Source: Burkholderiaceae bacterium (GTDB taxonomy: Bacteria > Pseudomonadota > Gammaproteobacteria > Burkholderiales > Burkholderiaceae_E). From it: 64,000 nucleotides of DNA. Each line of letters starts with the position of its first letter. Position 1 is the stretch's first letter. A model generated the notes under the pieces. The model worked only from the letters and a program-made list of their open reading frames with translations, had not been told where the DNA came from and did no database searches. Both the position numbers and the translations under genes were made by a program. Positions 1 to 64,000 of this stretch are shown here, in pieces. The DNA lies in the NCBI GenBank assembly GCA_021166725.1, contig JAJPES010000056.1, positions 1 through 64,000 of the forward strand, written 5' to 3'.

Positions 1-140
1 GCCTTCGCGAATTCTGGATGCTGTTCGCGATGGCGCTGCTCGTGCTCGGCCTGGGCGTCTATCCGAAGCCGGTCACCGACATGATGGACGCGTCGGTGCA
101 GGCGCTGCTGCAGCACGTTTCCCACTCGAAGCTCCAGTGA
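1..140 (+). CDS. nuoM: NADH-quinone oxidoreductase subunit M, C-terminal end (partial)
   Basis: This is the last 45 codons of a gene entering from the left edge, reading [21 protein letters not shown] and ending HSKLQ-stop at 138-140. A hydrophobic helix followed by a YPKPVTD-type tail is the usual C-terminus of NuoM, a proton-pumping membrane subunit of respiratory complex I. nuoN starts 10 bp downstream, which is the standard nuo order. The identification relies largely on that context because only the tail is visible. Confidence 0.85.
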
Positions 141-150
141 AGTTCGCGAG

Positions 151-1626
151 ATGAATCCTCAACTGCTCAACACCTGGGCGGCCGCGCCCGAGATCGCGCT
201 GCTGGCGGCGATCTGCGTGGTGCTGCTCGTCGATGCCTGGGTCCCGGCTGAGAAGCGGATCAGCACCGCCGGAATGTCGCTGATCGCGATCGCGATCCCG
301 ACGGTCATCACGCTGTGGCAGCTCGGCCAGCCGGTGCAGTACGCCTTCGGCGGCATGTACGTGGCCGATATCTTCGCGCACCTGCTGAAGCTGTCGTCGT
401 ACGTGTCGATGGCGGTGGTCATCATCTACGGCAACGCCTACGTGCGGGCGCGGCCGATTCCGCTCGGCGAGTTCCACACGCTGGTGCTGTTCTCGCTGCT
501 GGGCCAGATGGTGATGATGTCGGCGGCGAACAGGCTGGTCATCTACCTCGGGCTCGAGAGGATGTCGCTGGCGCTGTACGCGATGATCGCGCTGCAGCGC
601 GACGCGCGCCTGCCGGGCGAGGCGGCGATGAAGTACTTCGTGCTGGGCGCGCTGTCGTCGGGCTTCCTGCTGTACGGAATGTCGATGATCTACGGCGGCA
701 CCGGAAGCCTCGACCTCGCGCAGATCGCCACCGCCTACGCCTCCGGGCAGGCCGACTCCACCGTCTTCACCTTCGGCGTCGTGTTCATCGTCGCCGGTCT
801 CGCCTTCAAGCTCGGCGCGGTGCCGTTCCACATGTGGCTGCCCGACGTCTACCAGGGCGCGCACACGACGGCCACGCTCGTCGTCGCCACCGGCTCCAAG
901 CTCGCCGCCTTCGCGATTGCCTTCCGGCTGCTCGTCGAGGGACTGGTCGGCGTGGCCGCCGACTGGCAGCTGATGCTGATGATCCTCGCCGTGCTGTCGC
1001 TGGCGATCGGCAACATCGTCGCGGTGGCGCAGACCAACTTCAAGCGGATGCTCGCGTACTCGACGATCTCGCAGATCGGCTTCGTGCTGCTCGGGCTGCT
1101 CGCCGGCGTGGTCGACGGCAACATGTCGTCGGCGCCCACCGCGTACGGCGCTGCGCTGTTCTACCTCGTCACCTACGTGCTCACCACGCTGGGCACCTTC
1201 GGCCTGGTGCTGCTGCTCGCGCGTGCCGGCTTCGAAGCCGAGGAGATCGACGACCTGAAGGGACTGAACCGGCGCAGCCCGTGGCTCGCGCTGATGCTGT
1301 TGCTGATGATGTTCTCGCTCGCCGGCATTCCGCCGCTGGTGGGCTTCTACGCCAAGCTCGTCGTGCTCAAGGCGCTGATCGACGCGGGGCTGGTGTGGCT
1401 CGCCGTCGTCGCCGTCGTGTTCTCGCTGATCGGCGCGTTCTACTACGTGCGCGTCGTCAAGGCGATGTACTTCGACGAGCCGACGCAGACGGTGGCGATC
1501 GAGCCGCAACCGATGGCCAGCGCGACGATGGCGGTCAACGGCCTGGCGGTGCTGCTGCTGGGCATCGTTCCCGGACCGCTGATGGCCGCCTGCCTCGTGG
1601 CGATCCAGCAGGCGTTGGCCACCTAG
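151..1626 (+). CDS. nuoN: NADH-quinone oxidoreductase subunit N
   Basis: A 491-residue polytopic inner-membrane protein of complex I, one of the antiporter-like subunits that pump protons during NADH:quinone electron transfer. Hydrophobic segments run throughout, about 14 helices as expected for NuoN. Two family signatures are visible: [14 protein letters not shown] near residues 132-145, with the conserved helix glutamate, and [14 protein letters not shown] at 219-232, with the conserved lysine and the PFHxW motif. Length matches the family (about 480-500). It starts 10 bp after nuoM and is the last nuo gene here. The next gene is a Nudix hydrolase, with no small DUF2818 gene between them. 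Confidence 0.97.
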
Positions 1627-1648
1627 GAAGCTGTCGGACTATGCTGCG

Positions 1649-2257
1649 ATGAAGGACCTGCGCGAAACCACGATCGAGTCGCAGGTCGTCTACGACGGCA
1701 GCTTCCTGCAGATGCGGCGCGATCGCGTGCGGCTGCCCAACGGCCACGAGAGCGCGCGCGAATTCATCGTGCACCCGGGCGCGGCGACGATGATCCCGAT
1801 CTTCCCCGACGAGCGGATCCTCGTCGAACGGCAGTACCGCTATCCGGTCGGCCTGACGATGATCGAGATGCCCGCCGGCAAGATCGACCCGGGCGAAAGC
1901 GCGCTGCAGACCGCGAAGCGCGAACTCGTCGAGGAAACCGGCTACCTCGCGCGCGAATGGGCCTTCCTCACGCGGCTGCACCCGGCGATCGGCTTCGCCA
2001 CCGAGGTGATGGATCTGTTCCTGTGCCGGGATCTCGTGCAGACCGTGCACGACCCGGACGAGGACGAATTCCTCGAGATCGAGATCGTGCCGTTCGGCTG
2101 GTTGATGGACGAACTGCGCGCCGGGCGCCTCAGCGACGTCAAGACGCAGATCGCCACCTTCTGGCTCGAGCGGATGTTCTCGGGTGCGTGGCCGTGGCCG
2201 CAGTTCGAGCGGGCGGACCGCGACGGAGAAGCTGGCGCGAACGCGTCTCTGCCCTGA
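1649..2257 (+). CDS. Nudix hydrolase, ADP-ribose pyrophosphatase type
   Basis: A 202-residue protein with a complete Nudix box at residues 77-99: G, five residues, E, seven residues, REL, one residue, EE, one residue, G. The glutamates of REXXEE bind the catalytic metal. The spacing and the RQYRYPVG and EMPAGKIDPGE segments resemble the NudF/ADP-ribose pyrophosphatase group, which cleaves ADP-ribose to AMP and ribose-5-phosphate. It lies 22 bp after nuoN, so it is probably cotranscribed with the complex I genes, a common arrangement in Burkholderiales. Exact substrate is inferred. Its stop lies one base before the convergent Uma2 gene. Confidence 0.88.
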   Translation: MKDLRETTIESQVVYDGSFLQMRRDRVRLPNGHESAREFIVHPGAATMIPIFPDERILVERQYRYPVGLTMIEMPAGKIDPGESALQTAKRELVEETGYLAREWAFLTRLHPAIGFATEVMDLFLCRDLVQTVHDPDEDEFLEIEIVPFGWLMDELRAGRLSDVKTQIATFWLERMFSGAWPWPQFERADRDGEAGANASLP

Positions 2258-2258
2258 C

Positions 2259-2843
2259 TCAGCTTCCCGTCTCGAACAACTCGCCTGCTTCGATGCGCAC
2301 CTGCGGCAATGCGTTGCAGGCGGCCGCCTCGCCTGCTGGTAGCGCCTGCGAGTTGCGATAGCTGCCATCGACCGGCTCGCCATGAACGAGCAGCTGCTGT
2401 CGGCGCGCATCGATGATCCACATCTCCGGTACGCCGCTCTCGGCATAGAAGCGCAGTTTCACGTTGCGGTCGTAGCGCAGCGATGAGTCGGCCACCTCGA
2501 TGACGAGCCGCGTGCCAGGGGCGACCGGAACTGCGCTCATGTAGTCGTCGGCGCGCCAGCGCAGCAGCGAAAGATCGGGTTGCGGCTCGGTGACGTCGCT
2601 GAGGATCACCGAGTTTTGCGGCGAGACGACCGCACGCCCCGCGCAACGTTCGATCAGCAAACGGGTGAGCCGCGAAACCAGTCCTGCGTGCAGGCTTCCG
2701 ATCGGCGCCATCCGCATCAGCTCGCCGTCGATGAGTTCGATGCGATCGTTCTCGCCGAGGATGCCCACTTCGCCCATCCGATGGTATTGCTCGACGGTGA
2801 GCTTGAACCGGGTGGGTGGGATGTCGGTGATTACGGTACTCAT
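2259..2843 (-). CDS. Uma2 family putative endonuclease
   Basis: A 194-residue protein from the ATG at 2843, where the alignable sequence begins (TVEQYHRMGEVGIL). An upstream in-frame ATG would add 43 residues of low-quality sequence. It carries Uma2/DUF820 features: ELIDGELMRMAPIGSLHAGLV at the N-terminus, then the PD-(D/E)XK-like QPDLSLLR and LVIEVADSS, then VKLRFYAESGVPEMWIID. The probable metal ligands are the Asp of QPD and the Glu of IEVAD. Function within this fold (a nuclease on unknown DNA) is inferred. The gene is convergent with the Nudix gene and divergent from the RES pair. Confidence 0.85.
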   Translation of the reverse strand: MSTVITDIPPTRFKLTVEQYHRMGEVGILGENDRIELIDGELMRMAPIGSLHAGLVSRLTRLLIERCAGRAVVSPQNSVILSDVTEPQPDLSLLRWRADDYMSAVPVAPGTRLVIEVADSSLRYDRNVKLRFYAESGVPEMWIIDARRQQLLVHGEPVDGSYRNSQALPAGEAAACNALPQVRIEAGELFETGS

Positions 2844-2971
2844 GACAGGAGAGGGTCGCATCGACGGCGGGAACTTGCCATCGCTGGGATAGTCCGGACG
2901 TAGTGCAGAGCGGGGTCGACGAGGCGCACGGACCAGCAGAGCGCCATGAGTGCGGAAGATCCGGAATGTCA

Positions 2972-2999
2972 TTGCGATCTTGACGATACGATTTATAAT
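2972..2999 (+). promoter_or_regulatory. sigma70-type promoter of the RES pair
   Basis: TTGCGA at 2972-2977, a 16-bp spacer and a consensus TATAAT at 2994-2999 form one of the best promoter matches in the window, in a locally AT-richer stretch. Transcription would begin near 3006. That decides the start of the next gene: the ATG at 2946 lies upstream of the promoter, whereas GTG at 3030 follows a GAAGGAAG ribosome binding site at 3018-3025. Confidence 0.6.
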
Positions 3000-3029
3000 A
3001 TTGGCAAAAGTGGCAACGAAGGAAGTTGT

Positions 3030-3674
3030 GTGAGCGCCAGGTCTGCCGCCCGTTCGAAGGACCCGAAAAAGCCGGAACGGGTCCTGTCCATCACCCTACC
3101 GAGCGGCATCGATCCGGGGGCCGTTCCATCCGTGAGCGCCGCCATGGAGAAGGCGCTGACGCTGATGACGAACGTGGGAGATGTAGTGGTAGGGCGGGCC
3201 GATCGCCTGGCAGAGCTCGCGACCGGCCTCGCCGAGCCGTCGATGGATCTGGTCGAAGAGCGCACACGCAGGATGCGGACGATTCGCCAGGTATTCGAAG
3301 AAGGCGATTGGCTGACTGCGGAACAGATCAACGCGCTGCAGGCTTCGCCTCCTTCAAACAAGGCGCATCCTGCGAGCGACTGGAAGCGTCGCGGCCGGAT
3401 TTTCAGCGTGAACTATGGGGGCAGGGAGTACTTCCCTCGCTACGAGTTCGATGCGCTGTATCAGCCGCTGCCCGTCATCAAGGAAATTATCGCGGCGTTC
3501 GGCGACGTCGCCGACGCGTGGCAACTGGCCGCGTGGTTTCACTTTCCGTCGCCGTGGCTCGTCGTGCGCGACAGGCGGGGCGCACGCAACATCGCTCCGA
3601 GGGACGCGCTTGCGGACCGAGCCCGCGAAGTCGTCACCGCCGCAGCGAAGCGCTCGAGCAGTTACATCGCGTGA
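3030..3674 (+). CDS. Putative antitoxin partner of the RES-domain protein
   Basis: A 214-residue protein from GTG 3030, chosen because the promoter (2972-2999) and GAAGGAAG site sit directly in front of it. An ATG at 2946 gives 242 residues but precedes the promoter. The middle is helical and charged (MDLVEERTRRMRTIRQVFEE). The C-terminal part (FGDVADAWQLAAWFHFPSPW, then GARNIAPRDAL) loosely resembles the toxin-binding domain of MbcA/ParS/Xre antitoxins. No clear helix-turn-helix was seen. It ends in a GTGA overlap with the RES gene, so the two are translationally coupled. The antitoxin role is inferred from this pairing. Confidence 0.6.
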   Translation: MSARSAARSKDPKKPERVLSITLPSGIDPGAVPSVSAAMEKALTLMTNVGDVVVGRADRLAELATGLAEPSMDLVEERTRRMRTIRQVFEEGDWLTAEQINALQASPPSNKAHPASDWKRRGRIFSVNYGGREYFPRYEFDALYQPLPVIKEIIAAFGDVADAWQLAAWFHFPSPWLVVRDRRGARNIAPRDALADRAREVVTAAAKRSSSYIA

Positions 3675-4315
3675 GTTCCGGTCTGCGGGCGCCGGGTCCA
3701 AACGAGCGTTTCACCGTTCGGGCGGTAACGACGGCGGAAGTTCCGGTCTGGTACCACGTATACAGCGTGGCCGTACATCCCGCGACCGCAACGACCTTCT
3801 CCGAAGGTTGGGGCGATACGCGCTTCGCTCCCATCCAGCAGGCCGACGACACGCCGGTGCACACTTACTATGTCGCGAGCACGCGCGAGGCGGTCTATAT
3901 GGAGTCGGTGCTGCACAACGTCTCCCTGTTTCCGCCCGGCGTGTTCGAGGTCGCGTCGCTGGAGAATTTCCGTCTGGTGGAGCTTCGGCTGCCCTCGACG
4001 ATCGACTTCGTCAGCTTTCATACAAAGGATCTTCCTCGGCTGCGCCTGTCCCGCGCCCAGCTCATCGCCGACACCCCGACGGATTGCTATCCGCAAACAC
4101 GTGCCTGGTCGCAAGCGGCGTACGACCAGCGTCCGAGGGCACAAGCAATTGGCTACGGCTCGAAGCGAGACGATTCGGCGCGCTGCCTGATGCTGTTCCG
4201 CCAACGGCTGCCGAGCCCGCCTTTGGCGGTGCTCGAGGAGCACTGCGTGGCCGACGCGCCTTTTCGCAACGAGGTTCTGACGTTGGTTCGAAGCCTCGAA
4301 GTTCGCGAAATCTGA
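3671..4315 (+). CDS. RES family NAD+-degrading toxin
   Basis: A 214-residue protein starting at GTG 3671, in a GTGA overlap with the upstream partner. The RES signature is visible: an Arg in the N-terminal strand region (TRFAPI), YVASTREAVYMESVLHN with the T-R-E-A core, and a late ARCLMLFRQR strand. RES toxins fold like ADP-ribosyltransferases and deplete NAD+ by phosphorolysis or hydrolysis, and are neutralised by a cotranscribed antitoxin. The protein is of ordinary family length and looks intact. The family assignment comes from the motif; toxicity in this organism is inferred. Confidence 0.8.
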   Translation: MSSGLRAPGPNERFTVRAVTTAEVPVWYHVYSVAVHPATATTFSEGWGDTRFAPIQQADDTPVHTYYVASTREAVYMESVLHNVSLFPPGVFEVASLENFRLVELRLPSTIDFVSFHTKDLPRLRLSRAQLIADTPTDCYPQTRAWSQAAYDQRPRAQAIGYGSKRDDSARCLMLFRQRLPSPPLAVLEEHCVADAPFRNEVLTLVRSLEVREI

Positions 4316-4356
4316 TCGACGCTGTCGGTTCGCGGTCGAAGAAGAAGACGCCCAGG

Positions 4357-4444
4357 TGGCGGAAGAGGTGGGATTCGAACCCACGGACGGTCGCCCGTCG
4401 CCGGTTTTCAAGACCGGTGCCTTAAGCCGCTCGGCCACTCTTCC
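4357..4444 (-). tRNA. tRNA-Ser(UGA)
   Basis: On the minus strand an 88-nt cloverleaf begins GGAAGAGTGGCCGAG. It has acceptor stem GGAAGAG/CTCTTCC, anticodon loop CTTGAAA giving UGA, a long variable arm typical of serine tRNAs, the T-loop GTTCGAATCC, discriminator G and an encoded CCA. The RES gene ends 41 bp away and the DUF4382 gene starts 152 bp away on the other strand. Confidence 0.97.
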
Positions 4445-4596
4445 ACAGGGGCCAAGAGTATAGAGCCTGCGGCCGCTCGAATGCCGATGCCGGCCGTCGG
4501 TCGGGGCCCTGACTTTCGTCACACAAGGTGCAACTCGCATCCAACGCAGAATCGCGCGATCGGAGGACCGGCCCTCCCATCTCGCGAGGCTTCACG

Positions 4597-5757
4597 ATGA
4601 TCCGTTTCATCCGCCGTGGTTCGATGATCGCCGTTGCTGCCGTAGTTGCCGCCTGCGGGAGCGGAGGTGGCGGAGGCGGCGGCACCGGCACGCTCGGCGT
4701 GTCGCTCACCGACGCGCCGGCCTGCGGCTACGACAACGTCTGGGTGACCGTGACCAAGGTGCGCGTGCACAAGGCGGAAGGCGCGAGCGACGAGGACTCG
4801 GGGTGGTCGGAGGTTCTCGTCGACGGCGGCGCCGGCCGTCGCATCGATCTGCTTTCGCTGCAGAACGGCGTGCTGGCCGATCTCGGCCAGACGTCGCTCC
4901 CGGAAGGTCATTACACACAGGTGCGCCTGGTACTTTCCGAGGCCAACGGGGCGAACCAGATCACGCTGACCGGCAATCCCACGCCGATCTCGCTCGACAC
5001 GCCCAGCGCGCAGCAGAGCGGCCTGAAGTTGAAGCACGGCTTCGACGTCGCCGCGGGCGAGGAGGTCGATCTCGTTCTCGACTTCGACGCCTGCAAGTCG
5101 ATCGTCAAGCGTGGGGGCCAGGACCGGTACAACCTCAAGCCGGTTGTCTCGGTGCTGCCGATCTCGGTAGGGTCCATCGAAGGCGCGGCCGTCGCCGCTG
5201 CCGGGGCAGACGATGCCTGGGCGTCGCTGCAGAAGACCGATCCGACGACCGGCGAGGTGACGATCGTGCGCGCGACGACCGTGCGCGACGACGGCACGTG
5301 GAAGCTGTCGCCTGTTCCGGTGTCGTCGTCTTCCGGCTACAACCTGGTGATCGGCGCCCCCGGCTACGCGAACGTCGTCTTCACCAACGTGCCGGTGCAA
5401 AGCGGTGTTGCTACCGCGGTGCCGGGCGTGACGCTCGTCGCTTCGACGGCTCGCAGGATCGAGGGCACCATCACGTCGGCCGGCGCGAACAACTCGGCGC
5501 AGGCGTTGCAGGAGGTCGCGACCGGCGTGGTCATCGAGGCAGACTTCGCCACCGCGGATGCGGACACCGGGGAATACGCGATGTCGGTGCCGTCCGGCGC
5601 AGCGCGCGTTGCTCCGTACGCCGCATCCTCGCCCGCATTCGTCACCGGCTCGAATGCCGGTCAGTACGTTGTTCGGGCGAGCGATGGCACGGCCTCGACG
5701 GATGCACCGGCCGACGTGAGCGCCGGCGACGTAGTCGATCTAGACTTCACGTTCTGA
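4597..5757 (+). CDS. DUF4382 domain-containing lipoprotein
   Basis: A 386-residue protein from ATG 4597, where a basic n-region (MIRFIRRGSM) begins a lipoprotein signal peptide; an earlier in-frame ATG at 4528 would bury it. The lipobox VAAC is followed by a Gly-rich tether (GSGGGGGGGTG). The DUF4382 signature is clear: TGTLGVSLTDAPACGYDNVWVTVTKV, then GGAGRRIDLLSL, LPEGHYTQVRLVL and LDFDACKSIV. The second half resembles carboxypeptidase-regulatory beta-sandwich repeats (GEVTIVRATTVRDDGTWKLS and RIEGTITSAGANN). Probable location is the periplasmic or outer face of an outer membrane; molecular function is unknown. Confidence 0.88.
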   Translation: MIRFIRRGSMIAVAAVVAACGSGGGGGGGTGTLGVSLTDAPACGYDNVWVTVTKVRVHKAEGASDEDSGWSEVLVDGGAGRRIDLLSLQNGVLADLGQTSLPEGHYTQVRLVLSEANGANQITLTGNPTPISLDTPSAQQSGLKLKHGFDVAAGEEVDLVLDFDACKSIVKRGGQDRYNLKPVVSVLPISVGSIEGAAVAAAGADDAWASLQKTDPTTGEVTIVRATTVRDDGTWKLSPVPVSSSSGYNLVIGAPGYANVVFTNVPVQSGVATAVPGVTLVASTARRIEGTITSAGANNSAQALQEVATGVVIEADFATADADTGEYAMSVPSGAARVAPYAASSPAFVTGSNAGQYVVRASDGTASTDAPADVSAGDVVDLDFTF

Positions 5758-6966
5758 CTACGTTGTACCTTCGCCCGTCGGCCCGCTCGCCGACGGGCTT
5801 TCCGGATGGCCGGCAGTATGCGCCAGCGGCAGCCGAAGCGCGAAGACGCTGCCCAGGCCGACGCCCGGGCTGCGCGCCTCGATGCCGCCGCCATGCATCA
5901 CGGCGAGTTCCTTGACGACGGCCAGTCCCACGCCCAGGCCGGGCGCCGTGGTGCGTGCGTCGTCGCGCGTGAACAACTCGAAGATGTGCGGCAGCACTTC
6001 CGGTGCTATGCCCATGCCGTCGTCGGTCACGCGGATCACCGCCACGTCGCCTTCGACCGTTGCGCTGATCGTGACGTGTCCGCCGGGCTGCGTGAACTTG
6101 ATTGCATTGCCGAGCAGGTTCAGCAGCATCTGCTGAAGCCGTTGCGGATCGGCGTCGACTGCGAAGCGGATCAGCGGATAGGTGCAGGCGAGGACCTGCC
6201 CCCGTTCCTCTGCCGCGCCGCGCACCGCTGCTACCGCCTCGTCGAGCGCATCCTGGACGACGATCGGCCGTCGCTGCAGCGTGAAGCGCTGCGGTGCGGG
6301 ATGCCAGGCGCCCGACAGGTCGTCGAGCAGTTTCGACATCGTATCGAGCTGGCGCTGCAGGATGTCGAGCGAGCGTCGACGAACCGCTTCCTCGCTGGCC
6401 ATGCCGATCAGCGTCGCGGCATTCTGCATCGGCGCGAGAGCGTTGCGCATCTCGTGGGCGATCGAGATCAGGTATTCCGATCGATGGTCGTACTCGCTCT
6501 CGCGTGAGGCGAGCCGGTTCTGCATCGCGATGATCTGCGTACGCAGGTCGGTGCGATCGCGCATCAGCTTGAGGAGCCGCGTGATTCGTCCGTCGGCGTC
6601 GCGTACTGCCGACAGCACACCGCTCCCCCAGAAGCGGCTGCCATCCTTGCGCAGGTGCCAGCGATCGTCCTCCGACCGGCCGGCGGCGAGGGCGGTGCGG
6701 ATCTCCTGGCGATCGAGGCCCATGCGCCGATCTTCCGGCGTGAAGATCTCGGCGACGTCCATGCCGATCGCCTCGCTCTCCTCGTAGCCGAAGAGACGCG
6801 TGGCCGCGCCGAGCCACCCCTCGATGACGCCGTCCGGGCGCACGACGAGGAGCGCGTGCTCGGTGGCATGCTGCAGGAAACTCGCGATCCACTGCTGGAC
6901 GTCGGTCTGGGGCGCGGTGGTCATGAGAACGACAGGCTTGTAATGAAGCTGCTCGTGGTCCTGCAT
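5758..6966 (-). CDS. PAS domain-containing sensor histidine kinase
   Basis: A 402-residue soluble kinase without membrane segments. Residues about 26-140 form a PAS/PAC sensor (ALLVVRPDGVIEGWLGAATR through WHLRKDGSRFWGSG). The HisKA helix carries the phospho-acceptor in SIAHEMRNALAP (His171). The ATPase domain has N-box LLGNAIKF (Asn288), G1 DDGMG (316-320) and G2 GLGVGLA (344-350). No receiver domain and no adjacent response regulator are present, so it is an orphan kinase. ATG 6924 (MTTAPQT) is an alternative start; neither start has a strong ribosome binding site. Confidence 0.9.
   Translation of the reverse strand: MQDHEQLHYKPVVLMTTAPQTDVQQWIASFLQHATEHALLVVRPDGVIEGWLGAATRLFGYEESEAIGMDVAEIFTPEDRRMGLDRQEIRTALAAGRSEDDRWHLRKDGSRFWGSGVLSAVRDADGRITRLLKLMRDRTDLRTQIIAMQNRLASRESEYDHRSEYLISIAHEMRNALAPMQNAATLIGMASEEAVRRRSLDILQRQLDTMSKLLDDLSGAWHPAPQRFTLQRRPIVVQDALDEAVAAVRGAAEERGQVLACTYPLIRFAVDADPQRLQQMLLNLLGNAIKFTQPGGHVTISATVEGDVAVIRVTDDGMGIAPEVLPHIFELFTRDDARTTAPGLGVGLAVVKELAVMHGGGIEARSPGVGLGSVFALRLPLAHTAGHPESPSASGPTGEGTT
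5774..5797 (+). terminator. Stem-loop after the DUF4382 gene
   Basis: CCCGTCGG and CCGACGGG form an 8-bp perfect stem with an 8-nt loop, 16 bp after the DUF4382 stop and followed by CTTTCC. The T-run is short, and the stem lies inside the 3' end of the convergent kinase gene, so this is a weak or bidirectional terminator candidate. Confidence 0.4.
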
Positions 6967-7053
6967 GGCTGATGCCCGATGTCGGTCGTGTCGGGCAAGC
7001 TAGAATCGACCGGGCGGTCCGCCCCCTCGGCGCCGCGTACTCCGGGAGATCCG

Positions 7054-8034
7054 ATGAAAGCCGTCGTCTGCAGGCAATGGGGCCCGCCCGAGTCGCTGGT
7101 CGTCGAGGAAGTGCCGTCGCCGACGCCCGCGGCCGGTGAAGTGCTGATCGACGTGCACGCGGCCGGCGTCAATTTCCCCGACTCGCTGATCATCCAGAAG
7201 AAATACCAGGTACAGCCGCCGCTGCCGTTCAGTCCGGGCGCTGAGGTGGCGGGCGTCGTGCATTCGGTGGGCGAGGGCGTCAGCCAATGGAAAGCGGGCG
7301 ATCGCGTGATTGCCAATGCGCCGTGGGGCGGATACGCCGAGCAGATCGTGGTGAATGCGCAGCGGCTCGTTCCGATGCCCGAACGGATGGATTTCGCCAC
7401 CGCCTCGGCCTACGTGCTCGCCTACGGCACGAGCCTGTTCGCGCTGAAGGACCGCGCGAAGCTGCAGCCTGGCGAGACGCTGCTCGTGCTCGGCGCCGCC
7501 GGCGGCGTGGGCATCGCAGCGGTGGAAATCGGCAAGTCGATGGGCGCGCATGTGATCGCCTGCGCATCCAGCGAGGAAAAGCTCGCGCTGTGTCGCGAGC
7601 ACGGTGCCGATGCGACGATCGACTACGCGCGCGAGAACCTGCGCGAGCGCATTGCTGCGCTCACCGGCGGGAACGGGCCCGACGTCGTCTACGACCCGGT
7701 GGGCGGCGAACTGACCGAACAGGCGTTTCGCTCGATCGCATGGGAGGGACGACACCTCGTCATCGGCTTCGCCGCCGGAGAGATTCCGAAGATGCCGCTG
7801 AACCTGCCGCTGTTGAAGACGGCGTCGCTGGTCGGCGCGTTCTGGGGCAATTTCATCCAGCGCGATCCGAAGCGCACGCGCGAGCACATGAAGGAACTGT
7901 TCGGGCTGTACGCGTCCGGCAAGGTTCACCCGCCGGTGACGCATCGCTATCCGCTCGAGCAGGCGGGGCAGGCGCTGCGCGACGTGATGGAACGGCGCGT
8001 GAAGGGGAAAGTCGTCATCCTGCCGAGGGGTTGA
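7054..8034 (+). CDS. NADPH:quinone oxidoreductase family (zinc-independent MDR) protein
   Basis: A 326-residue medium-chain reductase from ATG 7054, preceded by GGGAG; a longer in-frame start at 6979 gives a non-conserved extension. The GroES-like domain (MKAVVCRQWGPPESLVVEEV) is followed by the Rossmann fold with the AAGGVGIAAVEI nucleotide-binding loop. GADATIDYARENLRERI and GPDVVYDPVGGE are typical of quinone oxidoreductase (QOR)-like enzymes. No structural or catalytic zinc cysteine cluster is seen. The reaction is NADPH-dependent reduction of a quinone or enone, with the actual substrate unknown. Its end overlaps the convergent isomerase gene by 20 bp. Confidence 0.9.
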   Translation: MKAVVCRQWGPPESLVVEEVPSPTPAAGEVLIDVHAAGVNFPDSLIIQKKYQVQPPLPFSPGAEVAGVVHSVGEGVSQWKAGDRVIANAPWGGYAEQIVVNAQRLVPMPERMDFATASAYVLAYGTSLFALKDRAKLQPGETLLVLGAAGGVGIAAVEIGKSMGAHVIACASSEEKLALCREHGADATIDYARENLRERIAALTGGNGPDVVYDPVGGELTEQAFRSIAWEGRHLVIGFAAGEIPKMPLNLPLLKTASLVGAFWGNFIQRDPKRTREHMKELFGLYASGKVHPPVTHRYPLEQAGQALRDVMERRVKGKVVILPRG

Positions 8035-8710
8035 GCGACGGCGGGCGCTGCGCGCGTTCGGGCTGCGCTGGCCGCACGCCTTCGCGCTGCACGCCCTCCG
8101 GCATCGCACGAGCGGCGCGCAGCGCATCGGACGCGAAGAACGCATCGCCGTCGAGGCGCGCGACGATCATCGGCATCGCATCGAAGCCCCAATAGCGTTC
8201 GCCGTCGATCACGCAGGTGGGTACACCGAACACGCCGGCGGCGATCGCCTGGTCGGTGTTCGCACGCAGCTTCTGCTTGACCTGCGCCGATTCGAGCATC
8301 TCGGGCCCTACGCCCAGTTCGTCGAGCAACATCGCGAATGCGTCGCGCTCGGTGGGCAAGTGCCCCTGGCGCCAGACGAAGGCGAACAGGCGTCGAACGA
8401 CGTCCAGCTCGCTGCCGAGTGCGATCGCCAGGCGCAGCAGCGGCAGCGGCACGAACGGGTGCATCGGCGGCAGCTTCAACGCGATGTCGTTCGCATGCGC
8501 GATCCACGCTACGTGCTCGAAGGTCCATTGGCGCTTCGGTGCGATCTCCGCCGGGCCGACGTTGCCCCAGTGCTCGAGCAATCCGGCGAAGAGCACCGGC
8601 CGGCAGCGCAGCGTAGCCCGCTCGGCGATGCGTTCGAGCTGGGTGCTCTGCAGATACGCGAACGGCGAAACGAAGTCGAAGTACCAGTCGACGACGATGT
8701 CGTGCTTCAT
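8015..8710 (-). CDS. 2-hydroxychromene-2-carboxylate isomerase family (DsbA-fold) protein
   Basis: A 231-residue thioredoxin-fold protein of the DsbA/kappa-GST group. The start WYFDFVSPFAYLQSTQLERI matches the family: the Ser of SPFAY is the glutathione-activating residue, in place of a CxxC. The later segment GVFGVPTCVIDGERYWGFDAM is the conserved cis-Pro loop. Members isomerise 2-hydroxychromene-2-carboxylate in naphthalene breakdown, but many homologues act elsewhere, so the reaction is uncertain. The last 30 residues are a charged tail unlike the family core. Start and stop overlap (ATGA) with the upstream crotonase, so the two are probably one operon. Confidence 0.85.
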   Translation of the reverse strand: MKHDIVVDWYFDFVSPFAYLQSTQLERIAERATLRCRPVLFAGLLEHWGNVGPAEIAPKRQWTFEHVAWIAHANDIALKLPPMHPFVPLPLLRLAIALGSELDVVRRLFAFVWRQGHLPTERDAFAMLLDELGVGPEMLESAQVKQKLRANTDQAIAAGVFGVPTCVIDGERYWGFDAMPMIVARLDGDAFFASDALRAARAMPEGVQREGVRPAQPERAQRPPSLNPSAG

Positions 8711-9555
8711 TTCGAGTCGCTTTCCTGGTCCGCTTCGGCGAAGAGGCGCAGCGGCTGGAGATCGGCAAAGCGCGGCGCGCGTTTCTCGGCGCGAGCGCGG
8801 ATCGCCTCGGCCACCGCCTCGTTGTCCCAAAGCCCGGATTGCAGCCAGCCCATCTGCTGCAGCCCGTCGGCGATCGAGTGATCGCGCGCGTAGTCGATTG
8901 CCTGCTTGCTCGCCCAGACGGCCACCGGCGGCTTCGTCGCGATCTCGCGCGCGACGTCGATCACTTCGTCCATCATCGCTTCCTGCGTCTCGAACAGGTC
9001 GTTGACCAGGCCGAGCGCGAGCGCGCGCGCGGCCGGCAGGCGTCGCCCGGTGTAGGCGAGTTCGCGCGCGACGCCCTCGGGAATCAGTTTCGGCAGGCGC
9101 TGCAGCGTGCCGAGGTCGGCGGCGAGCCCGATATTGATCTCCTGCACGCAGAAGAACGCGTCGTTCGTGCAGTAACGCAGATCGCACGCACAGACGAGGT
9201 CCACGCCTCCGCCGATGCAGCCTCCCTGGATTGCGGCGATCACCGGCATGCGCAATTGCGCGATCCGGTCGAAAGTGCGCTGCATGTCGGCCAGCAGCAG
9301 CGCGATGTTCGCCCGCGAGGCCGCTCGTGAATCGTCCAGCGAGATCGACGACCCGAAGGCCTCGAGCGACATTCCCGCGCTGAAATGCCTGCCCGTCGAA
9401 TCGATCACCAGTACCCGCGCCGGCACCTCGCGTTGCAGCCGCTCGAGGATCCCGTCGAGCTCCCGCCAGAACGCCGGCCCCATCGTATTGAACGCCTCCG
9501 GCCGATCCAACGTCAGCCGGGCCACCCGATCGACGACCTCGAAACGGAAGTTCAT
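8707..9555 (-). CDS. Crotonase family protein, dienoyl-CoA isomerase-like
   Basis: A 282-residue enoyl-CoA hydratase/isomerase homologue from ATG 9555, with GGGAGC upstream on the coding strand. The oxyanion-hole segments are FSAGMSLEAFG and IQGGCIGGGVDLVCACDLRY. The run CTNDAFFCVQEINIGLAADL followed by GTLQRLPK closely recalls delta3,5-delta2,4-dienoyl-CoA isomerases (ECH1 type), whose catalytic acids lie in this region. It therefore likely isomerises unsaturated acyl-CoA intermediates rather than hydrating them. It is the first gene of a two-gene operon with the DsbA-fold protein. Confidence 0.85.
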   Translation of the reverse strand: MNFRFEVVDRVARLTLDRPEAFNTMGPAFWRELDGILERLQREVPARVLVIDSTGRHFSAGMSLEAFGSSISLDDSRAASRANIALLLADMQRTFDRIAQLRMPVIAAIQGGCIGGGVDLVCACDLRYCTNDAFFCVQEINIGLAADLGTLQRLPKLIPEGVARELAYTGRRLPAARALALGLVNDLFETQEAMMDEVIDVAREIATKPPVAVWASKQAIDYARDHSIADGLQQMGWLQSGLWDNEAVAEAIRARAEKRAPRFADLQPLRLFAEADQESDSK

Positions 9556-9692
9556 TCGCGCAAGCTCCCGAAGTGCACCCCGCGTCCGTTCGCGGCAGCG
9601 AATCCATCCTAGCAGCGAACGCGCGCGGCTAGCGACGCGCCCGAGCCGCTGCACGCACGAGTAGCGTTGCTCACGAGCAGCGCTGAGCATCA

Positions 9693-9776
9693 GTAGCGGC
9701 ACACGGGTAGCGGCACACGGGTAGCGGCGCACGGGTAGCGGCGCACGGGTAGCGGCGCACGGGTAGCGGCGCACGG
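9693..9776. repeat. 14-bp tandem array, six copies
   Basis: Six head-to-tail copies of GTAGCGGCRCACGG. The first two read ...GGCACACGG and the last four ...GGCGCACGG, and a degenerate seventh unit follows (GTAGCTGCGCGCAC). There are no spacers, so this is not a CRISPR. It lies in the 556-bp divergent gap between the crotonase and the queuosine-precursor transporter. Confidence 0.9.
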
Positions 9777-9804
9777 GTAGCTGCGCGCACCGGTACGCTA
9801 CGCC

Positions 9805-10008
9805 GGCGCGAGAGCGAAGGGGCGCACGCCCTACGCGCGCTTGGCGAGCCGGCCGCTACCGAAAGCAAACTCGCGGGACCCGACGCCGGGGGGCGCGCAG
9901 CGCCCCTCGGCTGCGGGTGCGAGTTTGCGAGGTAGGGCCGGGAAGCCCCGGCGAAGCCGGGGCCGAAGCCGTGCGCGCGTAGGGCGTGCGCCCCTTCGCT
10001 CTCGCGCC
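9805..10008. repeat. Perfect 36-bp inverted repeat with nested hairpins
   Basis: The arms 9805-9840 (beginning GGCGCGAGAGCGAAGGGG) and 9973-10008 are exact reverse complements, separated by 132 bp. Inside are a second inverted pair, GCAAACTCGC at 9865-9874 with GCGAGTTTGC at 9919-9928, an apical hairpin GGGGCGC/GCGCCCC at 9890-9906, and a separate hairpin GCCCCGGC/GCCGGGGC at 9945-9963. No convincing coding frame is present. The structure could extrude as a cruciform or fold in RNA; its origin is unknown. Confidence 0.9.
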
Positions 10009-10022
10009 TCGCGCAGAGGAGA

Positions 10023-10078
10023 CGTGTGCGCGTGGCCACGCGCGCGCAGTCGTGTGCGCGTGGCCACGCGCGCGCAGT
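10023..10078. repeat. 28-bp direct duplication with internal palindrome
   Basis: Two perfect adjacent copies, 10023-10050 and 10051-10078, each contain the palindrome GCGCGTGGCCACGCGC. The second copy ends 33 bp before the start codon of the transporter gene, so it falls in its probable promoter or leader. Confidence 0.85.
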
Positions 10079-10111
10079 TATCCTGCGCGACGTCATGTTC
10101 CGAGGCCCACC

Positions 10112-10819
10112 ATGGATAAAAAACCTCGCCCGCGCAGCTATCGCTACTACGAACTGCTGCTGGCCGCCTTCGTCACCGTCTTCCTCTGCTCGAACCTCCT
10201 CGGCCCGGGCAAGGCCGTGCAGGTCCACGTGCCGATCTTCGGCGCGCTCACCTTCGGCGCCGCGGTGCTCTTCTTTCCGCTGTCGTACATCTTCGGCGAC
10301 GTGCTCACCGAGGTCTACGGCTATGCGCGGGCGCGCCGCGTCATCTGGACCGGATTCGTCGCGATGCTGTTCGCGGCGTTCATGTCTTGGGCCGTCGTGC
10401 ACATGCCGCCGGCGCCCGGCTGGCCGCACCAGCACGCCTTCGAGGTGGCCTTCGGCAACACCTGGCGCGTCGTGATCGCGTCGCTGATCGCGTATTTCTG
10501 CGGCGAGTTCGTCAACTCGTATGCGATGGCGCGGATCAAGGTCATTACCGAAGGCCGCCACCTGTGGCTGCGCACGATCGGTTCGACGATCCTGGGCGAG
10601 GGCGTCGACTCGCTGTTGTTCTATCCTGTCGCGTTCTGGGGCGCGGGCCTGCTGCCCGACGAAATGCTGCCGACGCTGATGCTCTCGCAATGGGTCGGCA
10701 AGACGCTCGTCGAGGCTGCGTTCACGCCGGTCACCTATGCGGTCGTCGGCTTCCTCAAGCGCGCGGAGAACGAGGACTGGTACGACCGCGACACCAACTT
10801 CACGCCGTTCCGCTTCTGA
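10112..10819 (+). CDS. Queuosine precursor transporter (YhhQ/DUF165)
   Basis: A 235-residue inner-membrane protein with about six hydrophobic segments. Family landmarks are FVTVFLCSNLLGPGKAVQV, the acidic SYIFGDVLTEVYGYARARRVIW and, later, SLIAYFCGEFVNSYAMARIKV with LWLRTIGSTILGEGVDSLLF. Members import queuosine precursors (preQ0/preQ1) for tRNA modification. ATG 10112 was chosen because the hydrophobic core begins about 12 residues later; upstream in-frame codons run through the repeat island. The ribosome binding site is weak (GAGG at 10102-10105). The ABC permease starts 24 bp downstream. Confidence 0.92.
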   Translation: MDKKPRPRSYRYYELLLAAFVTVFLCSNLLGPGKAVQVHVPIFGALTFGAAVLFFPLSYIFGDVLTEVYGYARARRVIWTGFVAMLFAAFMSWAVVHMPPAPGWPHQHAFEVAFGNTWRVVIASLIAYFCGEFVNSYAMARIKVITEGRHLWLRTIGSTILGEGVDSLLFYPVAFWGAGLLPDEMLPTLMLSQWVGKTLVEAAFTPVTYAVVGFLKRAENEDWYDRDTNFTPFRF

Positions 10820-10843
10820 ACGGCGCTCCGGCGAAATCCCGCG

Positions 10844-13336
10844 ATGCGCGACCTGCTGCTCTCGTTCCGATTCACGCTGCGTGACTGGCGCGCCGGTGAA
10901 TTGCGCCTGCTCGTCGCGGCGCTGCTGGTGGCGGTCGCGGCGATCGCCAGCGTCGGCTTCTTCGTCGATCGCATGCGCCTCGCGCTCGGGCAGGAAGCCG
11001 CGCAGCTGCTCGGCGCCGATCTCGTCGTCGGTGCCGACCAGCCGCTCGATGCGTCGTTCGCCGAGCACGCGCGCACGCTCGGTCTGCAGGTGGCGCACAG
11101 CGCCGTATTTCCCAGCATGGCGCTCGCCGACGGGATGCCGCAGCTCGCCGCGGTGAAGGCGGTGTCGCCGAACTATCCGCTGCGCGGGCGCGTTCGCGTG
11201 CAGCGCGACGCTGCCGCAGGCGATGCCGAGGCGAGCCGCGCGCCGCAGGGCGACGAGGTCTGGCTCGATCCGCAGCTCGCGCTCGCGCTCGGCGTGTCGA
11301 TCGGCGACACCGTGCGCTTCGGCGAACATGCCTTCCGTCTCGATGCGCTGATCACCTTCGAGCCCGACCGCGGCGCAGGCTTCGTGAACTTCGCCCCGCG
11401 CGCGATGTTCGCGCTCGACGAGTTGCCCGCGACGAAGCTCGTGCAGCCGGCCAGTCGGGTGCACTGGAACCTGATGCTCGCCGGCGACGCCGGGGCGGTG
11501 GCTCGCTTCCGGCAATGGGCCGAGGCGCGGCTGCCGCGCGGTGCGCGGATCGAGTCGCTCGACAGCGGCCGTCCGGAGTTGCGCGCCACGCTCGACCGCG
11601 CCGAGCGATTCCTGTCGCTCGTCGCGCTGCTGTCGGCGCTGATCGCGGCGGTGGCCATCGGTCTCGCGTCGCGGCGTTTCGCCGAGCGTCATCTCGACGG
11701 CTGTGCAGTGATGAAGGCGATGGGCCTGCGGCAGCGGCGCCTGCTCGCGCTGCTCGGGCTCGAACTGCTCTGGGTCGCGCTGCTCGGTGCGCTCGCCGGC
11801 GTCGTGCTCGGCTGGCTCGTGCACTTCGCGCTCGTCGCGGCGATGACGCCGCTGCTGCAGATGCAGTTGCCGCCGCCCGGATGGCGACCCGCGGCGCAGG
11901 CGCTGCTCGCCGCCGTCGTGCTGATGGCCGGCTTCGGCGCCTGGCCGTTCCTGCGGCTGGCCGGCGTGGCGCCGCTGCACGTGCTTCGCCGCGAGGTCGT
12001 GGGCACGCCCGCTTCCGCCTGGGCGACCGCGGCCTGCGCCACGCTCGCCTTCGCCGCGCTGCTGCTATGGTTCGCCGGCGATCGGCGGCTTGCGCTGGTG
12101 GCGATCGGCGGCTTCGCGGTAGGCGTCGTCGTCTTCGTGGCAGTGACGCTGGCCGCCGTGCGCGCGCTCGAGCCGCTGCGCCACGCCGGCTTCGTCGCCG
12201 GCAGCCCCGCGCTGAGGCTGGCCTTCGCATCGTGGTCGCGTCGCCGCGCGATGACGGTGACGCAGACGGTGGCGCTGTCGGTGGGGTTGATGGCGCTGAT
12301 GCTGCTCACCGTCACGCGCACCGACCTGATCGACGGATGGCGCCGCGCGAGCCCGCCCGACGCGCCGAACCGCTTCGTCGTCAACATCCAGCCCGACCAG
12401 GTCGATGCCGTTCGCGCGGCGCTCGCGCAGGGCGGCGTCTCGCATCCGCAGCTGTACCCGATGGTGCGCGGACGCCTGGTCACGATCAACGGGGCGCCGG
12501 TGCGCCCCGAGAACTACGACGACGATCGGGCGCAACGACTGATCGATCGCGAGTTCAATCTGTCGTACGCGAAGGAGATCCCCGAGCACAACCGGATCGT
12601 CGCCGGCACACCTTTCCAGCCGGGGCGTTCCGAGGTGTCGGTGGAGCAGGGCATCCTCGGCACGCTGAAACTCGCGCTGGGCGACGAACTCGGCTTCGAC
12701 ATCGCCGGACAGACCGTCACCGCGCGGGTCGTCAACGTGCGGCGCGTCGACTGGGACTCGATGAAGGTGAACTTCTTCATGATCCTGTCGCCGGAAGCGC
12801 TGGCCGACGAGCCGCAGACATGGATCACCGCGTATCACCAGCCCGTGGTGGCCGATCCGGTGGACCGCCGACTCGTGCGCGAGTTCCCCAACCTCACCGT
12901 GTTCGATACCGGGAACATCGTTCGCCAGGTGCAGACGATGCTCGACCAGGTAATCCAGGCGGTGCAGTTCCTGTTCGTGCTGACGCTGGCGGCCGGCGTC
13001 ACCGTGTTGTGGGGGGCACTCGCCAGCTCGCGCGACGAGCGCATCCGCGAGGCCGGATTGATGCGCGCGCTGGGCGCGTCGGCGCGGCAGTTGTCGAGCG
13101 CGCAGCGCATCGAGCTCGCCTTCAGCGGCGGACTTGCCGGGCTGCTCGCCGCGCTCGGCTCGATCGCCATCGGCTGGGCGCTGGCCGAACAGGTGTTCGG
13201 CTTCGCGTACGCGCCGCGCTGGATGATCGTGCCGGCGGGTGCCGCCATCGGCGCAGTGCTCGCGCTTGTGGCCGGCTGGCTGAGCCTGCGTTCGGTGCTG
13301 CGCGCACCACCGCTTCTTACATTGCGGGGCGCGTAA
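10844..13336 (+). CDS. FtsX-like ABC transporter permease, YbbP type
   Basis: An 830-residue permease with an N-terminal helix (LRLLVAALLVAVAAIASVGFF), a MacB-like periplasmic domain, a first FtsX module (RFLSLVALLSALIAAVAIGLA), a second large periplasmic region and a C-terminal FtsX module (QAVQFLFVLTLAAGVTVLWGAL through ASARQLSSAQRIELAFSGG). Length and architecture match YbbP. Such permeases normally pair with a LolD/YbbA-type ATPase, but none is next to it here: upstream is the queuosine transporter, downstream a convergent DUF4124 gene. Substrate unknown; lipid or lipoprotein traffic is the usual guess for the family. Confidence 0.88.
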   Translation: MRDLLLSFRFTLRDWRAGELRLLVAALLVAVAAIASVGFFVDRMRLALGQEAAQLLGADLVVGADQPLDASFAEHARTLGLQVAHSAVFPSMALADGMPQLAAVKAVSPNYPLRGRVRVQRDAAAGDAEASRAPQGDEVWLDPQLALALGVSIGDTVRFGEHAFRLDALITFEPDRGAGFVNFAPRAMFALDELPATKLVQPASRVHWNLMLAGDAGAVARFRQWAEARLPRGARIESLDSGRPELRATLDRAERFLSLVALLSALIAAVAIGLASRRFAERHLDGCAVMKAMGLRQRRLLALLGLELLWVALLGALAGVVLGWLVHFALVAAMTPLLQMQLPPPGWRPAAQALLAAVVLMAGFGAWPFLRLAGVAPLHVLRREVVGTPASAWATAACATLAFAALLLWFAGDRRLALVAIGGFAVGVVVFVAVTLAAVRALEPLRHAGFVAGSPALRLAFASWSRRRAMTVTQTVALSVGLMALMLLTVTRTDLIDGWRRASPPDAPNRFVVNIQPDQVDAVRAALAQGGVSHPQLYPMVRGRLVTINGAPVRPENYDDDRAQRLIDREFNLSYAKEIPEHNRIVAGTPFQPGRSEVSVEQGILGTLKLALGDELGFDIAGQTVTARVVNVRRVDWDSMKVNFFMILSPEALADEPQTWITAYHQPVVADPVDRRLVREFPNLTVFDTGNIVRQVQTMLDQVIQAVQFLFVLTLAAGVTVLWGALASSRDERIREAGLMRALGASARQLSSAQRIELAFSGGLAGLLAALGSIAIGWALAEQVFGFAYAPRWMIVPAGAAIGAVLALVAGWLSLRSVLRAPPLLTLRGA

Positions 13337-13400
13337 CGCCGGAACCTGTAATGACCGACTCGCATCGGGTTCGCGCCGTCGCGAGCCGGGTTCGCGGCGG

Positions 13401-13820
13401 CTACTTCGCGTCGAACATCTGCCGCGCGGCGTCGTCGGGCAGGTGGCAGATGCGCGCGGCGACGTCGAAGCGACCGCCCCGACGCTGGCAATCGACATAC
13501 GGGCCGTAGGCGGCGGGTCCGGCGTTCGAGCCGTAGCCCATCGCGCTCGCGACCATCGCGGCCGGCGCCGGCGCCGACGATGACGAACGCTCGATTCCCT
13601 GCGTGCCCGCGCGCGGCGTCCATACGCGAACGTGCGGCGCACCTACGCACGGCTCGTCGGAGAACACCGTGCGGCCGTCACGCGTCGAACACTGGAAGAC
13701 GGCACTCGGTACGTCGGACGGTGCGGCGGCGGCCGGCGGCGGTAGCACGAGCGCGAGGGCGGCGAGAATGCCGGGGACGGATGCGACTGCTGCGGCGAGG
13801 GGTACGGCGCGGGCGTTCAT
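13401..13820 (-). CDS. DUF4124-like secreted protein
   Basis: A 139-residue protein from ATG 13820, behind an AGGAGG site five bases upstream. A Sec signal peptide (MNARAVPLAAAVASVPGIL to AAAA) precedes SAVFQCSTRDGRTVFSDEPC, the typical DUF4124 pattern with paired cysteines. A low-complexity Ala/Ser/Pro stretch follows, then a second Cys pair (VDCQRRGGRFDVAARICHLP). It is probably periplasmic and disulfide-bonded; function is unknown. It is convergent with the ABC permease and divergent from rmuC. Confidence 0.75.
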   Translation of the reverse strand: MNARAVPLAAAVASVPGILAALALVLPPPAAAAPSDVPSAVFQCSTRDGRTVFSDEPCVGAPHVRVWTPRAGTQGIERSSSSAPAPAAMVASAMGYGSNAGPAAYGPYVDCQRRGGRFDVAARICHLPDDAARQMFDAK

Positions 13821-13844
13821 CGGGCCTCCTGACAGGGGTTCGTC

Positions 13845-15278
13845 GTGTCGTATCCTCCCGGATATCCCGCTTCCCGACAACCGCGGGCCTGCGAAGGTTT
13901 TCCCTTGCCCTCGAACGACATCCTGCTGATTGCCGCCGTCGCGCTCGCGGCACTTTCCACCGTGCTGCTGCTCGCGCTGCTGCTGCGCCGGCCGCCGGAC
14001 GCTGCCGCGCCGGTGCTCGACGCGCTCGCGCAGGCCAGCCGCATGCAACTCGACACGCAGCGCGAGCTGCGCGAGGAGACGAGCGCGCAGGCGCGCGAGA
14101 ACCGCGTCGAACTGGGTGCATCGCTTGCCGAACTCGGGCGCAGCCTGACGCAGCAGATGGGCACGATCGCCAGCGTGCAGAACAACCAGATCGACGCCTT
14201 CGCGCAGCAACTGGTCAAGCTCACCGAGGCGAACGAGCAGCGGCTCGGCGCGCTGCGCGAGAGCAACGAGCAGCGGCTGAACGCGCTGCGCGAGGGCACC
14301 GAGCTGCGGCTCGAGTCGCTGCGCGAGACGCTCGAGCGTCGGCTGCGCGACCTGCAGGCCGACAACGCGATCAAGCTCGAGGAAATGCGCCGCACCGTCG
14401 ACGAGAAGCTGCACGCGACACTCGAGCAGCGCCTGGGCGCGTCGTTCAAGCAGGTGTCCGACCGGCTCGAACAGGTGCACAAGGGCCTGGGCGAGATGCA
14501 GGCACTGGCCTCCGACGTCGGTGATCTCAAGCGCGTGCTGACCAACGTGAAGACGCGGGGCACCTGGGGCGAGGTGCAGCTCGCTTCGCTGCTCGAGCAA
14601 TTGCTCGTTCCCGACCAGTACGGCTGCAACGTGGCGCCCGTGCCCGGTTCGAGCGAGCGCGTCGAGTTCGCCATCCGCCTGCCCGGCAGCGCGAACGACG
14701 CGCCGGTGTGGCTGCCGATCGACGCGAAGTTCCCGCGCGAGGACTACGACCGTCTCGTGCTCGCGCAGGAGCGCGCCGACCCGGTGGCCGCCGAGGCGGC
14801 GGGCAAGCAGCTCGAGCAGCGCTTGCGGCTGGAGGCGAAGACGATCCGCAACAAATACATCGCGCCGCCGGCGACCACCGATTTCGCGCTGCTGTTCCTG
14901 CCCACCGAAGGGCTGTACGCGGAGATCGTCCGCCGCCCCGGGCTGGTGGACGAGTTGCAGCGCAGCTGGCGCGTCGTCGTCGCGGGCCCCAGCACGCTGG
15001 CGGCGATCCTGTCGAGCCTGCAGATGGGCTTTCGTACGCTCGCCGTGGAGAAGCGCTCGAGCGAGGTGTGGCAGCTGCTCGGTGCGGTGAAGACCGAGTT
15101 CGGCAAGTTCGGCGACGTGCTCGCCAAGGCGAAGGAGCACATCGACCGTGCCGGCACGACGCTGGGCAGCGCGGCAACGCGCACGCGCGCCATCGAGCGC
15201 AAGTTGCGCGGCGTGGAGTCGCTCGCCGAGCCGGCGGCGGTGCAGCTGCTCGACGACGAGATGCAGGCCGAGCCGTAG
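13845..15278 (+). CDS. rmuC: DNA recombination protein RmuC
   Basis: A 477-residue protein from GTG 13845, preceded by AGGGG. TTG 13905 with GAAGG upstream is an alternative that starts right at the membrane anchor. Layout: N-terminal transmembrane helix (ILLIAAVALAALSTVLLLAL), a long coiled coil with a repeated LRESNEQRLNALREGTELRL pattern, then the conserved RmuC nuclease-like core (GTWGEVQLASLLEQLLVPDQ, LPIDAKFPREDYDRL, FLPTEGLYAEIVRRPGLVD). RmuC limits inversions at short inverted repeats in E. coli. Notably, several inverted-repeat structures occur in this window. Confidence 0.93.
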   Translation: MSYPPGYPASRQPRACEGFPLPSNDILLIAAVALAALSTVLLLALLLRRPPDAAAPVLDALAQASRMQLDTQRELREETSAQARENRVELGASLAELGRSLTQQMGTIASVQNNQIDAFAQQLVKLTEANEQRLGALRESNEQRLNALREGTELRLESLRETLERRLRDLQADNAIKLEEMRRTVDEKLHATLEQRLGASFKQVSDRLEQVHKGLGEMQALASDVGDLKRVLTNVKTRGTWGEVQLASLLEQLLVPDQYGCNVAPVPGSSERVEFAIRLPGSANDAPVWLPIDAKFPREDYDRLVLAQERADPVAAEAAGKQLEQRLRLEAKTIRNKYIAPPATTDFALLFLPTEGLYAEIVRRPGLVDELQRSWRVVVAGPSTLAAILSSLQMGFRTLAVEKRSSEVWQLLGAVKTEFGKFGDVLAKAKEHIDRAGTTLGSAATRTRAIERKLRGVESLAEPAAVQLLDDEMQAEP

Positions 15279-15312
15279 CGCGGCAACGCGTCGCCCACCG
15301 CGGGCGTCGCGC

Positions 15313-15334
15313 GATCCCCGCAACAACGGGGATC
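15313..15334. terminator. Stem-loop between rmuC and tetR
   Basis: GATCCCCG and CGGGGATC form a perfect 8-bp stem with loop CAACAA. It sits 35 bp after rmuC and 19 bp beyond the convergent TetR stop. There is no T-run on either side, so it may be a Rho-assisted bidirectional stop or simply an interspersed repeat. Confidence 0.4.
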
Positions 15335-15353
15335 CACGTCGCCGCCGTGCGCG

Positions 15354-16052
15354 CTATCCCCGCAGCGACGCGCGCAGGAACATCGCCAGGCCGCGCTCGA
15401 TGTATTCGTCGAGCGAGTATCGTCGCGACAGCCGCCAGTGCTTCAGCGCCCACGAGTGCGCGAACATCACCGTCTGGTGCGTGAGGAACTCGACGTCGAC
15501 ATCGTCGGCGAACACCTTCGCACCGACGCAGTCCTGGATCGTGTGCGCGATCAGCTCGTTGGACTGCAATTCGGCCTGCATGACGAGCTTGCGGTGCGCC
15601 GGCGACAGCGAACGCGTCGAGCGGTAGGCGAGAACCGTCGCCTCGCGCAGCCGATCGACGACGCGGCAGTAGGTGGTGACCGCCGTGCGGAAGCGTTCGA
15701 GCGGATCGTCGAGTTGCGTCAGCGCCGCCGGGATTTCGCGGCCGTACGCGTCGACCACCTCTAGGATCGCCAGCAGCAGCACGTCGTCCTTGTCCTCGAC
15801 GTACTGGTAGACGAGGCCCGTGCTGATGCCCGCATGCGCGGCGATCTCCTGCACAGTGGTGCGGTAGTAGCCCTGGTCGGAGAACAGTTCGACCGCTGCG
15901 GCAACGATCTGCCGACGACGTTGCGCAACGAGCGCCTCGTCGCCGACGCGCGCCTTCACCGGAAGCTGGCGCGGCTCGGCTCGCGCGGCGGCGTCGCCGC
16001 GCTTCGGTGCGACGTCGGGGATCGCGCGCTTCCTCGACACGCGTGCGTTCAC
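15354..16052 (-). CDS. TetR/AcrR family transcriptional regulator
   Basis: A 232-residue regulator from GTG 16052, overlapping the dctM stop as GTGA. The TetR helix-turn-helix is clear: RQIVAAAVELFSDQGYYRTT then VQEIAAHAGISTGLVYQYVE, at about residues 43-85. The rest is the helical ligand domain. As the final gene of the operon running from 22758, it probably represses that operon. A palindrome TTGAATGA-ATCA-TCATTCAA before the first gene is its best candidate operator. The ligand is presumably an acyl-CoA intermediate of the pathway (inferred). Confidence 0.9.
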   Translation of the reverse strand: MNARVSRKRAIPDVAPKRGDAAARAEPRQLPVKARVGDEALVAQRRRQIVAAAVELFSDQGYYRTTVQEIAAHAGISTGLVYQYVEDKDDVLLLAILEVVDAYGREIPAALTQLDDPLERFRTAVTTYCRVVDRLREATVLAYRSTRSLSPAHRKLVMQAELQSNELIAHTIQDCVGAKVFADDVDVEFLTHQTVMFAHSWALKHWRLSRRYSLDEYIERGLAMFLRASLRG

Positions 16053-17356
16053 TCGATGAAGCGCAGCAGCCCGAGCGTGATGAACGGGAACACGATCAGG
16101 ATTCCGACGCGGATGAAGTCGCTGACGAGAAAGGGCAGGACGCCGCGAAACGATTCGGCCAGCGGAACGCCCGGCGCCATCGAGTTGATGACGAAGACGT
16201 TCAGCCCGAAGGGCGGCGTGATCAGCCCCATCTCGACGACGATCAGCACGAGGATGCCGAACCAGATCGCCTGGTGCTCGTGCGACAGACCGTAGTCGAG
16301 CCCCATGACGATCGGAAACAGCACCGGGATCGTGATGAGGATCATCGACATCGAGTCCATCACGCAGCCGAGTGCGACGTAGAACAGCAGGATCAGCAGC
16401 AGAACCGTCATCGGGGAAAAGCCGCTGCTGGCGATCGCAGCCGCTGCCTGGTTGGGCATCTGCGTGATCGCGAGAAATCCGTTGAACAGATCCGCGCCGA
16501 TCAGGATCAGGAAGATCATCGCCGTCAGGCTCGCCGTGCCGAGCAGGCATTCGACGATTCCGCGCAGTCGCATTCCGTTGAACAAGGCGATTGCGCCGGT
16601 GGCGGCTGCGCCCACTGCCGCGCCTTCGGTAGGCGTGAAGAAGCCGCCGTAGATACCGCCCATCACGACGATGAAGACGATGATGACCGGCATCAGTTCG
16701 CCCATCGTTTTCAGCCGCGTGGCAAGCGACGCCTTCGGCGCGGCCGGCCCGGCCTTCGGGTCGAAGCGCACGACGATCGCGATCGCGAGCATGTAGCCGA
16801 GTGCGGCGAGCACGCCGGGCGCCATCGCGGCGAGGAACAGCTTGCCGATCGACTGCTCGGTGAGGATCGCGTAGACGACGAGGACCACCGACGGCGGAAT
16901 CAGGATGCCCAGCGTGCCGCCGGCGGCGAGCGATCCGGTGGCCAGGCGTCCCGAGTAGTTCAACCGTTTCATCTCGGGCAGCGACACGTGTGCCATCGTC
17001 GCCGCCGTGGCGAGCGACGAGCCGCAGATCGAGCCGAAGGCCGCGCAGGCGCCGATGCCGGCCATCGCGATGCCGCCGCGGCGGTGTCCGAGCCATGCGG
17101 CGGCTGCGTTGAAGATGCCGGTGGACAGGCCCGAGCCGGTGGCGAACTGTCCCATCAGGATGAACAGCGGAATCACCGACAGCGAGTAGTTCGCGGCCTG
17201 GAAGTACGGCGCCGCGTTCATGTAGTTGAGCATCGGCTCGAGTCCCGACACCCAGATGTAGCCGGCGCCGCCCACCAGCAGCAGCGTGAGCCCCACCGGA
17301 ATGCCGAGCACGAGCAATGCGACGAGCACGCCGAACATCGTCAGCGATATGGCCAT
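16049..17356 (-). CDS. dctM: TRAP transporter large permease (DctM)
   Basis: A 435-residue inner-membrane protein with about 12 hydrophobic segments, starting at ATG 17356 (MAISLTMFGVLVALLVLGIP). Family landmarks include ACAAFGSICGSSLATAATMA and GRLATGSLAAGGTLGILIPP for substrate and sodium binding, and VALGCVMDSMSMILITIPVL. It is the secondary transport channel of a TRAP system that uses a sodium gradient to import an organic acid. It lies 25 bp after dctQ and overlaps tetR by 4 bp. A longer start at 17413 would overlap dctQ. Confidence 0.94.
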   Translation of the reverse strand: MAISLTMFGVLVALLVLGIPVGLTLLLVGGAGYIWVSGLEPMLNYMNAAPYFQAANYSLSVIPLFILMGQFATGSGLSTGIFNAAAAWLGHRRGGIAMAGIGACAAFGSICGSSLATAATMAHVSLPEMKRLNYSGRLATGSLAAGGTLGILIPPSVVLVVYAILTEQSIGKLFLAAMAPGVLAALGYMLAIAIVVRFDPKAGPAAPKASLATRLKTMGELMPVIIVFIVVMGGIYGGFFTPTEGAAVGAAATGAIALFNGMRLRGIVECLLGTASLTAMIFLILIGADLFNGFLAITQMPNQAAAAIASSGFSPMTVLLLILLFYVALGCVMDSMSMILITIPVLFPIVMGLDYGLSHEHQAIWFGILVLIVVEMGLITPPFGLNVFVINSMAPGVPLAESFRGVLPFLVSDFIRVGILIVFPFITLGLLRFIE

Positions 17357-17381
17357 CCCGCTCAAGGAGCGTCCCCTGTTG

Positions 17382-17906
17382 TTATGCGAACTTGATTCCG
17401 CCGCGAGCGGCACGGGCGATGCACACCAGCGTGAGGAGCGCCATCGAGACGACGATCGGCACGAAGATCCACCAGGTGGGGATCAGCAGCATCATCGACA
17501 TGTCGTTGAACTCGTACTGGTTCCAGCCGCCGAGCGCCAGGCGCCAGGTCATCAGCGCCGCGACGATCGCGAACAGCGTGTCGCTGCTCACCGCGAGAAA
17601 GCGGCGCATCGCAGCGGGGAACATGCCGACGAACATGTCGACGGCGACGTTGCCCCCGCGCAGATGGCAGTAGGGCAGCATCGCGAAGACGGCGATCGCG
17701 GTGCCGCGCTCGACGAGTTCGAAGTCGCCGATCAGCGGCGAGTTGAAGAAGCTGCGGCCCAGGATGCTCAGCACCGATACCGCGGTGAAACCGAGCATCA
17801 CGACGCCGCCGGCGATCGCGAGCCAGGTGCAGGCCCGCTCGAGCGCCTGTTCGGCGCCCGAGCGGGCCGGGGCGGCGTCGGTGATCCGACTCTCGCCTTC
17901 GCTCAT
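17382..17906 (-). CDS. dctQ: TRAP transporter small permease (DctQ)
   Basis: A 174-residue protein with four hydrophobic segments. The signatures are GRSFFNSPLIGDFELVERGT in the first half, then LPYCHLRGGNVAVDMF. It is the small membrane subunit that partners DctM. It starts in an ATGA overlap with the dctP stop, so dctP, dctQ and dctM are translated as a set. No abnormal features. Confidence 0.92.
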   Translation of the reverse strand: MSEGESRITDAAPARSGAEQALERACTWLAIAGGVVMLGFTAVSVLSILGRSFFNSPLIGDFELVERGTAIAVFAMLPYCHLRGGNVAVDMFVGMFPAAMRRFLAVSSDTLFAIVAALMTWRLALGGWNQYEFNDMSMMLLIPTWWIFVPIVVSMALLTLVCIARAARGGIKFA

Positions 17907-18931
17907 TTCTTCTCGTACTTGGCGATCAGCGCAACCGCTTCGTCGTAGAGCTTCTGGCCGTTGGGCGTGCCGGCGATCCACGCGTCGACGACCGGCTGCG
18001 TGGTCTTCCTCCAGCGCGCCTTCTCCTCGGGAGACAGGCGCGTGATCTCGTGGCCCAGCTCCTTCGCCTGCTCGAGCCCCGGAATTTCGGCGTCGTCCCA
18101 GGCCTTGCCGACCTCCCCGATGAAGTTGTCGCCCGAGTTCTTGTCGATGACCGCTTTCAGGTCCGCCGGCAGGCTCTCGTACTTCTGCTTGTTCATCGCC
18201 ATCAGGAACACGTTCGTGTACAGGCCCGTGTACGTGTGGTACTTCGTCAGCTCGTTCAGGCGCTGCGGCTTCATCACCTCCCACGGCACCGTCACGCCAT
18301 CGGCCACGCCGCGCGACAGCGCCTCGTAGGCCTCGGGCAGCGGCATCCCGATCGGCGAGGCGCCCATCAGCTTCAGCGCGTCGCCCACCGGCTTGGTGGG
18401 CAGGCGCAGCTTCTTGCCTTGCAGGTCTTCCATCTTCGTGACGAGCTTGTCCTTCATGTGCACGAGGCCCGGTGCATGGCAATGCAGCACGATCGGGTGC
18501 ACGTCCTTGTATTCCTCGCGCAGGTGCAGCTTGTAGAAGTCCCAGATGGCACGCGCGGTGGCCTCGGCGGTGTCGCCGACGACGAAGGGCAGCTCGAACA
18601 CCGCCGAGATCGGAAAGCGTCCGGGCGTGTAACCCGGCACCGTCCAGATGACGTCGGCGACGCCGGTGCGCACCTGGTCGTAGAGCTGCGGCGGCTTGCC
18701 GCCGAGCTGCATCGACGGATAGATCTCGCACTTGATCCGCCCGCCGGAGTCTTTCTCGACGCGTTCGGCCCACGGCTGGAATAGCTTCGTCTGCGCCGGC
18801 GCCATCGGCGACAGGAAGTGCGACATGCGCAGCTTGACCTGCTCCTGCGCATGCAAGGACTTGATGAAGCCGGGCGCCGCAGCGGCGCCGCCGAGCGCCA
18901 GCGAGTGCTTCAGGAACGTTCGTTTTTCCAT
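17903..18931 (-). CDS. dctP: TRAP transporter substrate-binding protein (DctP)
   Basis: A 342-residue periplasmic binding protein from ATG 18931 behind GAGGAGA. The signal peptide MEKRTFLKHSLALGGAAAAP resembles a Tat signal but with KR rather than RR. The DctP fold is supported by KLRMSHFLSPMAPAQTKLFQ, QLYDQVRTGVADVIWTVPGY and LRLPTKPVGDALKLMGA; the Arg of LRLPTKP is in the position that usually salt-bridges a carboxylate ligand. The ligand is probably an organic acid that feeds the adjacent CoA-dependent catabolic genes. A 26-bp stem-loop separates it from the acyl-CoA dehydrogenase upstream. Confidence 0.93.
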   Translation of the reverse strand: MEKRTFLKHSLALGGAAAAPGFIKSLHAQEQVKLRMSHFLSPMAPAQTKLFQPWAERVEKDSGGRIKCEIYPSMQLGGKPPQLYDQVRTGVADVIWTVPGYTPGRFPISAVFELPFVVGDTAEATARAIWDFYKLHLREEYKDVHPIVLHCHAPGLVHMKDKLVTKMEDLQGKKLRLPTKPVGDALKLMGASPIGMPLPEAYEALSRGVADGVTVPWEVMKPQRLNELTKYHTYTGLYTNVFLMAMNKQKYESLPADLKAVIDKNSGDNFIGEVGKAWDDAEIPGLEQAKELGHEITRLSPEEKARWRKTTQPVVDAWIAGTPNGQKLYDEAVALIAKYEKK

Positions 18932-18982
18932 CTCATCTCCTCTCGGTAGTTCGAACAGCAACCCGGAAAATCGGGAAAATCG

Positions 18983-19041
18983 GGGAAAATCGGGGTCAGA
19001 CCACGATTCAGGGAAAATCGTGGTCTGACCCCGATTTTCCC
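18983..19041. repeat. 26-bp stem-loop with TCAGACCACGATT arms
   Basis: Perfect arms 18983-19008 and 19016-19041 enclose a 7-nt loop, within a longer field of repeated GGAAAATCGGG units on the left and CCCGATTTTCC on the right. It lies in the 135-bp gap between the acyl-CoA dehydrogenase stop and the dctP start. It could attenuate or stabilise the operon transcript. The GGGGTCAGACC...GATTTTCC style is familiar from dispersed intergenic repeats in Burkholderiales (recollection, not searched). Confidence 0.85.
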
Positions 19042-19066
19042 GATTTTCCTTCCCGATTTTCCCGAA

Positions 19067-20251
<1,185 letters not shown>

Positions 20252-20297
20252 GCGTGCGCTGCCTTCTGTTGCTGCGGCTCGGTGGCCTGCGGCCAGG

Positions 20298-20372
20298 TTG
20301 CCTTCGGCTCGGTTCCCTTCGACGCGGTTCCCGTCGACTCAGTTCCCGTCGACTCAGTTGCCTTCGAATTTC
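20298..20372. repeat. 15-bp tandem repeat spanning a stop codon
   Basis: Five 15-bp units: two central copies are identical (TTCCCGTCGACTCAG at 20328-20342 and 20343-20357) and the outer ones are degenerate (TTGCCTTCGGCTCGG, TTCCCTTCGACGCGG, TTGCCTTCGAATTTC). The crotonase stop (20354-20356 on the minus strand) lies inside unit four, so the array fills most of the gap and runs into the coding end. Confidence 0.8.
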
Positions 20373-21172
20373 GGCGTCTGCTTCGCAACGAACGCATGAT
20401 AGGCGCGGTGGAAATCCTGCGTCTGCATGCAGATCGCCTGCGCCTGCGCCTCGGCCTCGATGGCTTCCTCGAGACCCATGTTCCACTCCTGCAGCAGCAT
20501 CTTCTTGGTCATCGCGTGCGCGAAGGTCGGACCGTCGGCCAGCGACTGCGCCATCTGCTTCGCGCGCTCGGCGAGCGCCTCGGGTTCGACCAGCGCGTTG
20601 TAGAAGCCCCAGCGCTCGGCTTCTTCGCCGGGCATCGCTCGACCGGTGAAGAGCAGCTCCGACGCCCGCCCGTGTCCGACGATCGAAGACAGCAGCGTGC
20701 AGGCGCCCATGTCGGCCCCGGCCAGGCCGACCTTCACGAACAGGAATGCCACCTTGCTCTTCGGCGTGCCGTAGCGGATGTCCGAGCCGCAGGCGAGCAT
20801 AGTGCCGGCGCCGGCGCAGATGCCGTCGATCGCGCAGACGATCGGCTGCGGCATGTTGCGCATCGCGCGCACCACGTCGCCCGTCATCCGGGTGAACTCG
20901 AGCAGTCCGCCCATGTCCATCTTCGTGAGCGGACCGATGATCTCGTGCACGTCGCCGCCCGAGCAGAAGTTGCCGCCGGCGCCGGTGAGCACCACCGTCT
21001 TGATCTCGGGCGCGTAGGCGAGCTTGCGAAACAGGTCGCGCATCTCGGCGTACGACTCGAAGGTCAGCGGGTTCTTGCGCTCGGGGCGGTTCAGCGTGAG
21101 CGTGGCCACCTTGCCGTCGACCTCGAAGCTGAAGTGCTCGGGCTTGAGGTCCTTCGCGGAAATCTTGTACAT
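20354..21172 (-). CDS. Enoyl-CoA hydratase family protein
   Basis: A 272-residue crotonase from ATG 21172 with AGGAG upstream. Oxyanion-hole segments are [19 protein letters not shown] and [20 protein letters not shown], followed by [20 protein letters not shown] where one catalytic acid is replaced relative to the classical hydratase Glu pair. The phrase [20 protein letters not shown] recalls crotonases of benzoyl-CoA-like or 2-aminobenzoyl-CoA pathways. It lies 26 bp after the SDR gene. Likely hydrates a ring-derived enoyl-CoA, but the substrate is not determinable from sequence. Confidence 0.88.
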
Positions 21173-21198
21173 CGTACTCGTGCTCCTGTCGTCGTGAA

Positions 21199-21945
21199 TC
21201 AGCCCACCATGCTCAGGCCACCGCTGACGCTGATGACCTGTCCGGTAATGTAATCGGAACGTCCGCTGGCGAAGAAAACGACGGCGTCGGCGATCTCCGA
21301 GGGCTTGGCGAAGCGCTTCATCGGGATCGCCCGCTGGAACGCCTCGCGATGCTTTTCGGGCACCGCCTGCAGCAGCGGCGTGTCGGTGGGCCCCGGGCAC
21401 ACGCAGTTGGCCGTGATGCCGTGGCGCGCCGTCTCGCGCGCCAGGCCCTTGGTGAAGGCGATCACGCCGCCCTTTGCGCCGGAATATACCGTTTCGCCCA
21501 GGCTGCCGACGCGACCCGCGTCGCTCGACACGTTGACGATCTTGCCCTGCTTGCGCTCGATCATCTGCGGCAGGAACGCGCGCACCACGCGCACCGTTCC
21601 CATGAAGTTCAGCTCGACCACCTTGGTGATGAACGCGTCGTCGTTTTCGAGGAAGGGCTGGATTTTGCCCCAACCGGCGACGTTGGCGACGATATCGACG
21701 CGGTCGTGCCGCTGCAGCGTCGTGTCGCGAAACGCGGCGACCGACTGGTCGTCGGTGACGTCGCAGCGCGCGTAGTCGGCGCGCAGGCCGGCGGCGCGCA
21801 GGTCGGCGGCGGCCTTCTCGCCGCGCGCATCGTCGATGTCGCCGAGCATAACCTGTGCACCGGCTTCGGCAAGGCGCTGCGCGGTGGCCAGGCCGATGCC
21901 CGAGGCGGCGCCGGTGACGATCGCGATCCGGTCGTCGAGTTTCAT
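21199..21945 (-). CDS. SDR dehydrogenase, 2-hydroxycyclohexanecarboxyl-CoA dehydrogenase (BadH)-like
   Basis: A 248-residue short-chain dehydrogenase. The cofactor loop TGAASGIG (11-18), the NVAGWGK segment near 88-94 (in the place of NNAG), the Ser of IVNVSSDAG (140-141) and Tyr154/Lys158 in VYSGAKGG are all present. The text [20 protein letters not shown] followed by [20 protein letters not shown] strongly resembles BadH, which oxidises 2-hydroxycyclohexane-carboxyl-CoA. It would perform the NAD-dependent 3-hydroxyacyl-CoA oxidation between the hydratase and thiolytic or hydrolytic cleavage. No thiolase or CoA ligase is present in this operon. Confidence 0.88.
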
Positions 21946-21999
21946 GGCAGGTGCTCCGTAGGGAAGGAAGGGGGAGGGGACGCGCCCGGCGGGGCAGGC

Positions 22000-22758
22000 T
22001 CAGCGCGCGAGGAACGCGGCGACGCGCCGCTTCGTCTCGGCGTCGTTCATCAGCCGGCGGGTGGAGAGCAATTCGTGCTCGAAGCCTTCGTTGCCGGGGC
22101 GGGTGGCGCAGTCGATGCACGCCTTCGCTTCGACGAGCGCCGCGCGTGGCAGCGCTGCGAGTCGGTCGACCAGCGCCTGCGCGCGGGCCGGCAAGTCGGC
22201 TTTCGGGACGGCCCAGTGCAGCAATCCGTATTGCTCGGCGGCGCAACCCTCGAGCATCTCGGCACCGAGGATCAGGCGGCGGGCGAGCGCCGGCCCGCAC
22301 AGGCGCGTGAGGCGTTGCGTGCCCCCGGCGCCGGGGACGAGGCCGAGCTCGACCTCCGGCAGTCCGATGCGCGCTTCCGCGGCGCCGATGCGCAGGTCGC
22401 AGGCGAGCGCGAGTTCCAGCCCGCCGCCCAGCGCATGACCGCCCACCTCCGCGACGCTCACCGCATCGAGCCTTTCTATGCGCTCGAACACCTGCTGCAG
22501 CCGGCGAACGAAGGCCAGTTGCTGCTCCAGACCTTCGGGGCCCGAGAAGCCGACGCGCATCTCGGCCAGGTTCGCGCCGGCGCAGAAGGCGCGTCCGGTG
22601 CTGCGAAGGTGCAGCACCGAGACGGAAGGGTCGGTGGCCACCGATTCCGCGACGCTCCCGAGCTCGTCGATCAGGGCCCGGCTGAGCGCGTTCACCGGGG
22701 GCGCGTCGAGCGTGACGCGCAGTACGTTACCCAGTCGCTCCTGTTGCAGCTCGCCCAT
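22000..22758 (-). CDS. Enoyl-CoA hydratase/isomerase family protein, first gene of the operon
   Basis: A 252-residue crotonase. Oxyanion segments [20 protein letters not shown] and [20 protein letters not shown] are intact, with the catalytic Glu position in [19 protein letters not shown] retained as in true hydratases. This differs from the second crotonase of the operon, suggesting separate steps. It is the promoter-proximal gene. A perfect 18-bp inverted repeat begins 12 bp before its start codon and is the probable operator for the distal TetR gene. Confidence 0.92.
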
Positions 22759-22769
22759 CGATTTCCAGG

Positions 22770-22809
22770 CTCCGGTCCGTTGAATGAATCATCATTCAAC
22801 GGACCGGAG
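22770..22809. promoter_or_regulatory. Palindromic operator candidate for the TetR-controlled operon
   Basis: Arms 22770-22787 and 22792-22809 are exact 18-bp reverse complements around the 4-nt centre ATCA. The core TTGAATGA-ATCA-TCATTCAA has the size and symmetry of TetR operators of acyl-CoA regulators. No T-run follows, which argues against a terminator. It lies 12 bp from the start codon of the first crotonase and 26 bp after the stop of the small secreted protein. Regulator assignment is inference. Confidence 0.6.
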
Positions 22810-22834
22810 CGCGTACTTGAGCGAGATCAAGCCT

Positions 22835-23179
22835 TCAACGCATGGGGCCCTCGATGCTGGCAGGGACGACCGACGCGGACGTGCCCGAGCCGAGCGTGCC
22901 GGACCCCGTCGGCGTCGATACAGGGCCGACGGCGCCGGCGAGCGCCGCGTGCTCCATCGCGCCCGCGTGCTCGGCACGGTGCGCCAGGCGTGCGGTGATC
23001 GCGCTCCACAGCGAAGGATCGACTTGGTCGGTCGTCTGCGTCGTCATGCTGCATTCATTGCCGGTGGCGTCCATCCCATGGTCCGATCCGCCCGAGCACG
23101 ACTCGGCGAATGCAGCGGGCGACATTGCTGCAGCGGCGCCGAGAACCGCCGTGACGAGAAGTGAGCATCCGGTTTTCAT
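22835..23179 (-). CDS. Small secreted protein of unknown function
   Basis: A 114-residue protein from ATG 23179, preceded by GGAGG seven bases upstream. A Sec signal peptide (MKTGCSLLVTAVLGAAAAMS to AFA) is followed by ESCSGGSDHGMDATGNECS with two cysteines, a DQVDPSLWSAITARLAHRAE helix and an Ala/Gly/Ser-rich tail. Nothing here matches a family I recognise. It precedes the catabolic operon on the same strand, but the operator palindrome lies between them, so it is probably transcribed separately. Confidence 0.6.
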   Translation of the reverse strand: MKTGCSLLVTAVLGAAAAMSPAAFAESCSGGSDHGMDATGNECSMTTQTTDQVDPSLWSAITARLAHRAEHAGAMEHAALAGAVGPVSTPTGSGTLGSGTSASVVPASIEGPMR

Positions 23180-23664
23180 GACGAACCTCCGACTTGCAGC
23201 TGTTTCTGCGCGCGCCGCGGGCCGGGCCGCCTGGAGCTCGGGACGCCGGCGCACAGTCATGCTGGTCCGATCGGAGGGCCATCGCGATCCCGCAGTGACG
23301 TCGCGACGTCCCACGAGTGCGGGAGCGGCTGCGGCGACGCCGACTCGGCCGCAACGGTCGGCTCCGGTTTCGTTTCTCGGATTCGGAAAAATCATTTCAC
23401 ATTGCGGCAATGTCGCAATGCAATGCGGCATCCTTGAATTTCACGAGCTGTAATTGTGGTTCCGCCATACGATATAAGCGCCATAACTTTATGAAAACCC
23501 GAGCAAAAAGTTTTTGAACAACGAAGGCGCTTTGTCATATTGCATTGCATCAAGAGTCGCTAAGCTTGCCGGTATCTCGACGACGATTCGATCCCGCCCG
23601 AGCCAAAGCCCCGGCGCTCGCGGTTCGCCGCCGAAACGGTCTTCAACTCGTCCAGGAGTCCCCC
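23180..23664 (+). promoter_or_regulatory. 485-bp leader of isocitrate lyase, AT-rich 3' half
   Basis: No gene is supported here. The first 200 bp are GC-rich. From about 23380 to 23560 the sequence becomes markedly AT-richer, the lowest GC in this part of the window. CATTGCG/CGCAATG at 23400-23406 and 23414-23420 form a 7-bp inverted repeat with a 7-bp spacer, a possible regulator site. A loose promoter is TTGAAC (23514-23519) with CATATT (23536-23541, 16-bp spacer). Acetate- or glyoxylate-responsive control would be expected for aceA but cannot be proven from the sequence. Confidence 0.35.
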
Positions 23665-24990
<1,326 letters not shown>

Positions 24991-25017
24991 GGCCAGTCGT
25001 CTTCCTCTCTCGATCGG

Positions 25018-25042
25018 GGGCCGGCGTAAGCCGGCCCTTTTT
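25018..25042 (+). terminator. Rho-independent terminator of aceA
   Basis: GGGCCGGC (25018-25025), loop GTAA, GCCGGCCC (25030-25037), then TTTTT (25038-25042). The stem is perfect, and it lies 28 bp after the aceA stop codon. Confidence 0.92.
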
Positions 25043-25096
25043 GCGTGGCCGGCCCGGAGTGTCCACGACTGCTCGTTTTCTGCGCATTCGCGGCGG

Positions 25097-25348
25097 TCAC
25101 GGCGCCGGCCGTACCCGTAGTCGAGCTTTCTTCAGCTTCTTCTCGGCCTGCCAGATCTCGTGAGTCATCTGCTGACCGAGCCACATCCGCGCGTCCCCGC
25201 CGCGTTCCTTGCCCAGCCACGCCTCCAGGCGCAGTGCCATCTCCGGAGAAATGGCCGCACGTCCGTTCAGTACGCGGGACAACGTGACGCGCGACACACC
25301 GAGTTGCTCGGCAGCCTCGGTCACCGATAGTCCGAGTGCCGGCAGCAC
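25097..25348 (-). pseudogene. HigA-type antitoxin remnant, N-terminally truncated
   Basis: The reading frame [20 protein letters not shown] and [20 protein letters not shown] followed by [20 protein letters not shown] is a clear HigA antidote with its helix-turn-helix. The normal beginning (HPGEVLREE-like) is replaced by SPKRDD, there is no ATG, and the only nearby start is GTG 25348 without a ribosome binding site. No HigB toxin gene lies upstream, where it would be expected. It is therefore most likely a relic, although a short translated product cannot be excluded. Confidence 0.6.
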
Positions 25349-25504
25349 GTCGTCGCGTTTCGGGGACTGCTCCGGTTGTCGTCCGAACGGCCGAACGGAT
25401 GTCCTAGGCCGCCGACTCGGCCGAGCGTCGAATTCCGGCGCGCGAGGTGCGCGCCTATAACGGTTCCTGCGCCTCCTCCTTCCGGCGCAACAGGAGACCG
25501 TCCC

Positions 25505-25825
25505 ATGCAAACGCTTTCTGCTCCCGCGCTCGAACTCGATCGCGCTTCCCTTCCCGTTCCTGCTCCCGCTGCCCGATCGCGTCGCCAGCGCGGCCAGGGA
25601 ATGACCGAATACATCATCGTCGTCGCTCTGATCGCCGTCGCAGCCATCGGCGTCTACACGCTGTTCGGCCAGGCGATCCGCAACCAGACCGCCGGGCTCG
25701 CGCTCGAGGTCTCGGGACAGACCGCCTCCACCGCGATCGGCAACGCGCAGTCGAACGCCAGCACCGCGTCGACGAACGCGAACGCACGCAAGGGCCTCGA
25801 CAACTACGACGCGAACAACCGCTGA
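25505..25825 (+). CDS. Flp/Tad-type prepilin-like protein
   Basis: A 106-residue protein from ATG 25505 behind AGGAG. A 31-residue leader ends in RRQRGQG, followed by [20 protein letters not shown]. This is a type IVb prepilin arrangement: cleavage after Gly, an acidic residue near the new N-terminus and a long hydrophobic stem. The C-terminal half is Asn/Ala/Ser-rich ([20 protein letters not shown]). It is the first gene of the Tad locus and the probable major or a minor pilin. The leader is longer than in classical Flp. A TATAAC at 25456-25461 could be its -10 box but lacks a good -35 partner. Confidence 0.75.
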
Positions 25826-25839
25826 GCGGAGCGGCCGCG

Positions 25840-27204
25840 ATGCGCACGGAAGGTTCGGCCAAGGCATCGCAGCGCGGGCAGGCGCTCGTGCTCGCGCTCG
25901 TGCTGCTGTTCGCAGCGTCGCTCGCGCTATTCCTGCTCTTCAGCACCGGACAGGTGGTCGCGACGAAGCAGCGCCTGGTCAACGCAGCCGACGCCGCCGC
26001 GTACAGCTCTGCGTTGTGGCGCGCGCGCGTGCTGAACTTCCACGCCTACGCGAACCGCGCGATCGTCGCGCAGGAGGTCGCCGTGGCGCAGGCGGTCACG
26101 CTCGTTTCGTGGTCGAAGTACTTCGAGCGCTTCACCGAGAACGCAAGCACGCTCGCCGTGGCCTGGCCGCCCGCTGCGCCGGTGCTCGAGGCTGCCGCTA
26201 CGATTGCGCGCACGGCGCGCGAGCTCACCGAGGCTGCCGCCGCCGAGGAGATCCGCGTGCGGGCGGCTTCGTCGCTGGGCTACAAGTCGCTGCTCGCACG
26301 CAGCCAGGAGGCGCTGCAGCTCGCCGCCGATTCCTTCGGCCTGGGCGCCGTGGCCAACGAGGTCGCCCGTGCGAACGATCCGGCGTTCTTCGCCTTCGCG
26401 CTCGGCGACGATGGCATTTTCGGGCGCTTCACGCGGCGCTATGCGAGCGACGACGACCGCGCGCGCTTGCGCGACGTCGTCGTCGATTCGCTCGATCCCT
26501 TCGTGCGCGGCCCACGGCGCGACGACCTGAGACTGCTGCTGCTGCCTTCGTCGTGTTTCGGTCGGACGACGAGCGTCGACAAGTGGTTTCGCCGGTGGCG
26601 CAAGCGGGGCGGCACCGAGATTGCGCCCGATCTCGAGCGCTGGCAGGCGGTGGACACCGCATCGATCCACAACTGGCGCAAGAGCGGGTTCCTGTTCGGC
26701 AGCTGCAAGCAGCGCGAATGGATGCCGGTGGGGTGGGGTGCGGCGCAGGCTTCCGACGGTTCGGATTCGCCCGGAATCATCGGCAACACGGGCGGCACGC
26801 TCGACAATCGCGGGGCCACTGCCCTGGCCGCAGCGGAGATCGACGGCGACGGATACGCGGGCTTCGACAGCTACGGCGGCATCGAGCGCGTACGCGAGTT
26901 GAACTACCGAGCGCTTCCCGATGCGCGCTTTCCCGTCTCGCAGGTGGTCGTGCTCGCGCGAACCGACGCGCGCAACGTGCGCACCGCGAACGCGCTCGAC
27001 GTCGGCATCGGTCGGTTGCGCCTGTTCGAGTCCTTTGCCGGCAACCGGTTGTGGGCGATGGCCGTCGGCGAGGCCTATTTTCGGCGTCCGCCCGGTGGGC
27101 CGGGGCGTATCGAATATGCGAGCCTGTACAGCCCCTACTGGCAGGCGCGACTCGCCGAGCCGAGCGAGGCCCAACGTGCGGCGGCGGTGCGCTATGCGAA
27201 CTGA
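25840..27204 (+). CDS. TadG-like pseudopilin/pilus assembly protein
   Basis: A 454-residue protein from ATG 25840, 14 bp after the pilin gene. The N-terminal anchor [20 protein letters not shown] with [20 protein letters not shown] is the Tad/TadG-type membrane module found in Flp locus proteins. The large remainder is presumably periplasmic and unlike anything I recognise, with [20 protein letters not shown] resembling a DxDG calcium-type loop. Its end overlaps the next gene by 11 bp. Role as a minor pilin or assembly factor is inferred from the domain and position. Confidence 0.7.
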
Positions 27205-28033
27205 AGCGCGCGTGCAAGGCGGGCAGGCGCTCGTCGAAGCGCTGGTGGCCATGCTCGCGCTGGTTCCGCTGATGCTGCTGGTCGTGCTGCTCGGCAAGTT
27301 CCAGTCGATGCAGCAGGCGACGATCGCAGCCTCGCGAACGCTGGCCTTCGAATGCACGGTCCGTCCCGGCGACTGCAGTGAAGCGCCGGCGCGTGCGGCG
27401 CTCGCCGAGGAGGCACGGCGCCGACATTTCGGACGCATCGATCGAGAGATCTTCACCAGCGACATCCTCGGCGACGGCGCTCCGGCACGGGAACGCAATC
27501 CGTTGTGGACCGATCGACGCGCACAGCCGCTGCTCGAGCGATATTCGGACGTGTCGATCGAGGTGAGGCCGTCGCGCTTCGATGCCGGGCGCTCCACGGC
27601 AATCGGCCGCGCAGCGGGAGACGTCGGCATCCTGCTCGATCGACTCGCCGGGCCTTCGCGCTTCGGCCTGTCGCTCGACGGCGGGCTTGCCACCTCCGAG
27701 TTGCACGTGCGCGTATCGCCGAGTCAGGGGGGCAACGAAGGCCTCGACCGGCTCGACTCGCTGCCGCTGCTGATGCGCGCGCGCGTGGCGCTCGTCACCG
27801 ACGCGTGGAACGCGTCGGGCCCCTATGGAGGCGCGCCGCATTCGGTGCAGTCGCGCGTCGAAGCCGGGCAGCGTGTCGATCCGGTGCACGAGGCGGCGTT
27901 CCGCGCGGGCTATCGGCTCACGCTGTGGTCGATGCAGTTGATGGACGTCGCCGGGCTCGAACCGCGCGCGTCCGATTTTCGTGCGCACGAAACCGATGTC
28001 GACCGCGTGCCGGTCGATCGGATCGGCCGATGA
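27194..28033 (+). CDS. TadE-like pilus assembly protein
   Basis: A 279-residue protein from ATG 27194. The start RVQGGQALVEALVAMLALVP LMLLVV is a TadE-type prepilin-like N-terminus: the GGQALVE motif places Glu at the usual position behind a processing glycine. The extracytoplasmic part contains one Cys pair (FECTVRPGDC) and no familiar domain. It overlaps the preceding gene by 11 bp and the next by 4 bp (ATGA), supporting translational coupling. Confidence 0.7.
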   Translation: MRTEARVQGGQALVEALVAMLALVPLMLLVVLLGKFQSMQQATIAASRTLAFECTVRPGDCSEAPARAALAEEARRRHFGRIDREIFTSDILGDGAPARERNPLWTDRRAQPLLERYSDVSIEVRPSRFDAGRSTAIGRAAGDVGILLDRLAGPSRFGLSLDGGLATSELHVRVSPSQGGNEGLDRLDSLPLLMRARVALVTDAWNASGPYGGAPHSVQSRVEAGQRVDPVHEAAFRAGYRLTLWSMQLMDVAGLEPRASDFRAHETDVDRVPVDRIGR

Positions 28034-28785
28034 ATCGGCGCACCGCATCGCTGCTCGCCGCGTTGCCGCTGGCCGCGCTGCACGCGCCGGCGCACGCGGA
28101 CGATCCGGGCGCGCTGCGGCTCCTGCCAGGGATCGACAGCGCGCGTATCGCGATCCCGGATGGTTCGATCGCCGGGCATTCGGTCGTCGTGTTCGAACTG
28201 CACAGCGGGCGCGCACCGCGCGAGGCACTTGCGCAGATCGAGCGTCATTGGCGCGCGCAGGGCGCCGATACGGTGCTGCAGGCGCAGACGCAAGACTGGT
28301 TCGTGTTGTCGCGCCTCGCCGATCCGGTCGGCGAAGCTTCCGATGTGCGGGGTACGACGCCGCGTGTCGAGGGCTTCGAGACGCTGCAGTTGCGGGCGTC
28401 GCCGGGCGGCGGCAGCGAAGGCCTGCTCACCCGGTGGGTGCGCGCCGCCGCGGTCGCGCCAGCAGACGACGCGCTCGCGCGTCTCGTCCCCGCCGATGCG
28501 CAACTCGTCCGGAAGCTGTCGTCGGGCGGAGAGCGCGAGCGCCGCGCGGCGACGATCGTCGCGCACTTCGCGCGTTCGCTCGACGACGCCGAGCGGCATC
28601 TCGAGCGGCATCTGCTGCGCGCCGGCTTCCAGCCGATGCAGGCGAGCGGCATGTTGGGCGACCTGCGCTGGAACGACGATCGTGCGCGCTTCTATCGCAG
28701 CACGAACGCGGAACTGCTCGTAACGCTGCATCGGCAACCGCAGGGGGCGAGCGCCGTCCTGCACCACGTGGAGACACCGCGATGA
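28030..28785 (+). CDS. Secreted Tad-locus protein of unknown function
   Basis: A 251-residue protein with a Sec signal peptide (MNRRTASLLAALPLAALHAP, cleaved near AHA-DDPG). The mature part shows no recognised domain; TVLQAQTQDWFVLSRLADPV and RHLERHLLRAGFQPMQASGM suggest a small alpha/beta protein with two similar halves. It starts in an ATGA overlap with the TadE-like gene and ends in an ATGA overlap with a small pilin, so it belongs to the Tad operon. A periplasmic accessory role is inferred from position only. Confidence 0.6.
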   Translation: MNRRTASLLAALPLAALHAPAHADDPGALRLLPGIDSARIAIPDGSIAGHSVVVFELHSGRAPREALAQIERHWRAQGADTVLQAQTQDWFVLSRLADPVGEASDVRGTTPRVEGFETLQLRASPGGGSEGLLTRWVRAAAVAPADDALARLVPADAQLVRKLSSGGERERRAATIVAHFARSLDDAERHLERHLLRAGFQPMQASGMLGDLRWNDDRARFYRSTNAELLVTLHRQPQGASAVLHHVETPR

Positions 28786-28946
28786 ATGACCGCCGTTCGC
28801 AGGGACAGGCGATCGTGGAATACCTGCTCGTCGTCGCGCTGTTCGTACTGGCGCTCACCGCCGGTCCGCGCAGTCCGCTCGAGTCGCTCTTCCACGCCGC
28901 CGCCGACCGATACCAACGCTTCACCGCGACGATCTCGATGCCATGA
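28782..28946 (+). CDS. Small Flp-like pilin
   Basis: A 54-residue protein: MNDRRSQGQAIVEYLLVVALFVLALTAGP and a short tail. The QGQAIVEY motif followed by a hydrophobic stem is the type IVb prepilin signature, and the length is typical of Flp. Both ends overlap neighbours by 4 bp (ATGA). Together with the 25505 gene this gives the operon two pilin candidates of quite different size. Confidence 0.75.
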   Translation: MNDRRSQGQAIVEYLLVVALFVLALTAGPRSPLESLFHAAADRYQRFTATISMP

Positions 28947-30067
28947 TCGCTACACCTGCTCTGGTCAGGCGCGCAGGCGCCGTTGCCGCACGTCATCGTT
29001 CCGCGCTGCTCTTCGCGGCTGCCATCGGCTTCGGCGCGCTCGCCGTCTTCGGTGCGCGCGGCTACCTCGCCGAGCGCATCGAGATCGAGAAGGCGCGGCT
29101 CACGCCGTCGCAGGCGACGATCCCGGTGGTCGTCGCGCGCCACGACCTGGATGCCGGCGCCGTCGTCGAGCCGGAGAGCATGGCGGTGCGCGAGGTGCCC
29201 GTGGACCTCGTTCCGGGTAGCGCCGTGCACCCCGAGCGCTTCGACCAGCACGTCGGCGCCCGCATCGGTGCGCCGATGCGCTCCGGTGAACCGCTGCTCG
29301 CGGGCCTGATCGTCGGCGCCGACGCGTCCACCTTCTCCACGCGCATTCGCCCGGGCATCCGAGCGATGTCGGTCCTCGTCGACGAAGTCAATTCGGTTTC
29401 GGGAATGCTGCAGCCCGGAGACCGCATCGACCTGCTGTTCACCGTGCGTCCGCCATCGTTGCCCGGCAGCCCGCCCGCACAGGAAGTGACATCCACGCTG
29501 ATGCAGGACCTCGCAGTGCTCGCCACCGGACGGCAGGTACGCGCCGACAAGGGCGATGCTGCCGGGCTGCGCCACTTCACGGCGATTACCGTCGAGGTGT
29601 CGCCGTCGCAGGCGCAGGAGCTGATCGTCGCGCAGCGTAGCGGCAAGCTCACCGCAATGCTGCGCAATCCGGACGACCGGCAGCCGTTGCGTGCACGTGC
29701 GATGGACCTGAATGCGCTGCTCGGCATCGAGGCACCGCAGCGCGCGCCGGTCGTAGCCAGGCCGATCGGTCCCGAGATCATCGTCGGCGGGCGCGGTGCG
29801 CTCGTGGCAACGGCAAGCGTCGGGCAGGCGCCGATCGAGGGCTTCGAGGCAATGCGAGCATCGGACGCCGGCGTCATGCCGTTGCAGCAGCGGGCCCAGC
29901 CCAACGACGCCCATGCGCAGCAACGCGTGCCGACGGGCGATGCGCGGGTCGCCACGGGGCAGGCGGACGGTGCGGGCGCCGACGATCGAGCCTGGAAGCT
30001 GCACCGCTTCGCGCGCGGGGTGGGTCGGGAGACGGTTTCCGTGCAACCGACGGCGGAGGCGCAATGA
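28943..30067 (+). CDS. cpaB: Flp pilus assembly protein CpaB
   Basis: A 374-residue inner-membrane-anchored protein. One N-terminal helix (LLFAAAIGFGALAVFGARGY) precedes a SAF domain (IPVVVARHDLDAGAVVEPES then MAVREVPVDLVPGSA) and the CpaB/RcpC domain (IRPGIRAMSVLVDEVNSVSG then MLQPGDRIDLLFTV). CpaB/RcpC aids secretin assembly in the periplasm. The final 90 residues are low in complexity and not part of the conserved core. ATGA overlap at each end. Confidence 0.9.
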   Translation: MIATPALVRRAGAVAARHRSALLFAAAIGFGALAVFGARGYLAERIEIEKARLTPSQATIPVVVARHDLDAGAVVEPESMAVREVPVDLVPGSAVHPERFDQHVGARIGAPMRSGEPLLAGLIVGADASTFSTRIRPGIRAMSVLVDEVNSVSGMLQPGDRIDLLFTVRPPSLPGSPPAQEVTSTLMQDLAVLATGRQVRADKGDAAGLRHFTAITVEVSPSQAQELIVAQRSGKLTAMLRNPDDRQPLRARAMDLNALLGIEAPQRAPVVARPIGPEIIVGGRGALVATASVGQAPIEGFEAMRASDAGVMPLQQRAQPNDAHAQQRVPTGDARVATGQADGAGADDRAWKLHRFARGVGRETVSVQPTAEAQ

Positions 30068-31398
30068 GCACGCTTCCTTCGATCGGCCTTTGTCCTTCGT
30101 TCGTGCTCTTGCGCGCCTCGATCCGGACGAAAATGCTGAGCGCGCTGGCCGTCGCCGCCTTCGGCCTTCCGTCTGCCAGCGCCACCGACCTGCCGCCCAT
30201 CCCCGTCGAACTGCACGTCGGCCAGGTGCATCTGATCCGAGCCGGCGAGCTCAAGCGCGTTGCAGTCGGCAACGGCAAGGTCATCCAGGCCACCGTGCTC
30301 GACGGCGGCCAGGTACTCGTGATCCCCGAGGCGCCGGGGCAGAGCACGCTGCACCTTTGGGCTGCCGACGGCAGCGAGAGCAGCTTCGAGATCCACGTCG
30401 TTCCCGCCGACGCGAACCGCCTGCTTGCCGAGGTGCGTGCGATGCTCGGCGAGTCGAGCCGGATCCGTGCGCGCATCGTCGGCGACAAGGTCGTCCTCGA
30501 GGGCAACGAACTGTCGGAAGAGGAAGCGGCGCGCATGACCGAGGTCGCGCGTCGCTATCCGCAGATCGTCAACCTGATCAGCCGCGTGGGGCTGGAACGG
30601 ATGATCGAGATGGACGTGCGCATGGTCGAGATCCGGCGCGATCGCCTCGACGACATCGGCGTACGCTGGAGTTCGAGCCTGCAGGGGCCGAGCTTCGGAA
30701 TCATCGGCGACCTGCATCGCAGCACCGCCTTTCGCGCGGGCGGTGCGGCCGCCGAAGCCGGGCTCGAGGTCCGTACCCGCGTTCCCCCCTTTGCCACGGC
30801 GCTCGGGCTCGCCACGTCGATCGGTTCCGTCATCAATTTGCTCGTACAGAACGGCGACGCGCTGGTGCTCGCCGAGCCGCGCCTTTCCTGTCGCAGCGGC
30901 GGCACCGCGCGTTTCGTCGCCGGCGGCGAATTGCCGGTGCCGTTCGCCAGCGGACTGGGCACCGTCTCGGTCGGCTTCAAGGAGTACGGCGTGAAGTTCG
31001 AGGTCGAACCGATAGCGAGCGAAACCGGCGTCATCGCGGCGAAGATCGCCACCGAGATCTCGGCGATCAATTTCGACGTCCAGGTGCAGGACGTGCCGGG
31101 GCTGACGAAGCGCCGTGCCGAAACCGAGGTGAACCTGCGCGAGAACGAAACGCTCGTCATCGCCGGATTGCTCAGCGAAGACGCATCGCGTTCGATCGAC
31201 AAGGTGCCGGGGTTGGGCGAACTGCCGATCCTCGGCGCGTTGTTCCGCTCGCGCGAGTTTCGCAACAGCAAGACCGAACTCGTCGTCTTCATCACGCCGC
31301 GCTTCGTCTCGCCCGGCAGCGAACCGCAGCGCGCCGCCGTCGAGCGCAGCGCCGAGCGCGTGGAAGAGGCGCGCGAGCGGCTGCAGATGGCCGAATGA
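30064..31398 (+). CDS. cpaC: Tad secretin CpaC/RcpA
   Basis: A 444-residue outer-membrane secretin. After a signal region, residues about 40-115 form the pilus-secretin N domain (VHLIRAGELKRVAVGNGKVI), then a BON-like segment (SRIRARIVGDKVVLEGNELS) and the secretin domain (MIEMDVRMVEIRRDRLDDIG through VPGLGELPILGALFRSREFR, ending KTELVVFITPRFV). Secretins form the channel through which the pilus leaves the cell. Length matches RcpA/CpaC. It overlaps cpaB by ATGA and lies 1 bp before the ATPase gene. Confidence 0.93.
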   Translation: MSTLPSIGLCPSFVLLRASIRTKMLSALAVAAFGLPSASATDLPPIPVELHVGQVHLIRAGELKRVAVGNGKVIQATVLDGGQVLVIPEAPGQSTLHLWAADGSESSFEIHVVPADANRLLAEVRAMLGESSRIRARIVGDKVVLEGNELSEEEAARMTEVARRYPQIVNLISRVGLERMIEMDVRMVEIRRDRLDDIGVRWSSSLQGPSFGIIGDLHRSTAFRAGGAAAEAGLEVRTRVPPFATALGLATSIGSVINLLVQNGDALVLAEPRLSCRSGGTARFVAGGELPVPFASGLGTVSVGFKEYGVKFEVEPIASETGVIAAKIATEISAINFDVQVQDVPGLTKRRAETEVNLRENETLVIAGLLSEDASRSIDKVPGLGELPILGALFRSREFRNSKTELVVFITPRFVSPGSEPQRAAVERSAERVEEARERLQMAE

Positions 31399-31399
31399 G

Positions 31400-33070
31400 A
31401 TGCTGACGCTTACCGTGGAAACCGACGACGGCGCAGCGCGCAGCTTGCGCATCGAGCGCTTTCCGGCGCGCATCGGGCGGCGTTCCGACAACGCCGTGCA
31501 CCTGCCGGGATGGCGTGTCGCGCGCGTGCACGCCGAGATCGTGCGCATCGAGCACGGCTTCAAGCTCGTCGATCGTGGCAGTCTCGGCGGAACGTGGGTG
31601 AACGGCGAGCGCATCGCCGAGTATGCGCCGCTGGCCAACGACGACGAGATCGAGATCGCGGGGTATCGGATGCGTGTGCATCCTGGGAGCCACGGCTTCG
31701 CTCACGATCGCGTTCGCGAAACACGCGGCATCGCGCCCGGTTCGCTGCAGGCGCCCGGTGTCGTCGATGTCGGCGGTAGCGCCGCCGACGGAGAAGTGCA
31801 GCGTTCGCCGGCATCGGCACCGATCGACGGCCTCGTTCCCTGGCGAAGGCTGTTGCATCGCCGTCTGCTCGCCACGATCGACCTGCGGCGCCAGGACATT
31901 CGCCAGCTGAGCGCCGAGCAGTTGCACACCGAGATCGAGGCGCTGTTGCGCGACATCGCCCATGGCGAGCGCACCTTGCCCGAGTACATTGATCGCGACC
32001 GGCTCGCGCGCGAGGTGCTCGACGAGGCGATCGGCCTCGGCCCGCTCGAGCCGCTGCTGCGCGACGAGACGATCAGCGAAATCATGGTGAACGCGCCCGA
32101 CGAGATCTTCGTCGAGCGAAACGGGCGGCTCGAAGCCACCGGCGCGTCGTTCACCGGCGAAGACGCCGTGCGCGCCGCGATCGACCGCATCGTCGCGCCG
32201 CTCGGAAGGCGCATCGACGAATCCTCGCCGATGGTCGATGCGCGGTTGGCGGACGGCTCGCGCGTCAACGCCGTCATCCCGCCGCTCGCCGTGCGCGGAC
32301 CGGCGATCACCATCCGGCGCTTCAATCGACGCCTGTTCTCGCCGGCCGATCTCGTGGCGAACGGCTCGTTGTCGCAACCGATGCTCGACTTTCTCGCGGT
32401 CTGCGCGCGATCGCGGCGCAACGTCGTCGTCTCGGGCGGCACCGGCTCGGGCAAGACAACGCTGCTGAACCTGTTGTCGAACCTGATCGAGCCCGGGCAG
32501 CGCATCGTCACGATCGAAGACGCGGCCGAGCTGCGCCTCGCACATGCGCATCGCGTCACGCTCGAAGCGCGACCGGCGAATGCGGAAGGTCGCGGCCTGG
32601 TCAGCATCCGCGATCTCGTGCGCAACGCGCTGCGCATGCGCCCCGATCGTATCGTCGTCGGCGAGTGCCGCGGCGGCGAAGCACTCGACATGCTGCAGGC
32701 GATGAACACCGGACACGACGGCTCGCTTACCACCGTGCACGCCAACAGCCCGCGCGACGTCGTCTCGCGGCTGGAGACGATGGTGCTGATGGCCGACGTC
32801 GACATGCCGGTAGCCGCGATCCGCGAGCAGATCGTCGGCGCGATCGACGTCGTCGTGCACCAGGCCCGGATGGGAGACGGCCGTCGCCGCGTCGTCGAGA
32901 TCGTCGAGCTCACCGGTCTGGAGGGCGCGCGTGTGCTGATGCAGCCGCTCTTTCGCTTTGCCGCCGGGCGGTTTGGCGGCTGCGGCAACGTCCCCCAGTT
33001 CTACGAGCGGCTACGCGAGGAAGGCGAGCCGCTCGATCTGTCGATCTTCCGCGCGGGCGGGATGCCATGA
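31400..33070 (+). CDS. cpaF: FHA domain fused to TadA/CpaF secretion ATPase
   Basis: A 556-residue protein. Residues 1-95 form a forkhead-associated domain (FPARIGRRSDNAVHL, VARVHAEIV, GGTWVNGERI), which binds phosphothreonine peptides. A linker leads to the CpaF-type ATPase: LGPLEPLLRDETISEIMVNA, Walker A GGTGSGKTT (346-354), the Asp box IVTIEDAAELRL, Walker B RIVVGECRGGEALDMLQAMN and the His box GSLTTVHANSP. It powers pilus assembly and retraction. The FHA fusion is uncommon and suggests control by protein phosphorylation. It overlaps tadB by 4 bp. Confidence 0.94.
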   Translation: MLTLTVETDDGAARSLRIERFPARIGRRSDNAVHLPGWRVARVHAEIVRIEHGFKLVDRGSLGGTWVNGERIAEYAPLANDDEIEIAGYRMRVHPGSHGFAHDRVRETRGIAPGSLQAPGVVDVGGSAADGEVQRSPASAPIDGLVPWRRLLHRRLLATIDLRRQDIRQLSAEQLHTEIEALLRDIAHGERTLPEYIDRDRLAREVLDEAIGLGPLEPLLRDETISEIMVNAPDEIFVERNGRLEATGASFTGEDAVRAAIDRIVAPLGRRIDESSPMVDARLADGSRVNAVIPPLAVRGPAITIRRFNRRLFSPADLVANGSLSQPMLDFLAVCARSRRNVVVSGGTGSGKTTLLNLLSNLIEPGQRIVTIEDAAELRLAHAHRVTLEARPANAEGRGLVSIRDLVRNALRMRPDRIVVGECRGGEALDMLQAMNTGHDGSLTTVHANSPRDVVSRLETMVLMADVDMPVAAIREQIVGAIDVVVHQARMGDGRRRVVEIVELTGLEGARVLMQPLFRFAAGRFGGCGNVPQFYERLREEGEPLDLSIFRAGGMP

Positions 33071-33933
33071 CGGCGCAGATCGGCACTTTGCTTGGTCTCG
33101 CGCTGGTCGGCGTCTTCGGCGCGTCTGCGGTGCTGCTCGTGCTGTTCGTGCGCTACGGAACGCGCTTCGCGACGCGGCACCGCGAGCGTTTCGAGCGCGG
33201 CGTCGGTGCGCGCATGCGTGAAGCTTTTCTCTTCGTCGATACGACGCGATTGCTCGTCGCGCAACACCTGCTCACGTTGTGCGCAACCGTCGCTGCCTGG
33301 TGGGCGTCCGGCGCCTGGCCGGCCGCGCTCGGAGTCGCGACGGCGGCTGCACTGCTGCCGCGCCTGGCGCTGTCGCAACTGCGCCGACGACGCGTCGAGG
33401 CCTTTCGCCAACAGATGCCCGATGCGCTGATGCTCGTCGCCGGCGGACTGCGTTCGGGAAGCGGCCTGATGCAGGCGCTCGGGCAGGCGGCGGGCGAACT
33501 GCCGGCGCCTGCGCGTCACGATTTCGGTTTGCTGCTGCGCGAGCAGCGCCTGGGCGTATCGCTCGAAGACGCACTCGTGTCCTTCGGGCGGCGCATGCCT
33601 ATCGAGGAGACGGTGCTGTTCGCGTCGGCCCTGCGCATTGGTTCGGCAGCCGGCGGCAGCATGGCCGCTACGCTCGAGTCGCTGGCCGATTCGATGCGAC
33701 GCAAGCTCTCGATCGAAGGCAAGATCCGCGCGCTCACGGCGCAAGGCCGTCTTCAGGGATGGGTGATGGGCGCGCTGCCGTCGCTGCTCGCGGCGGTGCT
33801 GTTCGTCATCGAGCCGGTCGCGATGCGCGCGCTCGTCACCACCTGGCAGGGGTGGATCGTCTGCGGCACCGTTGCCCTGCTGCAGGTGGCCGGCGGACTG
33901 GCGATCCGCCGCATCGTGACGATCGACGTATGA
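33067..33933 (+). CDS. tadB: Tad inner-membrane platform protein TadB
   Basis: A 288-residue membrane protein with an N-terminal helix, a GspF/T2SF cytoplasmic domain (RQQMPDALMLVAGGLRSGSG, EQRLGVSLEDALVSFGRRMP and LSIEGKIRALTAQGRLQGWV) and C-terminal helices. With TadC it forms the inner-membrane platform moved by the ATPase. Start and end both overlap neighbours by ATGA. Normal length for TadB. Confidence 0.92.
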   Translation: MTAQIGTLLGLALVGVFGASAVLLVLFVRYGTRFATRHRERFERGVGARMREAFLFVDTTRLLVAQHLLTLCATVAAWWASGAWPAALGVATAAALLPRLALSQLRRRRVEAFRQQMPDALMLVAGGLRSGSGLMQALGQAAGELPAPARHDFGLLLREQRLGVSLEDALVSFGRRMPIEETVLFASALRIGSAAGGSMAATLESLADSMRRKLSIEGKIRALTAQGRLQGWVMGALPSLLAAVLFVIEPVAMRALVTTWQGWIVCGTVALLQVAGGLAIRRIVTIDV

Positions 33934-34811
33934 ACGCCTGGCTCGTCGTTTCGTTGGGCGCGACTTTCGTGGGAGTCGTGCTGGTTTCGTGGGGATTGCT
34001 CGATGCCGGCTCGGGTGCGTCCGCGCCGGTTGCGCTCGAGAGTGCCGAGCGGCTGCCGTGGACGTGGCGCGTGAGCTGGCCGATTGTCGCGCGCCTTGCG
34101 CCGGTGGTGGCGAACTTCCTCGGCGTAGCTCACCGCGAGCGCCTGCGCGACGCACTCGCGCGCGCCGCGCTCGATGCGCGGCTGAATCCGGAGCATTTAG
34201 TCGCCGGCCAGGTGGTGGCCGCGGCCGCGTCGGCGAGCGGCGCCGTTGCGGCGCTTGCGATGCTCGGCTGGAGTTCACCGGCAACCGTACTGGTCGTCGC
34301 AACGCTCGGTGCAGCGCTTCCGCGGATGGCATTGCGCGATCGCATTCTCCGGCGCCGCCACGCGATCCTGCGGCAGCTTCCCCACGACCTCGATCTGGTC
34401 ACGCTCAGCGTCGAGGCGGGACTGAACCTGGGCGCGGCGCTGGCGAACGCCGCCGCGCACGGTCCGGCCGGCGCCCTGCGCGACGAGTGGCAGCGCGTGC
34501 TGCGCGATGTGCACGCAGGCCAGCCGCGCCACGATGCGCTGCGCGCGATGTCGGCGCGCCTTGCCTTGCCCGCCGTCTCGAACGTTGTCGCCGCGCTCGT
34601 CGCCGCCGAGCGGCAGGGGGCGAGCCTTGCGCCGATTCTGCGCGCGCAGGCCGAACAGCGGCGAACCGAGCGCTTCCTGCGGGCGGAGAAACTCGCGATG
34701 GAGGCGCCGGTGAAGATGTTGCTGCCGCTCGTGCTGTTCATCTTTCCGGGCACCTTCGCGATCCTGCTGTTTCCGATCGTGCAGCGCCTGCTCTTCGAAG
34801 GGGTGCTGTGA
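33930..34811 (+). CDS. tadC: Tad inner-membrane platform protein TadC
   Basis: A 293-residue second GspF-like protein. The T2SF domain is visible in RQLPHDLDLVTLSVEAGLNL, LRDVHAGQPRHDALRAMSAR and VVAALVAAERQGASLAPILR, followed by KLAMEAPVKMLLPLVLFIFP, the usual TadC C-terminus. Starts in an ATGA overlap with tadB; the DUF192 gene begins on the last base of its stop codon. Confidence 0.92.
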   Translation: MNAWLVVSLGATFVGVVLVSWGLLDAGSGASAPVALESAERLPWTWRVSWPIVARLAPVVANFLGVAHRERLRDALARAALDARLNPEHLVAGQVVAAAASASGAVAALAMLGWSSPATVLVVATLGAALPRMALRDRILRRRHAILRQLPHDLDLVTLSVEAGLNLGAALANAAAHGPAGALRDEWQRVLRDVHAGQPRHDALRAMSARLALPAVSNVVAALVAAERQGASLAPILRAQAEQRRTERFLRAEKLAMEAPVKMLLPLVLFIFPGTFAILLFPIVQRLLFEGVL

Positions 34812-35179
34812 TGCGACGCACGGGTCTCGTCGTCGCCGAGCCGGGGGCGGTTCGCCTGCGCGTGCGTCGCGCCGTGCGCGCGCTGGAGCGGTTGATCGGT
34901 TTGATCGCGCAGCCGCTGCCCGCCGCCGGTGCCGGGCTGTGGATCGAACCGTGTCGGGCGGTGCACACGCTCGGCGTGCGCGGCGCGCTCGATCTGGTCT
35001 TCGTCGCACGCGGGGGCGAAGTGCTTCGCGTCTGCGAAGACGTGCCGCCGGGCCGCGCGCGCGGTGCGTTTGGCGCGCGCGCCGTCCTCGAGATGCGCGG
35101 GGGCGAGGCGAGCCGATTGGGCCTGCGGCCGGGGATGCGTCTTCGCTGGATCGACGACACCAGAGGAGGAAAGCGATGA
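34811..35179 (+). CDS. DUF192 family protein
   Basis: A 122-residue protein with the DUF192 core: GLIAQPLPAAGAGLWIEPCR, AVHTLGVRGALDLVFVARGG and CEDVPPGRARGAFGARAVLE followed by GLRPGMRL. DUF192 proteins are small beta-barrels of unknown biochemical function. The usual N-terminal signal peptide is absent, so this one is probably cytoplasmic. It is locked into the Tad operon by 1-bp (tadC) and 4-bp (next gene) overlaps, a neighbourhood in which DUF192 genes do recur in proteobacteria. Confidence 0.85.
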   Translation: MRRTGLVVAEPGAVRLRVRRAVRALERLIGLIAQPLPAAGAGLWIEPCRAVHTLGVRGALDLVFVARGGEVLRVCEDVPPGRARGAFGARAVLEMRGGEASRLGLRPGMRLRWIDDTRGGKR

Positions 35180-35859
35180 TGGAGCGTGTTATGCGCGCCG
35201 CAGCACTCGTGCTGGTGGCGCTTGCGCCGATCGCCTGTGCAACCGAGGGCGGCCTGCTGCAGGGCGGAGCCGATCTGTTCGACGAAGAAGAGCAGTCGAA
35301 GGCGGTGGCGGTCGCACCGGCGCCGGCATCGGCGGCTGCGGCGCAGTCGGCCTCGGACGCGGCGCAGTCGGAATCGGCGACCACGGTGCAGTCGGCATCG
35401 GCGCCCGCGGTGCAGTCGGCCTCGGCGGCCGAGCTCGCCGCGCTGCAGTCGCAGGCCGAAGATGCCTATCGGGCGCGGCGATTCGACGAGGCGGTGATCC
35501 GTTACGAGCGCCTGCTCGCGCTGCAGCCGTCGAACGCGCAGGCCTGGCTCCGATTGGGCAACGTCCACCATCGCCGACGCGACTGGTTCAAGGCGCTCAC
35601 CGCGTATCGCCGCGCTGCAGCGCGCAGCCATGCCGGCGTCGATACCGAGCCTTCGCTGCGGGCGAAGGCGATCTACAACGTCGCGCTGATCAACCTCGAG
35701 CTTGCACGCCAGAGCCTGCGTTCGCTCGAACGACTCGGCGAAGGCGCAGGCGCGATTTCGGACCCGTCGCCGCTCGCGCGAGAGACCGAGCGGACACAAC
35801 GTCGGCTGGATGCGTTCTCGTCGACGGAAGGCGCCGCGCGCGGAGCCGGGCGGCCGTGA
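35176..35859 (+). CDS. TPR-containing secreted protein of the Tad locus
   Basis: A 227-residue protein from ATG 35176 behind AGAGGAGGAAAG. A signal sequence (MMERVMRAAALVLVALAPIA) ends in CATEGG; the residue pair before Cys is not a perfect lipobox, so lipidation is uncertain. A repetitive Ala/Gln/Ser linker (35341-35427) leads to tetratricopeptide helices (LQSQAEDAYRARRFDEAVIR, LLALQPSNAQAWLRLGNVHH). It fills the place of TadD, the Tad lipoprotein with TPRs that is needed for secretin assembly; I treat it as a TadD-like protein. Confidence 0.75.
   Translation: MMERVMRAAALVLVALAPIACATEGGLLQGGADLFDEEEQSKAVAVAPAPASAAAAQSASDAAQSESATTVQSASAPAVQSASAAELAALQSQAEDAYRARRFDEAVIRYERLLALQPSNAQAWLRLGNVHHRRRDWFKALTAYRRAAARSHAGVDTEPSLRAKAIYNVALINLELARQSLRSLERLGEGAGAISDPSPLARETERTQRRLDAFSSTEGAARGAGRP
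35341..35427 (+). repeat. 24-bp coding repeat in the TPR protein linker
   Basis: Four imperfect units of about 21-24 bp beginning GYGCAGTCGGNNTCGGNG encode (A/V)QSASxx-type peptides. It is an in-frame low-complexity spacer between the signal sequence and the TPR domain. Confidence 0.75.
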
Positions 35860-37004
35860 ATGCGCAAGCCGCATGCAGGCGGACCAGCTTCGCGCGTGCT
35901 CGCCGAGCGCGCCGCCTGCAACGTGCGAGCGCGGCCGTCGAGATGCTGCTCGCAGCGCCGATCGTGTTGCTGCTGGGGCTCGGCGCATTGCAGTGGGCAC
36001 TGCTGCTGCACGCGCGCACGGCGATCGAGTATGCGTTGTTCGAAGCGGCACGCGCCGGCAGCGTCGCGCAGGCGCGTCCCGACGCGATCGAGTCCGGCCT
36101 TGCCCGCGGCCTGCTGCCCTTCTGGCAGGGCGCGGCGATTCCGCGCGCGCCCGTCGCGGCGCTCGCAGCCGCCAAGCTGCGTCTGGGCCAGGGGCTTGCT
36201 GCCGGCTGGATCGACTGGCGCCAGCTCGCTCCCACGATCGAGAGCTTCGACGATTGGGCCGAGCCGGCGAGTGACGCCTTCGGTCGGCCGACCCCGGGCA
36301 CGCTCGAAATCCCCAACGACAGCCTGCAGTGGTCGTGGCTGCGCATGCCGACGGGCGGCATCGCCGGTATGCGCGGGCGCGAGCCGATCGGTGCCCGCTC
36401 GGAGCAGACGCTGAACGACGCGAACCTGCTGAAGCTGGAGTTGCGCTATGGCGTTCCTCTCAGCGTGCCGCTCGTCGGCAGCATCGCGGCGTGGCTGATG
36501 CGCATCCTCGACGGCTGCGAGGCGCCATCGAGACGCAGGCTCGGCCTGGTCGATCTGGGTACGCCGTTGGCGGCGGCGCCGCGCGCCTGGACGTGCCCGA
36601 TCTATCGCGCGCCCGATGCCTCCGGGCGAATCGTCTCGCGCTGGCCGGTGCGCGTGACCGCCACGGTGCGCATGCAGAGCGCCGCGCGACGCAGCACGCG
36701 CACGCAGCATCGAACGGAATCGCCGATGCGCGCGGCTTCGCTGCCCGGGGGTGGTACCGGCTCGGCTGTGCCGTCGGTCGATCCGGTGTCGTCGGTCGAT
36801 GTCGCGCCGCCAATCGATGCGGTGCCGCCAATCGATGTCGCGCCGCCGATCGATCCCGCGCCGTGGACCCATCCCGTAACGCCGGGGGGCGCGCCACGCC
36901 TCAGCGTCGGCGCCGACGCCGACGGCAGCCGCACGCGCGACGCCGGTTGGCTGAACCTCGGCGGTGAGCGCAGCTTCAGCGTCCCCGGCGCTTGCGATGC
37001 GTGA
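35856..37004 (+). CDS. TadE-like protein with proline-rich repeat tail
   Basis: A 382-residue protein from GTG 35856 (GTGA overlap with the TPR gene). The TadE-type hydrophobic start is RASAAVEMLLAAPIVLLLGL then GALQWALLLHARTAIEYALF, with the usual Glu after the processing site. The mid-section is unrecognised. Residues about 308-335 carry a repeated motif (SVDPVSSVDVAPPIDAVPPI and VAPPIDP), apparently an extended flexible spacer. It is the last gene of the Tad operon; its end overlaps the convergent hydrolase gene by 29 bp. TadV (prepilin peptidase) and TadZ are not in the window. Confidence 0.7.
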   Translation: MNAQAACRRTSFARARRARRLQRASAAVEMLLAAPIVLLLGLGALQWALLLHARTAIEYALFEAARAGSVAQARPDAIESGLARGLLPFWQGAAIPRAPVAALAAAKLRLGQGLAAGWIDWRQLAPTIESFDDWAEPASDAFGRPTPGTLEIPNDSLQWSWLRMPTGGIAGMRGREPIGARSEQTLNDANLLKLELRYGVPLSVPLVGSIAAWLMRILDGCEAPSRRRLGLVDLGTPLAAAPRAWTCPIYRAPDASGRIVSRWPVRVTATVRMQSAARRSTRTQHRTESPMRAASLPGGGTGSAVPSVDPVSSVDVAPPIDAVPPIDVAPPIDPAPWTHPVTPGGAPRLSVGADADGSRTRDAGWLNLGGERSFSVPGACDA

Positions 37005-37758
37005 TCTGCTGCACGATCCATTCGACGAGCGCGCGCCAATGCGCGTCGTGCGAATAGCCGGCATCGGCGCCTTCGATGCGCTGAAACGCTTCGTTGCGCA
37101 GTACGCGACGCCATCGCATGTCTTCCGCGACCAGCGTGCGAATCAGCTCGCGCACGTGCAGCTCGTGGCCGGCGGCGATGTGCAGCGATGCTCCGTGCAG
37201 TGCATCCGGCACTCCGAGCCAGATGCGTTCGTCCTCGTCGAGCGACGAAGAGCCGTCTTCGAGCGCTTCGATCGTCGGCGATGCGCGTCCCGTGAGCCGC
37301 CGCCACAGGCCGCGCGGCTCGATCGGGCGCACCGAAGCCAATCGCGGATCGACGAAGCACAGGGCCTGCAGCGGCAACGAGGCGGTGCGAACCGCGTGCA
37401 GGGATCGCGCGATCGGCAGTGCCGCGTCACCGAATCCCACGAGTACCAGTCGTGCATCGGGATGAATCGAGAGAAGATCGGTAGCGGCAGCCACCAGGTC
37501 GCCGTCGTAGCGCGCGGCTTGTGCCGCGGTCGGTGCACTGTCGCCGCCATCGGCAGGATCGAAGCGCAGCGAGGGCACGCCCACCCGCGCCAGCTCGCGC
37601 GCCAGCCGCACGTGCAACCGGTGTTCGCCGGCGCGCGGGTGCGCGGGAACCGGGGCAATGAGCGCAGCGACGTCGGCGGTACGAACGACGGCGGTTGCCA
37701 CGCCGATCAGCGAGCCGGTCACGCCGCCGATGATTCGAGGCTGCTCGAGTACCGTCAT
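36976..37758 (-). CDS. Exosortase A system-associated hydrolase 1-like, degenerate nucleophile
   Basis: A 260-residue alpha/beta-hydrolase-like protein. The family pattern of exosortase-associated hydrolase 1 is recognisable: HPRAGEHRLHVRLARELARV followed by GVPSLRFDPADGGDS. The nucleophile elbow reads VLVGFGDAAL, with Gly where the homologue at 63194 has Cys (LWGLCDGAT), so normal catalysis is doubtful. It lies 27 bp after the hydrolase 2 gene on the same strand and is convergent with the Tad operon. The identification is by pattern memory of the TIGR03100/03101 pair. Confidence 0.65.
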   Translation of the reverse strand: MTVLEQPRIIGGVTGSLIGVATAVVRTADVAALIAPVPAHPRAGEHRLHVRLARELARVGVPSLRFDPADGGDSAPTAAQAARYDGDLVAAATDLLSIHPDARLVLVGFGDAALPIARSLHAVRTASLPLQALCFVDPRLASVRPIEPRGLWRRLTGRASPTIEALEDGSSSLDEDERIWLGVPDALHGASLHIAAGHELHVRELIRTLVAEDMRWRRVLRNEAFQRIEGADAGYSHDAHWRALVEWIVQQITHRKRRGR

Positions 37759-37785
37759 CAGGTGGGCGCGCCGCGCACGAGCCGT

Positions 37786-38601
37786 TCAGTGCAACGACTC
37801 GAGGAAGTCCTCGGTCGTGTCGAAGAGCGCATCGGGCAGTGGTCTGGCGAACTGCGCCTTGTCCCAGAACGGCGGAACACGCGCGGCCCGGGCGCCGGCG
37901 AGATAGCCGGCGTCGAGCCACGATTCGGTCAGCGCGCGGGTGGCATGCGAGACGTCGCCAAGCGAAGTGGGCGCCTCGTTGCTTTCGACGAAAGTCACCG
38001 CCGGCAGTGTCCCGCGCTCGGCCGTGGGCGGTGCCTGCATGCGCAGCTCGCCGAGCGATGCGAGCAGACGCTGGGGAAACCCGGCAGATGCGGCAAGCGC
38101 ATCGGCTGCGCTTCGGCCGCTGTCGGGAGCCTGCCAGTATAGGTGCGCATCGAGCAGCTGATCGAGTGCCACTGCAATGTCGACCCCCAGCAGCGCGCCG
38201 GCGCGTATCCCCCACAGCACGTTCGGTCCCTGTGCGCGCTGGCGCACGAGCATCGCGCAGCGAAGCAGGTCGTTTCGCCATGCGTCGAGCGTGGTCTCGC
38301 CCGGCGCGCCCGCAGAATCGCCGCAACCGTACAGGTCGGGCACGAGCACCGCCCAGCCGCGTGCGGCAAGACGCCACGCCTGCGCCGCGATAACCCGCCG
38401 CGCGCAAGCTTGCTCGTCACCGAGCGGCTGCACGCAGAGAATCGTTCCGCGCGGCTCGCGCTCGGCAGGCATCCACCAGACACCGAAGCGCGCACCGCCC
38501 GCGAAGCCCTCGAGTCGGGCGGGCTCGAAGCGTGCCGGGCCGTCGCGGCCGTCCACACGCGCGGCATCCCGGGTGGTGCTGACCGAGATCCAGGGTTCCA
38601 T
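37786..38601 (-). CDS. Exosortase A system-associated hydrolase 2-like
   Basis: A 271-residue alpha/beta-hydrolase-like protein. RGTILCVQPLGDEQACARRV, AWAVLVPDLYGCGDS-type text (GWAVLVPDLYGCGDSAGAPG) and LWGIRAGALLG match the hydrolase 2 family of exosortase/PEP-CTERM loci. The elbow GIRAG lacks an obvious Ser/Cys nucleophile, as is usual for that family as I recall it. First gene of a two-gene minus-strand unit and divergent from galU with a 79-bp gap. The reaction is unknown. Confidence 0.7.
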   Translation of the reverse strand: MEPWISVSTTRDAARVDGRDGPARFEPARLEGFAGGARFGVWWMPAEREPRGTILCVQPLGDEQACARRVIAAQAWRLAARGWAVLVPDLYGCGDSAGAPGETTLDAWRNDLLRCAMLVRQRAQGPNVLWGIRAGALLGVDIAVALDQLLDAHLYWQAPDSGRSAADALAASAGFPQRLLASLGELRMQAPPTAERGTLPAVTFVESNEAPTSLGDVSHATRALTESWLDAGYLAGARAARVPPFWDKAQFARPLPDALFDTTEDFLESLH

Positions 38602-38680
38602 CGCGCGGCCATTCTATCGCCGGTGTTTCGGGGTCCGCGCGGTAGTATCTCCGGTTCCTCCCGCCTCGAATACGAACACC

Positions 38681-39502
38681 ATGCAACTGCGAAAGGCCGT
38701 GTTTCCGGTGGCCGGACTCGGCACCCGTTTCCTGCCCGCCACCAAGTCGATTCCGAAGGAGATGCTGCCGATCGTCGATCGGCCGATCATTCAGTACGCC
38801 GTCGACGAAGCGATCGAGGCCGGCTGCGACACGCTGATCTTCGTTACCGGCCGCTCCAAGCGCGCGGTGGAGGATTACTTCGATCGCGCGCCGGAACTCG
38901 AGGCCGAACTCGAAGCCAAGGGCAAGCACGAAGCGCTCGACGCCGTGCGCAACATCGTACCGCCGCACGTGAAAGTCCTCTTCGTTCGCCAGCCTGCGCC
39001 GCTGGGCCTGGGGCATGCCGTACTGTGCGCCGCGCCGATGATCGGCGAGGACGAGCACTTCGCCGTGCTGCTGCCCGACGACCTGATCGACGGCCATCCG
39101 GAGGGCGTGCTCAGCCAGATGCTGCCGCTGGCTGCCTCCAGCGGCGGCAGCGTGGTCGCCATCGAGCAGGTGCCGCGCAAGGACGTCGACAAGTACGGCA
39201 TCGTTTCGCCTGCCGACGAGCAGGGGCCGCGCATGCGCATCACGTCGATCGTCGAGAAACCTGCGATGGAAGAGGCGCCCTCCACCTACGCGGTGGTCGG
39301 TCGCTACATCCTGCACCCTTCGATCCTGAAGACGCTGGTCGATCTGCCGCCCGGCAGCGGCGGCGAGATCCAACTCACCGACGCGCTCGCCCGGCAGATC
39401 GAGTCGCCGGGGCTGCACGGCTACCGATTCGGCGGCAAGCGCTTCGACTGCGGCAGCAAGCAGGGTTTCCTCACGGCCAACATCTACTTCGGACTGCGCT
39501 GA
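38681..39502 (+). CDS. galU: UTP-glucose-1-phosphate uridylyltransferase
   Basis: A 273-residue enzyme from ATG 38681. The nucleotidyltransferase signature is AVFPVAGLGTRFLPATKSIP KEML, with further motifs QPAPLGLGHAVLCA, FAVLLPDDLI, GIVSPA and ITSIVEKPAMEEAPS. It makes UDP-glucose from UTP and glucose-1-phosphate, the precursor for exopolysaccharide and glucans. Followed after 27 bp by a glycoside hydrolase, gnd and (after a gap) pgl, a sugar-phosphate operon that feeds surface polysaccharide synthesis and NADPH supply. Confidence 0.96.
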   Translation: MQLRKAVFPVAGLGTRFLPATKSIPKEMLPIVDRPIIQYAVDEAIEAGCDTLIFVTGRSKRAVEDYFDRAPELEAELEAKGKHEALDAVRNIVPPHVKVLFVRQPAPLGLGHAVLCAAPMIGEDEHFAVLLPDDLIDGHPEGVLSQMLPLAASSGGSVVAIEQVPRKDVDKYGIVSPADEQGPRMRITSIVEKPAMEEAPSTYAVVGRYILHPSILKTLVDLPPGSGGEIQLTDALARQIESPGLHGYRFGGKRFDCGSKQGFLTANIYFGLR

Positions 39503-39529
39503 CGCGCACGCGCGGTACGATCGTCCGCA

Positions 39530-40879
39530 ATGGGCGACGTACCGTATTCGGAGGAACGCCAGCTGCAACGCGTGCAGCAGCGCGCCTTCGATTACTTCCT
39601 GCACGAAACGAATCCGGTCAACGGACTCGTCGTAGACAAGACTGCCGAGAACTGGCCGGCCAGCATCGCGGCCACCGGACTCGCGCTGTCGTGCTACCCG
39701 GTGGCCGTCGAGCGCGGCTTCATCGGGCGCGCCGACGCGAAGGCGCGCGTACTCGCGACGCTGCGCTTCTTTCGCGACAGCGAGCAGGGCACCGGCGCCG
39801 AGGCCAGCGGATACCGCGGCTTCTACTACCACTTCCTCGACATGCAGAGTGGCCGGCGCGCGTGGCGCTGCGAGCTGTCGACCGTCGACACCGCGTTTCT
39901 CGTCGCCGGAATGCTGTGCGCCGCGCAGTATTTCGGTTCCGACGAAGGCGACGAGCGCGAGCTGCGGGAGCTCGCGCGCATGCTGTACGAACGCGTCGAC
40001 TGGACCTGGGCGCTCGGCCGCTCCAGGACGATCGGCCACGGCTGGCGCCCCGAGTCGGGCTTCCTGCGCTACCGCTGGGAGGGCTACGACGAAGCGATGC
40101 TGGTGTACCTGCTGGCGCTCGGCTCGCCGACCCATCCGGTGTCGCCCGACGCATGGACCGCGTGGTGCGCGTCCTACGAGTGGGTTCGCTACTACGACAT
40201 CGACTACCTCTACGCCGGACCGCTGTTCACGCACCAGCTCTCGCACGGATGGGTCGACTTCCGCGGCATCCGGGACGCGTTCATGCGCGGCAAGGGCATC
40301 GACTACTTCGAAAACAGCCGCCGCGCGACGATCGTGCAGCAGCACTACGCGCACGAGAACCCGCAGCGGTTCCACGGCTATGGCCGCAATGCGTGGGGCA
40401 TCACCGCCAGCGACGGCCCCGGCCCGACGACGAAGCGCATAGACGGCATCCAGCGGCGCTTCTACGACTACACGGGCCGCGGCGTTCCCTTCGGCCCCGA
40501 CGACGGGACGCTCGCGCCGTGGGCAGTAGTCGCCTCGATTCCCTTCGCCCCGGAGATCGTCCTGCCGACGCTGCATCACTGGATCGAGCACCTGAAGCTG
40601 CACGACCCGTACCGCTACGGCTTTCGCGCGACCTACAACGCGACCTTCGCGCGGGCCGGCGCAGCGCCGGGCTGGATCTCGCCGTTCCATTTCGGACTGA
40701 ACCTCGGTCCGAACGTGCTGATGATCGAGAACCATCGCAGCGGCCTGGTCTGGGCGCTGATGAGGAAGTGCGCGCCGCTGGTCGACGGGCTGCGGCGCGC
40801 GGGGTTCGTCGGCGGCTGGCTCGAAGAGGCGCGCACCGACGAGCACGACCAACGGAGACCCACATGCAACTCGGAATGA
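39530..40879 (+). CDS. Glycoamylase-domain glycoside hydrolase, GH144-like
   Basis: A 449-residue protein with an (alpha/alpha)6-barrel pattern. QQRAFDYFLHETNPVNGLVV, ASIAATGLALSCYPVAVERG, YHFLDMQSGRRAWRCELSTV and FENSRRATIVQQHYAHENP followed by GRNAWGITASDGPGP match the PF10091 family that includes GH144 endo-beta-1,2-glucanases. No signal peptide is seen, so it may act in the cytoplasm or use another exit route. It sits between galU and gnd and overlaps gnd by 16 bp. Substrate is inferred from family only. Confidence 0.82.
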   Translation: MGDVPYSEERQLQRVQQRAFDYFLHETNPVNGLVVDKTAENWPASIAATGLALSCYPVAVERGFIGRADAKARVLATLRFFRDSEQGTGAEASGYRGFYYHFLDMQSGRRAWRCELSTVDTAFLVAGMLCAAQYFGSDEGDERELRELARMLYERVDWTWALGRSRTIGHGWRPESGFLRYRWEGYDEAMLVYLLALGSPTHPVSPDAWTAWCASYEWVRYYDIDYLYAGPLFTHQLSHGWVDFRGIRDAFMRGKGIDYFENSRRATIVQQHYAHENPQRFHGYGRNAWGITASDGPGPTTKRIDGIQRRFYDYTGRGVPFGPDDGTLAPWAVVASIPFAPEIVLPTLHHWIEHLKLHDPYRYGFRATYNATFARAGAAPGWISPFHFGLNLGPNVLMIENHRSGLVWALMRKCAPLVDGLRRAGFVGGWLEEARTDEHDQRRPTCNSE

Positions 40880-41772
40880 TCGGCCTCGGCCGCATGGGCG
40901 TGAATCTCGCCGGGCGCCTCGTGCGCGGCGGACACGAGGTGATCGGCTTCGATCCGCAGCCCGACGCGCGCGAGGCACTTGTGAAGCGTGGCGGCCAGGC
41001 GGTGGACTCGCTCCCGGCACTCGTCGCTGCGCTCGCGAAGCCGCGCGCCGTCTGGACGATGGTGCCGGCCGGCGCGATCACCGAACGCACCGTCGAGTCG
41101 TTGCGCGGCCTGCTCGAACGCGGCGACACGCTGATCGACGGCGGCAACTCGTTCTACAAGGACTCGCAGCGGCGTGCGCACGCCTGCGCCGAACGCGGCA
41201 TCGACTACGTCGACGCGGGAACGAGTGGCGGCGTATGGGGGCTGGACGAGGGCTACAGCCTGATGGTGGGCGGCGACGATGCGGTCGTGGAACGATTGCG
41301 CCCGATCTTCGCGGCGCTCGCGCCCGCGCCCGACCAAGGCTGGGGTCACGTGGGACCGAGCGGCGCCGGCCACTTCACGAAGATGGTGCACAACGGCATC
41401 GAGTACGGCCTGATGCAGGCCTACGCCGAAGGCTTTTCGGTGCTCTCGCACAAGCCCGACTTCGAAATCGACCTGCACCAGGTGGCCGAGATCTGGCGCT
41501 ACGGCAGCGTCGTTCGTTCGTGGCTGCTCGATCTCGCCGCACGCGCCTTCGAGGAGAACCCGACGCTCGATGGCATCGCGCCCTACGTCGAGGACTCCGG
41601 CGAAGGGCGATGGACGGTGGCCGAGGCGATCGAACTGAACGTGCCGGCGCCGGTCATCACGCAGTCGCTGATCGAGCGACTGCGGTCACGCGACGACGAT
41701 TCGTTCGCGGACAAGTTGTTGTCGGCGCTGAGGAATCAGTTCGGCGGGCATGCGATGAGGAAGGAGGGGTAG
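40864..41772 (+). CDS. gnd: 6-phosphogluconate dehydrogenase, decarboxylating (short, YqeC type)
   Basis: A 302-residue enzyme of the short form (about 300 against 470 residues for the classical form). The cofactor motif GMIGLGRMGVNLAGRL is followed by DTLIDGGNSFYKDSQRRA, VDAGTSGGVWGLDEGYSLMV and the catalytic Lys/Asn region HVGPSGAGHFTKMVHNGIEY. It oxidises 6-phosphogluconate to ribulose-5-phosphate and CO2. The short forms often prefer NAD+. It overlaps the glycoside hydrolase by 16 bp; pgl follows after 215 bp. Confidence 0.94.
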   Translation: MQLGMIGLGRMGVNLAGRLVRGGHEVIGFDPQPDAREALVKRGGQAVDSLPALVAALAKPRAVWTMVPAGAITERTVESLRGLLERGDTLIDGGNSFYKDSQRRAHACAERGIDYVDAGTSGGVWGLDEGYSLMVGGDDAVVERLRPIFAALAPAPDQGWGHVGPSGAGHFTKMVHNGIEYGLMQAYAEGFSVLSHKPDFEIDLHQVAEIWRYGSVVRSWLLDLAARAFEENPTLDGIAPYVEDSGEGRWTVAEAIELNVPAPVITQSLIERLRSRDDDSFADKLLSALRNQFGGHAMRKEG

Positions 41773-41987
41773 GGCGCGGCTATCATTTGCCGAACGCGAC
41801 GATGCGTCGGTTTCGGCCCGGCGCCGCCAACACAGAGGTGACTCGACTTCTACGGAAAGAACCCGGAGGAGCTCCGATCGGAGTTCACGAAGTCGCTTCG
41901 GGTCTTTCTCGAAGTCTGTGTAGAGAAGGGAATCGAGCCGCGTCGATTGGCGGCGTGAAATTTCCGACGTCGGCGAGGAAGGGCGCA

Positions 41988-42803
41988 ATGAGCTCGAACG
42001 ATGCGGATGCGGAATCCACTCGCTGGCATGTCGTTGCTACTCGTGAAGCGCTCGAGGCGGAAGCGCTCGCGCGCATTTCGGGCGCCGCGCGAAACGCCTG
42101 CACTCACCGAGGCCGTTTCCGGATCGTTCTTGCCGGCGGCGAGACGCCGCGCAACGTCTATCGAAGGCTCGTCGCGCTCGAAACGGAATGGGCGCGTTGG
42201 GAGGTGTACTTCGGCGACGAGCGCTGCGTGCCTCGAGGCGACGCCGAGCGCAACGACCGCATGGCGTTCGAGGCGTGGCTCGATCACGTCGCAATCCCTC
42301 GGGATGCGATCCATGTCATCCCCGCGGAGCAGGGGCCGGTAGCCGGCGCCGAAGCGTATAGGCGCACTCTTGTCGGCGTTGGCGACTTCGATCTGGTGCT
42401 GCTCGGTCTCGGTGAGGACGGACATACCGCGAGCCTCTTTCCCGGAGCGCACGAGCGCGGCGAAGGCGTCGATGCACCCGACGCGTTGCCGGTGTTCGGT
42501 GCACCGAAGCCGCCGCCCGAACGCGTGTCGATGAGCGCTACTCGGCTGGGGCGTTCACGCGAGGTGCTCTTTCTGGTGGTCGGGGAGTCCAAGCGCGATG
42601 CAGTGCGGCGATGGCGCGCGGGAGAGGACATTCCGGCAGCGTCGGTCCGATGCGCGGCCGGAGTGGACGTGCTCGTCGAGGGCGTGGCGTTCGGACCCAA
42701 GGGGAAGGGCGCGAGGACGCCGGCGCCTGAGCTCGACGAGCTCGCCGGAATTGCACGCGGTTTACGCAAGGACGGTTATCGGAACCGAAAGGATCGGTAC
42801 TGA
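41988..42803 (+). CDS. pgl: 6-phosphogluconolactonase
   Basis: A 271-residue protein from ATG 41988 behind GAGGAAGGG. Motifs of the DevB/SOL group are present: FRIVLAGGETPRNVYRRLVA, WARWEVYFGDERCVPRGDAE RN, DLVLLGLGEDGHTASLFPG and GPKGKG. It hydrolyses 6-phosphogluconolactone, the product of Zwf, which is encoded 4 kb away on the other strand. The 215-bp space after gnd shows no gene and probably holds its own promoter. Confidence 0.93.
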   Translation: MSSNDADAESTRWHVVATREALEAEALARISGAARNACTHRGRFRIVLAGGETPRNVYRRLVALETEWARWEVYFGDERCVPRGDAERNDRMAFEAWLDHVAIPRDAIHVIPAEQGPVAGAEAYRRTLVGVGDFDLVLLGLGEDGHTASLFPGAHERGEGVDAPDALPVFGAPKPPPERVSMSATRLGRSREVLFLVVGESKRDAVRRWRAGEDIPAASVRCAAGVDVLVEGVAFGPKGKGARTPAPELDELAGIARGLRKDGYRNRKDRY

Positions 42804-42965
42804 CGGCGACGCGCGTGCGCGTGATACGCGCCCGCTGTCGCAGCAAGGCCCGACTGCTCGCGGCGGCGTTCCCCGTAGCTTGTTCCGCCGCGCCGCAGCG
42901 AACGGTTCCGTAACGGATCCAGAAAGGGAGTAGAATCCAGAACGGATCCATTCGGAGATGCGCAA

Positions 42966-43274
42966 ATGCCGGAACACGTCGTCAACCTTTCCATCAAGGG
43001 TGTTCCCGCCGATCTCGCGCAACGTCTACGGGCGCGCGCAGCACGCAATCACCGTTCACTTCAGCGTGAACTGATGGCGATCATCGAGGCGGCGGCGCAA
43101 TCGGCAGACCTCGCGTCGCCGCCTGCTTGGGCCGGATCGGCGAGACGCAAACCGCCGGAGGCCACCCGGCCCATCGGCGAAATCATCGATTCGCTGCGTG
43201 CGCGCTTTCCCGACCCGCCTGCAGACGCGCCGCTCGGAGTCGACATCATCCGGGCAGACAGGGACGAACGTTGA
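42966..43274 (+). CDS. FitA/VapB-type ribbon-helix-helix antitoxin
   Basis: A 102-residue protein. The first 45 residues form a ribbon-helix-helix domain: a short strand (HVVNLSIKGVP), then DLAQRLRARAARNHRSLQRE and LMAIIEAAA. This is the FitA/Arc-like pattern with an N-terminal DNA-binding strand. The C-terminus is Pro-rich and would bind the toxin. The PIN gene begins at the next base after its stop codon. Confidence 0.85.
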   Translation: MPEHVVNLSIKGVPADLAQRLRARAARNHRSLQRELMAIIEAAAQSADLASPPAWAGSARRKPPEATRPIGEIIDSLRARFPDPPADAPLGVDIIRADRDER

Positions 43275-43727
43275 ATGGGCGGACGCACCGGGGTAGGGCG
43301 CCTCTACATCGCCGAGCCGGCAGGCGCATATCGTGTGCTGCCGCCGCTCATCGTCGATTGCAGCGTTCTCGTAGCGGCATTGTTCCTGGAACCGGTGCTG
43401 GGAGAGCAGGCGCGTGCGACCCTCGAACGATGCGAACTGCACGCCCCCGAATTGCTGGAGTACGAGTTCGCCAGCGCCGCATTGAAGAAAGTCGCTACGG
43501 CAGGCGACGCCATCGCGCATGCTGCGCTCGCCGCCTTCGGTGGGGCCGACGTGACACTGCACCGGGTCAATGCGAAGAACAGTTTCGAGCTCGCTCGGGG
43601 CTATTCGCTGAGCGCATACGACGCGGCCTACCTCTGCCTGGCCGCTGAATTGAAGGCGCCGTTGGCCACTTTCGACCGCAGGTTGGCAGCGGCGGCCGCG
43701 CAGCATCTTGGCGGTTCGCGCAATTGA
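43275..43727 (+). CDS. PIN-domain toxin (VapC/FitB type)
   Basis: A 150-residue protein with the four PIN acidic residues in order: Asp in PLIVDCSVLVAA, Glu in ELLEYEFASA, Asp in LSAYDAAYLCLA and Asp in LATFDRRLAAA. PIN toxins are metal-dependent ribonucleases, often against tRNA or rRNA. It has about 24 residues before the domain; a later start at GTG or CTG is possible. It directly follows its RHH antitoxin and is followed by a short stem-loop GGCTCG/CGAGCC at 43733-43750. Confidence 0.88.
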   Translation: MGGRTGVGRLYIAEPAGAYRVLPPLIVDCSVLVAALFLEPVLGEQARATLERCELHAPELLEYEFASAALKKVATAGDAIAHAALAAFGGADVTLHRVNAKNSFELARGYSLSAYDAAYLCLAAELKAPLATFDRRLAAAAAQHLGGSRN

Positions 43728-43837
43728 AAAATGGCTCGAGTGAACGAGCCGCTGCATTGGGGCGGATGATGCCGGTAGAACGCAGCCGACGTTGTCGAGC
43801 GGGCGCCCAACCCTGTGAGCGATGGTAGGCTTGCGTC

Positions 43838-44251
43838 ATGGATACCGACTCCGTCGTCGCGACGTTACGCACGTACTTCGATACGCATTCCGACGGAGTC
43901 GTCTGCGCCTGGCTCTTCGGCAGCGTCGCACGCGGCACGGCGCGCCGCGAGAGCGACATCGATGTCGCCGTGCTTCTCGAGCGCGATCCCCCTCTAACGC
44001 TCGACGCCTCCGCAGTTGCCATGGGCGGGGATATCCAGGCGGAAACCGGACTTCCGATCGATCTGGTGATCCTGAACCGCGCTCCGGTCGACCTGATTCA
44101 CCGCGTGCTGCGTGATGGCGTGCTGCTCGTCGAGCGTGATCGCAACGCGCGCGTGCGCTTCGAGGTCAAGGCGCGCAGCGAATATTTCGACCTGAAGCCG
44201 CACCTGGACCGATACCGCCGAGTCGCGGAGCGTAGCCATGGTCGACAGTGA
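43838..44251 (+). CDS. Minimal nucleotidyltransferase antitoxin (MntA type)
   Basis: A 137-residue MNT protein. The active site AWLFGSVARGTARRESDIDV contains the GSxxRG and DxD motifs of the polymerase-beta fold. In MntA/HepT pairs the antitoxin neutralises the HEPN toxin by adding AMP to the tyrosine near its active site. It overlaps the HEPN gene by 14 bp. The C-terminal helices (RSEYFDLKPHLDRYRRVAER) are as expected. Confidence 0.88.
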   Translation: MDTDSVVATLRTYFDTHSDGVVCAWLFGSVARGTARRESDIDVAVLLERDPPLTLDASAVAMGGDIQAETGLPIDLVILNRAPVDLIHRVLRDGVLLVERDRNARVRFEVKARSEYFDLKPHLDRYRRVAERSHGRQ

Positions 44252-44645
44252 CCTGGTTCACAAGAAGCTTGCTTTCATCGAGACCTGCGTCGCCGACCTG
44301 CGCGCGATGGCGCGGCTCGATGCGATCGACGAAGACGTGCGTGAAGAACGATTCGTCGTCCACACCCTTCAGCTCGCGGCGCAGGCGACGATCGACGTCG
44401 CCTCCCACGTCGTCTCGGATGAGCGCCTAAGCGAGCCGCGTACGAACGCCGAGCTCTTCGAACTCCTGCACCGGGCGCAGTGGATCGACCTCGACCTGAG
44501 CCGGTCGATGCGCAATCTTGCAGGCTTTCGCAACGTCGTCGTGCACGGATACGAGGACGTCGCGTTGGAGATCGTGAAGGACATCGTGCGCAACCGGCTG
44601 GTCGACCTGCTCGACTTCGTCGCCGCCGTGCGGCGAAGGATGTGA
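44238..44645 (+). CDS. HEPN-domain ribonuclease toxin (HepT type)
   Basis: A 135-residue all-helical protein of the DUF86/HepT family. The catalytic motif is RNVVVHGYEDV, containing R, four residues, H, one residue, Y; the tyrosine is the target of AMPylation by MntA. The helix QLAAQATIDVASHVVSD is also typical. Toxin of the MntA/HepT module. Convergent with tkt, with a 7-bp gap. Confidence 0.88.
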   Translation: MVDSDLVHKKLAFIETCVADLRAMARLDAIDEDVREERFVVHTLQLAAQATIDVASHVVSDERLSEPRTNAELFELLHRAQWIDLDLSRSMRNLAGFRNVVVHGYEDVALEIVKDIVRNRLVDLLDFVAAVRRRM

Positions 44646-44652
44646 ACGAGGA

Positions 44653-46740
44653 TCACCCCAGGCACCGCCGCGCCCGCTCGACCACGTTCCCCACGTCGAA
44701 CCCGTAGCGCCGCATCACCTCGTCGCCCGGCGCCGACGCGCCAAACCGGTCGACGCCGATCACCTCTCCCGCATCGCCGACCCAGCGTTCCCATCCCATC
44801 GGCGACGCAGCCTCGATCGCCACCCGTGCGCGAACGCTGCGCGGCAGCACCGACTCGCGATACGCCTCGTCCTGCGCCTCGAACAACTCCCAGCACGGCA
44901 TCGAAACGACGCGCACGATAGTCCCATCCGTCGCAAGCTTCTCCGCCGCCTGCAACGCCAGCGATACCTCGCTGCCGGTCGCGATCAGGATCAGCGCCGG
45001 CGCCGCGTCGCCCGATCGCCCGAAGTCCTTCAGCACGTACGCCCCGCGCCGCAGCCCTTCGGCCGGCGCCACTACCGACCGGTCCAGCGTCGGCACCTTC
45101 TGCCGCGTCAGCACCAATGCCGTCGGCCGATCGCGCGTCTCGACCGCCACGCGCCAAGCCACTGCCGTCTCGTTCGCGTCGCACGGCCGGATCACGTCGA
45201 GGTTCGGCACCGCGCGCAGGCTGGCGATCTGCTCCACCGGCTGGTGCGTCGGGCCGTCCTCGCCCAACGCGATGCTGTCGTGCGTGAAGACGTAAACGAC
45301 CTGTAGCCCCATCAACGCCGCCAGGCGGATCGACGGGCGCATGTAGTCGGAGAACGTGAGGAAGGTCGCGCCGAAGGGCAACATGCCGCCGTGCGCGGCC
45401 AGGCCGTTGAGGATCGCGCCCATTGCGTGCTCGCGCACGCCGAAATGCAGGTTGCGCCCGGCGTAGCTCCAGGGACCGTTGGGCTGGTCCTGCGCCGCCG
45501 GCGGCGCGGGCGGCGGCGGATTGAATTCACCCAGGCCCTGCAGGGCGGTATACGTCGAAGGATCGAGGTCGGCGGAGCCCCCCGTCAGCGCGGGCAGGTG
45601 CGTGGCGATCTCGTTGGCGACCTTGCCGCCGGCGACGCGCGTCGCAATGCCTTTCGGATCGGGCGCGAACGACGGAATCGATGCATCCCAACCGTGCGGC
45701 AGCTCGCCGCGCATGCGCTGCTCGAACTCGTCGGCCTCCTCGGGCAGCGCGACGCGATAGGCCTCCAACCGCGACTTCCATTCGTCGACCAGACGCCGTC
45801 CCTGATCGATCGCCTCGCGGGCGCGTTCGCGCACGTCGTCGGGCACGAGGAACGGTGGCGACTCGGGCCAGCCGAGCGCACGCTTGGTCGCCGCGACGTC
45901 CTTTTCGCCGAGCGGCGAGCCGTGCGCCTTGTAGCTGTCCTGCTCGGGAGACCCGTAGCCGATGTGCGTGCGCACGAGGACGAGCGACGGGCGTTCCTGC
46001 TCGTCGCAGGCGCGTGCTATCGCCGCGCCGATCGCCGCCAGATCGTTGCCGTCGTCCACCGTCTGCGTCCGCCAGCCGTAGGCGGCGAAGCGTGCCGCGC
46101 GATCCTCGCTGAAGGTGATCGGCGTGCCGGCGGCCAGCGTCACCTCGTTGTCGTCGTAGAGCACGACGAGCTTGCCGAGCTTCAGGTGCCCGGCGAGCGA
46201 TGCGGCTTCCGAGGCGACGCCCTCCATCAGGTCGCCGTCGCTGGCGATGACGAAGGTGCGGTGGTCGACGATCGAATGCCCAGGACGGTCGTAGCGCGCG
46301 GCGAGCTGCGCTTCTGCGATAGCCATTCCGACCGCGTTCGACAGACCCTGGCCCAGCGGCCCGGTGGTGATCTCGACGCCCGGCGTGTGGCCGCGCTCCG
46401 GATGCCCCGGCGTGCGGCTGCCCCATTGGCGGAACTGCTTCAGATCGTCGAGCGACAGGTCATAGCCGGTGAGGAACAGCAGCGAATACAGCAGCGCAGA
46501 GCCATGGCCGGCGGACAGCACGAAGCGGTCGCGATCGGCCCAGTGCGGCTCCGTGGGTGCATGGCGCAGGAACCGGCTCCACAGCGCCCAGGCCATCGGC
46601 GCGGCGCCCAGCGGCAGCCCCGGGTGGCCGCTGTCGGCTTTCTGCACCATGTCCACCGACAGGAAGCGCAGCGTGTCGACGCAGCGGCGATCGAGGTCGT
46701 CGAAAGATCGAGGATCAGAACGAGGTGAGGCGGCGGTCAT
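44653..46740 (-). CDS. tkt: Transketolase
   Basis: A 695-residue enzyme. Thiamine-diphosphate motif [20 protein letters not shown], with active-site segments [39 protein letters not shown] and [20 protein letters not shown]. It transfers two-carbon ketol units in the non-oxidative pentose phosphate pathway. A Pro-rich insertion ([16 protein letters not shown]) interrupts the middle region near residue 400 and looks like an unusual loop. It starts in an ATGA overlap with zwf, so oxidative and non-oxidative steps are cotranscribed. Confidence 0.96.
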
Positions 46741-48134
46741 CGGTTCTTCGCTCCTTCGCGCGGGTGCGGGTCGTGCCAGCCCTCGTCGCCGGCGACGATC
46801 TTCGCCGCCGCCGTCGGGCCCCAACTTCCGGGTTCGTAAGGCAGCACCGGCCGCGAGTCGTGCAATGCCGGCTCCACCACCCGCCAGGCCGCTTCGACCG
46901 TGTCGTCGCGCGTGAAGAGCGACGAGTCGCCTCGTAGCGCATCGCCGATCAGCCGCTCGTAGGCGCTGCGCCCGCCGTTCTCGGGGCAGCAGGTGGCAAC
47001 GAGCTCGACGTCTTCGCCCGTCATCGCCTCGCCCGGCTTCTTCGCGCGCGCGCCGATCGAGACGATCACCTCGGGACCGAGCTGGAAACGGAAGTAGTTC
47101 GAGTGCCGCCCCGAGACGGGATCGAAGAGCGCCAGCGGCGGCGTCTTCAGATCGACGAAGACCTCGGTGGCCGTCACCGGCAGGCGCTTGCCGGCGCGGA
47201 GGTAGAAGGGCACGCCTGCCCAGCGCCAGGTCTCGATCTGCAACCGTAGCGCGACGAAGGTCTCGACGTCGGAGTCCGGGGCCACGCCGTCGACCTCGCG
47301 ATAGCCATCGAACTGCCCCCGCACGACCTGCGACGGATCGAGCGGGCGCATCGCGCGAAACAGTCGCAGCTTCTCCGAGCGCATCGACTCGGCGTCGCTG
47401 CCCACCGGCGCGTCCATCGCGAGCAGCGACACGACCTGCAGCAGGTGGTTCTGCACCACGTCGCGGACCGCGCCCACCCCATCGTAGAACGCGCCGCGAC
47501 CATGCACGCCGAAGGCCTCGGCCATCGTGATCTGCACCGACGCGATGTGCGTGCGGTTCCACAGCGGCTCGACGAAGGAATTCGCGAAGCGGAAGTACAG
47601 CAGGTTCTGCACTGCTTCCTTGCCGAGGTAGTGGTCGATGCGAAAGACCGACGACTCGGGGAAATGCGCGTGGAGCGTGCGGTTGAGCTCGCGCGCGGAT
47701 TCGACGTCGCGGCCGAAGGGTTTCTCGACGATGACGCTCGCGCCGTCGGTGCAGCCGGCATGCGCCAAGCCGTCGAGCACCGTTTCGAACATCGACGGGG
47801 GAATGGCGAGGTAGTGCAGCGGGTGTGCAGCGTCGCCGAGTTCGGCGCGCAGCTTGGCGTAGGTCTTTTCGTCGCGGTAGTTGCCGTCGATGTAGCGCAA
47901 TCGGCTGGACAGGCGCTGCCACGAGGCCTCGTCGACTGGGCCGCTCGCTTCGAGGCTCGCGCGGGCACGGGCGCGGAAATCGTCGATCGACAGCGGGGAA
48001 CGGGCGACGCCGACAATTGGCATCTCGAGGCGACCGTCGCGTACGAGGGCCGCGAGCGCGGGAAAGATCTTCTTGTGGGCGAGATCGCCGGTGGCGCCGA
48101 AGAAGACGAAGGCGTCGGCGCGGAAGGAGGGCAT
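46737..48134 (-). CDS. zwf: Glucose-6-phosphate dehydrogenase
   Basis: A 465-residue enzyme from ATG 48134 with AGGAG upstream on the coding strand; a longer frame to 48224 lacks conserved sequence. Signatures: nucleotide loop [12 protein letters not shown] (11-22) and the active-site [13 protein letters not shown] (165-177) with catalytic His and substrate Lys. It oxidises glucose-6-phosphate, supplying NADPH. First gene of the zwf-tkt operon. A damaged 134-bp copy of residues 150-195 lies at 51959-52092. Confidence 0.96.
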
Positions 48135-48304
48135 GAGGGCGCTCCTGGGCCAAGTGACGCGTTTCAGTCTACGGACGCGAGTCGAGAGGCCTCGGCAGAT
48201 GCGATCCCGGCAGTGGGGTCGCATCGGTGAATGAACGGGCAGTTGACCTGTTCTGGTGGATAACTACTACACATGCTTCGGCGATGCACTCAGTGTTGCA
48301 AATG

Positions 48305-48334
48305 TTGTTCCGACGGTATTCCCTCCGCTATATG
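48305..48334 (+). promoter_or_regulatory. Candidate promoter of the sxtJ cassette
   Basis: TTGTTC at 48305-48310 and TATATG at 48329-48334 are separated by 18 bp, in a locally AT-richer stretch of the 230-bp gap between zwf and sxtJ. A shifted -10 reading TATGAT (48331-48336) would need a 20-bp spacer. Only a moderate match. Confidence 0.3.
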
Positions 48335-48364
48335 ATCTGAACCACAACAGACGGGGAAGATCCT

Positions 48365-48781
48365 ATGGGGCTTTCGTCGGGCCGGCAGACCGAATTGATA
48401 CTGCCGTCGAACCGCTCGTTCGGTTTCCTTTTTTCCGTCGTGTTCGCCGTGGTGGCGCTCTGGCCGCTCCTGTTCGGCGAGGCGATTCGCGCGTGGGCAG
48501 GCGTCGCTGCGGCGGTCGTTGCATTCGTCACGATGCTGATCCCGAACGTACTGACTCCAGTAAACCGGGCGTGGATGCGCTTCGGCGTTCTTCTGCATCG
48601 AATCGTGAGCCCCGTAGTACTGGCGTTCATGTTCTTCGTCGTGCTCACTCCCTTTGGTTTCGTCATGCGAGCACTTGGACGGAGGCCGCTCGAATTGTCG
48701 CGCGACGCGTCGGTCGATACCTATTGGGTGCGACGTGAACCTCCCGGCCCGGAGCCGGAGTCCATTCGCAATCAGTTCTAG
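48365..48781 (+). CDS. SxtJ family membrane protein
   Basis: A 138-residue protein with three or four hydrophobic segments (LFSVVFAVVALWPLLFG, VAAAVVAFVTMLIP and VVLAFMFFVVLTPFGFVMRA). The segments NRAWMRFGVLLHRIVSPVVL and LTPFGFVMRALGR are the SxtJ hallmark. Members sit next to carbamoyltransferases and DUF5989 genes in polysaccharide loci and in saxitoxin clusters. Molecular role is unknown. RBS GGGGAAG upstream. First gene of a four-gene operon. Confidence 0.85.
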   Translation: MGLSSGRQTELILPSNRSFGFLFSVVFAVVALWPLLFGEAIRAWAGVAAAVVAFVTMLIPNVLTPVNRAWMRFGVLLHRIVSPVVLAFMFFVVLTPFGFVMRALGRRPLELSRDASVDTYWVRREPPGPEPESIRNQF

Positions 48782-48791
48782 GAGGCGCTCC

Positions 48792-48944
48792 ATGATCGAA
48801 CTGACGAAGGAACTATTTGCCTACATGGCGACGCGCAAGAAATTCTGGCTCTTGCCGATCCTGGTCGTGATGCTGCTACTCGGTGGCCTGCTCGTTCTCG
48901 CCCAGGGTTCGGCGCTCGCGCCGTTCATCTATACGCTGTTCTGA
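48792..48944 (+). CDS. DUF5989 family single-helix protein
   Basis: A 50-residue protein: TKELFAYMATRKKFWLLPIL then one membrane helix (VVMLLLGGLLVLAQGSALAP) and FIYTLF at the end. This is the full DUF5989 pattern. GGAGG lies seven bases before ATG 48792. It occupies the usual place between sxtJ and the carbamoyltransferase. Function is unknown; probably a small membrane partner of SxtJ. Confidence 0.85.
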   Translation: MIELTKELFAYMATRKKFWLLPILVVMLLLGGLLVLAQGSALAPFIYTLF

Positions 48945-48947
48945 ACC

Positions 48948-50783
48948 ATGTACGTTCTTGGCCTCTCTGCCTATTACCACGACAGTGCCGCCGCGCTGGT
49001 GCACGACGGACGGATCGTCGCCGCTGCCCAGGAGGAACGCTTCACACGGAGAAAGCACGATGCAGGCTTTCCGGTGAACGCAGTCTCAGCGTGTTTGCGT
49101 CAGGCGAACATCGGGCTTTCGCAGGTGGATCTCGTCGCTTTCTACGACAAGCCGTTTCTCAAGTTCGAACGTCTGCTCGAAACGTACCTATCGTTCGCGC
49201 CGTCCGGATTCGCCTCTTTTCGCAAGGCGATGCCGGTGTGGCTGCGCGAGAAATTCTTCCTCAAGGATCTTCTCTGCCGTGAACTGCGCGCGCTTGACAA
49301 GGGGTTCCACGCACGCGAAAAGCTTCGCTTCTCCGAGCATCACCTGAGTCACGCTGCAAGCGCCTATTACCCGTCGCCTTTCGAGGAAGCGGCGGTCCTG
49401 ACGATGGATGGCGTCGGAGAATGGGCGACGACGTCGATCGCTCTTGGTCGCGGCACCGATCTGCGCCTTCACCGCGAGATCCATTTTCCTCATTCGATCG
49501 GGCTGCTCTATTCGGCTTTCACCTATTACACCGGCTTCAAGGTCAATTCGGGCGAATACAAGGTGATGGGTCTTGCCCCGTACGGAGAGCCGAAATACGC
49601 GAAGACGATTCTCGACAACGTCATCGACGTGAAGCCCGACGGCAGTTTTCGGCTCGACATGCAGTACTTCGACTATTGCACTGGGCTGCGAATGACGAAC
49701 GAGCGTTTTCATGCGCTGTTCGGTGGGCCTGCCCGGCAACCGGAAAAGGAACCCTTGACGCAGCGTCACATGGATCTGGCGGCGTCCATCCAGGCTGTCA
49801 CGGAGGAAGTCGTTCTCCGTCTCGTCCGGTCGATCGCGTCCGAAGGTTCGAGCCGGAATCTTTGCCTGGCGGGCGGCGTCGCCTTGAACTGCGTTGCCAA
49901 CGGCAAGGTGTTGCGCGACGGTCATTTTTCCCGGGTATGGATTCAACCAGCTGCCGGCGACGCAGGCGGAGCGCTGGGCGCGGCGCTGATCACATGTCAC
50001 ATGGGCGAGCGGCAGGAGCGTCGCGTCGGCGTCGGCGACGCGATGCAGGGCGGATACCTCGGGCCTTCGTTCGGGCAGGCGGAGATCGAGTCACGGCTGC
50101 GCAACGCGGGAGCCCGTTTCACGGTGCTTCAGAGTGACGCCCTGATCGACGAATGCGCCCGACTCCTCGCTGATGGTCAGGCGCTCGGCTGGTTCCAGGG
50201 GCGGATGGAATTCGGCCCGCGCGCGCTCGGAGGGCGATCGATCCTCGGCGACAGCCGTTCGCCGACGATGCAGAAGACGCTGAACCTGAAGGTGAAATAT
50301 CGGGAGTCTTTCCGGCCTTTTGCGCCTTCGATTCTGCGCGAAGACGTTGCCGAATGGTTCGAACTCGACGAAGACAGCCCTTACATGCTGATCGTCGCGG
50401 ATGTGATCGAGGGTCGCAGACGCGCGATGACGACGCAGGAACAGAGCCTGTTTGGAATCGACAAGCTGAACGTTCCGCGCTCGTCGATTCCTGCGGTGAC
50501 GCACGTGGATTATTCAGCGCGGATCCAGACCGTCCATCGCGAGACCAATCCGCGGTATCACGCGTTGCTCTCCGCGTTCAAGGCGCTCACCGGTTGCCCG
50601 GTTCTCGTCAATACCAGTTTCAACGTGCGTGGCGAGCCGATCGTCTGCACGCCTGAGGATGCTTTCCGCTGCTTCATGGGAACCGGGATTGAAGCGCTGG
50701 CAATTGGCAATTGCCTGCTGAGAAAAGGCGACCAGGATTCCTCGCTCGCCCGCGACTACGTCGCCCAGTTCGAGCTCGACTGA
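48948..50783 (+). CDS. Carbamoyltransferase (NodU/CmcH family)
   Basis: A 611-residue enzyme. The N-terminal ASKHA-fold domain starts MYVLGLSAYYHDSAAALVHD, with EHHLSHAASAYYPSPFEEAA and VLTMDGVGEWATTSIALGRG. The C-terminal YrdC-like carbamoyl-transfer domain contains GRMEFGPRALGGRSILGDSR and CPVLVNTSFNVRGEPIVCTP. Such enzymes make carbamoyl-adenylate from carbamoyl phosphate and ATP and transfer the group to a hydroxyl of a sugar or secondary metabolite. Its neighbours imply a polysaccharide target. Confidence 0.95.
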   Translation: MYVLGLSAYYHDSAAALVHDGRIVAAAQEERFTRRKHDAGFPVNAVSACLRQANIGLSQVDLVAFYDKPFLKFERLLETYLSFAPSGFASFRKAMPVWLREKFFLKDLLCRELRALDKGFHAREKLRFSEHHLSHAASAYYPSPFEEAAVLTMDGVGEWATTSIALGRGTDLRLHREIHFPHSIGLLYSAFTYYTGFKVNSGEYKVMGLAPYGEPKYAKTILDNVIDVKPDGSFRLDMQYFDYCTGLRMTNERFHALFGGPARQPEKEPLTQRHMDLAASIQAVTEEVVLRLVRSIASEGSSRNLCLAGGVALNCVANGKVLRDGHFSRVWIQPAAGDAGGALGAALITCHMGERQERRVGVGDAMQGGYLGPSFGQAEIESRLRNAGARFTVLQSDALIDECARLLADGQALGWFQGRMEFGPRALGGRSILGDSRSPTMQKTLNLKVKYRESFRPFAPSILREDVAEWFELDEDSPYMLIVADVIEGRRRAMTTQEQSLFGIDKLNVPRSSIPAVTHVDYSARIQTVHRETNPRYHALLSAFKALTGCPVLVNTSFNVRGEPIVCTPEDAFRCFMGTGIEALAIGNCLLRKGDQDSSLARDYVAQFELD

Positions 50784-50786
50784 AGC

Positions 50787-51899
50787 ATGTCTGCCCCTGA
50801 ACGCCTGTCCGCGCGCGCAAAAAGGGTTCTTGCGGCCGCGTTGGTGATCGTGGCGATCGTGATACTCATGGGCGGCGCGGAGATCGCGGTTCGTGTCCGG
50901 CAGGCGTGGAAGCACGGAACGTCGCTGACGCTCGATCAGATGTACGCGATCGACCCGGTGACGAAGTTACGGATACCCAAAGCCGGGGGAGACTTCGGTC
51001 GCATCCGGATCGACTCGCGCGGATTCAGAAACCCGGAACTCGTTGATCCGGAGCCTGCGGGAACCGTGCGCGTGGCATTCCTCGGCGCCTCGACCACGTT
51101 CTGCGCCGAGGTCAGTTCGAACGAAGCGACCTGGCCTCATCTGGTGACCGAGGCATTGCGTCGCCGATTCCCGGATACCCGGATCGATTACGTCAACGCA
51201 GGTGTTCCCGGCTACACGGTGGAGAGTTCGTTGGTCAATCTGAAGCAGAGAGTGGCGCCGCTCCGCCCCGACGTCATTGTCATCTACCATGCGACGAACG
51301 ATTTGTCGGGGGAGATCCGAGCCTTGGCAGGCAGCCGTGGGGTTGACATCGCGCCGCCTGAGGCTTCCTGGATCGCGCGCCGATCGCTCTTGTGGCTGCT
51401 CGTATCGAAGAACCTCACGGTACTTGCCGCTCAGCGGCGTGCTCAGTCGAGCGATGCGAGATACATCCCCATCGATCAGGGTCATCTCGGTAGCGCTTTC
51501 AAGAACCGACTCGGGAGCCTGGTTGAAGCCGCGAAAGGCACCGGCGCCGAGGTCGCCGTCGTCACCTTCACGACGCAAATGCGGCGAGATCAGGAACAGG
51601 AAGCCCGAAATCGCGCCATGCAAAGCGCGGTTCTCTACTCTCCTGGCGTCTCCTTCGACGGACTGATCGATAGTTTCGCGCGCTACAACGAGATCATCCG
51701 CGAGGTCGCAACTGAGAAGAAAGTGATTCTCGTGGGTGACGAGGACGCGGTACCCGGTGATTCGGATCACTTCGTCGATTCGGTACATTTCACCGATGCT
51801 GGGAGTCGAGCGCAAGCCGCGCGCGTCGCGGGGGCGCTGGCGGACCACTCGTCGATCGTCAATCGACTCGATCAGCTCAAAGTGCAGAGCGCCCACTAA
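50787..51899 (+). CDS. SGNH/GDSL hydrolase family protein
   Basis: A 370-residue protein with an N-terminal membrane anchor (VLAAALVIVAIVILMGGAEI). SGNH blocks are visible: block I VRVAFLGASTTFCAEVSSNE (GAS in place of GDS, serine kept), block III IYHATNDLSG (Asn) and block V DSVHFTDAGSRA (Asp and His). It is an esterase or acyltransferase-like enzyme facing the periplasm, likely acting on an O-acetyl or other ester of the polysaccharide. It starts 3 bp after the carbamoyltransferase and ends the four-gene cassette. Confidence 0.88.
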   Translation: MSAPERLSARAKRVLAAALVIVAIVILMGGAEIAVRVRQAWKHGTSLTLDQMYAIDPVTKLRIPKAGGDFGRIRIDSRGFRNPELVDPEPAGTVRVAFLGASTTFCAEVSSNEATWPHLVTEALRRRFPDTRIDYVNAGVPGYTVESSLVNLKQRVAPLRPDVIVIYHATNDLSGEIRALAGSRGVDIAPPEASWIARRSLLWLLVSKNLTVLAAQRRAQSSDARYIPIDQGHLGSAFKNRLGSLVEAAKGTGAEVAVVTFTTQMRRDQEQEARNRAMQSAVLYSPGVSFDGLIDSFARYNEIIREVATEKKVILVGDEDAVPGDSDHFVDSVHFTDAGSRAQAARVAGALADHSSIVNRLDQLKVQSAH

Positions 51900-51958
51900 A
51901 AGCGGACCTCCCCAGATCTGGACGCTGCGACGGAGGTGCGGCGGAAACCGAATCCGCG

Positions 51959-52092
51959 CAACCGCATGCTGCACGCGCACTTCCCGGAGTCGTCGGTGTT
52001 TCGCATCGACCACTATCCCGGCAAGGAGGCGGTGTGCGGTTCCACAGCGGCTCGACGAAGGAATTGGCGAAGCGGAAATAGAGCAGGTTCTG
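51959..52092. pseudogene. Relic of zwf with its distal half inverted in place
   Basis: 51959-52034 matches the zwf coding strand for codons of [20 protein letters not shown] and GKEAV. 52034-52092 is the reverse complement of the directly following zwf piece ([20 protein letters not shown]). In the intact gene the two pieces are contiguous. I count 3 mismatches in 59 in the inverted part, all synonymous, and 9 in 76 in the first part, 7 of them synonymous. The source was therefore probably a functional second zwf copy rather than the present one. Confidence 0.85.
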
Positions 52093-52261
52093 ACGAGGTG
52101 AAGATGCCTCGAGGGCAGCCGCTCACGGCGTCTGCGACGCGCCGCTTCGCTGCTGCTACCGTGTCGAACTTCTTTACAGTAGCGACAGTAAGTCGCGCGA
52201 AGCGACGCCAAGAATCTTCTGGAATGAGCCACTTGCGAGAAATGGCATCGATATTGCTGCT

Positions 52262-52297
52262 CTGGTGGACGCCCCGGTAGCGCGGTGTGTCCACCAG
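52262..52297 (+). repeat. Stem-loop upstream of the PEP-CTERM gene
   Basis: CTGGTGGAC (52262-52270) and GTCCACCAG (52289-52297) form a perfect 9-bp stem with an 18-nt loop, 32 bp before the start codon. It may lie in the 5' untranslated region. The rest of 52093-52261 shows no gene and no other structure that I can support. Confidence 0.55.
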
Positions 52298-52329
52298 GAA
52301 GGGGCCCACGCGAAAAACAGGAGGTCGAC

Positions 52330-52488
52330 ATGCGTGTCTGGATCGGAGTGGTGCTTTCGCTGGCGAGCGTCGCGGCATACGCGGGCGTTGTGCCTCCTCC
52401 TACGCAGGTTCCCGAACCCGGAACGCTCGGGCTGCTCGCGGCTGCGGCGGCGGCCGGCCTCGCTTTCGGCCGCAAGCGCAGGAAGTAG
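52330..52488 (+). CDS. Miniature PEP-CTERM sorting-domain protein
   Basis: A 52-residue protein from ATG 52330 with AGGAGG five bases upstream. It consists of a signal peptide (MRVWIGVVLSLASVAAYA), a stretch of about seven residues (GVVPPPT) and a complete PEP-CTERM tail: VPEPGTLGLLAAAAAAGLAF then GRKRRK. The PEP motif is the exosortase cleavage site. After both cleavages only about ten residues would remain. The strong ribosome binding site and intact frame argue for a real gene. The exosortase itself is not in the window. Confidence 0.85.
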   Translation: MRVWIGVVLSLASVAAYAGVVPPPTQVPEPGTLGLLAAAAAAGLAFGRKRRK

Positions 52489-52519
52489 CAGGCGCGGTTT
52501 GCCTCGGGGGAGGCGCTCG

Positions 52520-54199
52520 TCAGGCCTCTCCCCGAGACATGGCGGCGACGATCGCGTCCGCGGCGCGGATCGCCAACGCCTCGATCGTCAGCGACGGCGA
52601 CTCGCCGCCGCCCGAGCTCGGAAACACGCTCGCATCGGCAACGTAGAGGTTGCGCCACCGATGTGCGCGCCCCATGGGGTCGACCACCGCATCCTCCTCG
52701 CTCGCGCCCATGCGGCAGGTGCCGAACACGTGCGTGGCGCTGAAATGGTCCCAAGTGCCGAATTCCTCTACGAGTTCGCGCGCGCCTGCCGCACGCACGA
52801 TCTCGCGACACATCGTCGCCATGAAGCGCAGGCGGCGGAGCTCGCCCGGGGGAAGAAGACTGTGGATGCGTGCGACGGGGTCGCCCGCCTCGTCGTGTTC
52901 GGCGGGATCGAGGTCAACATACGAGCCTTCGTTCGGTAACGACTCGCCGATCGCGCTCACCGAGAGCAGCCGTCCGAAACGATCGCGCATTGCGCGCTTG
53001 TGCGCGCCGCCCCAGCCGGCGATCGCGCGCGTCGCGTAGGCGATCGGACCGACGAAGCCGGCATCGATGACACCGGCGGCGAAGCGACAACCCCCTGCCG
53101 TGCCGGCAATCGAGTCGGGCGCGTTGTGCGTCCAGCTCACGATGTCCGACGGCACGCCGCGGAAGCTGCCCAGCGCTTCCGGATGCAGGCCGGTCGAGGA
53201 CCACGAGAGCGTCTCCATGAAATGGCGCCCGACGAGGCCGCTCTCGTTCGCAAGGCCGTGTGGCGCGTACGCACCCTGCGACAACAGCAGCAGCCGGGGC
53301 GTTTCCACCGCTCCGCAGGCGAGCACGAGCACGCGCGTGCGGATGCGCTCGTTGCGGCCTTCGTTCTCGACGACGACCGAGCGAATACGCCCGTCGGCGC
53401 CGGGTTCGAGCCGCCGCACGGGCGCATCGGTGCGCAGCGTGCAGCGACCGCTCTCGCGTGCCTTGCGCACGAAAGTGACGTCGACGCTTCCCTTGTCGTT
53501 GCGCGGACAGCCGCGCAGACAATTTGCGCAGTGGTTGCAGCCGGGCCTGCCGTCGTAGGGCTGCGACAGGATCGCCTGCGAGTTCGCCTCCCATTGCATG
53601 CCGAGTGCTGCGCCGGTCGCTGCGAGGCGCCGACTTGCGTAGCTGATCGGATGTGCCGGCAGCGGATGTTCGCTGCGTCGCCGACGCAGCGAGCGCGTGC
53701 CGGGACCGGCGACGCCGACGATGCGTTCGGCGATCTCGTAATACGGCTCGAGCGCATCGTAGCCGAAGGGCCAGTCGGCCGCCACGCCGAAACGCGTGCG
53801 CATGTACATCGACTCCGGATGCAGACGATGCGCATCGCCCTGGAAATGCAGCGTCGAGCCGCCGACGCCACGCACGTGATGATAGCGATCGGCCTTGCGT
53901 CGCTCGCCCGGATTCGTCGCGCCGATCACGGCGTTCCAGCTGCGCAGGTCGTTCCACGCCGGATCGAGGGCCTGCATCGGCGCGTAGATGTAGCGTCCCT
54001 GGTGGCGTGCCTTGCCGACGGGAAACGGCGCTCGTTCCCAGTCGCTTCGATGCAGTCGGTAGTCGGCAAGCGGATCGAAGACGGGGCCCGCCTCGAGCAG
54101 GAGCACTTTCGCCCCTTTCGCGCAGAGTGCCCAGGCAGCGGCGCCGCCGCCCGCGCCGGCGCCGACGATCACCACATCGAAGTCGCGATCGTCGCTCAT
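52520..54199 (-). CDS. GMC oxidoreductase with Cys-rich cluster motif (FAD-dependent dehydrogenase alpha subunit)
   Basis: A 559-residue flavoprotein. FAD loop VVIVGAGAGGGAAAWALCAK near the start, GMC signature near HHVRGVGGSTLHFQGDAHRL, and C-terminal GTCRMGASEEDAVVDPMGRA with NLYVADASVFPSSGGGESPS. A cysteine motif C-x2-C-x2-C-x3-C occurs in GCNHCANCLRGCPRNDKGS, as in the iron-sulfur-containing alpha subunit of bacterial FAD glucose dehydrogenases. The small subunit is encoded immediately upstream (ATGA overlap). The usual cytochrome c partner is missing. The substrate is probably a sugar or polyol. Confidence 0.9.
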   Translation of the reverse strand: MSDDRDFDVVIVGAGAGGGAAAWALCAKGAKVLLLEAGPVFDPLADYRLHRSDWERAPFPVGKARHQGRYIYAPMQALDPAWNDLRSWNAVIGATNPGERRKADRYHHVRGVGGSTLHFQGDAHRLHPESMYMRTRFGVAADWPFGYDALEPYYEIAERIVGVAGPGTRSLRRRRSEHPLPAHPISYASRRLAATGAALGMQWEANSQAILSQPYDGRPGCNHCANCLRGCPRNDKGSVDVTFVRKARESGRCTLRTDAPVRRLEPGADGRIRSVVVENEGRNERIRTRVLVLACGAVETPRLLLLSQGAYAPHGLANESGLVGRHFMETLSWSSTGLHPEALGSFRGVPSDIVSWTHNAPDSIAGTAGGCRFAAGVIDAGFVGPIAYATRAIAGWGGAHKRAMRDRFGRLLSVSAIGESLPNEGSYVDLDPAEHDEAGDPVARIHSLLPPGELRRLRFMATMCREIVRAAGARELVEEFGTWDHFSATHVFGTCRMGASEEDAVVDPMGRAHRWRNLYVADASVFPSSGGGESPSLTIEALAIRAADAIVAAMSRGEA

Positions 54200-54723
54200 G
54201 CCCTTCCCGCGGCCGGCGGGCTCGCGTAGCCGGGGAAGCCAGCGGGCTGCGGCGGGCCGTCGAAGCCGAGCGAGGGCCAGCTCTCGGTTCGCACGTAATA
54301 CGCGGTCATCGTCGCGCTGCGCAGCATGCGGAACACGCGTGCAGGTGCACTCGTGCCCTGTGCCGCTTCCATCCGTTCGAGCAGCGCGATCTGTCGAGAC
54401 TCGTCTAGCGCAAGGAACTCCTTGCCTGCATCGGTACCTGCCTGCGCGTCGAGCCATGCGACGGCCTCGGCCACCCACCGGGAATCCCAGCGCTTCTTCT
54501 CGATGTCGGCGAGCAGCTCGCGATCGATGCCGAGCCGAAGCGCGCCCGGCGTTTCGTCGGAAGGAACGAGCAGGTCGACGATGCGCGAGACGACCGCACG
54601 CTCGAGGTCGGTGATCGGTACGAGCCGCATGCGCAGGCGCCGGGGCAGCGCGAACAGGCCCGCGCCGGGCAGCACCGCGCCCGACGTCGTGAGCTTCAGC
54701 CAGCTTCTGCGGTTGAGCGGCAC
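54196..54723 (-). CDS. Gluconate 2-dehydrogenase subunit 3 family protein (Tat-exported)
   Basis: A 175-residue protein from GTG 54723 with GAGGA upstream. The N-terminus VPLNRRSWLKLTTSGAVLPG has a twin-arginine motif (NRRSWLK), which normally carries the folded catalytic subunit out with it. RAVVSRIVDLLVPSDETPGA and ALLERMEAA match the subunit 3 family. An internal ATG (MRLVPIT) would remove the Tat signal, so GTG was preferred. It precedes the GMC subunit in an ATGA overlap, in the alpha-gamma arrangement of FAD glucose dehydrogenase. Confidence 0.88.
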   Translation of the reverse strand: MPLNRRSWLKLTTSGAVLPGAGLFALPRRLRMRLVPITDLERAVVSRIVDLLVPSDETPGALRLGIDRELLADIEKKRWDSRWVAEAVAWLDAQAGTDAGKEFLALDESRQIALLERMEAAQGTSAPARVFRMLRSATMTAYYVRTESWPSLGFDGPPQPAGFPGYASPPAAGRA

Positions 54724-54924
54724 CGATCGTCCTCGACGGGCCGAGTCTGCCCCGAAACCGCAACGGCTTCCACTCTCGCGACCCCACGGGGCTTCTTCGA
54801 GGCTACGAACCGGAAAAGGTTCACATCCTTTCCCTCGGGAGCAACCCTGCGGCTCTGCATCGACGCGAGCTGACGCTACCATTGGCAGGAGCCGGCGCGA
54901 GTCGCCGGCGTTCGCCTCAGTCAC

Positions 54925-56160
54925 GTGATCCAGCCGCGCCTGATCGTCTATTCGAGCCTCTTCCCCAGCGCCGCAGCGCCTACCGCCGGTACGTTCATCC
55001 GCGAGCGGATGTTCCGCGTGGGCAAGCGCATTCCGATCGTCGTCGTCGCGCCGCAGGCGTGGTCCCCGTTCGATGCGCTCATCCGCTTTTTCCGGCCCGA
55101 CTTTCGTCCGAGCGCGGTGGGTCACGAGAAGATGGACGGCATCGACGTGTATCGACCACGGTGGCTGTCGTTGCCCGGTATCGGCAAGCGCTTCGACGGA
55201 TGGCTGATGGCGCTGTGCACGGAGGCGTGCGTGCGCCGTGTTCATCGCCGTTTCGGTGCAACGGCAATCGACGCTCATTTCCTGTACCCCGACGGCTGGG
55301 CGGCGACTCGCATCGCGCAGCGGCTCGCACTGCCCGTGACGATCACGATCCGCGGCAGCAAGGACGAATGGTTGATCGGTACCTCGCGCGAAAAGGGACT
55401 CCGTCAGGCGATGGCGCGTGCGACGAAGCTTTTCTCTGTCTCGCGCGCGCTCGCGGACAACGTTGCGCACGCCCTCGGCGTTGCGCCCGCGAAGGTGTCG
55501 GTGATCGGAAACGGCGTCGACGCCGATCGCTTCACGCCGGTCGATCGCACCGAGGCGCGGCGCAGGCTGGGTCTCGCCGCGGACGCTCCGGTGCTGATCG
55601 GCGTCGGAAACCTCGTTCCCAGCAAGGGGTTTCAGCGCGTCATCGCTCTGTTGCCCCGGTTGCGCGAGCGGCACCCGGGGCTCGTCTACCTGATCGTCGG
55701 CGGCGGAGCCACGCAGGGCGACCTGCGCGCAACACTGGAAGCGCAGGCCCGCGCGTGCGGCGTCGCGGACGCGGTGCGCTTCTGCGGCCGGCAACTGCCG
55801 GACGAGTTGCGTTGGTTCTACGGTGCGGCCGACGTCTTCGTGCTCGCCACCGAATTCGAGGGCTGGGCGAACGTGTTCCTGGAAGCGATGGCCTGCGGCC
55901 TGCCGGTCGTGAGCACCCGCGTGGGCGGCAATGCGGAGGTCGTCATGGAGCCAGACACCGGGGAACTGGTCGACTGGTGGGATGAAGACGCATTCGCCGA
56001 GGCGATCGAGCGGGCGTTGACGCGCCGCTGGGATCGCGCTGCGATCCTCGCGTATGCGCGCTCACAGGCTTGGGACGAACGCGTCGAGCGGCTCGTTGCC
56101 GAGTTCCGCCGATTGACGGCACCCGGCGAGCCCGCCATGCTCGTGGCCACGAGGAGCTGA
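54925..56160 (+). CDS. Glycosyltransferase family 4 protein
   Basis: A 411-residue GT-B enzyme from GTG 54925. N-terminal domain: LIVYSSLFPSAAAPTAGTFI RERM and YPDGWAATRIAQRLALPVTI; C-terminal nucleotide-sugar domain: PVLIGVGNLVPSKGFQRVIA then EFEGWANVFLEAMACGLPVV (EX7E motif) and STRVGGNAEVV. It transfers a sugar onto a growing exopolysaccharide repeat unit. First gene of the plus-strand polysaccharide run, 201 bp from the divergent dehydrogenase. Seven bp separate it from the next glycosyltransferase. Confidence 0.93.
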   Translation: MIQPRLIVYSSLFPSAAAPTAGTFIRERMFRVGKRIPIVVVAPQAWSPFDALIRFFRPDFRPSAVGHEKMDGIDVYRPRWLSLPGIGKRFDGWLMALCTEACVRRVHRRFGATAIDAHFLYPDGWAATRIAQRLALPVTITIRGSKDEWLIGTSREKGLRQAMARATKLFSVSRALADNVAHALGVAPAKVSVIGNGVDADRFTPVDRTEARRRLGLAADAPVLIGVGNLVPSKGFQRVIALLPRLRERHPGLVYLIVGGGATQGDLRATLEAQARACGVADAVRFCGRQLPDELRWFYGAADVFVLATEFEGWANVFLEAMACGLPVVSTRVGGNAEVVMEPDTGELVDWWDEDAFAEAIERALTRRWDRAAILAYARSQAWDERVERLVAEFRRLTAPGEPAMLVATRS

Positions 56161-56167
56161 ATCGGGC

Positions 56168-57481
56168 ATGACCGAGAAGATCCTGCATGTTCTCGACCAC
56201 TCGATTCCGCTGCACAGCGGGTACGCCTTTCGCTCGAGGTCGATCATCCTGGCGCAGCGCGAACTCGGCTGGCAAACCGTGCATCTCACGTCGGCCAAGC
56301 ATGCGGGGTTCGCGCGCGGCGGCAGCCCGCTATCGCGGGAAACCATCGACGGGCTCGTCTTTCATCGCACCTTTCCCGGCAGGCTCGCGCATTTCCCGGT
56401 GCTTCGGCAATGGGATGTCGTGCAAACGCTCGCGCGGCGCATCGTGGCCGTCGCTCGCAGAGAAGGTGTCGACATCCTGCATGCGCACTCGCCATCGCTG
56501 AACGGGCTGGCTGCACTGCAGGCCGGACGCGAACTGGATCTTCCGGTGGTCTATGAGGTGCGCGCTCTGTGGGAGGACGCAGCCGTAGACCACGGCACAT
56601 CGCGTCCGGGCGGCTTGCGATACCGGCTCTCCCGCGCGCTGGAGACGCACGTCGTACGCAAGGTCGACGCCGTCACCTGCATCTGCGACGGTCTTCGCTC
56701 GGAAATCCTGGCGCGCGGCGTCGACGCGGAGCGCTTGACGGTAATTCCCAATGCGGTGGACATCGAGCAGTTTCCCCCGATCGGCGAGCGCACCCGGGCA
56801 CTCGAGTCGGAGTACGACCTCAGTGGAAAACAGGTACTCGGCTTCATGGGGTCCTTCTACGGGTACGAGGGTCTGGATCTGCTGATTGCCGCGTTGCCCG
56901 CAATCCTTCGCATACGGCCGAACACGCGGCTGCTGCTGGTCGGCGGCGGGCCGCAGGAAGGCGCGTTGCGCGCCCAGGCCGCAAGGCTCGGCGTGGCGAA
57001 CCAGGTGATCTTCACCGGACGCGTCCCGCATGGGCGCGTGCCGCTGTATTCGTCGCTCGTCGACGTCTTCGTGTTTCCCCGCAAGCCGATGCGACTCACC
57101 GAACTCGTCACGCCGCTCAAGCCGCTCGAAGCGATGGCACAGCGCCGTCTGGTACTCGCCTCCGACGTCGGCGGGCATCGAGAACTGATCGAGCACGGCA
57201 AGACCGGCTTGCTGTTTCGGCACAGCAGCGTCGATTCGCTCGCGCAGGCCGCGTCGGATGCGCTCGCGCGTCTCGGCGCTCTGGACGGCGTGCTCGATCG
57301 CGCGCGCGCCTTCGTCGAGGGGGAACGGACCTGGCGCTCATCGGTGGAACGCTATCGCGACGTCTATCGGCGAGTGCGCGCCGCGAGGGGCCTCGGCACC
57401 GATCCGGGCGCCGGTCCGGAAGCGAGGATGACGCCCGCGAACGACCCGCTGGTAGGCCCGAGCGGTTCGGCCGAGACGTGA
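56168..57481 (+). CDS. Exosortase A system-associated glycosyltransferase (GT4)
   Basis: A 437-residue GT4 enzyme. The opening KILHVLDHSIPLHSGYAFRS R and GWQTVHLTSAKH is highly characteristic of the glycosyltransferase linked to exosortase A/PEP-CTERM loci (TIGR04063-like, from memory). The C-terminal domain has FMGSFYGYEGLDLLIAALPA and the TPLKPLEAMAQRRLVLASDV acidic motif. It ends in a GTGA overlap with the beta-helix gene. Supports an EPS locus of the exosortase type. Confidence 0.92.
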   Translation: MTEKILHVLDHSIPLHSGYAFRSRSIILAQRELGWQTVHLTSAKHAGFARGGSPLSRETIDGLVFHRTFPGRLAHFPVLRQWDVVQTLARRIVAVARREGVDILHAHSPSLNGLAALQAGRELDLPVVYEVRALWEDAAVDHGTSRPGGLRYRLSRALETHVVRKVDAVTCICDGLRSEILARGVDAERLTVIPNAVDIEQFPPIGERTRALESEYDLSGKQVLGFMGSFYGYEGLDLLIAALPAILRIRPNTRLLLVGGGPQEGALRAQAARLGVANQVIFTGRVPHGRVPLYSSLVDVFVFPRKPMRLTELVTPLKPLEAMAQRRLVLASDVGGHRELIEHGKTGLLFRHSSVDSLAQAASDALARLGALDGVLDRARAFVEGERTWRSSVERYRDVYRRVRAARGLGTDPGAGPEARMTPANDPLVGPSGSAET

Positions 57482-58509
57482 GGCCGGGACGTCGCGCAGC
57501 GACCGCTCTGCCGCTTGCCCTGGGCTTCGCAGCGCTCGCGCGAACCGGCGCCGCGGCGCCCGCGGGGCGTACTGCGGGCCCGGTGGCGGAGCGCGCACCG
57601 GCGAAACGCACGATTCGAGTCGGATCCGGCGGAGATGTGCGCACGATCGCACAGGCTGCGTCGATCGCAGGCGACGGCGACGTCGTCGAGGTCGAGGCAG
57701 GAACCTATTCCGGCGACGTAGCCGTCTGGCGCCAGGCTTCGCTTGCGATCCGGGCGGTCGGTGGACGTGTGCGCCTGATTGCAGACGGGGCGAGCGCCGA
57801 AGAGAAGGCCATCTGGGTCATCCGCAACGGTGATTTCACGATCGAAGGATTCGAATTCGCAGGTGCGCGGGTTCCGGATGGAAACGGCGCGGGTATCCGC
57901 TTCGAACGCGGACGGCTGACCGTTCGCGATTCGCGCTTCCTGGACAACCAGATGGGGTTGCTCACCGGCAACGACGCCGGTTCGCGACTGATCGTGGAGC
58001 GCTGCGAGTTCAGCGGTCCGGTCGACGGCGCGCACTGGTATCACAACCTGTACGTCGGATTGATCGACAGCCTCGTCGTGCGCGAGAGCTGGTCACACAG
58101 CGCACGCGTCGGACACCTGTTGAAATCGAGGGCGCGGGTGAATCACGTGGTCGACAGTCGGCTCGTCGACGGCGACGGCACCGCGAGCTACGAGCTCGAG
58201 TTTCCGAACGGCGGAATCGCTCGCGTGCATGCAAACCTCATCGAGCAGTCGCCGCGTTCGAGCAATCCGGTCATCGTTTCGATCGGCGCCGAGGGGTACC
58301 GTTGGCCGGTGAACGAACTCGACATGAGCGACAACACGGTGGTGAACCGACGGCACGGTGCGGCGGTCTTCGTGCGCGCCGCCCTGGGACCGCTGCGCGC
58401 AACGCTCACGGGCAATACCTGGGTGGGGCGGGGGCAATTGGAGCTGCCGATCGAATACCGCGAGTCGGGGAATCGAAAGGTCGGCCTTGCCGACCACGCT
58501 CGCCGATGA
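57478..58509 (+). CDS. Right-handed parallel beta-helix repeat protein
   Basis: A 343-residue protein from GTG 57478. A signal-like hydrophobic start (ATALPLALGFAALARTGAAA) precedes beta-helix coils: TIRVGSGGDVRTIAQAASIA, VVEVEAGTYSGDVAVWRQAS, DFTIEGFEFAGARVPDGNGA and LTVRDSRFLDNQMGLLTGND. The fold is that of pectate lyase-like polysaccharide lyases and epimerases. It is probably a periplasmic enzyme acting on the polysaccharide made here. Overlaps both neighbours by 4 bp (GTGA and ATGA). Confidence 0.85.
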   Translation: MRPGRRAATALPLALGFAALARTGAAAPAGRTAGPVAERAPAKRTIRVGSGGDVRTIAQAASIAGDGDVVEVEAGTYSGDVAVWRQASLAIRAVGGRVRLIADGASAEEKAIWVIRNGDFTIEGFEFAGARVPDGNGAGIRFERGRLTVRDSRFLDNQMGLLTGNDAGSRLIVERCEFSGPVDGAHWYHNLYVGLIDSLVVRESWSHSARVGHLLKSRARVNHVVDSRLVDGDGTASYELEFPNGGIARVHANLIEQSPRSSNPVIVSIGAEGYRWPVNELDMSDNTVVNRRHGAAVFVRAALGPLRATLTGNTWVGRGQLELPIEYRESGNRKVGLADHARR

Positions 58510-60275
58510 CGATCGGCGCGCTTTCGGTTTGCCTCGGCGACGACGCGGCCGCGCAGGCTCGCGCGGTCCGCTCTTTCGAGCAGCAGGGCTTCGTTCCGTC
58601 GTTTCGACGGCAATGGAGCGGCGGTTCGGCGCAGCTTTGGCTGAATCGGGAGCGGGGCGGGAAGGCGACGGCGGTTCAGACCGCGTACGGCACGGCGTGT
58701 TCCGTGGGCCCGCTGTGGTACCGCGGCGCATTCGGGCAGGCGGCGCTCGAGCGCCTTCTGTTCGATGCGACGGCCGCGGGCGACGGGGCGCAAGGCGTCG
58801 ACGTACGGATTCCGCGCATCGACGAGACCGCGCTGCGCGGAAACTTCGCGCTCTTCCTCGAGACGTCACGCGGCCGCTGGTTGCTCAACGACCCGCTTGG
58901 CTTCGTGCGCATCCATCGAAGCCCCGACGGCAACTTCCACGGAACGAGCTGGCTGGCGACCCTTGCGTATGCCGGTACCACGACGCTGGATGCAGCGGCC
59001 GCCGCCGAGTACGTGCTGCTTGGCGCTTCGCATTCCGAGCGAACGCCGTTTGCCGGCGTCACGCGCCTGCCGCTCGGCCACCTCTTCGATCTTCAGGCGA
59101 AAGAGGACCGCCCGCGCTTCGCAGACGGACTCGCGCCCGCACCGCACGTTCGGTACGACTCGTTCGATGACGCGCTCGCGTCGATCGGCGCACAACTCGC
59201 GATCACCTTCGACGAGATCACGGCCGCCTTCCCCGGGCAAACGAGCGCCGCACTCTCGGGTGGTTTCGACTCGCGCCTGATCGTTGCCTCGTTGCTGGCC
59301 AAGGGCGAGCAGCCGCGGCTGTTCGTCTACGGTTCCGACACCAGCGACGACGTGCGCATCGCCCGCGAGATCGCCAATGGCGAGAAGCTGCCATTGCGCT
59401 GCTTTGACAAGTCGACGATGAACGAGCCCCTGCCCGAGTGCGAGGTCGAGGATCTCGTGCGCAACGCGCTCTTCTTCGACGGATTGCCGAACGACGGCAT
59501 CTACGATCGCGGGGCCGACAGGCTTACGCGCCTGGAGCAGAACGCGGACGGCTTTATTGCATTGAACGGCGGCGGCGGCGAAATCTTCCGCAACTTCTTT
59601 CACCTGCCCGATCGCACATACCGGCCGATAGACATCGTCCACGCCTTCTATCGCGGCTTCGACCCGATGGCGTTTCGCGACGCAGGCGGGCTTTCCGCCT
59701 ACGAGCACGGACTGGCAGCATCGATCGCGCGCGCCGCGGGCCTGGCGGCATCCGACGATCCGCTGCGGCAGCGAATGACTCGTGAACAGGTCGAGCTCGT
59801 GTACCCGTTCTTTCGCTGCCATCACTGGATGAGCGTGAACAACAGCCTGTCGATCCGCTATGGTCATTTCGCTACGCCGCTCGTCGATCTCCAGCTGGTT
59901 CGGCAGGCAGTAGCGCTGCCGTTGGCCTGGAAGAACGCCGGCGCTTTCGAGAGCCGCCTGATCGCCGAACGACACGCGGGTGTCGCCCGGCACGCGTCGA
60001 GCTACGGATTTCGCATTGCCGACGGCCCCGATGCGCGCGCGCGCCGCAGCGAGTGGCTGCACGGGCTGCGGCCGGTGACTTTACGGCCGCACATCGCGGC
60101 GCTGGGCCGCCGATTGCGGCGCGATCGGGTGTCGCCGGAACGCATTGCGAAGTGGCGCGCCAGGCTGCCCGGCGAATGGCGGCTCGATCCGGTGCTCGAC
60201 CTCGCTCGTCTCTCGGCCGACGGCGCGTTCGAGCGTGCGCTCTCCGTCGAGATCGTTGCTCGGGAGCTCGCATGA
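58506..60275 (+). CDS. Asparagine synthetase B homologue lacking the glutaminase cysteine
   Basis: A 589-residue protein with a full AsnB-like layout. The ATP pyrophosphatase loop is SAALSGGFDSRLIV (SGGFDSR at 251-257), and FIALNGGGGEIFRNFF is the usual GxGGDE-type segment. The N-terminal domain keeps FALFLETSRGRWLLNDPLGF but begins MTIGALSV, with Thr rather than Cys at position 2, so a normal glutaminase site is absent. Ammonia or a different amine donor may be used, or Thr2 may act after Met removal (speculative). Probably amidates a sugar carboxylate or a peptide in this locus. Confidence 0.85.
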   Translation: MTIGALSVCLGDDAAAQARAVRSFEQQGFVPSFRRQWSGGSAQLWLNRERGGKATAVQTAYGTACSVGPLWYRGAFGQAALERLLFDATAAGDGAQGVDVRIPRIDETALRGNFALFLETSRGRWLLNDPLGFVRIHRSPDGNFHGTSWLATLAYAGTTTLDAAAAAEYVLLGASHSERTPFAGVTRLPLGHLFDLQAKEDRPRFADGLAPAPHVRYDSFDDALASIGAQLAITFDEITAAFPGQTSAALSGGFDSRLIVASLLAKGEQPRLFVYGSDTSDDVRIAREIANGEKLPLRCFDKSTMNEPLPECEVEDLVRNALFFDGLPNDGIYDRGADRLTRLEQNADGFIALNGGGGEIFRNFFHLPDRTYRPIDIVHAFYRGFDPMAFRDAGGLSAYEHGLAASIARAAGLAASDDPLRQRMTREQVELVYPFFRCHHWMSVNNSLSIRYGHFATPLVDLQLVRQAVALPLAWKNAGAFESRLIAERHAGVARHASSYGFRIADGPDARARRSEWLHGLRPVTLRPHIAALGRRLRRDRVSPERIAKWRARLPGEWRLDPVLDLARLSADGAFERALSVEIVARELA

Positions 60276-61135
60276 CGGGATTCGACCGCATCGCGCGCTT
60301 CGAGGACTTCGACGGGCACCGCAGTCCCGTGCTGCGCTGGCGGCCGCGAGGCAGGGTGCGCGCCCAGGCGGTGTTCTTTGCGCCCTGGGGCGACGAGATG
60401 AACCAGTCGCGCCGCATGTTCCGGCTCGCTGCCGAGGCGCTGGCAGCGCGCGGCGTCGGTGGCCGGATGTTCGACCTGCTCGGCACCGGCGACAGCAGCG
60501 CGGATTTCCGCGAGGCGACGGTTGCGGCGTGGTTGTCCGATTGCCGGCGGATGGTCGACGCGGCGCAGCGGGAAGGCGGGCCGGTAATCCTGGTCGGCTG
60601 TCGCCTCGGCGTAGCCCTGGCTGTGCAGGCGAGCGAGATGCTCGTGCATCCCGCCGCCTTGCTGGTCGGGTGGGCGCCTGTCCTGCAGGGAAACCAGCAG
60701 CTCGGCGCATTGCTGCGAGTGACAAGGATCGCCCGCATGAACCGGCCGCAGATGCCGGATCCGAAGGCACTGTGGGCGGCAGGCGAACTCGCGTGGCTGG
60801 CCGGCTATCCGGTATCCGCGACGCTCGCGGACCAGCTCGCGGCGCTGGATGCGACGAGTGCACCGCGGGCGGAACGCGCCGCATTGTTCGAATTGCGCGG
60901 CGCGCAGGACGACGCGCCGTTGCACGCCTCGGAAGGATTGCGTCGCCGCGCGCACGCCTGGGCGGCGCGGGGCGTTCCCACGCAGGCGCTTGCGTTGCCG
61001 GGCCCGGCCTTCTGGAACGTCGCCGATCTCGTGGATGTTCCGCGACTGCTCGAGTTGACGGTCGATTGCGTCGAGGAGGCGCTGGAAGGTGTGACTGGTC
61101 ACGTCCTGCGTTCGGAAGTGAAGCAGCCTGACTGA
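60272..61135 (+). CDS. Exosortase A system-associated hydrolase 2-like
   Basis: A 287-residue alpha/beta-hydrolase-like protein. RAQAVFFAPWGDEMNQSRRM, VGGRMFDLLGTGDSSADFRE and VILVGCRLGVALAVQ closely follow the hydrolase 2 pattern (EEMNKSRRM; DLxGxGDSxGDF). The elbow reads GCRLG, again without a plain catalytic serine. It starts in an ATGA overlap with the asparagine-synthetase homologue, and its end is 45 bp from the convergent Mur-ligase/Pth gene. It is more canonical than the copy at 37786-38601. Confidence 0.82.
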   Translation: MTGFDRIARFEDFDGHRSPVLRWRPRGRVRAQAVFFAPWGDEMNQSRRMFRLAAEALAARGVGGRMFDLLGTGDSSADFREATVAAWLSDCRRMVDAAQREGGPVILVGCRLGVALAVQASEMLVHPAALLVGWAPVLQGNQQLGALLRVTRIARMNRPQMPDPKALWAAGELAWLAGYPVSATLADQLAALDATSAPRAERAALFELRGAQDDAPLHASEGLRRRAHAWAARGVPTQALALPGPAFWNVADLVDVPRLLELTVDCVEEALEGVTGHVLRSEVKQPD

Positions 61136-61179
61136 TGCGCATCTGCCGCGGGAGTGGGTCGGTAATGCGGTTTCCTGAG

Positions 61180-63093
61180 TCAACGCGCGGACGCGATTTC
61201 GTGCTGGCTCCGCTCGGTCATCAACTCGAGCGTCAAGCGTTCCGCGGTGGCCAGCCCTGCGGCGAGAATCGTATCGTCGCGAGTGTCAGTACGCGAGAGA
61301 ACGAACTCGGACGCCTGTTGGCCTTCTCCCCGTCCACGTACGCCCACTCGCACTCGGCGAATCACGTCTGTCGAAAGCGCCTGCAGAATCGACCGCATAC
61401 CCTTGTGACCTGCGTCGCCTCCGTTGCGTTTGACCCGAGCCCTTCCGAGTGGAAGATCGGCGTCGTCAAGAACCACGATGCAATCACTCGCCTGGTACCC
61501 GCATTCCTCTAGATAGGCGCTCAAGCCGTTCCCACTGCAATTCATCGGCTGATCCAGCTTCAACAGAATGGCCGGGGAACCGTCTATAGACAGCCTGGCT
61601 TCCAGCCCGTGGCGTCCGGTGGCCCACGAAGCGCCAGTTCGTTCGGCGAGCCGATCGAGCACCAGTTGGCCGACGTTGTGAACCGTGTGCCGATACCGGT
61701 CGCCCGGATTTCCGAGCCCGACGACGATCGTGGCCGAGCCTGGCCGCGGCGCGCTGCCGGTTGCGGTCGATGCCGGTGTGCGGGCAGTGGCCGGCGCGGT
61801 GGGCCCGGCGAACTCCGAAACCGGTGTCCAGGCGCGGGGGCATTCGTCACAGAACATGATCTTTCGACAGGAGGATTCCCAGCACTGCACTGCCTTGCGC
61901 CGATCGAGCAGGATGCGAACCAGGTGATCGGCCTTGTTGGTGCCCTTCAACAGGACAACATCGCCACTGCGCAACTCGCTCCTCAGGAACGCCGCAGCGT
62001 CTCTGGTCGACGGATAGAGCCGCAAGGATCCGTCGCTCCGAATGCGGTTCGCGCGTTCCGTGCTGATCGTATGCGGGCCGACGAGCAGAACGAGGTCCGC
62101 TACCTCCAGCGCGGCACGAGCGGCTTTCGCGTAGCGACGTGCCGGTTCGTTGGGCGTGTCGGAGATCGTTCCGATTACCGCCACTTTTCTTCGCGCGTGC
62201 GCTTCGCGCAGGAAGTCCAGCGGCGCCTGTAGCGACCACTGCGGTGCCTTGAAGTCGTCGCGTACGAAAGTGACGCCGTCTTCGAGCGTTTCAACCTGCA
62301 TCCTGCCGGGGCTGTTCGTTGCCCCGCCGAGAGCCTCGAGTGCATCGTCGATTCGAACGTCCGCAGCCAACCCGACCCCAAGCGCGCACAGCAGCGAGGT
62401 AACGAGTTGCATCCCGTGCAAGCGCGTTATTAACTCGTAGCGCTTGCCTTCGAACTCCACGACCAGCGTCAACGGCGCCGGCCAGGCCGATTGCGCGTCG
62501 ATCAGGCGAACCGTCGCGCCCTCGTCTCTGCCGACCCATATCGTCGGGCCGGCGCGACTCTCCCCGATCGCGCGCACCTGTGGATCGTCGCGGTTAAGCA
62601 CGGCAACCCCACCCGGTGGAAGGGCGTCGATCAGCTTGCGCTTCTCCGCCGCGATCGCATCGATGCTTCGAAATGCGGAGAAGTGCTCCAACGCGACTAC
62701 TGTAAGCACGGCGATACGGGGTCGTACCACTCGGATCGATCGATTCAGATAGTCGGGTTCCGACGCGCTCATCTCGACCACGCAGAACCGATGCTCGCGT
62801 CGAGTCGACAGGACCGTCTCCTCGACGCGACTATGCTCGTTTCCCGATCGATCGCTGCACTGGCACTCGCCGAGAGTGGATAGAACCCGTGTCGCGAAGT
62901 CCTTCGTCGAGGTCTTGCCGGCACTGCCGGTGATCCCGACGAAGAGCACATTCGACAGATGCTTTCGATGAAGGAACGCGTGAAAGTGCCGCTTGCGATC
63001 GTTCAAGGCCCAGTGCAGGCCCCGCCCGAGCCTAGCCGCGGAGGCCCCCAACGCTTGCGCGTATGCGACAGGGTCCACGTCGTTGCCTCCCAT
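61180..63093 (-). CDS. Mur ligase family protein fused to a peptidyl-tRNA hydrolase-like domain
   Basis: A 637-residue protein from ATG 63093 (GGAGGAGA upstream). Residues about 1-400 are a Mur ligase: P-loop LFVGITGSAGKTSTKD (about 51-65), RFCVVEMSASEPDYL, TVVALEHFSAFRSIDAIAAE KR and the C-terminal VAVIGTISD and VLLKGTNKADH. A four-Cys motif follows (Cys404, 409, 415, 418), then a Pro/Ala/Thr linker. Residues 455-637 are a Pth domain: GLGNPGDRYRHTVHNVG (catalytic Asn and His), QPMNCSGNGL and DDADLPLG (Asp); the motif usually GHNG reads GHKG (Asn to Lys). Function of the fusion is unknown. Confidence 0.88.
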   Translation of the reverse strand: MGGNDVDPVAYAQALGASAARLGRGLHWALNDRKRHFHAFLHRKHLSNVLFVGITGSAGKTSTKDFATRVLSTLGECQCSDRSGNEHSRVEETVLSTRREHRFCVVEMSASEPDYLNRSIRVVRPRIAVLTVVALEHFSAFRSIDAIAAEKRKLIDALPPGGVAVLNRDDPQVRAIGESRAGPTIWVGRDEGATVRLIDAQSAWPAPLTLVVEFEGKRYELITRLHGMQLVTSLLCALGVGLAADVRIDDALEALGGATNSPGRMQVETLEDGVTFVRDDFKAPQWSLQAPLDFLREAHARRKVAVIGTISDTPNEPARRYAKAARAALEVADLVLLVGPHTISTERANRIRSDGSLRLYPSTRDAAAFLRSELRSGDVVLLKGTNKADHLVRILLDRRKAVQCWESSCRKIMFCDECPRAWTPVSEFAGPTAPATARTPASTATGSAPRPGSATIVVGLGNPGDRYRHTVHNVGQLVLDRLAERTGASWATGRHGLEARLSIDGSPAILLKLDQPMNCSGNGLSAYLEECGYQASDCIVVLDDADLPLGRARVKRNGGDAGHKGMRSILQALSTDVIRRVRVGVRGRGEGQQASEFVLSRTDTRDDTILAAGLATAERLTLELMTERSQHEIASAR

Positions 63094-63193
63094 TGTCGAT
63101 TCATCTCCTCCACAGTGTGCAGAGCGGATCGAAAAGATGCGATGATTTTTTGCTGATTCCCTCGATTCGATTCGCACACCTGCTAAGCCTGTC

Positions 63194-64000
63194 TTGTCCC
63201 AGATCGACCCGTCGCCCTCCTTCTTCGATGAAACGTTGCTCACCGTTCCCGGCGCCGGGCGCGAGTTGTTGGGCGTTCTCGCGTGTCCCGCTCGGAATGC
63301 GCCGCAGCACGCGACCGGCGTCGTCATCGTCGTCGGCGGACCGCAAACGCGTGTTGGCTCGCATCGCCAGTTCGTCCTTCTCGCCCGCGCACTGGCGGGC
63401 GCGGGTTATCCGTGCCTGCGCTTCGACTACACCGGAATGGGCGACAGCTGCGGTCCGAAACCCGACTTCGAAGCCGCCGGAGACGACATCCGGCGCGCCT
63501 GCGACGCGCTGCTGGCTGCCGCTCCCGGGTGCCGGCGCATCGTGTTGTGGGGCCTGTGCGATGGCGCGACGGCCGCCGTGTTCCACGCCGTTACCGACGA
63601 GCGCGTGACGCGCGTGATCGCGGCGAATCCGTGGGCACGCGGAGACTCGACGCGATCCGCGGCGCTCGTGAAAACGCACTACCGCTCGCGACTGCGCTCC
63701 GCGGAGTTCTGGAAGAAGCTGGCCAGCGGCGGCATCGACGTGGTCGCCACGGTGAAAGAGCTGATCGGACACGTCGCGCGTGCGCGAAGCGGGCGGCGCG
63801 AAGGCGACGCGGCCAGCAGCGAGCAACCGAACCTGCCGCAGCGCTTCGCAACGGCGCTTCGACAGATCCGGACGCGGGTCCACCTGCAATTGAGCGGCAA
63901 CGATCTCACGGCGGCCGAGTTCGAAGTGGCGATGAAGACCGCCGGGCTTGCCGATGAGCTGGCGGCATCCGAATTGCGCCTCCCCGAGGCGGATCACACG
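63194..64000 (+). CDS. Exosortase A system-associated hydrolase 1 (partial, runs off the right edge)
   Basis: An open frame of 269 codons to the window end. There is no ATG; TTG 63194 is the likely start (LSQIDPSPSFFDETLL), the frame being closed at 63143. GVVIVVGGPQTRVGSHRQFV, LLARALAGAGYPCLRFDYTG MGDS and IVLWGLCDGATAAVFHAV are diagnostic of exosortase hydrolase 1 with a Cys nucleophile in GLCDGA. Divergent from the Mur-ligase/Pth gene with a 100-bp gap. In known loci it neighbours further exosortase and EPS genes, expected beyond 64 kb. Confidence 0.85.
   Translation, partial: MSQIDPSPSFFDETLLTVPGAGRELLGVLACPARNAPQHATGVVIVVGGPQTRVGSHRQFVLLARALAGAGYPCLRFDYTGMGDSCGPKPDFEAAGDDIRRACDALLAAAPGCRRIVLWGLCDGATAAVFHAVTDERVTRVIAANPWARGDSTRSAALVKTHYRSRLRSAEFWKKLASGGIDVVATVKELIGHVARARSGRREGDAASSEQPNLPQRFATALRQIRTRVHLQLSGNDLTAAEFEVAMKTAGLADELAASELRLPEADHT

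Follow-up and report, generated by a model that had tools for sequence, protein, structure and literature searches.

What would a bacterium gain by joining an enzyme that forms amide bonds to one that cleaves esters from tRNA, in the middle of a locus for surface sugars? The question is raised by one reading frame in the window, by which we mean the whole stretch of 64,000 nucleotides analyzed here, from a contig of a Burkholderiaceae bacterium. The frame, its parts and its closest neighbors are listed in Table 1. We found it to be one of a conserved family of amide ligases with the Mur fold, most of which are joined to a peptidyl-tRNA hydrolase (Pth) domain, in exosortase A/exopolysaccharide loci. 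The two folds had been called from the letters alone in an earlier note on this DNA, and both calls were confirmed by Pfam domains scoring over their cut-offs and by a structural match of the Pth fold.

Table 1. The fused reading frame, its parts (residues numbered along the fusion protein) and its neighbors, in window positions.
Feature	Position	Strand	Remarks
Whole fusion ORF, 637 aa	61180..63093	-	ATG at 63093, stop 61180-61182; homologues share layout
Mur_ligase_M, residues 54-240	62374..62934	-	Pfam match over cut-off
P-loop GITGSAGKT, residues 53-61	62911..62937	-	K60 46/46
Mur_ligase_C, residues 263-385	61939..62307	-	Pfam match over cut-off
Signature loop F-x-R-D-D-x-K-A-P-x-W-S, residues 276-287	62233..62268	-	F276, R278, D280, K282 46/46
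Cys4 motif C-x4-C-x5-C-x2-C, residues 404-418	61840..61884	-	four Cys 46/46
Flexible linker, residues 419-455	61729..61839	-	pLDDT < 50 at 430-447
Pth domain, residues 456-628	61210..61728	-	complete domain
GHKG, residues 562-565	61399..61410	-	Lys in place of E. coli Pth N114
Hydrolase 1, exosortase A system-associated (TIGR03100)	63194..64000	+	251.7 bits, over cut-off 168.45; runs off window
Hydrolase 2, exosortase A system-associated (TIGR03101)	60374..61135	+	133.7 bits, below cut-off 202.75
Weak asparagine-synthase-like protein	58302..60275	+	19.3 bits, under cut-off

The Fusion Recurs in a Rare Protein Family

A join of this kind might be an assembly artefact, as the earlier note had allowed. 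A scan of one genome per species, covering 84,980 species, yielded 52 loci. Family membership was defined as a score of at least 250 bits against the profile of alignment A1, which gave 55 members in 41 loci; the 11 loci under 250 bits (L071-L081) hold other Mur ligases and were used as controls. Because 45 of the 55 family proteins, in 33 of these 41 loci from other genomes, carry the Pth domain in the same frame, the fusion is real and an artefact is ruled out. A second fusion, of 50% identity, lies at 101064-102791 of the window's own contig, and one congeneric genome carries a single fusion with 52% identity. One of the 45 proteins, that of L067, contains undetermined letters and was kept outside the alignment, the residue counts and the trees, so that the 46 rows analyzed below are the other 44 and the two from the window's genome. 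The spacer between the Cys4 motif and the Pth domain is 24-49 residues long in these 46 fused members. The genome of locus L030 is G002, and that of L026 and L027 is the window's.

The hosts are mostly Beta- and Gammaproteobacteria, among them Nitrosomonas, Marinobacter, Thauera, Azoarcus, Haliea, Rhodoferax and Propionivibrio. The family is rare: only 5 of 369 genomes in a sample of the class, the window's included, had a match at E <= 1e-60, and three of the five contain an open frame of sufficient length to hold the fusion; by frame length, the two further genomes of the class that qualify are G483 and G519. In seven loci two to four fused copies lie side by side, with four each in L051 and L060.

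Genomic Setting

The exopolysaccharide/exosortase setting proposed from the window alone was borne out. Hydrolase 1, which adjoins the fusion, scores over the TIGR03100 cut-off, and the contig also carries an XrtA over its cut-off, at a distance of 5.3 kb from the second fusion and of 45 kb from that of the window. Just past the window edge we found an exosortase-associated O-ligase (TIGR03097, over cut-off), a clear AsnB-type protein and a UDP-sugar dehydrogenase family protein, whose gene, at about 67.4-68.7 kb of the contig, is a possible source of uronic acids. Elsewhere in the window a carbamoyltransferase gene (48948-50783, +) is followed by a gene for a GDSL-type hydrolase (50787-51899, +). 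The second fusion is adjoined by a second MurF-like ligase (L026:9441-10955, -), which scores 267.7 bits against a MurF model, below the cut-off of that model.

The association with exosortases extends to other genomes. In a comparison of two collections that ignores shared ancestry, XrtA over cut-off was found in 21 of 26 fusion genomes versus 67 of 338 class genomes, and an exosortase match of any kind (E <= 0.001) in 25 of 26 versus 105 of 338. Exosortase and fusion share a contig in 11 of the 25 exosortase-positive fusion genomes, the closest 5-32 kb apart; the contig-sharing exosortases of G566 and G569 score below the XrtA cut-off. Genes of the sugar-transfer-associated ATP-grasp type (ATPgrasp_ST) occur in 21 of 44 family loci, five of which are shorter than 13 kb, versus none of the 11 control Mur loci. 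Flippases are present in 17 of the 44 and XrtA-type AsnB in 14, and none of the 16 neighbor families tested occurs in the 11 controls. As these families were picked for their recurrence in family loci, the counts are descriptive and do not amount to a test; they also ignore common ancestry. The sugar-transfer-associated ATP-grasp genes (PF14397), which recur next to fusions (for example L061:11572-12747, -) and are paired in several loci, may act in the pathway of the fusion.

The Ligase Half

The ligase half falls within the Mur ligase superfamily, with both Pfam domains over cut-off and an intact P-loop (GSAGKT). Its structural matches are MurF, MurC and MurE, of which MurF is most alike. 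Its score against the NCBIfam murF model, however, is 168.1 bits versus a cut-off of 288.6, in an alignment that starts only at profile position 70 of 418. A single helix (residues 8-44) precedes the P-loop. The fusion thus differs from MurF and other Mur ligases (TIGR01143; PDB 4qf5) in lacking the N-terminal UDP-binding domain and in having a RDDxKAPxWS loop of its own, a Cys4 tail and the fused Pth. Invariant in all 46 Mur halves are the P-loop Lys, E107, H137, E150, R278, D280, K282 and the four Cys. We also aligned one Lys position which we take to correspond to the carbamylated Lys of MurF. At this putative position a Lys is found in the window protein and in 37 of 46 copies, while Met, Val or Ile stands in the other nine, all from L051, L052, L056, L059, L060 and L061; in L051 and L060, the same tandem array combines copies that have this Lys with copies that lack it.

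The earlier note had placed a Cys4 motif between the ligase and the Pth. The motif is there, but a tie to the Pth did not hold: 7 of the 10 unfused family members have its strict form, as does the unfused protein of G177, so that, to judge by sequence, the motif is a property of the ligase family. A Cys4 element is likewise described in MurT of the MurT/GatD pair, also a Mur ligase with a shortened N-terminus (PMC6113224). In the part of that account drawn on here, however, the Cys4 zinc ribbon is inserted in the middle domain and the partner is GatD, whereas the Cys4 of the fusion (404-418) follows Mur_ligase_C. A similar Cys pattern was seen in the remote Mur ligase of control locus L078.

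The Pth Half

The Pth domain of the window matches Pth1 (PF01195, TIGR00447) over cut-off and in fold. We compared residues in 46 fused and 30 housekeeping Pth rows. The catalytic Asn, His and Asp, which had been read as intact in the window protein, are kept throughout the family: N10, H20 and N68 are found in 46/46 fused Pths, as are N21, H113 and R131, and D93 in 45/46, with Glu in the remaining one. The Pth half might conceivably be a passenger or sensor that binds tRNA and couples polysaccharide synthesis to amino-acid supply, with no catalytic part in the pathway. The retention of H20, N68, N10 and D93 points instead to retained catalysis, and we regard the sensing role as highly improbable.

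Other positions have changed. N114 is reported in the cited sections of one review to help place the water and the carbonyl (PMC11202043). Housekeeping Pths keep this Asn in 28 of 30 cases, and in 25 of 26 when only those of fusion genomes are counted, whereas it is Asn in none of the 46 fused Pths, which have Arg (30), Lys (10), Leu (4), Trp (1) or Thr (1). The substitution of Lys for the GHNG Asn that the earlier note had picked out is therefore present, but it is a family signature (Arg or Lys in 40/46, never Asn) rather than a peculiarity of one protein. Nor is GHKG restricted to fusions, since one housekeeping Pth, L089 (G572, the genome of L040), has Lys at position 114. F66 is replaced in 44/46 (by Tyr in two, leaving Phe or Tyr in only 4/46), R19 has become Pro in 38/46, and the lid position K142 is variable. 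Given the loss of N114 in all and of F66 in nearly all copies, and the variable lid, the substrate or activity of the fused Pth may have shifted. The fused domain is also additional to the cell's own enzyme: a separate housekeeping Pth was found in 26 of 26 fusion genomes tested, which comprise the window's and the source genomes of 25 of the 33 fused loci. Of seven genomes with unfused members only, six have one Pth and in one none was found.

Such changes would be expected if the hydrolase had been repurposed, having left tRNA and now trimming or editing aminoacyl or acyl groups of the sugar product, with the Mur half using free amino acids. In addition to the altered positions 114, 66, 19 and 142, the existence of Pth-free relatives and the nine copies without the putative carbamate Lys would agree with this, as would the apparent lack of a dedicated tRNA. 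No tRNA gene was found in 33 of the 35 sources scanned; the one in the window is 57 kb from the fusion, and in Pseudothauera rhizosphaerae a tRNA-Leu gene on the opposite strand (anticodon TAG; L037:11782-11866, -) extends into the 3' end of the fusion ORF. However, the positions of K103, K105 and R133, reported in the cited sections of the same review to hold the tRNA 5' phosphate (PMC11202043), are Lys or Arg in 45/46 fused Pths each. Together with the invariant N10, this would be unexpected of a domain that no longer meets tRNA, and we consider a repurposed hydrolase unlikely.

Evolutionary History

When the Mur halves are placed on a tree, the fused groups exclude the members from Actinomycetota, Planctomycetota, Verrucomicrobiota and Acidobacteriota, none of which is fused, while an unfused, long-branched protein without Cys4 from Kiritimatiellota (L062) stands at the base of an otherwise mainly fused group. 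Nested among the fused proteins are five from proteobacteria that lack a Pth, namely the first copy of Nitrosomonas L039, the second copy of L041 (truncated near a contig end, which makes its lack of a Pth uncertain), G177, Marinobacter piscensis L045 and Kineobactrum L044. They indicate that the ligase does not depend on being fused to a Pth. As this tree implies at least seven changes between the fused and unfused states and leaves many deep forks open, it gives no date for the fusion by itself. The 46 fused Pth domains, however, form one clade against the 30 housekeeping Pths, with an SH-aLRT support of 99.7, and across pairs of proteins the identity of the Mur halves rises with that of the Pth halves (r = 0.87), as expected of one old fusion. 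The simplest reading of the two trees would be a single fusion followed by several losses.

A Possible Route From Aminoacyl-tRNA to Sugar

The reading we prefer is that the Mur half ligates aminoacyl-tRNA and the Pth half releases the product; we would place its probability, as a whole, slightly below even. The MurF-like half would spend ATP on phosphorylating a carboxylate of a sugar or lipid-linked sugar, supplied either by a uronic acid or by the end of an amino acid added earlier. The amino group of an aminoacyl-tRNA would attack this acyl phosphate, giving an N-acyl-aminoacyl-tRNA that the flexible linker would pass to the Pth half, where cleavage of the ester would yield tRNA and the aminoacylated product with a new carboxylate exposed. 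Tandem paralogues would add one residue each, much as MurC-F add residues one by one in peptidoglycan. That aminoacyl-tRNA is used, that the steps follow this order, that a sugar carboxylate is the acceptor and that each copy adds one residue are all points that we infer. An N-acyl-aminoacyl-tRNA makes most sense as the product of the ligase because a Pth that keeps both its residue for N-blocked substrates and its tRNA clamp is tied to an amide ligase, and the order of ligation and then release would explain why each tandem fused copy has a Pth of its own. Judging by the sugar setting and by the UDP-sugar dehydrogenase close by, the acceptor may be a uronic acid or a sugar that bears an amino acid, and the substrate is probably a sugar rather than a peptide scaffold.

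The order could also be reversed, with the Pth half taking amino acids or short peptides off aminoacyl- or peptidyl-tRNA and handing them to the Mur ligase; in the peptidyl version these would be recycled peptides from ribosome drop-off. The kept catalytic residues and the tethering of the Pth would suit this order, as would the likeness of the ligase half to MurF, which itself attaches a dipeptide. However, cells have an ample supply of free amino acids, which counts against taking them from tRNA, and the Pth on every tandem fused copy would have no clear use. Moreover, the sections cited report that Pth disfavors aminoacyl-tRNA whose amino group is unblocked, with N10 as the selector of N-blocked over free aminoacyl-tRNA (PMC11202043). 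The earlier note had linked aminoacyl-tRNA to the Mur ligase, with which our results are compatible; it had the aminoacyl group leave the tRNA before ligation, and here the conservation of N10 in 46/46 fits better with ligation first and release from tRNA afterward. Release before ligation, both versions taken together, seems to us quite improbable.

The chemistry we propose would be analogous to that of the PEARLs (peptide aminoacyl-tRNA ligases, LanB-like), for which the cited portions of two papers describe activation of a peptide carboxylate with ATP, condensation with aminoacyl-tRNA and hydrolysis of the tRNA ester (PMC12945691, PMC11962472). The PEARLs, however, have a LanB-like fold with an ATP-grasp-like site, to which the ligase half of the fusion, matching MurF, MurC and MurE structures, is unrelated, and those portions describe no separate Pth domain, whereas the fusion has a dedicated release domain. 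A second parallel is the Wbp/Vim linking-sugar pathway of the T9SS, in which, according to the part of the work cited, an AsnB-type amidotransferase (the likeness to our loci), a putative deacetylase and a presumed aminoacyl transferase lead to an amino-acid-modified uronic acid or uronamide (PMC7468200). There the presumed aminoacyl transferase is VimA, an N-acetyltransferase/FemAB-like protein, and that part describes neither a Mur ligase nor a Pth (PMC7468200). The same authors suggest in it that exosortase loci make an amino-acid-modified sugar, which makes the fusion a natural candidate for such a pathway (PMC7468200). At its fullest, the ligate-then-release reading is of a Mur-fold, aminoacyl-tRNA-dependent amide ligase with a built-in Pth, whose tandem copies would be a ribosome-independent, tRNA-fed assembly line building an aminoacyl group or short peptide on the exopolysaccharide or on the compound to which the exosortase attaches PEP-CTERM proteins. 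This is a possibility that we regard as rather doubtful.

Should the ligate-then-release mechanism hold, a ligase of the cell-wall type would divert amino acids charged on tRNA into surface polysaccharide, a route that none of the cited portions of the literature describes, Pth would gain a biosynthetic role as a product-release domain, and the exosortase field would have a concrete handle on what PEP-CTERM proteins are attached to. In plain terms, the family suggests that in some bacteria the protein-making machinery supplies amino acids for the decoration of slime sugars. Among the matches listed in the open-access literature, no title or abstract opening described a Mur ligase-Pth fusion. 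Automatic annotation could name the fusions plain aminoacyl-tRNA hydrolases and so hide the family, since all three fusions scanned for it pass the NCBIfam pth cut-off. Unfused relatives also lie in two look-alike clusters, in Solirubrobacter (L066) and Streptomyces (L069), within about 1-13 kb. The ten proteins scanned there include radical SAM, AMP-ligase-like, glyoxalase-fold and further enzymes, and the clusters perhaps encode an undescribed small-molecule pathway.
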